From assembly GCA_020438665.1 (NCBI GenBank), contig JAGQUE010000060.1, forward strand, positions 1-20,758: a stretch of DNA of 20,758 bases, written 5' to 3'. The notes below the pieces were generated by a model that did no database searches, was not told the origin of the DNA, and saw only the letters and a list, made by a program, of their open reading frames with translations. A program made the position numbers and the translations under genes. Each line of letters opens with the position of its first letter. The first letter of the stretch is position 1. This document shows positions 1 through 20,758 of the stretch, piece after piece. This DNA is from Nocardioidaceae bacterium. Lineage in GTDB: Bacteria; Actinomycetota; Actinomycetes; Propionibacteriales; Nocardioidaceae.

Positions 1-413
1 GCGTGAAGTGGGTGCAGGAGATGCTGCCGCGGGCCTCCGTCCGCCAGGTGCTCACGCACGCCACCGTGTTCGCCTGCCCGTCGGTCTACGAGCCGCTCGG
101 CATCGTCAATCTCGAGGCGATGGCCTGTGAGACGGCGGTCGTCGCCACCGCCACCGGCGGTATCCCCGAGGTCGTGGTCCCCGGCGAGACCGGGCTGCTC
201 GTCCCGATCGAGCAGGCCGACGACGGCACCGGCACCCCGCTCGACCCCGACCAGTACGTCGCCGACTTCGCCGCCGCCCTCAACGAGATCGTGGCCGACC
301 CCGACCGCGCCAAGCAGATGGGCGTCGCCGGCCGCCGCCGCGCCGAGCAGGACTTCTCCTGGGCGGCGATCGCCGACCAGACCGTGGCGATCTACCGCTC
401 CCTCCGCACCTGA
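1..413 (+). CDS. glgA: Glycogen synthase, C-terminal part (partial at window start)
   Basis: This is the C-terminal part of a GT-B fold, GT4-family glycosyltransferase that transfers glucose from a nucleotide sugar to an alpha-1,4-glucan in the cytoplasm. The visible 137 codons hold the nucleotide-sugar site. The segment ACPSVYEPLGIVNLEAMAC carries the E-x7-E motif of retaining GT4 enzymes, followed by GGIPEVV and GETGLLVP. The C-terminal helix with FSW and IYRSL is typical of the actinobacterial GlgA/GlgM type. The reading frame runs in from upstream, so the GTG at position 3 is an internal Val and not the start. A hairpin follows at 422-448. The exact donor (ADP-glucose for glycogen, or the maltose-1-phosphate-making GlgM role) cannot be settled from this fragment. 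Confidence 0.9.
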   Translation, partial: VKWVQEMLPRASVRQVLTHATVFACPSVYEPLGIVNLEAMACETAVVATATGGIPEVVVPGETGLLVPIEQADDGTGTPLDPDQYVADFAAALNEIVADPDRAKQMGVAGRRRAEQDFSWAAIADQTVAIYRSLRT

Positions 414-421
414 CACCTCGT

Positions 422-448
422 CGAGTCGTCACATCCGGTGACGGCTCG
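422..448 (+). terminator. Hairpin terminator after glgA
   Basis: CGAGTCGTCAC (422-432) pairs with GTGACGGCTCG (438-448) across a 5-nt loop, giving 11 pairs of which one is a G-T wobble. It begins 9 nt after the glgA stop codon. There is no T-tract, as is common for actinobacterial terminators. Its function is inferred. Confidence 0.6.
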
Positions 449-478
449 GCGGAAGGGCGACAGGAACGCCGGACGAGT

Positions 479-513
479 GTCCAGATCGTGGAACGATGGT
501 CCAGATAATGGAC
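479..513 (+). promoter_or_regulatory. Tandem operator-like inverted repeats upstream of metY
   Basis: A perfect inverted repeat, GTCCA-GATAA-TGGAC, lies at 499-513. A second, one-mismatch copy, GTCCA-GATCG-TGGAA, lies at 479-493. The copies are 20 bp apart, about two helical turns, which suits cooperative binding of a dimeric regulator. An isolated half-site GTCCA is at 551-555. They sit 120-155 nt before the metY start and are the obvious candidate for methionine or sulfur control of the met operon. The regulator is not identified. No SAM-riboswitch-like structure was recognised in this leader. Confidence 0.5.
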
Positions 514-632
514 ATTCCCCCATAGTTCGAGGCACCGATCTCTACGGTTGGTCCACTCGACAGCGGCGTCGTGACGCCTCCCCACCGGGAGCGGACGGGG
601 CCGCTTCCCGCCCGAGAGGAACCCACCACACC

Positions 633-1922
633 ATGACGCTCCAGCCCGAGACCCTGGCCGTCCACGCCGGCCAGGAGGAGGCCGACCCGGCGACCAACGC
701 CCGCGCGGTCCCGATCTATCAGACGACGTCCTATGTCTTCGACGACACCGACCACGCCGCGGACCTCTTCGCGCTACGGGTGCCGGGCAACATCTATACC
801 CGGATCATGAACCCGACCCAGTCGGTGTTCGAGACCCGTGTCAACGCCCTCGAGGGCGGCGTCGGCGCCCTCGCGACTTCGTCCGGCTCCGCCGCCGTCA
901 CCTATGCCGTGCTCAACCTGACCTATGCCGGTGACAACATCGTCGCCCTGTCGACGCTCTATGGCGGCACCTACGCGCTGTTCGCCCACACCCTCCCCCA
1001 GTTCGGCATCGAGGTCCGGTTCGTCGACCCCACCAAGCCGGAGGAGCTCGCCCAGCACGTCGACGACAAGACCCGCCTGGTCTTCGGTGAGACGGTCGGC
1101 AACCCCAAGATCAACGTCATCGACCTCGACGCCTGGTCGGCGGCCGCCCACGCCCAGGGCCTGCCGTTCATCGTCGACAACACCGCCCCGACGCCCTATC
1201 TGTGCCGTGCCTTCGAGCACGGGGTCGATGTCGTGGTGCACTCGGCCACCAAGTACATCGGCGGCCACGGCACCTCCATCGGCGGCATCATCGTCGACTC
1301 GGGCAACTTCGACTGGACCGCCCACGCGGACCGCTTCCCGGGCCTGACCCAGCCCGACGGCGCCTACCACGGCGTGGTGTGGAGCGAGGCCGTCGGCAAC
1401 CTCGCCTTCATCATCCGGGCCCGCACCGTGCTGCTCCGCAACACCGGCGCCGCCGTCACCCCGATGAACTCCTGGTTGTTCCTGCAGGGCCTCGAGACGC
1501 TCCACCTGCGGATGGAGCGCCACAGTGAGAACGCCCTCAAGGCGGCCCGCTTCCTGGCCGACCACCCGGGCGTCGCCTGGGTCAACTACCCCGGCCTCGC
1601 CTCCTCGCCGGACAAGGCGGTCGCCGACAAGATCTTCACCGGCAAGGGCTATGGCGGCCTGCTGTCGTTCGGCATCAAGGGCGGCCGAGAGTCCGGCAAG
1701 AAGTTCATCGAGTCCCTCGAGCTCTTCAGCCACCTGGCCAACATCGGTGACGCCAAGTCGCTGGCCATCCACAACGCCACGACGACGCACAGCCAGCTGA
1801 CCCCCGAGGAGCTCGAGGCGGCCGGCGTGCCCGAGGACATGGTCCGCCTTTCCATCGGTATCGAGAATGCCGACGACATCATCGCCGACCTCGACCAGGC
1901 GCTCGGGAAGGCCGGCGCCTGA
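633..1922 (+). CDS. metY: O-acetylhomoserine aminocarboxypropyltransferase (sulfhydrylase)
   Basis: A PLP enzyme of the Cys/Met metabolism family. It converts O-acylhomoserine plus sulfide to homocysteine in the direct-sulfhydrylation branch of methionine synthesis. The 429-residue length fits MetY. It opens with the family signature MTLQPETLAVHAGQEEADP, has YTRIMNPTQ at about 55-63, the PLP-phosphate-contacting region SSGSAAVTY at about 83-91, VDNTAPTPYL at 181-190, and the Schiff-base lysine Lys207 in VHSATKYIGG. The frame is open further upstream, but ATG 633 is chosen because similarity begins there and GAGAGGA lies about 12 nt before it. metX follows after 3 nt, so the genes are co-transcribed and probably coupled. 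Tyr codons are mostly TAT, whereas Phe codons are all TTC. Confidence 0.95.
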   Translation: MTLQPETLAVHAGQEEADPATNARAVPIYQTTSYVFDDTDHAADLFALRVPGNIYTRIMNPTQSVFETRVNALEGGVGALATSSGSAAVTYAVLNLTYAGDNIVALSTLYGGTYALFAHTLPQFGIEVRFVDPTKPEELAQHVDDKTRLVFGETVGNPKINVIDLDAWSAAAHAQGLPFIVDNTAPTPYLCRAFEHGVDVVVHSATKYIGGHGTSIGGIIVDSGNFDWTAHADRFPGLTQPDGAYHGVVWSEAVGNLAFIIRARTVLLRNTGAAVTPMNSWLFLQGLETLHLRMERHSENALKAARFLADHPGVAWVNYPGLASSPDKAVADKIFTGKGYGGLLSFGIKGGRESGKKFIESLELFSHLANIGDAKSLAIHNATTTHSQLTPEELEAAGVPEDMVRLSIGIENADDIIADLDQALGKAGA

Positions 1923-1925
1923 CAC

Positions 1926-3119
1926 GTGGGCACCGAGCCGACCGCCGATCCGCGACAGTGGGTCGTCCTCTTCGACGGGGACGACCCACTGGTGCTGGAC
2001 GGTGGCGCCACGCTGACCCACGTCGAGGTCGCCTACGAGACCTGGGGGGAGCTCAACGAGGACGCTTCCAACGCGGTCTTCGTCTGCCATGCGCTGACCG
2101 GTGACTCCCACGCGAGTGGCGACGAGGAGCGGCCCGGTTGGTGGGACACGATGGTGGGGCCCGGCAAGCCGGTCGACACCGACCGGTTCTTCGTCGTCTG
2201 CCCCAACCTCCTCGGGGGTTGTCGCGGTACGACGGGACCCTCGTCGGTCGACCCCGTCACCGGACGCACCTATGCCCTGGACTTCCCGCTGTTGTCGATC
2301 CGCGACTTCGTCACGGTGCACCGGGCGCTCATGCGGCACCTCGGGGTGGAGCGCCTGTTGGCCGCGATCGGGGGGTCGCTCGGCGGCATGCAGGCACTCC
2401 AGTGGGCCCTGGACGCGCCCGAGGAGATCGGCCATGCGGTCGTCATCGCCGCGAGCAGCCGCCTGTCGGCACAGAACATCGCGTTCTCCGCGGTCGCCCG
2501 GTCAGCGATCATGCGCGACCCGGCGTTCGCCGACGGCCGCTATGCCGACGACCCGGCGGCCAACGGCGGCCCGCGGACCGGCCTGGCGATCGCCCGGATG
2601 ATGGCCCACATCACCTATCTCTCCGAGCAGGCGATGGCTGAGAAGTTCGGCCGTCGGATCCAGGACGGCGACGAGCCCCGCCGTCGTTTCGGTGTCGACT
2701 TCGCCGTCGAGTCCTACCTCGAACACCAGGGCCAGTCGTTCCTCGACCGGTTCGACCCGCTGTCCTACCTCTATCTCACCCGCTCGCTGGACTATTTCGA
2801 CCCGTTCGCGGACGACGCCGCGACAGACCGGCTCGCCGCGGCCTGTGCCGAGGGTCGCGGCACCCGGGTGCTGGTCATCTCCTTCGACTCCGACTGGCGC
2901 TTCGCCACCTCCCACTCGCGCCGCGTCGTGCGGGTGCTCGAGAAGGCGCGCGTCCCGGTGTCCTTCCGCGAGATCTCCGCGCCCCACGGCCACGACTCGT
3001 TCCTGCTCGACGTGCCCGACTACCTGCGCACGGTCCGGGCGTTCCTCGACTGTGCCGCCCACGATGCGCGGTCGGCGACCAGCACCTCCTCCGAGGGGGG
3101 CGTCCGCGATGCGTCCTGA
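1926..3119 (+). CDS. metX: Homoserine O-acetyltransferase
   Basis: An alpha/beta-hydrolase-fold acyltransferase that activates homoserine with an acyl-CoA, supplying the substrate of the preceding metY product. The 397 residues include CHALTGDSHASG at about 54-65, VCPNLLGGCRGTTGPSS at about 91-107, and the nucleophile elbow GGSLGGMQ with Ser151. The C-terminal part supplies the catalytic Asp in ISFDSDW and His in PHGHDSFLL. The GTG start at 1926 is 3 nt after the metY stop. No strong Shine-Dalgarno is visible, consistent with coupling to metY. The last 11 nt overlap metW. Acetyl versus succinyl donor specificity depends on a few active-site residues and is not proven here; pairing with MetY favours acetyl. 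Confidence 0.93.
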   Translation: MGTEPTADPRQWVVLFDGDDPLVLDGGATLTHVEVAYETWGELNEDASNAVFVCHALTGDSHASGDEERPGWWDTMVGPGKPVDTDRFFVVCPNLLGGCRGTTGPSSVDPVTGRTYALDFPLLSIRDFVTVHRALMRHLGVERLLAAIGGSLGGMQALQWALDAPEEIGHAVVIAASSRLSAQNIAFSAVARSAIMRDPAFADGRYADDPAANGGPRTGLAIARMMAHITYLSEQAMAEKFGRRIQDGDEPRRRFGVDFAVESYLEHQGQSFLDRFDPLSYLYLTRSLDYFDPFADDAATDRLAAACAEGRGTRVLVISFDSDWRFATSHSRRVVRVLEKARVPVSFREISAPHGHDSFLLDVPDYLRTVRAFLDCAAHDARSATSTSSEGGVRDAS

Positions 3120-3711
3120 CCTCGAGGTCGTCGCAGGCCTGGTCAGTCCGGGTTCACGGGTGCTCGACCTGGGCTGCGGCGACGGGCAGCTGCTGGCCCA
3201 TCTGGCGGCCGAGCTCGGCTGCACCGGGACCGGTGTCGACCGGGATGCCGAGTCGATGCTCGCCGCCATCGGCCGCGGCGTCCCGGTGATCGAGCTCGAC
3301 CTCGACACCCAGCTCGGCGAGTTCGCCGACGACTCCTATGACCTGGTCGTGGTCTCCCAGACGCTCCAGGCCACCCGCCATCCCGACCGGGTGCTGGCCG
3401 ACGTGGGCCGCATCGCCGGGCGCGGCATCGTGTCGGTCCCCAACTTCGGGCTGTGGAAGCACCGGGCCGGGCTGTTGCTGCGCGGTCGCATGCCGGTCTC
3501 CGCCGAGCTGCCGCACCCCTGGTATGACACCCCCAACATCCACCTGGCCACGCTGGCCGACCTCGAGGACCTCTTCGACGCCCAGGGGTTCGACGTACGG
3601 CGACGGGAGCTGCTGGACGCCCAGGGCCGGTCCGCCGCGGGCCTGCGCGCCCGAGGCCCGGCCAACCTGATGGCCTCCGGGGCCGTCTATCTGGTGGCCT
3701 CCCGCCCCTGA
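3109..3711 (+). CDS. metW: Methionine biosynthesis protein MetW
   Basis: A small class I methyltransferase-fold protein that in many bacteria is encoded with, and works with, MetX. Its own reaction, if any, is unclear. The 200-residue product has motif I, VLDLGCGDG at about 18-26, the acidic strand-2 residue in TGVDRD, and the MetW-typical stretches SQTLQATRHPD, VSVPNFGLWKHR and LPHPWYDTPNIHL. The frame is open far upstream inside metX. ATG 3109 is preferred because the MetW similarity starts there and a purine-rich GAGGGGGG (3093-3100) lies 8 nt before it. It overlaps the metX stop by 11 nt, so the two are translationally coupled. Confidence 0.9.
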   Translation: MRPDLEVVAGLVSPGSRVLDLGCGDGQLLAHLAAELGCTGTGVDRDAESMLAAIGRGVPVIELDLDTQLGEFADDSYDLVVVSQTLQATRHPDRVLADVGRIAGRGIVSVPNFGLWKHRAGLLLRGRMPVSAELPHPWYDTPNIHLATLADLEDLFDAQGFDVRRRELLDAQGRSAAGLRARGPANLMASGAVYLVASRP

Positions 3712-3737
3712 CCCGACGGATCCTGGACAATCATCGC

Positions 3738-4217
3738 GTGCCCGACGACCTGCCCCTGGTGCCGACGCTGGCGGTGCTGTTCGTCGTGGCGTGCCTGCGC
3801 GGCGGCGCGACCTATGGCCTGGCGCGGTGGGCCCGGTCGGCCGCCCAGCGGCACGCGACCTGGCTGGAGCGCCCCGGCGTCGCGCGCGCCGAGCGCGCGG
3901 TACGCCGGTTCGGCGCGCCGCTGGTCTCGCTCAGCTTTCTGACCATCGGCATCCAGACGGCTGTCAACGCCTCGGCGGGCGCGCTGCGGATGCCGCTGAA
4001 GTTCTATCTGCCGGCCCTGGGCGTGGGGGCGGCGATGTGGGCGACGGTCTATGCGACCGTCGGACTCGCGGCGGTCGCGGCCCTGCTGGGCCGGCTGTCG
4101 CCGGCGCTGCTGGCGCTCGCCGTTGCCGCCGTCGCGGTGGTCGCCCTCGCGACAGTGTGGGTCAGGCGCCGCGAGGACGCGGCCCCGGAGCGGAGCGGCG
4201 CCTCGGACGACCGCTAG
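3738..4217 (+). CDS. Small DedA/VTT-domain-like membrane protein
   Basis: A predicted integral membrane protein of 159 residues with hydrophobic stretches near 5-20, 60-80, 90-115 and 118-142, and a charged C-tail. The segment from RRFGAPLVSLSFLTIG through TAVNASAGALRMPLKFYLPALGVGAAMW resembles the core of the VTT/DedA (SNARE-associated) domain, with a re-entrant region, a conserved AG, and F-x-GA-x-W. DedA proteins act in envelope lipid and membrane homeostasis, but this one is short and could be a diverged relative. The GTG start at 3738 is 26 nt after metW, so it may be the last gene of the met transcript. It converges on the peroxiredoxin gene 33 nt away. Confidence 0.65.
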   Translation: MPDDLPLVPTLAVLFVVACLRGGATYGLARWARSAAQRHATWLERPGVARAERAVRRFGAPLVSLSFLTIGIQTAVNASAGALRMPLKFYLPALGVGAAMWATVYATVGLAAVAALLGRLSPALLALAVAAVAVVALATVWVRRREDAAPERSGASDDR

Positions 4218-4250
4218 TCACCCAGCGGCCGCCCGAGCAGCGACCGGTCG

Positions 4251-4970
4251 TCAGGCCTTGCGGATCGCCTTCTCGACGTCGTCGGCGGAGATGGCCTTGG
4301 TGCAGAAGAACCAGTCGACGCACTCCACGCCGTCCTCCTTGCCGTCCATGCGGTCCTTCGCGGTGCCGCAGGAGCCGGCAGGCGGGACGATGACACGGTC
4401 ACCGGGGCGCCAGTCGGCCGGCGTGGCCACCGAGAACGCGTCCGCGGTCTGCAGCGCCTTGACCACCCGCATGAGCTCGTCGAAGTTGCGGCCCAGGCTC
4501 AGCGGGTAGTAGATGATCGTGCGGATCATGCCCTGCGGGTCGATCACGAACACCGCGCGGACGGCCTTGGTGGAGTCCTCGCCCGGCATGATCATGCCGT
4601 ACTTCTTGGCGACCTCCATGGTGATGTCGTCGATGAGGGGGAACTTCACCTCGACGTTCTTCATGGAGTTGAACTCGATCTTGTCCTGGATGGTCCGCAG
4701 CCAGGCGATGTGGCTGTAGAGGCCGTCCACCGACAGCCCCACCAGCTGGGTGTTGTAGGCGCGGAACTCGTCGGCCATCGACGCGAAGGTCATGAACTCG
4801 GTCGTGCAGACGGGGGTGAAGTCGGCGGGGTGGGAGAACAGGATCACCCACTGGCCGGCGTAGTCGGCGGGGAAGCTGATCTCGCCCTGGGTGGTGGAGG
4901 CGGTGAACGCCGGGGCCGGGTCACCGATGCGAGGCATCGTGGTCACGACCGGGGCCTGCTCGTCTGCCAT
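4251..4970 (-). CDS. Peroxiredoxin, archaeal/Prx6 (1-Cys-like) type
   Basis: A thiol peroxidase that reduces hydrogen peroxide and organic hydroperoxides. The 239-residue length and layout match the Prx6/archaeal thioredoxin-peroxidase class and not the roughly 190-residue AhpC. The peroxidatic Cys55 lies in SHPADFTPVCTTEF. The long C-terminal arm has PLSLGRNFDE, then Cys201, Cys217 and Cys223. The last two form CVDWFFC, the C-x5-C pair typical of the archaeal enzymes. ATG 4970 is supported by AAAGAAGGA four nt upstream. All Tyr codons seen are TAC, unlike most neighbours, which suggests high expression. It stands alone on the minus strand, divergent from the SDR gene. Confidence 0.92.
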   Translation of the reverse strand: MADEQAPVVTTMPRIGDPAPAFTASTTQGEISFPADYAGQWVILFSHPADFTPVCTTEFMTFASMADEFRAYNTQLVGLSVDGLYSHIAWLRTIQDKIEFNSMKNVEVKFPLIDDITMEVAKKYGMIMPGEDSTKAVRAVFVIDPQGMIRTIIYYPLSLGRNFDELMRVVKALQTADAFSVATPADWRPGDRVIVPPAGSCGTAKDRMDGKEDGVECVDWFFCTKAISADDVEKAIRKA

Positions 4971-5101
4971 GGGGTCCTTCTTTCGTCAGCGGAGGTTGTC
5001 GAGCTGGTCTGTCAGGGGGCGCGACCCCCCCTCCAGGCAGGCTATGCCAGCCCGCCGAGGTTGTCGCCAGGGGGCTTGGGACGCTGGCTAGGGTCAGGGA
5101 C
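4971..5101. promoter_or_regulatory. Divergent intergenic region, peroxiredoxin / SDR
   Basis: Holds the peroxiredoxin Shine-Dalgarno (complement of 4975-4983), a GGGGG-CGCGA-CCCCC hairpin (5015-5029), and two direct copies of GAGGTTGTCG (4992-5001 and 5057-5066). Weak -10 candidates are TAGCCT on the minus strand (complement of 5039-5044) and TAGGGT on the plus strand (5089-5094). The plus box ends 7 nt before the SDR ATG, as expected for a leaderless transcript. No convincing -35 box was found. Confidence 0.4.
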
Positions 5102-6076
5102 ATGCTCGGCTTCGGCAGCCTCCTCGACACGGCCATGGACCGGACCGTCCTGCCCGGCTTCTCTCGGGTCGGCTATGCCGTACGCCGCCGCCTGCCGGGG
5201 TGGCCGGCCGACCCCGAGCCGGGCTCGATGGCCGGCGAGGTCGCCCTGGTGACGGGCGCGACCTCCGGGCTGGGGCTGGCCACCGCCCAGGGGCTGGCCG
5301 CGCTGGGGGCTCGGGTCCACCTGGTGGTCCGCGACACCGACAAGGCCAACCGCGTCGCCGAGGAGATCCGGTCGGCAGTGCCCGCGGCCGATCTCGTCGT
5401 ACGCCGCTGCGACGTCGCCGACCTCGATGACGTGCGCCGCTTCGGCGACGAGCTGGCGGACGACGTCGACGGGGTCGACGTGCTGGTCCACAACGCGGGT
5501 GCGCTGCCGCCTCGACGCACCGAGTCCCCGCAGGGTCACGAGCTGACGATGGCGCTGCACGTGCTCGGCCCGGTCCTGATGACCGAGCAGATGCTGCCGC
5601 TCCTCGCGGGTCGCGATGCACGCGTGATCATGGTGACGTCGGGCGGCATGTACACCCAGGCGCTGCGCGACGACGATCCCGAATACCTCGTCGGGACCTA
5701 TGCCGGCGCCACCGCCTATGCCCGGTCCAAGCGCGCCCAGGTGGAGCTGCTCGGCCTGCTGGGTGACCGTTGGTCAGACCGGGGCGTCAGCGTCTATGCG
5801 ACCCACCCCGGCTGGGCCGACACCCCGGGGGTGAGCGACTCGCTGCCGACCTTCCGCAAGGTCACCGGCCCGATCCTGCGTGATGCCGAGGGCGGCGCCG
5901 ACACCACGGTCTGGCTGAGCGCGGTGAGGCCCGCGCCCGACGGCGGCGGGCTCTGGCACGACCGCCGCCAGCGTCCCACCCACTTCCGGAGCGCGACCAG
6001 ACCCACATCCGAGCAGGTCGCCCGGATGTGGGCCTGGGTCGTCGCCCAGACGGGTCTCAGCCCCAGCGAGGGCTGA
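5102..6076 (+). CDS. SDR-family NAD(P)-dependent oxidoreductase (DHRS12-like)
   Basis: A classical short-chain dehydrogenase/reductase of 324 residues with a Rossmann fold. Visible elements are the cofactor loop TGATSGLG (51-58), an acidic residue after strand 3 (CDVAD), NAGA (131-134), the active-site Ser180 in VTSGGMY, the YARSK motif (Tyr206, Lys210), and THPGWADTPGV (235-244). An N-terminal extension of about 45 residues precedes the domain, as in DHRS12/retinol-dehydrogenase-like members. The substrate is unknown. ATG 5102 is 7 nt after a TAGGGT box with only a weak AGGGA, so it may be leaderless. It ends 9 nt from the convergent Hsp20 stop. Confidence 0.9.
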   Translation: MLGFGSLLDTAMDRTVLPGFSRVGYAVRRRLPGWPADPEPGSMAGEVALVTGATSGLGLATAQGLAALGARVHLVVRDTDKANRVAEEIRSAVPAADLVVRRCDVADLDDVRRFGDELADDVDGVDVLVHNAGALPPRRTESPQGHELTMALHVLGPVLMTEQMLPLLAGRDARVIMVTSGGMYTQALRDDDPEYLVGTYAGATAYARSKRAQVELLGLLGDRWSDRGVSVYATHPGWADTPGVSDSLPTFRKVTGPILRDAEGGADTTVWLSAVRPAPDGGGLWHDRRQRPTHFRSATRPTSEQVARMWAWVVAQTGLSPSEG

Positions 6077-6089
6077 GCGGCCCGCTCAG
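6073..6089. terminator. Bidirectional hairpin spanning both stop codons
   Basis: CTGAGCGG-C-CCGCTCAG is a perfect 8-bp inverted repeat around one base; about 6 bp can form with a 5-nt loop. It contains the TGA of the SDR gene and overlaps the stop of the Hsp20 gene on the other strand. A shared two-way terminator is the natural reading of so compact an arrangement. Confidence 0.5.
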
Positions 6090-6580
6090 GATGCGGCCTG
6101 CTCCACCGCCGGGTGCTCGGTCGCGCCCGACTCGACGGAGCCGGACACCGGCGTGGTGATGGCGATCCGCTGGCCGGACACCTCGGCATAGACGCCCGCG
6201 ACGCGGATCGTCAGCACGCCGGCGTCATAGCTGGCCGAGATGCTGTCGGCGTTGACCGCGCGGCCGAGGTTGAAGACCCGGCGGAACGACCCATAGCGGA
6301 TCTCCTGGAGCCGCCGGCCCTCGCTCTCCTCGGCGCGCTCGTCACGACGCTCGCCGCTCACGACCAGGTCGCGTCCGAGCACCTCGACGCTGACGTCGTT
6401 GGCGACGTCGACGCCGGGCAGCTCGATGCGGATGACGGCGTCATCGCCGTCACGGTGGGCCTCGGCGGCCGGGCTGAAGGCGCTGTCCATCGGTTCGGCC
6501 GGGGTGAAGGCCTGGCGGAACAGGGACTCGAACTCGCGGAACGGGTCACGCGGGAAATAGAGCGTGCTGCTGGTGCGCAT
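6086..6580 (-). CDS. Hsp20/alpha-crystallin small heat-shock protein (Acr2-like)
   Basis: An ATP-independent holdase chaperone of the small heat-shock family, 164 residues. The N-terminus has FPRDPFREFESLFRQAF. The alpha-crystallin domain runs from about residue 40, with VIRIELPGVDVANDVSVEV, LVVSGERR, YGSFRRVFNLG and the conserved GVLTIRV. ATG 6580 is chosen over an upstream in-frame ATG because GGAGGAG (complement of 6588-6594) sits 7 nt before it. A HAIR operator and a promoter-like pair lie upstream, so HspR-type repression is likely, as for the acr2 gene of mycobacteria. The gene stands alone and converges on the SDR gene. Confidence 0.93.
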   Translation of the reverse strand: MRTSSTLYFPRDPFREFESLFRQAFTPAEPMDSAFSPAAEAHRDGDDAVIRIELPGVDVANDVSVEVLGRDLVVSGERRDERAEESEGRRLQEIRYGSFRRVFNLGRAVNADSISASYDAGVLTIRVAGVYAEVSGQRIAITTPVSGSVESGATEHPAVEQAAS

Positions 6581-6644
6581 GGTGGTTCTCCTCCACTGAC
6601 GTGGCCGGGTCACCGCGACCCGGCAGGTCTGTCACTAGGTCTAA

Positions 6645-6665
6645 CTTGAGTCTTAGCGACTCAAT
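6645..6665. promoter_or_regulatory. HAIR element (HspR operator) upstream of hsp20
   Basis: CTTGAGT (6645-6651), a 7-nt spacer, then ACTCAAT (6659-6665) matches the HspR-associated inverted repeat CTTGAGT-N7-ACTCAAG at 13 of 14 positions. It overlaps the proposed -10 box of the Hsp20 promoter, so a bound repressor would block transcription. Confidence 0.85.
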
Positions 6666-6678
6666 TCCTTTGAGGCAA
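6650..6678 (-). promoter_or_regulatory. Candidate hsp20 promoter
   Basis: On the minus strand, TTGCCT (complement of 6673-6678), a 17-nt spacer and TAAGAC (complement of 6650-6655) form a plausible sigma-70-like pair. The HAIR operator overlaps the -10 box. The stretch is visibly AT-richer than its surroundings. Confidence 0.5.
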
Positions 6679-6861
6679 GTGTTTGTAGGAAATTTTCAGG
6701 ATTCCCGGGTCCTGACGGGCGATCCCGGAGGACGCGGGGCGGGCGTTCCCGCACGCGCGGACCGAGGTCGGCGACAGCCGCGACCACCGGTGGCGCCAGC
6801 CGGCTGCCGATGTCGGGCACGTCACGGCGGTGTCGATTCACTCGCGCCCGGCCCACCGCCC

Positions 6862-6867
6862 TAGGCT
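6862..6867 (+). promoter_or_regulatory. -10 box (TAGGCT) of a likely leaderless transcript
   Basis: TAGGCT ends 7 nt before the GTG at 6875, the spacing at which transcription would begin at the start codon. No Shine-Dalgarno is seen. This supports GTG 6875 over the upstream in-frame GTG at 6830. Confidence 0.55.
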
Positions 6868-6874
6868 GCTGTCC

Positions 6875-8458
6875 GTGGCCGATTGGCTGGTCGAGAACCC
6901 TCTGGCACTGCTCTTCGCGGTGTTGGGCATCGGCACTGCCCTGGGCAATCTCCGCTGGCGCGGGCTCGGGCTGGGCCCTGCGGCGGTGCTCTTCGTGGCC
7001 CTCGCGATGTCGGCGTACGACGAGCGACTGGCGCTGCCCGAGATCCTCGGCAGCTTCGGGCTGGCCGTGTTCGCGTTCGCGATCGGCGTCACCGCAGGGC
7101 CGTCGTTCTTCGCCTCGCTCCGCGCCGGCGCGGGGCCCGTCGTCACCGTGTTCGGGACGCTCGTCGGGGTCGGCGTCCTCACCTGGGGCCTGGCCCAGGC
7201 GTTCGGCTTCGACCGGGGTACGACGGCGGGGCTCTTCGCGGGCGCCAACACCAACACCCCCGGTCTCGCGGCCGCGCTCGTGCGCCTCGATGGCGCACCG
7301 GAGCCCACCGTCGCCTATTCACTGACCTATATCGGCGGCGTCCTGGTCATGCTGGCGGCTTCGGCCTTCGTGTTGCGCCAGGCGACCCACAACCCCACAC
7401 CGGATGACTCGACCAGACCGGAGTCGGTCGTCAACGCGACCATCAAGGTCACCCACGACAACGCGCTGGCCGTCCACGAGCTGACCTTCACGCCCTATGG
7501 CCGGGTGGTGTTCTCGCGGCTCCAGACAGCCGACGGCACCGTGCGGATGGCCGATGGCGACACCGTGCTCCAGCCGGGCGACCGGGTGCTGGCGATCGGC
7601 CCCGAGGTGGCGGTCAAGCACGTCACCAAGCAGCTGGGTCGCACCAGCAAGATGCAGCTCGAGCAGGACCGCTCCGAGCTCGACTTCCGCCGCATCGTGC
7701 TCTCCCAGCGCCGCTTCTATGGCCGGACGGTCGCCGACCTCCAGCTGTGGGCGACACTCGGCGCCCGGGCCACCCGGATCCGGAGGGGCGACCAGGACTT
7801 CCTGGCGACCGACGACTTCGTGCTCCAGGCGGGCGACCGCATCAGGGTCGCGGCCCCTCGGGACCGGATGGCCAAGGTGGCCGCCTATCTGGGTGACTCC
7901 GAGCACGGCATGGCCGACATCAACCCGCTCGGGCTCGCGCTGGGTCTGGCCATCGGCATCGCCCTCGGCACGGTGCCGATCGGGGTCCCTGGGCTCGGCA
8001 CGTTCTCGCTCGGCGCCGCGGCCGGTCCGCTCATCGTGGGCCTGATCCTCGGCCGGCTGGGCCGCACCGGACCGGTCGTCTGGACGATCCCCCACCAGGC
8101 GGCCGACACGCTCACCCAGATCGGGCTGCTGCTGTTCCTCGCCTATGCCGGTGGGCGGTCCGGGTCGGCGTTCGTGGACGCCGTTCGCTCCCCGGTCGGT
8201 GTCAAGATCGTGCTCGCGGGGGCCCTGGTCACCGCTGCGCACGCGTTGGCGCTAGTGGTGATCGGGCGGCGGGTCCTGCGCACGGCCGGCACCAGGATCG
8301 CGGGCATCATCGCCGGGTCGCAGACCCAGCCGGCGGTCCTCGCCTATGCCAACGAGTCGTCGGGGTTCGACGCCAAGGTCGCCCTCGGCTATGCCCTGGT
8401 CTATCCCGTCGCGATGGTGACCAAGATCCTCGTGGCCCAGCTGCTGACCATGGTCTGA
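6875..8458 (+). CDS. Aspartate:alanine exchanger (AAEx/YidE-type) transporter with two TrkA_C domains
   Basis: A membrane transporter of the AAEx family (AspT/YidE/YbjL type), 527 residues from GTG 6875. The order is typical. An N-terminal membrane block of about five segments contains the signature GANTNTPGLAAAL. Two RCK_C/TrkA_C regulatory domains follow in the cytoplasmic loop; one includes YGRVVFSRLQ and LQPGDRVLAIGP, the other FYGRTVADLQLW and LQAGDRIRVAAP. A second membrane block carries GSQTQPAVLAYAN. Known members exchange amino or dicarboxylic acids; the substrate here is unknown. The product beginning MADWLVENPLALLF fits the usual family N-terminus, and the TAGGCT box just upstream supports this start. 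It is probably monocistronic. Confidence 0.88.
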   Translation: MADWLVENPLALLFAVLGIGTALGNLRWRGLGLGPAAVLFVALAMSAYDERLALPEILGSFGLAVFAFAIGVTAGPSFFASLRAGAGPVVTVFGTLVGVGVLTWGLAQAFGFDRGTTAGLFAGANTNTPGLAAALVRLDGAPEPTVAYSLTYIGGVLVMLAASAFVLRQATHNPTPDDSTRPESVVNATIKVTHDNALAVHELTFTPYGRVVFSRLQTADGTVRMADGDTVLQPGDRVLAIGPEVAVKHVTKQLGRTSKMQLEQDRSELDFRRIVLSQRRFYGRTVADLQLWATLGARATRIRRGDQDFLATDDFVLQAGDRIRVAAPRDRMAKVAAYLGDSEHGMADINPLGLALGLAIGIALGTVPIGVPGLGTFSLGAAAGPLIVGLILGRLGRTGPVVWTIPHQAADTLTQIGLLLFLAYAGGRSGSAFVDAVRSPVGVKIVLAGALVTAAHALALVVIGRRVLRTAGTRIAGIIAGSQTQPAVLAYANESSGFDAKVALGYALVYPVAMVTKILVAQLLTMV

Positions 8459-8480
8459 GGCCGCCCGGGCCGGTTGCCGT

Positions 8481-8522
8481 CCACAGCCGGCCTCCATCGC
8501 GGCGCCGTCATGGCGGCTGTGG
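8481..8522. terminator. Inverted repeat downstream of the AAEx gene
   Basis: CCACAGCCG (8481-8489) is perfectly repeated inverted as CGGCTGTGG (8514-8522), with a 24-nt loop. It starts 23 nt after the transporter stop. It may terminate that transcript, or be an operator for the next gene at 8566; the long loop leaves this open. Confidence 0.35.
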
Positions 8523-8565
8523 AAAGCCTGCCTGACCCGAGGCCTCGACAGGGATCGTCGCGGTC

Positions 8566-8988
8566 ATGACCTTTCGACCCGTGATCTCCAGCCAGGCCGA
8601 CCTCGAGGCCGCGTGGCGATTCCTGATGCAGCCACTGGGCTTCAGTGGCGAGAGCCTGTGGTTCATGCTCGTCGAGCCCGATGGCACCGCCGTTCCTTCC
8701 ATCACCCGGATCGAGGACGCGGCCGAGCCACCCGACGAGGAGCAGCTGCTCTCCCTGACCATGCACCTCTCGACCATCATCGACACCCTCGGTCTGCGCG
8801 GTGCCCGTGTCGCGTTCCTGCGGAGCCGACCGGGCGGTGGCGGCCCCGACGTCCGCGACCGCGCGTGGGCGCGCTCGCTCACGGCGGCCTGCCGGCTCGT
8901 CGGGCTCCCGTGCGAGGTGGTGCACCTCGCCACCGACCACGACGTCCGTCCCCTGCCCGGCGACGACCTCCTGGCGGCCGCGACGTGA
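8566..8988 (+). CDS. Conserved hypothetical protein, possibly a degenerate RadC/JAB-like fold
   Basis: A 140-residue acidic soluble protein with no signal peptide or membrane segment. Coding is supported by strong G/C in third codon positions throughout. I do not recognise a named family with confidence. The second half (VAFLRSRPGGGGPDVRDRAW, then LTAACRLVGLPCEVVHLA) follows the spacing of RadC/JAB metallo-domains, where an H-x-H-P-S-G-x-P motif is followed by a helix and L-G-I. The metal-binding histidines are absent here, so any such fold would be non-catalytic. ATG 8566 has no good ribosome site, and an internal start cannot be excluded. The flanking genes offer no clear functional link. 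Confidence 0.65.
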   Translation: MTFRPVISSQADLEAAWRFLMQPLGFSGESLWFMLVEPDGTAVPSITRIEDAAEPPDEEQLLSLTMHLSTIIDTLGLRGARVAFLRSRPGGGGPDVRDRAWARSLTAACRLVGLPCEVVHLATDHDVRPLPGDDLLAAAT

Positions 8989-9048
8989 CTACCCCGCGGT
9001 GCCGTGGTGGTGGGCGAGCAGTGCGGTGGTGGGGCTGGCCCGGGCGTC

Positions 9049-9054
9049 TAGGCT
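9049..9054 (+). promoter_or_regulatory. -10 box (TAGGCT) before the reductase gene
   Basis: TAGGCT ends 9 nt before ATG 9064, giving a leaderless or very short-leader transcript. A GAAGG at 9056-9060 could instead act as a ribosome site. Confidence 0.45.
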
Positions 9055-9063
9055 GAAGGTCCT

Positions 9064-9618
9064 ATGGCCCGACTGCGCTACTTCGCGATCTGTTCCCTCG
9101 ACGGCTTCGTCGCCGACGCCACGGGCCGTTTCGACTGGGCGATGCCCGACACCGACGTCCATGAGTTCGTCAACGACCTCGAGCGCCCGGTCGGCACCTA
9201 TCTCTATGGGCGTCGCATGTATGACGTCATGGCGGGCTGGGACATCGATGACCCCGACCGTCCCGCGGTGGCCCAGAAGTATGCCGCTCTCTGGCAGCGC
9301 GCCGACAAGCTCGTCTTCTCCTCCACCCTGGTGGAGGTATGGACGGCCCGCACCCGCCTGGTGCGACGCTTCGATCCTGCCGTGGTCCGGCAGCTCAAGA
9401 CCAACTCGATGCGCGACCTCAGCGTCGGCGGCCCGGGGCTCGCGGCCGCCGCGTTCCAGGCCGGCCTGGTCGACGACGTCCACCTGATCATCTGTCCGAT
9501 CATCGTCGGCGGCGGGCTGTCGGCCCTTCCTCGCGAGCTGCGGCAGTCGCTTGACCTGGCCGAGCAGCACCGGTTCACCAACGGCATGGTCTATCTGCGC
9601 TACCGCACGGTCGGCTGA
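9064..9618 (+). CDS. Dihydrofolate reductase / RibD C-terminal-like reductase
   Basis: A 184-residue member of the DHFR/RibD_C superfamily (the YyaP/YwjB-like group). These are NADPH-binding reductases whose substrates are mostly unknown. The N-terminus, RLRYFAICSLDGFVAD followed by FDWAMP, matches the family strand and loop. YLYGRRMYDVM, LVFSSTL, SVGGPGLAAAAFQAGLVDDV (the cofactor-binding GG-P-L) and PIIVGGGL are all in place and in order. Length is normal for the stand-alone form. It lacks the N-terminal deaminase of true RibD, so a role in riboflavin synthesis is not implied. A hairpin terminator follows one base after the stop. Confidence 0.85.
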   Translation: MARLRYFAICSLDGFVADATGRFDWAMPDTDVHEFVNDLERPVGTYLYGRRMYDVMAGWDIDDPDRPAVAQKYAALWQRADKLVFSSTLVEVWTARTRLVRRFDPAVVRQLKTNSMRDLSVGGPGLAAAAFQAGLVDDVHLIICPIIVGGGLSALPRELRQSLDLAEQHRFTNGMVYLRYRTVG

Positions 9619-9643
9619 GGCCGGCTGCCAGGCCCAGCCGGCC
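9619..9643 (+). terminator. Hairpin terminator after the reductase gene
   Basis: GGCCGGCTG (9619-9627) and CAGCCGGCC (9635-9643) form a perfect 9-bp stem with a 7-nt loop, directly after the TGA at 9616-9618. There is no T-tract. Confidence 0.65.
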
Positions 9644-9657
9644 GGGGCTCGGATGGT

Positions 9658-9675
9658 CGGGCTGTCCACAGCCCG
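9658..9675. repeat. Short perfect hairpin with DnaA-box-like core
   Basis: CGGGCTG-TCCA-CAGCCCG is a 7-bp stem with a 4-nt loop. It contains TGTCCACA, close to the actinobacterial DnaA box TTGTCCACA, but only one copy is present. It may be a second terminator arm or an operator of the lipoprotein gene. Confidence 0.35.
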
Positions 9676-9710
9676 CCCGAACGACAGGTGCCGAGATCGT
9701 GCAGAACCGC

Positions 9711-9716
9711 TAGTTT
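9711..9716 (+). promoter_or_regulatory. Possible -10 box for the lipoprotein operon
   Basis: TAGTTT sits about 50 nt before the chosen ATG at 9769, in one of the AT-richest spots of this gap. No clear -35 box is visible. Confidence 0.25.
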
Positions 9717-9768
9717 CATCCCCGATGCGTCCCGTGGGGGGCGCATGCCGGTCCCGGAAGGGGGGACG

Positions 9769-10311
9769 ATGCGGGCCATCGGGGGACGCACCGCCGCCAT
9801 CGCGGCGGCCGCACTGCTGAGCCTGAACGCAGCCTGCACCGACGACAGCCCTCCCCCGTCGCCCGCGACCACGTCGTCGTCGACCCCCGCCTCACCGACA
9901 CCCACCACCACCTCACCCACCCCGCAGCCCGAGTCCGCCGAGGCGTTCATCCGCCGCTGGGTCGAAGCGGACATCCGCATGCAGAACACCGGGGATGCGG
10001 CCGAGTACAGAGCGCTTAGTCGGCCGTGCTCCGCATGCATGGACTTCGCAGACCTTGTTGAGGGCTTCTACAAGCGCGGAGGTTATGTGAAGACCCGGGG
10101 CTGGAAGGTTCTCGCCCTGAAGTCACTACCCGGCTCGACCAGACGAGCACCCACCTTCCTCGTCACCGTGGACTCGAGGCCAACGACCTACAAAGAGTCA
10201 GAATTCGGCCCGACGAAGAGGCTTCCGGGGGAGCAAACTGCGTATCGAGTCTCACTGCGAGCTGCCACCATGGCTTGGCTGGTCACTGACTTGATCGAGC
10301 AGTCCTCATGA
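9769..10311 (+). CDS. DUF6318-like secreted lipoprotein
   Basis: A predicted lipoprotein of 180 residues. After a basic MRAIGGR and a hydrophobic core comes LNAAC with Cys23 as lipidation site; Asn at -3 is atypical for a lipobox. A Ser/Thr/Pro-rich linker (about 24-55) leads to the domain ESAEAFIRRWVEADIRMQNTGDAAEYRALSRPCSAC, which I associate with actinobacterial DUF6318 lipoproteins of unknown function. ATG 9769 is chosen over ATG 9745 because GGAAGGGGGG lies just upstream. The stop overlaps the ATG of the next gene (ATGA), so the two are coupled. From about 10005 codon use changes sharply, with AGA, CTA, ACA, TCA, CAA and CTT, rare elsewhere here. Confidence 0.8.
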   Translation: MRAIGGRTAAIAAAALLSLNAACTDDSPPPSPATTSSSTPASPTPTTTSPTPQPESAEAFIRRWVEADIRMQNTGDAAEYRALSRPCSACMDFADLVEGFYKRGGYVKTRGWKVLALKSLPGSTRRAPTFLVTVDSRPTTYKESEFGPTKRLPGEQTAYRVSLRAATMAWLVTDLIEQSS

Positions 10312-11135
10312 GGCGTGCTCTGATCATCATTCTCTCTACGGTTGCAGCGGTCCTTGTGCTGCCGACCAGTGCCCACGCGGGTTGCGGCGCGGAAGGCGAC
10401 CTTCACGGAGGCGAAGTCAGCTGTTACTACTCTGGCGACGAGGTGAAGGCGGCGATGGAGTCGGGCGGGTCGGCCTACCGGTGGTCACTGCATCAGCAGT
10501 GCAAGACCGAGGCCACCGACGGGAGCTGTTTCAATCCCGTGGACTGCGTGACGGCGGCGGGCGTCCACGGCACGTTGTTCGCCGTCTATCGCACGCTGCT
10601 GCCCGCGGGCCCGCGGGAGCGCTACGGGTTCGCCTGTCTCAGCGCGAGCGAGGCCGGTGACCTCGGGGCGATCACTCCGGCGATGGTGTTCTCCGCGATG
10701 AAGCGGCTGGCCTGGCCCCGCTCCGATCTGGTGGTCCAGCCTCCGGGCGGTGAGACCCTGGTCAACCTCGCGACCAACTTCTTCACCGCCAACACCGAGC
10801 CGTCGACCCAGACCGTCACCCTGCTCGGCCAACGCGTCGAGATCGAGGCGACGCCCCACCGCTATGTCTGGCACTGGGCGGCGGGCGGCGAGACCGGCGA
10901 GGCCGACAGCGGGAGCCTCACGACCGACGGTCCGGGCGACGCCTATCCCCGCCTCGAGGTCACCCACACCTATCGCGAGGCCGACGTCCTCGTGCACCCC
11001 TGGGTCGACACGGTCTATGCGGGGCGCTACCGCGTCAACGGCGGGGCGTGGACCACGATCCCGCAGACGCTGACCGTGGCGGGTGACCCGGTCCCGTTGC
11101 GGATCCGCGAGGCCACGCCGGTGCTTGTCGGCTGA
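10308..11135 (+). CDS. Secreted Cys-rich protein with a C-terminal beta-sandwich-like region
   Basis: An exported protein of 275 residues. The Sec signal peptide is MRRALIIILSTVAAVLVLP plus TSAHA, with likely cleavage after Ala24. The N-terminal half has six Cys (26, 39, 65, 74, 80, 110), suggesting disulfides outside the cell. The C-terminal half (YVWHWAAGGETGEADSG, then VTHTYREADVLVHPWV) resembles a PKD-like beta-sandwich. The function is unknown. Its ATG overlaps the lipoprotein stop by 4 nt, and the pairing implies a joint cell-surface role. The first 130 nt share the unusual AT-richer codon use of the preceding gene; from about 10440 the codons return to the local norm. Confidence 0.8.
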   Translation: MRRALIIILSTVAAVLVLPTSAHAGCGAEGDLHGGEVSCYYSGDEVKAAMESGGSAYRWSLHQQCKTEATDGSCFNPVDCVTAAGVHGTLFAVYRTLLPAGPRERYGFACLSASEAGDLGAITPAMVFSAMKRLAWPRSDLVVQPPGGETLVNLATNFFTANTEPSTQTVTLLGQRVEIEATPHRYVWHWAAGGETGEADSGSLTTDGPGDAYPRLEVTHTYREADVLVHPWVDTVYAGRYRVNGGAWTTIPQTLTVAGDPVPLRIREATPVLVG

Positions 11136-11179
11136 GACCGCCCGGCCGTGTCGCCGTTCGACGCGGGCCCTCGATCAGG

Positions 11180-11569
11180 TCAGCAGAGCGACCCGGGGTC
11201 GGCGGGAACGTCGACGGCGTGGGCCTGCAGGGCTTCCAGCGGGATGATCTCGAGGGCGCGGGCATTGGTCGACGCGAGGACGACCGGGGCCGCCTTGCCA
11301 TCCTCGAAGGCTTGCAGCCACCGGGCGGCGACGACACACCAGCGGTCACCGGGCCGCAGGCCGGGGAACGCCCACTCGGGCCGGGGCGTGACCAGGTCGT
11401 TGCCGACGGTGATCTGCTGCTGAAGGAACTCCTCGGTCATCACCGCGCAGACCGCATGCAGCCCGACATCCTCGGGGCCGCAGGAGCAGTCGCCGTCGCG
11501 ATAGAACCCGGTGACCGGGTCGGTCCCGCAGGGCTCCAGGTCACCGCCGAGGACGTTGCGCTGCGTCAT
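11180..11569 (-). CDS. DUF2237 family protein
   Basis: A cytoplasmic protein of 129 residues that matches DUF2237 along its whole length. Visible signatures are NVLGGDLEPCGTDPVTGFYRDG, CGPEDVGLHAVCAVMTEEFL, GNDLVTPRPEWAFPGLRPGDRWC and ALEIIPLEAL. The family is widespread and conserved, but its biochemical role is not established. The several conserved Cys and the RPGDRWC block may bind a metal or form redox pairs. ATG 11569 is preceded by a G-rich GGGTGGGG that can serve as ribosome site. It converges on the secreted-protein gene and lies downstream of the 52-residue gene, separated from it by a 13-bp hairpin. Confidence 0.88.
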   Translation of the reverse strand: MTQRNVLGGDLEPCGTDPVTGFYRDGDCSCGPEDVGLHAVCAVMTEEFLQQQITVGNDLVTPRPEWAFPGLRPGDRWCVVAARWLQAFEDGKAAPVVLASTNARALEIIPLEALQAHAVDVPADPGSLC

Positions 11570-11607
11570 GACCCCACCCTGCCACGTCCCGACGTGCCCT
11601 GTTCCCG

Positions 11608-11654
11608 GCCTGCCACCTCGCCGGCGACCGGGATGGACCGACGAGGTGGCAGGC
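11608..11654. terminator. 13-bp perfect inverted repeat (terminator or palindromic repeat)
   Basis: GCCTGCCACCTCG (11608-11620) is perfectly inverted as CGAGGTGGCAGGC (11642-11654), with a 21-nt loop. It lies 24 nt past the stop of the minus-strand small gene. A partial copy, CCCTGCCACGTCCCG, starts at about 11577. The CCACCTCG core recurs in the repeat cluster at 13581-13674. Confidence 0.6.
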
Positions 11655-11677
11655 GGCTCGGGACGGGCTGACGTCCG

Positions 11678-11836
11678 TCAGGGGATCGGGCGGCGCCAGG
11701 GGCGCGCGGACCGAAGCGAGGCTGGGATGCGCGTGGTGGCACCCGCGTCGGCGGTGGATGCGACGCGGCGGCGAGGATGGGTCTGGGCGCGGGCGTCGGC
11801 CTCGAGGCGGTTCCAGACATAGCCGAGGTACTGCAT
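11678..11836 (-). CDS. Small basic protein, 52 residues
   Basis: A small protein starting MQYLGYVWNRLEADARAQ with an Arg-rich tail, not recognised as a known family. It is judged real for three reasons: nearly every codon ends in G or C, GGAGAA lies a few nt before ATG 11836, and a TTGCAG-N17-TAACGT promoter lies upstream on the same strand. The N-terminal 20 residues look amphipathic and aromatic; the rest is probably disordered. It is divergent from the CGNR regulator gene and shares its repeat-rich control region, so it may be a target of that regulator. No membrane segment is seen. An in-frame start at 11938 is possible but less likely. Confidence 0.6.
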   Translation of the reverse strand: MQYLGYVWNRLEADARAQTHPRRRVASTADAGATTRIPASLRSARPWRRPIP

Positions 11837-11898
11837 GTGGGTTCTCCGTTTCTCCCGGTCAACACATCTGGAGCCGTGGCCGGCGCTCCAGATACCAA

Positions 11899-11967
11899 CA
11901 CCAGCAAAAACGTTATGCCAGTGTCGACGTGGCTGCAACCCCCAAAATGCTTATGCTGGTGTCGCAA
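11899..11967. promoter_or_regulatory. Divergent control region with direct and inverted repeats
   Basis: Two direct copies of TTATGC-N2-GTGTCG occur at 11913-11926 and 11951-11964, 38 bp apart. CACCAGCA (11899-11906) is the inverse of TGCTGGTG (11954-11961). On the minus strand TTGCAG (complement of 11933-11938), 17 nt, and TAACGT (complement of 11910-11915) form a good promoter for the 52-residue gene. Such repeats between a regulator and a divergent gene are usual sites of autoregulation; the binding protein is not known. Confidence 0.5.
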
Positions 11968-11979
11968 CTAGGAGGTGCG

Positions 11980-12540
11980 ATGCCTTATCCCGACGTTCCC
12001 CGGCCCGATGTGCCGGCACCGATCGCGGTCGTGCGTGACTTTGTGAACACCACCGACCTCGAGACCGGCGGGGACGACCTGTCGACCCCTGCGGAGCTGG
12101 TCCGGTGGCTCGCTGGCGCGGGTCTGGTCACCGGGGCACCCGGCGCCACGGGGCACGACCTCGCCCTCGCGCGCCAGCTGCGGGCGGGGCTGCGCGCGGC
12201 CCTGGAGCACAACCACGACCACGCGAGCGCGGAGCTCCCCGAGCTCGAGGCGTCGCTCGCCTCGCTCGACATCGCGCTCACGTGGAGCGCCAGCGGAGCG
12301 ATGCTCAAACCCGCCAGCGGCGGCGTCCGGGGGGCCCTGGCCGCCATCGGCATCGCGGCCCACCAGGCCGCGGCCGACGGGCTGTGGCACCGCCTGAAGA
12401 TCTGCTCGTCCGACGAGTGCGCCTGGGCCTACTTCGACCACTCCAAGAACCGCTCCCGACAATGGTGCGAGTACGGCTGCGGCAACCGCATCAAGACCCG
12501 CGCCTATCGAGCCCGTCAGAGGTCGGCAGCGCCGGCCTGA
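11980..12540 (+). CDS. CGNR zinc-finger / ABATE-domain transcriptional regulator
   Basis: A 186-residue protein of the ABATE (DUF1470)-CGNR family, putative stress-related DNA-binding regulators. The N-terminal part (RDFVNTTDLETGGDDLSTPAELVRWL) is the ABATE domain. The C-terminal zinc finger has Cys142 and Cys147 in CSSDEC, the linker YFDHSKNRSRQWC, then Cys163 and Cys167 in CEYGCGNR, followed by a basic RIKTRAYRARQR tail. ATG 11980 has a strong GGAGGT three nt upstream. The upstream divergent region carries paired repeats and is a likely autoregulatory site. The 3' end overlaps the convergent ADP-ribosylglycohydrolase gene by 25 nt. Confidence 0.88.
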   Translation: MPYPDVPRPDVPAPIAVVRDFVNTTDLETGGDDLSTPAELVRWLAGAGLVTGAPGATGHDLALARQLRAGLRAALEHNHDHASAELPELEASLASLDIALTWSASGAMLKPASGGVRGALAAIGIAAHQAAADGLWHRLKICSSDECAWAYFDHSKNRSRQWCEYGCGNRIKTRAYRARQRSAAPA

Positions 12541-13526
12541 CCCGCCGAAAGGCAGGCGCGGCCGAGCGCGACCAGGTCGGGGCCGGTGAGTCCGGGCCAG
12601 CCGTGCACGCGGTCGGCCCACGCCGCCGGGATCGACGCAGCACCGTGGAGCGCGCCGAGCAGCCCGCCCGCGATGGCGGCCACCGTGTCGGTGTCGTCAC
12701 CGATGCGTACGGCGTGGCAGAGCCCCTCCTCCAGCGGAGCCTCGGAGCGAAGCCCCGCGGCGACGGCGACGACCGCCGCCTGGAGCGCCGTGACCGTCCA
12801 GCCATTGGGCGAGAACCGGCGCCCGGGGACGCCGCTGGACGTGTCGGTCAGGGCGTCGTCGAGCAGGGCGCGCCACCAGTCGCGCCGCGCCCCTGGGACG
12901 AGGTCGAGACCCGCAGTCGCGACGAACTGCCGCTCGGTGAGCGCGACCCTGACGGCCTCGGTCCACAGGATGCAGGAGTCGCCGGCGACGGGATCGGCGT
13001 GCGTCAGCGAGGCGACGACCCGGGCCGCGACCGCCGTCGCCTCCCGGTCGTCGGGCCGCCACAGCGCGACGGGGGTGGTGCGCATCAGGGCGCCGTTGCC
13101 GGCGGCGTGGGGGTGGTCGACGGCGAAGACACGGGCCTCCTGTGCCAGCAGACCGCCCATAGCCTGGCCACCGGCAGCCTCGGTGCCCGCCGCTCGACGG
13201 CGCACTGCCCCGAGGACCGCGCGGGTCTGGTTGCCGATGTCGGCGGGGCCGCCGTCGAACCACGACAGGAAGCCGGCAGCGACCAGGTCGCACCCGGACG
13301 CGGCGGTGAGGTCGGCCCCGGCGGCCACCGCCCGGGCCACCGCCACCGTCATGGCGGTGTCGTCGCTCCACTCGCCGGGCGCGAAGTCGCCCAGCCCGCC
13401 GCCGATCATCTCGGGCCGCTGGCCTGCCTCGAGCGGGGTCGCGAACTCATAGGGCACCCCCAGGGCATCGCCGACGGCCGTGCCGAGCAGCGTGCCGGCG
13501 GCGCGGTCCATCAGCGCGTCAGTCAT
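12516..13526 (-). CDS. ADP-ribosylglycohydrolase (DraG/ARH family)
   Basis: A Mg-dependent hydrolase of the DraG/ARH fold that removes ADP-ribose from proteins or small substrates; 336 residues. Key motifs are GTAVGDALGVPYEF (15-28), the metal-binding WSDDTAMT (53-60), HAAGNGALMRTTP, and the C-terminal RIGDDTDTVAAIAGG, whose Asp277, Asp278 and Asp280 complete the bimetal site, so it should be active. The target is unknown; no ADP-ribosyltransferase is visible nearby. ATG 13526 lies 6 nt after a TAGCCT box on the same strand with no Shine-Dalgarno, so a leaderless start is likely. It overlaps the CGNR gene tail-to-tail by 25 nt. Confidence 0.92.
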   Translation of the reverse strand: MTDALMDRAAGTLLGTAVGDALGVPYEFATPLEAGQRPEMIGGGLGDFAPGEWSDDTAMTVAVARAVAAGADLTAASGCDLVAAGFLSWFDGGPADIGNQTRAVLGAVRRRAAGTEAAGGQAMGGLLAQEARVFAVDHPHAAGNGALMRTTPVALWRPDDREATAVAARVVASLTHADPVAGDSCILWTEAVRVALTERQFVATAGLDLVPGARRDWWRALLDDALTDTSSGVPGRRFSPNGWTVTALQAAVVAVAAGLRSEAPLEEGLCHAVRIGDDTDTVAAIAGGLLGALHGAASIPAAWADRVHGWPGLTGPDLVALGRACLSAGQAGAADL

Positions 13527-13532
13527 GGTCCG

Positions 13533-13538
13533 AGGCTA
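13533..13538 (-). promoter_or_regulatory. -10 box (TAGCCT) of a leaderless transcript
   Basis: On the minus strand TAGCCT ends 6 nt before ATG 13526, matching the -10-to-start spacing of leaderless actinobacterial genes. Confidence 0.5.
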
Positions 13539-13580
13539 GGCGCACCCGCCGACGCCCACCGACGTGGCCGGTCCGGCCCT

Positions 13581-13674
13581 GCGAGGTGGGAGGTTCTGCC
13601 CTTCGAGATGGGAGTAGCTGTCGTCCGCGGCGACAGAATCTCCCACCTCGCGCGACAGAACCCCCCACGTCGCG
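13581..13674. repeat. Cluster of four related 18-23 bp repeats, two inverted and two direct
   Basis: Copies lie at 13581-13598 (inverted), 13602-13623 (inverted, more diverged), 13630-13652 and 13652-13674 (direct). The core is CAGAAYCTCCCACCTCGCG, where Y is T or C. The first copy can pair with the third over 18 positions with one G-T. The cluster starts 13 nt past the NERD-like stop on the minus strand, so it may terminate that transcript. It may also be a genome-wide intergenic repeat family. A 6-bp palindrome GGCCGG-T-CCGGCC precedes it at 13566-13578. Confidence 0.7.
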
Positions 13675-13686
13675 CGGAAGTCCTGG

Positions 13687-14307
13687 TCAGATGGCGGGGA
13701 AGAGCCGGTCCAGGGCGTCGTGGAGCTCGCGGCGGTGGTCGGCGTCGATCGGCCCCGTGGCGTGGAGCATCGTCGCAGTACCGGGGACGTCGCAGACCGG
13801 GTAGCCGTGGATGCTCGGCGTCCACACCCGCGGCAGCGTGGCTCCCGCGAAGCAGAGCAGGGCGCCGACGGGCACCTCATAGGCGGCCATCGCCTCGCGG
13901 ACCATGCGCACCTGGCGATCGAGCTTCTTGACGATGAGCGTGCGGTCGTGGCCGTTGACCAGCAGCCGCTCACGCTCGTCGTTGACTCCCGACGCCCAGA
14001 CGACGTCGACCCGCGAGCCCGCATAGTTGTGGGCCTCGACGACCCAGATCCCCCGCGAGGTCACGGCCAGGTGTGCGATCTCGTCCCCCAGGACGCCGAG
14101 CCCCCGCCGGCGGTCGTGAAGGAGCAGAGTCTCGCTGCCACCGGCCTCGGCCAGGATCGCGTTGAGAGAGCTGGAGTGCTGCTGACGGTCGGCATTGCGG
14201 CGCTCGGTGTCGCGGGCCATCCACGACTCCAGGTCGATCAGCTCACCGGTGCCGCGGACGGCGGGTGGGTGATAGGCCTCGTGCTGCAAAAGAGGTGTAG
14301 TAGTCAC
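13687..14307 (-). CDS. NERD-domain-like protein with altered catalytic residues
   Basis: A 206-residue soluble protein. The segment LLLHDRRRGLGVLGDEIAHLAVTSRGIWVVEAHNYAG (about 61-97), then LLVNGHDRTLIVKKLDRQVRMVREAM, follows the nuclease-related domain (NERD) pattern. NERD proteins normally read I-D-H-(I/L)-A-V and (D/E)-A-K. Here the Asp is Ala78 and the Lys is His93, so the PD-(D/E)XK-type centre looks disabled or changed. GTG 14307 is preferred because GGGGGG lies 6 nt upstream; the longer frame would run through an AT-rich promoter-like region. It is divergent from the XRE-TPR gene. Its molecular role is unknown. Confidence 0.75.
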   Translation of the reverse strand: MTTTPLLQHEAYHPPAVRGTGELIDLESWMARDTERRNADRQQHSSSLNAILAEAGGSETLLLHDRRRGLGVLGDEIAHLAVTSRGIWVVEAHNYAGSRVDVVWASGVNDERERLLVNGHDRTLIVKKLDRQVRMVREAMAAYEVPVGALLCFAGATLPRVWTPSIHGYPVCDVPGTATMLHATGPIDADHRRELHDALDRLFPAI

Positions 14308-14641
14308 GGTGGACCCCCCGAGTTCCCGAGATAGAAGGTGGCCTCTTTCTACCTGTGAAGACGGCCTACGCCAACGGAACCTACGCAGATGTAGGGTAAA
14401 GAAACTGCTGGTCCAAACCAGCCTTGCCACACGTGTGTCAACCTCTGAACAATCAACCAACGGTTCCGTAGCATAAGGAATGGGAGCAGCACGGCCGCGG
14501 CGGCCGGCCCGTTGCAAGAACCTGAGCCAACCTAGTGCGAGCGTGCTGTTGCCAAGCGCATTCGCCTGCTGGTAGTTACGAGGACATCACGGGAAAGTGC
14601 GCGTACGCTGACCCGGAATCGAACGGGAAGGGGGCACGCGA
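14308..14641. promoter_or_regulatory. Divergent intergenic region, NERD-like / XRE-TPR genes
   Basis: A gene-free, visibly AT-richer stretch. It holds a 6-bp inverted repeat GCTGGT-CCAA-ACCAGC (14407-14422) and a dyad at 14424-14441 listed separately. On the minus strand TTGGAC (complement of 14411-14416), 17 nt, and TACATC is a possible promoter for the NERD-like gene. On the plus strand TACGCT (14604-14609) could be a -10 box for the regulator, and GGGAAGGGGG (14625-14634) is its ribosome site. Confidence 0.45.
14424..14441. promoter_or_regulatory. 18-bp near-perfect dyad, candidate operator
   Basis: TTGCCACACGTGTGTCAA is an inverted repeat with one mismatched pair and a perfect 10-bp centre, CACACGTGTG. 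Read on the minus strand it is TGACAC-N5-TGGCAA. The same two hexamers recur with a 15-nt spacer at the promoter of the exported-peptide gene (16250-16276). It is a candidate binding site for the XRE-TPR regulator. Confidence 0.45.
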
Positions 14642-16006
14642 GTGAGCTCTCGGGATCGTGCAGAGGACGCCGCCCAGGCAGGCCTCGGACAGCGCATCCG
14701 CGACGCCCGCGTCGCACTGGGCATGACTCAGGGCGAGCTGGCCGGCAACGACTACTCCGTGGGTTACATCTCCCGGATCGAGTCCGGAGACCGACGGCCC
14801 AGCCGCGAGGCCCTGGTGGCTATCGCCGGACGCCTCACGGTGTCGGTCGACTTCCTCGAGACCGGCCAGGACGGCGATCTGCGCCGCGAGCGCACCCATG
14901 ACCTCGACGGAGCCGACATGTCCCTCGCCGCCGGCGAGGTCGACTCGGCCCTCTCGACAACCGCGGCGTTGCTCGACTCCGGCGTGCTCGCGCCGTTCCC
15001 CGACCTCGAACTGCGATCGCTCTATATCCACGCCCGCGCCCAAGAGGCTGCCGGCGACGTCCACCAGGCCATCATCGAGCTCGAGGACCTGCGCGACCGC
15101 TCGGAGGACACCCCGCTCGCGGTGCAGGTGGCGCTCGCGTTGTCGCGGTGCTACCGCGAGACCGAGGACTTCGAGCAGGCGATCAGCGCCGGTGAGCGCC
15201 AGCTCACCTCCCTGGAGACCAAGGGGCTGACCGGCACGGCCGACTATGTGCGGCTGGCCATGACGGTCGCCGGCGCGCACTACGAGGCCGGTCAGCTCGG
15301 CCTCGCCACCAGGCTGGCCCGCCGTGGCATCGCCGCGGCCGAGGCGATCAGCTCGCCGGAGGCCCAAGCAGCTGCCTATTGGAACGCCAGCATCTTCGAG
15401 CGTGACAACGGCCATCTCGAACGCGCGATCGACCTTGCTTCGCGCGCGCTCGGAGTCCTCGAGAACGGCGACAGCACCCGCAACCTGGCACGCTTGCGGA
15501 CCCAGCTCGCCCTGTTCCACCTGCGCGACCCCCACGCCGACCTGGTCGACACCCGTCGACTTCTCGAGCTGGCCGCCCAGGAGATGAAGTGGTCGTCGGC
15601 GAGCCCTGTCGACCAGGCGCGCAACGAGATGGCGTTCGCCCGACTGCTGATCCGCGAAGGTCGGGGGCGGCAGGCCCTCGAGCGCCTCGCATCCGTGCCG
15701 CCGGGCGTGTGCCACCAGGAGCCGTCACTGTCGGCGGAGCTGCGCGTGATCGAGGTGATCGCCCTGGTGGCCGACGAAGCCCCCGTCGAAGAGGCCTATC
15801 TGGGCGCGACCAACCTCCTCGACCTGCTCGGTTCCGACCGAGGCATCGGCCAGCTGTGGTTCGAGCTGGGTGAGGCCATGGCGGCCTACGGCGACAAGCC
15901 CCGGGCGGCTCAGGCCTACCGGCAGGCGTCGGTCTGCCTGGGTGCGTCGCGGGTGCTCATGCCGATCTACGACCGGACCGCCTACTCCCTGTCGACCCTG
16001 GCCTAG
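14642..16006 (+). CDS. XRE-family regulator with TPR repeats (RRNPP-like architecture)
   Basis: A 454-residue DNA-binding protein. The N-terminal XRE helix-turn-helix (about 14-76) reads GLGQRIRDARVALGMTQGEL, then YISRIESGDRRPSREALVAIAGRL. The remaining 370 residues are helical pairs of TPR type, for example LYIHARAQEAAGDVHQAIIEL, ALSRCYRETEDFEQAIS and AYWNASIFERDNGHLERAIDLA. An HTH followed by TPRs is the architecture of peptide-sensing RRNPP regulators and of some other actinobacterial regulators. GTG 14642 has GGGAAGGGGG 7 nt upstream. It is divergent from the NERD-like gene and tail-to-tail, 62 nt away, with a gene for a small exported peptide. Peptide sensing is inferred from this context. 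Confidence 0.85.
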   Translation: MSSRDRAEDAAQAGLGQRIRDARVALGMTQGELAGNDYSVGYISRIESGDRRPSREALVAIAGRLTVSVDFLETGQDGDLRRERTHDLDGADMSLAAGEVDSALSTTAALLDSGVLAPFPDLELRSLYIHARAQEAAGDVHQAIIELEDLRDRSEDTPLAVQVALALSRCYRETEDFEQAISAGERQLTSLETKGLTGTADYVRLAMTVAGAHYEAGQLGLATRLARRGIAAAEAISSPEAQAAAYWNASIFERDNGHLERAIDLASRALGVLENGDSTRNLARLRTQLALFHLRDPHADLVDTRRLLELAAQEMKWSSASPVDQARNEMAFARLLIREGRGRQALERLASVPPGVCHQEPSLSAELRVIEVIALVADEAPVEEAYLGATNLLDLLGSDRGIGQLWFELGEAMAAYGDKPRAAQAYRQASVCLGASRVLMPIYDRTAYSLSTLA

Positions 16007-16012
16007 CCCGAG

Positions 16013-16057
16013 GGGGTTTCACCCCAGCTGGTCGCCCACGGCGGCGGTCCGGCCGCC
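16013..16057. terminator. Two hairpins between the regulator and peptide genes
   Basis: GGGGT-TTC-ACCCC (16013-16025) lies 7 nt past the regulator stop. GGCGGC (16040-16045) pairs with GCCGCC (16052-16057) across 6 nt, 12 nt from the peptide stop on the other strand. Together they would insulate the convergent genes. Confidence 0.5.
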
Positions 16058-16068
16058 CATCACTGTCG

Positions 16069-16203
16069 TCAGCAGCAGAGGCTGTCGCCACCTCCACGGC
16101 TCAGCGTCGAGACGCCCTTGGCCTCAGCAGACGAGGGCACGGACACCGAGGCGAGGGTGAGGGCGACGGCGGCGGTGACGATAGCGGCGATGATCCGAGA
16201 CAT
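16069..16203 (-). CDS. Small exported peptide precursor, 44 residues, Cys-Cys C-terminus
   Basis: A small gene with every sign of being real. ATG 16203 is preceded by AAGGAG at 5 nt, and TTGACC-N16-TATGCC lies further upstream on the same strand. The product has a complete Sec signal peptide: the basic start MSR, a hydrophobic core of about 19 residues, then PSSAEA with cleavage expected after Ala28. The mature peptide would be 16 residues, KGVSTLSRGGGDSLCC. The two terminal Cys could form a disulfide, bind metal or be modified. The precursor size and export signal resemble secreted pheromone precursors. The adjacent XRE-TPR regulator makes signalling the leading hypothesis; a small antimicrobial or matrix peptide is an alternative. 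No homolog is recognised. Confidence 0.75.
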   Translation of the reverse strand: MSRIIAAIVTAAVALTLASVSVPSSAEAKGVSTLSRGGGDSLCC

Positions 16204-16261
16204 GATGGCTCCTTGGGGGGTGAGAGAGTGTTTCCCTGTCGCGTCGATGTGACACCACACG

Positions 16262-16289
16262 GGCATAAATTGGCAACTCTCTTGGTCAA
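16262..16289 (-). promoter_or_regulatory. Candidate promoter of the exported-peptide gene
   Basis: On the minus strand TTGACC (complement of 16284-16289), 16 nt, and TATGCC (complement of 16262-16267) give a leader of roughly 50 nt. TGACAC (16250-16255) and TGGCAA (16271-16276) flank the -10 box and may be operator half-sites. Confidence 0.5.
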
Positions 16290-16337
16290 CCCGCGGTACG
16301 TTGCTTTGCTGGTGCAATCGCTCTGGAGGAGCCACGT

Positions 16338-16577
16338 GTGGCGGCGTTGCACAGTCATGCAGTTGATGGCCCGATTCTCAGGCCGGGTCGATGGGGGTCG
16401 AGTCCGCCGTTCGGACGCGCTTGCGTCATCGTGATTCCGCTGGGAGCCGGCCGCGTCGCTGCAGAAAACTGCAATTCACGAGGTTTCGCGGGTCAACCAC
16501 TTGTCGTCCGACGGGGTGAATTCTCGGTCACTGGTCCAGACCGGTCGGACAAGTCTCGCGCCGGTTGCCCGACCTGA
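16338..16577 (+). CDS. Doubtful ORF, 79 codons, divergent from the peptide gene
   Basis: A GTG at 16338 follows a strong GGAGGA (16325-16330) at 7 nt, and an open frame runs 79 codons. Against it, third codon positions are not G/C-rich, as they are in nearly all genes here, and the product resembles no family. A shorter frame from GTG 16336 (32 codons) could use the same ribosome site. It is recorded because the ribosome site is striking. Confidence 0.2.
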   Translation: MAALHSHAVDGPILRPGRWGSSPPFGRACVIVIPLGAGRVAAENCNSRGFAGQPLVVRRGEFSVTGPDRSDKSRAGCPT

Positions 16578-16682
16578 CGAGGTCCCGGACGCTGGCGCGG
16601 CCACCGACGGCCCGCCGACGAGCACCGGACCCGGGGCTGTCCGGCTCTCGGACCCGCTATGGCTCAGGTCATCGACGCTCGG

Positions 16683-16826
16683 TCACGAGCGGTCGCTGGT
16701 CAGCTCTCCGAGCAGTTGGCGACATAGGCCGCCACCACCGATCTGTGGGCGGATGACCTGCTTCTCGATGTGCGAGATGAGCCGATCGGCCTGGTCCTGG
16801 GTCGCGGGCTGCGCGTTGTCGTCCAT
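16683..16826 (-). CDS. Small protein, 47 residues, unknown
   Basis: A short gene coding a 47-residue soluble protein beginning MDDNAQPATQDQADRLISHI and continuing EKQVIRPQIGGGGLCRQLLG. GGAGG (complement of 16833-16837) lies 6 nt before ATG 16826, and third codon positions are strongly G/C in the first two thirds, so it is judged real. The N-terminal half should be helical; a glycine run, one Cys and a short helix follow. No signal peptide or membrane segment is seen and no family is recognised. It lies downstream of the large secreted-protein gene on the same strand, but two hairpins between them argue for separate transcription. Confidence 0.6.
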   Translation of the reverse strand: MDDNAQPATQDQADRLISHIEKQVIRPQIGGGGLCRQLLGELTSDRS

Positions 16827-16899
16827 GCGTGTCCTCCCGTGCGTCATCGCCGGATCCACGCGGCGCCCCAGACGCGGGAACGCCGTCCCCCGGACGCGC

Positions 16900-16934
16900 C
16901 GAGGCCCCAGAGTCGGGGGCGCTCCGGGGCCTCG
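16900..16934. terminator. 9-bp inverted repeat, second hairpin after the secreted-protein gene
   Basis: CGAGGCCCC (16900-16908) and GGGGCCTCG (16926-16934) are perfect complements around 17 nt. It follows the 16950-16977 hairpin in the minus-strand direction and may act with it. Confidence 0.5.
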
Positions 16935-16949
16935 GGGGCGGGGGTCGAT

Positions 16950-16977
16950 GGGGTGGCGGCGGGGGGACCGCCACCCC
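16950..16977 (-). terminator. 10-bp perfect hairpin terminator
   Basis: GGGGTGGCGG (16950-16959) and CCGCCACCCC (16968-16977) form a perfect 10-bp GC-rich stem with an 8-nt loop, 7 nt past the stop of the large secreted-protein gene. There is no T-tract. Confidence 0.7.
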
Positions 16978-16984
16978 GGGGGGG

Positions 16985-18505
16985 TCAGTTGACGATCACG
17001 TCCTCGGGCGGGGCGACGGAGACGGTGACCTCGGGGCTGGTCGCATCGCCGGCGACGAGCAGCAGGTAGTCGCCGGTCACGGCCTCGTCGACCTGGAGGC
17101 CGCGACCCATCTCGCTGCCGTCGGGGGCGAACATCGTGTAGCCGCGGTCGAGTCCGAGGACCAGCGCGTCGACGAAGAAGCAGTCACCCGCAGTCGCGGG
17201 GATGGTCACGACAGCGACCTTGTCGACATCGGCGAGGGTCAGCGAGACGTTGTCGCCGATGGCCGCTGAGGTCTCCTCGGTGGACAGGATCTTGGCCTTG
17301 GTCACCGAGGTGTCGAACAGCCGGAAGGTGTAGCTGCCGTCGTCGGGCAGCCGGTAGACGTCCGGCGCGTCCGGGGTCTCCAGCCAGGGCTGCACCATGC
17401 CGTCAGGACCGATGAGCTCGCCGGCCCTGGCATCGAGCGCCGGCAGGGTCACGGTGCTGTCGGCGGTGCCGGTGAACGTGACGTCGACGGGCTGGAACGG
17501 CAGGTCGGCACTGACGTCGACCGCGCTGTCCACGTGGCCGGTGTAGTGCTTGGGGGTCGATGCCCACAGCTTGAGCGGCACGCTGGAGTAGGCCGGCAGG
17601 TTGAGCGTGTAGGTGCCGTCGGACCTGGCGTTGAAGTGGATCGCGTTGTCGACCGGGGGTTCCTCGTCGCCCGGTTCGGGCAGCGGGATGCCCTGGTCGT
17701 CGACGACGGTGATGTTGGACAGCTCGTTGCCCTCATAGCCGACGCTGACGAAGTCGCCGCCGGTCGCCTGAACCAGCACGGTGACGACCGAGGTCGGCGG
17801 AGCGATCACCAGACCGTCGGGGTCGTTGACGTCGAGGACGTAGGGCAGCGGGTCGGGCGTGACCGCCATGCCGACGGCCTCCTCCCGGACACCAGACGCC
17901 GCGAGCACGGCGCGGACCTGGTCGCCAGGTGCCGGCGGGAGGGCCAGCACCTGCTGGAAGTGGCCCTTGTCCAGGGTGACGTAGCCGGCACCGACCCACC
18001 CGAACCCGCTGTTGGTCTGGAGCAGCGCCTTGCCGGCGCCGGCGTAGTCGGTGGTGCCGTTGACCCGCAGCTCCCGGCCGCCCGCCGGGGTGGCCAGCCA
18101 CTTGAGGCCGACCAGCATCTGCGGCTGCCAGGTCACGACGACCTTCAGGGTCCCCGAGACAGCTTCCGGGCGCCCGGACTGCGCGGGCAGCACGACGCGG
18201 TAGCGCAGTGTGCCGCGGTCGGGTCGCACCTTGAAGGCGTAGTCGGCCCGAGCATCGATCGTGGTGGCCTTCACCCGAACCCAGGCGCTGCCGTCGCGCT
18301 GCTGGAGCACGACGCGACTGCTGGCGGCGGCTCCCCGAGCCCGACCCTTGATGGTGATGGCATGACCCTCACGCACGGTGTCCGCGGACACGCTCGCTGT
18401 GATGGTCGTGGCGGCCTTGGCCGCACTTGCTGCTGCAGGCAGAGCCACCGACATTCCCATAGCCGGTAGTGCCACAGCGATGACGAACAACAACTGACGT
18501 CGCAC
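16985..18505 (-). CDS. Large secreted protein with Ig-like beta domains
   Basis: An exported protein of 506 residues. The signal peptide MRRQLLFVIAVALPAMGMSV plus ALPAAASA has likely cleavage after Ala28. The mature part is beta-rich. A first Ig-like domain (about 34-125: TITASVSADTVREGHAITIKG, VVLQQRDGSAWVRVK) resembles domains of many actinobacterial secreted proteins. Later repeats of D-G-(S/T)-Y-T (SDGTYTLNLP, DDGSYTFRLF) and GDYLLLVAG suggest further beta-sandwich units. No sortase signal, membrane anchor or catalytic motif is seen. GTG 18505 is preferred to the longer frame because AGGAGG lies 5 nt upstream and it begins the signal peptide exactly. Tyr codons are almost all TAC, unlike most neighbours. 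The function is unknown. Confidence 0.85.
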   Translation of the reverse strand: MRRQLLFVIAVALPAMGMSVALPAAASAAKAATTITASVSADTVREGHAITIKGRARGAAASSRVVLQQRDGSAWVRVKATTIDARADYAFKVRPDRGTLRYRVVLPAQSGRPEAVSGTLKVVVTWQPQMLVGLKWLATPAGGRELRVNGTTDYAGAGKALLQTNSGFGWVGAGYVTLDKGHFQQVLALPPAPGDQVRAVLAASGVREEAVGMAVTPDPLPYVLDVNDPDGLVIAPPTSVVTVLVQATGGDFVSVGYEGNELSNITVVDDQGIPLPEPGDEEPPVDNAIHFNARSDGTYTLNLPAYSSVPLKLWASTPKHYTGHVDSAVDVSADLPFQPVDVTFTGTADSTVTLPALDARAGELIGPDGMVQPWLETPDAPDVYRLPDDGSYTFRLFDTSVTKAKILSTEETSAAIGDNVSLTLADVDKVAVVTIPATAGDCFFVDALVLGLDRGYTMFAPDGSEMGRGLQVDEAVTGDYLLLVAGDATSPEVTVSVAPPEDVIVN

Positions 18506-18841
18506 GTCGTCCTCCTCGCCCCGAGATGAGCTGTGAAGCTCGCGCACCAATGACGTTGCCACTCTTGACTGTGGCCTTAGGCGTATTCAGGGGAGATGGT
18601 CCGCACGGGCTAGACCGGGCCATAGACAACTAGTCCGTGACGACACCGATCGTCTGGCGACGGATTCCGTTGTCAGCCAGGGCACCAGTCGAGAAACAGG
18701 GCGAACCGACCCCGCTCGCCCGCGGATTCGGTGGATACGAGGCCCCCAACTTTGTCACGGCCGGTTGCCGGAAATTCCCAAATCTGGGCAAGCGATCACC
18801 TCGCGCCGTCGCGCGGCGTCACCCAACCGAGCCATGCCGGA
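18506..18841. other. Intergenic stretch upstream of the secreted-protein gene
   Basis: Contains the leader and presumably the promoter of the minus-strand secreted-protein gene, but no convincing -35/-10 pair. CCCA-AATC-TGGG (18778-18789) is a small dyad. A plus-strand frame from 18637 has no ribosome site and runs into the antisense of the next gene, so it is not called. Confidence 0.35.
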
Positions 18842-19834
18842 TCACCAGGCGTAGGCCTCCGGAGCGGGCTTGGCGCCGTTGGGCGCCGGTGCCGGGAACA
18901 GCTCGTCGAGCCTGGTCAGCGTCGCCTCGTCCAGCTCGATCTCCAACGCCCTCAGCGTGCCGTCGAGCTGGTCCTGCGTGCGCGGCCCGATGATGGGCGC
19001 GGTCACCGCGGGCCGCGACAGCAGCCACGCGAGCCCGACGTGGGCCGGGTCCTCCCCGAGGTCGGCGCACAGCCGCTCCCAGGCCTCGATGGTGGCGCGG
19101 TGCTGGTCGAGACCCTCGGCCGAACGCCCCGTGCCGGACCGGGACCCGCCGCCCTCGCGCTCCTTGCGGATCGCCCCCGACAGCAGCCCGCCGTGCAACG
19201 GGGACCACGGGATGACCCCGAGCCCATAGTGCTGCGCCGCCGGCAGCACCTCGAGCTCGACCCAGCGCGTCATCAGGTTATAGATCGACTGCTCGCTCAC
19301 CAGGCCGAGGAAATGGCGGGCCTTGGCGGCCTCCATCGCCTGGGCGAGATGCCAGCCGGCGAAGTTGGACGATCCGACATAGAGGATCTTGCCTTGGGCC
19401 CGCAGCGTCTCCATGGCCTCCCAGATCTCCTCCCACGGCGTCGACCGGTCGACGTGGTGCATCTGGTAGAGGTCGATGTAGTCGGTCTGGAGTCGCTTGA
19501 GGGAGGCGTCGCAGGCCCGCCGGATGTTGAGCGCCGACAAGAACGTGTCGTTGGGCCAGTCGCTCATCGAGCCATAGAGCTTGGTCGCGATCACGGTCCG
19601 CTCGCGCCGGCCACCGCCCTGGGCGAACCAGCGCCCGATGATCTGCTCGGTGACCCCCTCCCCCTTCTGCCAGCCATAGACGTTGGCGGTGTCGAAGAAG
19701 TTGATGCCGTGCTCGTGGGCGCGGTCCATGATCGCGTGGCTGTCCTCCTCGGAGGTCTCCGGCCCGAAGTTCATCGTGCCCAGGCACAGCCGGCTCACCG
19801 ACAGTCCGGTGCGGCCGAGGTGGGTGTAGTCCAT
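18842..19834 (-). CDS. Aldo/keto reductase
   Basis: An NADPH-dependent (alpha/beta)8-barrel oxidoreductase of 330 residues, closest by eye to the AKR group that includes YghZ/Kv-beta-like and plant-type reductases. The catalytic tetrad is complete: Asp48 and Tyr53 in FFDTANVYG, Lys85 in VIATK, and His126 in YQMHHVD. Other signatures are YVGSSNFAGWHL, SEQSIYNLM, GVIPWSPLHGGLLSG and the C-terminal cofactor segment PIIGPRTQDQLDG. The substrate is unknown. ATG 19834 has GGAGGAG 6 nt upstream. It appears monocistronic, with the radical SAM gene upstream on the same strand after a gap of 126 nt. Confidence 0.93.
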   Translation of the reverse strand: MDYTHLGRTGLSVSRLCLGTMNFGPETSEEDSHAIMDRAHEHGINFFDTANVYGWQKGEGVTEQIIGRWFAQGGGRRERTVIATKLYGSMSDWPNDTFLSALNIRRACDASLKRLQTDYIDLYQMHHVDRSTPWEEIWEAMETLRAQGKILYVGSSNFAGWHLAQAMEAAKARHFLGLVSEQSIYNLMTRWVELEVLPAAQHYGLGVIPWSPLHGGLLSGAIRKEREGGGSRSGTGRSAEGLDQHRATIEAWERLCADLGEDPAHVGLAWLLSRPAVTAPIIGPRTQDQLDGTLRALEIELDEATLTRLDELFPAPAPNGAKPAPEAYAW

Positions 19835-19960
19835 GGTGTTCTCCTCCGAGTCTCACGCGCTCACTCGCGACAGTACGCCGCCACGCATGACCCACCAGCC
19901 GGCGAACGGCCCCGAACGCCGCCTGCCGCGATCGGCGTACGGCGACCAGCAGGTCGAGGC

Positions 19961-20758
19961 TCAGGCGCCGATGCTGATCGGGATGCGCTGAGGCCCGAAG
20001 TCCTCGGCATGGTCGGCGAACCGGCCGGGCAGCGCCAGGTGGCAGCGCGGGCAGCTGCCATCGGGGGCCAGGCGGTAGGCGACGATGCGGTAGCGGTCGC
20101 GCTCGATCAGGGCGTGGCCGCAGCCCGAGCAGCGCGTGGTCTCGCCCTCGGCGTTGCGCAGGTTGCCGGTATAGACGAAGTGCAGGCCCTCCTCCAGCGC
20201 GATCTGCTGGGCGCGCACGAGTGTCGACAGCGGTGTTGCCGGGACGTCACGCATGCGATGGTCGGGGTGGAACGCGGAGAAGTGGTGCGGTACGTCGGGG
20301 CCGAGCTCGGCCATGATCCAGCGCACCATGGCCCGCAGCTCAGCGTCGGAGTCGTTGTGACCGGGGATCAGCAGCGTGGTGATCTCGAGCCAGACGTCGG
20401 TCTCGTGCTTGAGATAGACGAGGGTGTCGAGCACTGGCTGGAGGCTGGCGCCGGTGACGAACCGGTAGAAGTCGTCGTTGAAACCCTTGAGGTCGACGTT
20501 GGCGGCATCCATCACGGCGAAGAGCTCGGCTCTCGCCTCGGGGTTCACATAGCCCGCCGTGACGGCGACGGTGTTGATGCCGCGCTCACGGCAGGCCCGA
20601 GCGGTGTCCTCGGCATACTCGGCGAAGATGACCGGGTCGTTGTAGGTGAAGGCCACGCTGCGGCTGCGCCACGCGAGCGCCGTGCGCGCGATGCCTTGCG
20701 GTGAGGCCTGGTCCATGAGCCGGTCCAGCTCGCGCGACTTGGAGATGTCCCAGTTCTG
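19961..20758 (-). CDS. amrS: AmmeMemoRadiSam system radical SAM enzyme, C-terminal part (partial)
   Basis: The window edge cuts this gene; 265 codons are visible. The first residues, QNWDISKSRE, are those that directly follow the C-x3-C-x2-C iron-sulfur motif in this family, which therefore lies just outside. The barrel continues with SVAFTYNDPVIFAEY, VTAGYVNPEA, VDLKGFNDDFY, ITTLLIPGHNDS and HFSAFHPDHRM. A C-terminal zinc ribbon follows, with C-x2-C (CSGC) and C-x2-C (CPRC). The ATG at 20716 is internal. The enzyme is normally encoded with AMMECR1 and Memo proteins, which would be expected beyond the right edge. The reaction of the system is not well established. Confidence 0.88.
   Translation of the reverse strand, partial: QNWDISKSRELDRLMDQASPQGIARTALAWRSRSVAFTYNDPVIFAEYAEDTARACRERGINTVAVTAGYVNPEARAELFAVMDAANVDLKGFNDDFYRFVTGASLQPVLDTLVYLKHETDVWLEITTLLIPGHNDSDAELRAMVRWIMAELGPDVPHHFSAFHPDHRMRDVPATPLSTLVRAQQIALEEGLHFVYTGNLRNAEGETTRCSGCGHALIERDRYRIVAYRLAPDGSCPRCHLALPGRFADHAEDFGPQRIPISIGA

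What the first reader, a model, noticed from the sequence alone, without database searches (positions are those of the whole stretch)
14642..16203. XRE-TPR regulator paired with a 44-residue exported peptide ending in Cys-Cys: candidate actinobacterial peptide-signalling system
Seen: a regulator with an N-terminal XRE HTH and about 370 residues of TPR-like helices, and 62 nt away, convergent, a short gene with ribosome site, promoter and a full Sec signal peptide giving a 16-residue mature peptide, KGVSTLSRGGGDSLCC. Known: RRNPP regulators of Firmicutes have this architecture, are encoded beside small exported precursors, and bind the re-imported peptide through the TPRs. Inference: this could be an analogous circuit in an actinobacterium, with a CC tail unlike most known linear pheromones.
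Basis: partly seen in the sequence, partly recalled or inferred. Interest (0 to 1): 0.82.

Follow-up and report, generated by a model that had tools for sequence, protein, structure and literature searches.

The report
Likely actinobacterial peptide pheromone and receptor
An actinobacterium carries, side by side, a gene for a tiny exported peptide ending in two cysteines and a gene for a protein built like known peptide-pheromone receptors; the same pair recurs in many related species, which points to a chemical language not yet described for this group of bacteria.

Summary
The XRE-TPR regulator (14642..16006, +) and the 44-codon exported peptide (16069..16203, -; 62 nt away, convergent) are a conserved pair. 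I read the window plus all 140 regulator places listed in 341 genomes of one family (Nocardioides carbamazepini among them): 121 of 143 evaluable regulators have a CC-type exported-peptide ORF beside them or in their cluster (first 120: 90 convergent, median gap 31 nt). In that first batch, ORFs with signal peptide, Shine-Dalgarno and terminal CC number 95 in 113 kb near regulators and 6 in 476 kb elsewhere; those 6 are duplicates or a more distant partner. In other orders the peptide is mostly divergent, still ending CC; in another class the same receptor sits beside a tiny exported peptide without CC, with an aromatic-Pro end (NWPHH, GYPWPK). Peptide ends track the TPR domain (partial r 0.52 given the HTH; HTH given TPR -0.05). 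The sequence profile matches PlcR; the fold matches PlcR, Rap and NprR, but also other TPR scaffolds. Best reading: an RRNPP-like pheromone circuit of Actinomycetota; eight targeted literature searches found none described. Binding, re-import and regulation are inferred.

The parts
14642..16006 (+). XRE-HTH + TPR regulator, 454 aa, candidate intracellular peptide receptor
   Evidence: ORF; Pfam HTH_3 and weak TPR matches; AF2 model pLDDT 91; PlcR/Rap/NprR fold matches; 362 homologs among 7990 scored candidates
14696..14857 (+). XRE-type helix-turn-helix DNA-binding domain (residues 19-72)
   Evidence: Pfam HTH_3 38.9 bits, cut-off 23
14873..15949 (+). TPR superhelix (residues about 78-436), putative peptide-binding domain
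16069..16203 (-). 44-codon precursor peptide gene, convergent to the regulator
   Evidence: ORF; convergent CC-ending partner in most homologous loci; pN/pS 0.44 in 24 sister pairs of relatives
16120..16203 (-). predicted Sec signal peptide (residues 1-28, ...SSAEA|K)
   Evidence: own n-/h-/c-region heuristic; SignalP not available
16072..16119 (-). predicted exported peptide KGVSTLSRGGGDSLCC
   Evidence: follows from the predicted AEA cleavage site
16072..16077 (-). terminal Cys-Cys codons (TGC TGC)
   Evidence: C43 C44 invariant in a 32-row peptide alignment chosen from CC peptides; 123 of 125 tabulated peptides, which were found by a CC criterion, end CC exactly, the other two CCL and CCR
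16209..16214 (-). Shine-Dalgarno AAGGAG, 5 nt before the ATG
   Evidence: read from sequence
16262..16276 (-). TTGCCAATTTATGCC, candidate operator/promoter element at -73 to -59 from the peptide ATG
   Evidence: only match in the window to TTG[CA]CA-N5-TG[AC]C; related TTGNCA-N5-TGNCA before 10 of 77 non-redundant peptide genes vs 0.00 in mononucleotide shuffles, best of 21 spacings tried; the window's own site does not fit that stricter N5 pattern, only its N16 variant

Best explanation
An RRNPP-like peptide-pheromone circuit of Actinomycetota. Shown by sequence: a small precursor with a signal peptide is encoded beside a cytosolic XRE-TPR regulator; the pair is conserved across the family, across other orders of the class and, with a different peptide end, in another class. 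Inferred: the precursor is exported by Sec, signal peptidase cuts near AxA and leaves a short peptide (heuristic sites give a median of 15 residues), whose variable last residues before CC carry the specificity; it re-enters through an Opp-type permease (possibly after reduction of the CC thiols), binds the concave face of the TPR superhelix and changes how the HTH binds DNA. The regulator most likely controls the peptide's own promoter through TTGCCA/TGACAA half-sites (autoinduction, probably activation as in PlcR or ComR; the sign is a guess) and unknown targets elsewhere.
For: Linkage: 95 SP+SD+CC ORFs in 112,712 bp within 500 nt of a regulator vs 6 in 476,450 bp elsewhere in the same loci, those 6 being tandem copies or L062's partner 1.6 kb away; 0 in 8 XRE-only control loci. 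121 of 143 evaluable regulators have a CC-type partner. In 20 whole genomes the 10 open matches that run from the start to the end of the peptide profile all lie beside a regulator; one partial match reaching the profile end has no usable start codon. Other orders: 17 of 23 loci read have a CC peptide, 2 an exported peptide ending GWNHPG/GWVYPG, 4 none. Other class and other deep relatives: 12 SP ORFs in the 400 nt divergent strip of 17 loci, all with [FWY]P near the end, vs 2 in 85 kb elsewhere, both also beside the regulator. TPR-peptide co-divergence r 0.66, partial given HTH 0.52, HTH given TPR -0.05, 90 pairs; terminal sequences follow regulator clades. Two or three tandem precursor copies in 9 first-batch loci. 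PlcR profile match E 1.4e-16; fold like PlcR, Rap, NprR. Opp substrate-binding proteins in 18 of 18 genomes tried. Motif upstream of peptides.
Against: 22 of 143 evaluable regulators have no CC partner nearby: orphan receptors or missed peptides. LGN and engineered or eukaryotic TPR scaffolds score as high as Rap/PlcR by fold, and engineered TPR proteins outscore PlcR by sequence, so similarity alone does not show pheromone binding. No complex could be modelled. Co-divergence is not corrected for shared ancestry beyond the HTH control, and the HTH is short and slow, which weakens that control. Opp proteins are common anyway (11 of 14 control genomes). The motif is present in a minority of upstream regions, and TTGACA/TTGCCA may simply be a -35 element. 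No conserved target gene found. The window's genome is not held, so its own Opp, paralogs and targets were not seen.
Confidence: 0.8

Rival explanations
1. The peptide is an effector (small secreted antimicrobial or thiol peptide) and the XRE-TPR protein is merely its local regulator, sensing something else.
For: Peptide is predicted to be exported and ends in two Cys; adjacency alone fits a regulator-target pair.
Against: Terminal residues co-diverge with the TPR domain and not, given the TPR, with the HTH; no neighbour family recurs in more than 13 of 83 loci; in another class the predicted exported part is only a few residues in some cases, such as NWPKH; several tandem receptors lie with one peptide gene.
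Confidence: 0.1
2. The short ORF is a cysteine-responsive attenuator (polycysteine uORF) rather than a product.
For: Adjacent Cys codons at the end of a short ORF, as described for Mycobacterium smegmatis (passage of PMC9031893 citing Canestrari et al.).
Against: It has a Shine-Dalgarno (not leaderless) and a conserved signal peptide; in 90 of the first 120 places it runs towards the regulator's 3' end, so the neighbour it runs into is antisense; relatives in another class lack the Cys pair. In 12 divergent loci the same-strand frames downstream of the peptide were listed only mechanically and look to me like shadow frames.
Confidence: 0.02
3. Redox or metal sensing: the peptide's CC thiols are the sensed chemistry and the regulator reads a thiol state, not cell density.
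For: CC is shared by nearly all partners found in the class (the scan itself asked for CC), and a thiol pair would change state between outside and cytosol (inference).
Against: Regulators beside non-Cys peptides belong to the same family; the conserved regulator Cys170 does not follow the presence of the CC peptide (84 of 120 with, 21 of 23 without). A mixed role is not excluded.
Confidence: 0.06

Closest known systems
PlcR-PapR of the Bacillus cereus group (RRNPP family)
   Different: Different phylum; longer receptor (454 vs 280-293 residues in the PDB chains); precursor gene convergent or divergent; peptide ends in Cys-Cys; 19% identity in the structural alignment
Rap-Phr and NprR-NprX (RRNPP family)
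   Different: Rap has no DNA-binding HTH (recalled); identity 14% and 11% in these alignments; unrelated peptide ends (recalled)
NsdA-family TPR regulators (NCBIfam NF053720)
   Same: TPR-like regulators; actinobacterial (recalled)
   Different: Window protein scores 10.8 bits against a cut-off of 75, E 0.25; no exported partner peptide known to me (recalled)

Membership tests
RRNPP quorum-sensing systems (five-criterion signature of RRNPP_Detector, PMC10075063, passages read) | propeptide of 10-100 aa | tested here: met
   44 aa
RRNPP quorum-sensing systems (five-criterion signature of RRNPP_Detector, PMC10075063, passages read) | propeptide secreted by Sec | tested here: met
   n-, h- and c-regions with AEA site by own heuristic in the window and relatives; SignalP itself not run, so met only by that weaker test
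RRNPP quorum-sensing systems (five-criterion signature of RRNPP_Detector, PMC10075063, passages read) | receptor of 250-500 aa | tested here: met
   454 aa
RRNPP quorum-sensing systems (five-criterion signature of RRNPP_Detector, PMC10075063, passages read) | receptor carries TPRs | tested here: met
   TPR Pfam matches below cut-off (TPR_MalT E 1.3e-6); AF2 TPR superhelix
RRNPP quorum-sensing systems (five-criterion signature of RRNPP_Detector, PMC10075063, passages read) | genes are direct neighbours (-60 to 400 bp) | tested here: met
   62 nt in the window; 94 of the first 120 regulators have a CC partner within 400 nt
RRNPP quorum-sensing systems (five-criterion signature of RRNPP_Detector, PMC10075063, passages read) | re-imported mature peptide binds the TPR domain and changes its activity | not testable with these tools
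   only single chains can be folded; co-divergence is indirect
RRNPP quorum-sensing systems (five-criterion signature of RRNPP_Detector, PMC10075063, passages read) | common descent with Rap/Rgg/NprR/PlcR/PrgX | tested here: inconclusive
   profile match to PlcR over HTH and first TPRs; no joint tree was built; generic TPR scaffolds score as high by fold
Cysteine-responsive polycysteine uORF attenuators | leaderless short ORF upstream of the regulated genes on the same strand | tested here: not met
   Shine-Dalgarno present and the gene is convergent to its neighbour; 90 of the first 120 relatives convergent
RiPP biosynthetic gene cluster | modification enzyme or transporter conserved beside the precursor | tested here: not met
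   no neighbour ORF family in more than 13 of 83 loci with 3 kb flanks; no RiPP-type enzyme among the window ORFs scanned with Pfam (20 ORFs). An unlinked enzyme is not excluded
NsdA family | score over the NCBIfam cut-off | tested here: not met
   10.8 bits vs 75

The most novel reading that the evidence does not exclude
Actinomycetota have their own phylum-wide family of intracellular peptide-pheromone receptors with genetically encoded short pheromones, ancestrally built on an aromatic-Pro core; one large branch evolved a C-terminal Cys-Cys tail that is oxidised outside the cell and must be reduced inside to be read, so the circuit couples population sensing to thiol redox state.
Probability: 0.2. 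Interest if true: 0.93.

Novelty: new variant of a known kind. Interest (0 to 1): 0.87.

Why it matters
Signalling in Actinomycetota is described in the passages read here as resting on enzyme-made small molecules (PMC10075063) or on butyrolactones and cyclic or modified peptides (PMC4748050). A widespread, encoded linear-peptide language would give these bacteria, many of them antibiotic producers, a second and genetically readable signalling layer. The peptides can be synthesised cheaply and added to cultures, so the hypothesis, and its possible use to switch on silent genes, can be tested directly. The short genes seem often to be missed by annotation (the protein database returned only two entries for the window's peptide), which may be why the pair was overlooked.

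Tried and rejected
Cysteine partner in the receptor: Cys170 is conserved with or without a CC peptide, so there is no sign that it pairs with the peptide thiols. Conserved target or modification gene: none beyond clade-local synteny (the ORF clusters there include antisense shadow frames). Phage carriage: the phages collection gave one unannotated record, MT836207, 41% over 70% of the query; viral contigs gave 8 loci that match only 33-65 residues in the HTH region. Regulator autoregulation: a palindrome at 14424..14441 lies before the regulator but that spacing is seen in no other of 91 non-redundant regulator upstreams. Plasmid relatives (43 records matched): of 6 places examined, Nonomuraea gerenzanensis has a divergent CC peptide, Streptomyces goshikiensis a same-strand annotated hypothetical protein ending IPLCC that my heuristic did not score as a signal peptide, and 4 gave nothing. 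The peptide search in the protein database returned only two near-identical entries. The peptide-profile whole-genome search is not exhaustive: known partners in G228 and G091 were not listed. Fold search: Rgg and PrgX were not among the 50 rows shown, which says nothing for or against them. Not read: the places for which no locus was returned, and L182-L183 (partial matches at E above 1e-30).

Literature: eight searches aimed at an actinobacterial RRNPP-type or peptide-receptor system over the held PMC library showed none; two more had other aims. Listings were capped: one search showed 20 of 38 papers, 6 of 7, 40 of 14,633 (only its first two rows contain RRNPP). Seen as passages only: PMC10075063, PMC9765709, PMC4748050, PMC13220807, PMC13118837, PMC9031893. 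Other papers were seen only in search listings. Preprints and most subscription papers were not searchable.

Full report
What is in the window. The regulator ORF is 14642..16006 (+), 454 aa. Pfam gives HTH_3 over its cut-off and several TPR models under theirs. The peptide ORF is 16069..16203 (-), 44 aa, with AAGGAG 5 nt before the ATG; the two genes are 62 nt apart, end to end. The predicted signal peptide ends SSAEA and leaves KGVSTLSRGGGDSLCC (own heuristic). The neighbours with a Pfam match are metabolic or of other kinds; none looks linked.

Relatives in one family. A protein search gave 362 regulator homologs among the 7990 candidates scored (best 120 listed); two of those listed are named as Nocardioides MAG proteins. 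The genome scan gave L001 (55%) and L002, Nocardioides carbamazepini (40%). With L001's genome as centre, 111 of 341 genomes of its family have a match at E <= 1e-60, 140 places by my count of the listing; N. carbamazepini's genome is among them. All 140 were read in the end: 30 had loci (for two of these genomes I used the longer L001 and L002), 80 regions came regions, and L129.

Linkage. The first batch (window, L001, L002, L013-L121) holds 120 regulators in 112 loci. An ORF scan for signal peptide plus CC end found a downstream partner within 1500 nt for 89 of 120. After inspecting the misses the tally is 90 convergent within 400 nt (median gap 31 nt over 87 measured), 4 divergent, 8 farther away (behind tandem regulators or a gap), 17 without, 1 at a contig edge; by locus 95 of 112. 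Three of the 94 near ones were added by eye although the signal-peptide heuristic or the exact CC end failed (L046 and L052, no heuristic signal peptide; L059, ending CCL), and L102 ends CCR. The rest (26 regulators, read by eye from the output, slightly looser criteria): 19 with a CC-type partner (counting L214, L218 and L224, whose ORFs are longer or end CCG/CCRR, and three tandem regulators of L222 with one peptide), 5 without, 2 at contig edges. Together 146 regulators (140 places, the window, 5 further tandem copies), of which 121 of 143 evaluable have a partner, the window included.

Chance. In the first batch, ORFs with signal peptide, SD and terminal CC number 95 in 112,712 bp within 500 nt of a regulator and 6 in 476,450 bp elsewhere; five of the 6 are tandem copies and one is L062's partner 1.6 kb away. 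Eight loci with only an XRE match gave none. A peptide profile run over 20 whole genomes gave 10 open matches from within 5 positions of its start to its end, all beside a regulator, and many partial ones; the only other open match reaching the profile's end has no usable start codon. The search missed known partners in G228 and G091, so it cannot prove that solo peptides are absent.

Protein-level conservation. In 24 independent sister pairs (72-98% DNA identity) pN/pS is 0.44, and 0.55 over the last 12 residues. The residue before CC is W in 77 of 123 tabulated peptides. Nine first-batch loci have two or three tandem precursor copies.

Beyond the family. In a class-level draw 60 of 394 genomes match at E <= 1e-30; loci were returned for the best 30 places. 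Of the 23 new loci read, 17 have a CC peptide (3 convergent, 14 divergent), 2 have a divergent exported peptide ending GWNHPG or GWVYPG, 4 none; L129 of this set is also in the family set. Several of these peptides end WPGMCC or WPTMCC. Named records: Nonomuraea gerenzanensis (divergent, DAGCC) and Streptomyces goshikiensis (same strand downstream, annotated hypothetical protein, IPLCC, not scored as a signal peptide by my heuristic), 2 of 6 plasmid places examined. In a phylum-level draw 12 of 396 genomes match at E <= 1e-40, and in one small class (27 genomes held, all one order) 12 of 27 at E <= 1e-30. Among 17 loci read there and in other deep relatives, 12 have an exported peptide of 28-33 aa in the 400 nt divergent strip, all with an aromatic-Pro near the end (SFPWGGT, SFPGP, GFPWPK, GYPWPK, NWPHH, NWPHVP, NWPKH, WPKH, WPRH, KWPWG; one, L163, ends PFPGCCG); two more lie beside the regulator's 3' end (L173, ending SWPHVP, placed from a partial match; L165, same strand), and these two are all that the other 85 kb holds. 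Three loci have none. So the exported partner is a property of the receptor family; the CC tail is a branch-specific code.

Co-divergence. On a FastTree of 166 regulators, peptide ends follow regulator clades (for example DRPSGCC, RNVWCC, RTGWCC, WPGMCC) and 12 of 14 rows with non-Cys peptides fall in one separate group (midpoint root, long branches flagged, peptide labels given per locus, so a partnerless regulator in a locus with a peptide carries that label). Over 90 pairs, TPR distance correlates with peptide-end distance (r 0.66), also given the HTH (0.52), while HTH given TPR is -0.05. The permutations do not correct for shared ancestry.

Structure and promoter. The AF2 model has mean pLDDT 91. 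PlcR is the best natural sequence match in the PDB (one engineered TPR protein scores above it); by fold LGN, RapJ, NprR and PlcR all match. Upstream of peptide genes TTGCCA occurs in 28 of 77 non-redundant regions (of 108) against 3.4 in dinucleotide shuffles, and TTGNCA-N5-TGNCA in 10 of 77 against 0.00 in mononucleotide shuffles, the best of 21 spacings tried. The window has TTGCCA-N5-TGCC at -73 from the ATG and fits the N16 variant (8 of 77). These may be operators or part of the promoter. Opp-type binding proteins are present in 18 of 18 relatives tried.

Mechanism. Shown: a conserved peptide gene with a signal peptide, variable near its end, locked to a receptor-like regulator. Inferred: export, cleavage, re-import, TPR binding, autoinduction. 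Most likely role of CC: part of the recognised end; a redox or metal role is possible and untested.

Known or new. All five computable criteria of the RRNPP signature are met, secretion only by my heuristic (for the criteria), but binding and descent are not shown, so I call it RRNPP-like, not a member. The RRNPP_Detector survey used genomes of Firmicutes and viruses (passages), the other RRNPPA survey does not contain the string Actino, and eight targeted searches of the held library showed no actinobacterial case.

Noticed in passing
window 14424..14441: Near-perfect palindrome TTGCCACACGTGTGTCAA between the NERD-domain gene and the regulator, 218 nt before the regulator start.
   Followed up: partly
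L227 659..790 (-) (G001:C357): In the genome of the window's nearest genome relative, a 43-aa signal-peptide ORF with SD ends GGFSWPSTPRP: an aromatic-Pro exported peptide without CC, on a contig where no regulator of the family was found. Possible second pheromone type.
   Followed up: partly
L120 and L121: Four tandem regulators of the family lie with one exported CC peptide gene at the end of the array.
   Followed up: partly
L023, L024, L032, L039, L073, L074, L075, L089, L110: Two or three copies of the peptide gene behind one regulator, some identical.
   Followed up: partly
L224: Peptide-like ORF ending NVPCCRR on the same strand upstream of the regulator; unusual arrangement and end.
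   Followed up: no
L142 and L147: Divergent exported peptides ending GWNHPG and GWVYPG instead of CC, beside regulators that group near the Nonomuraea one.
   Followed up: partly
L150 3538..3753 (NZ_CP108058): Annotated hypothetical protein WP_008741297.1 next to a Streptomyces plasmid relative of the regulator ends IPLCC.
   Followed up: no
MT836207.1 107-1069: A record deposited as Bacteriophage sp. from human faeces encodes part of a relative of the regulator (41%); possibly a bacterial contig.
   Followed up: no
window 12519..13526 (-): ADP-ribosylglycohydrolase gene (PF03747) beyond the NERD-domain gene.
   Followed up: no
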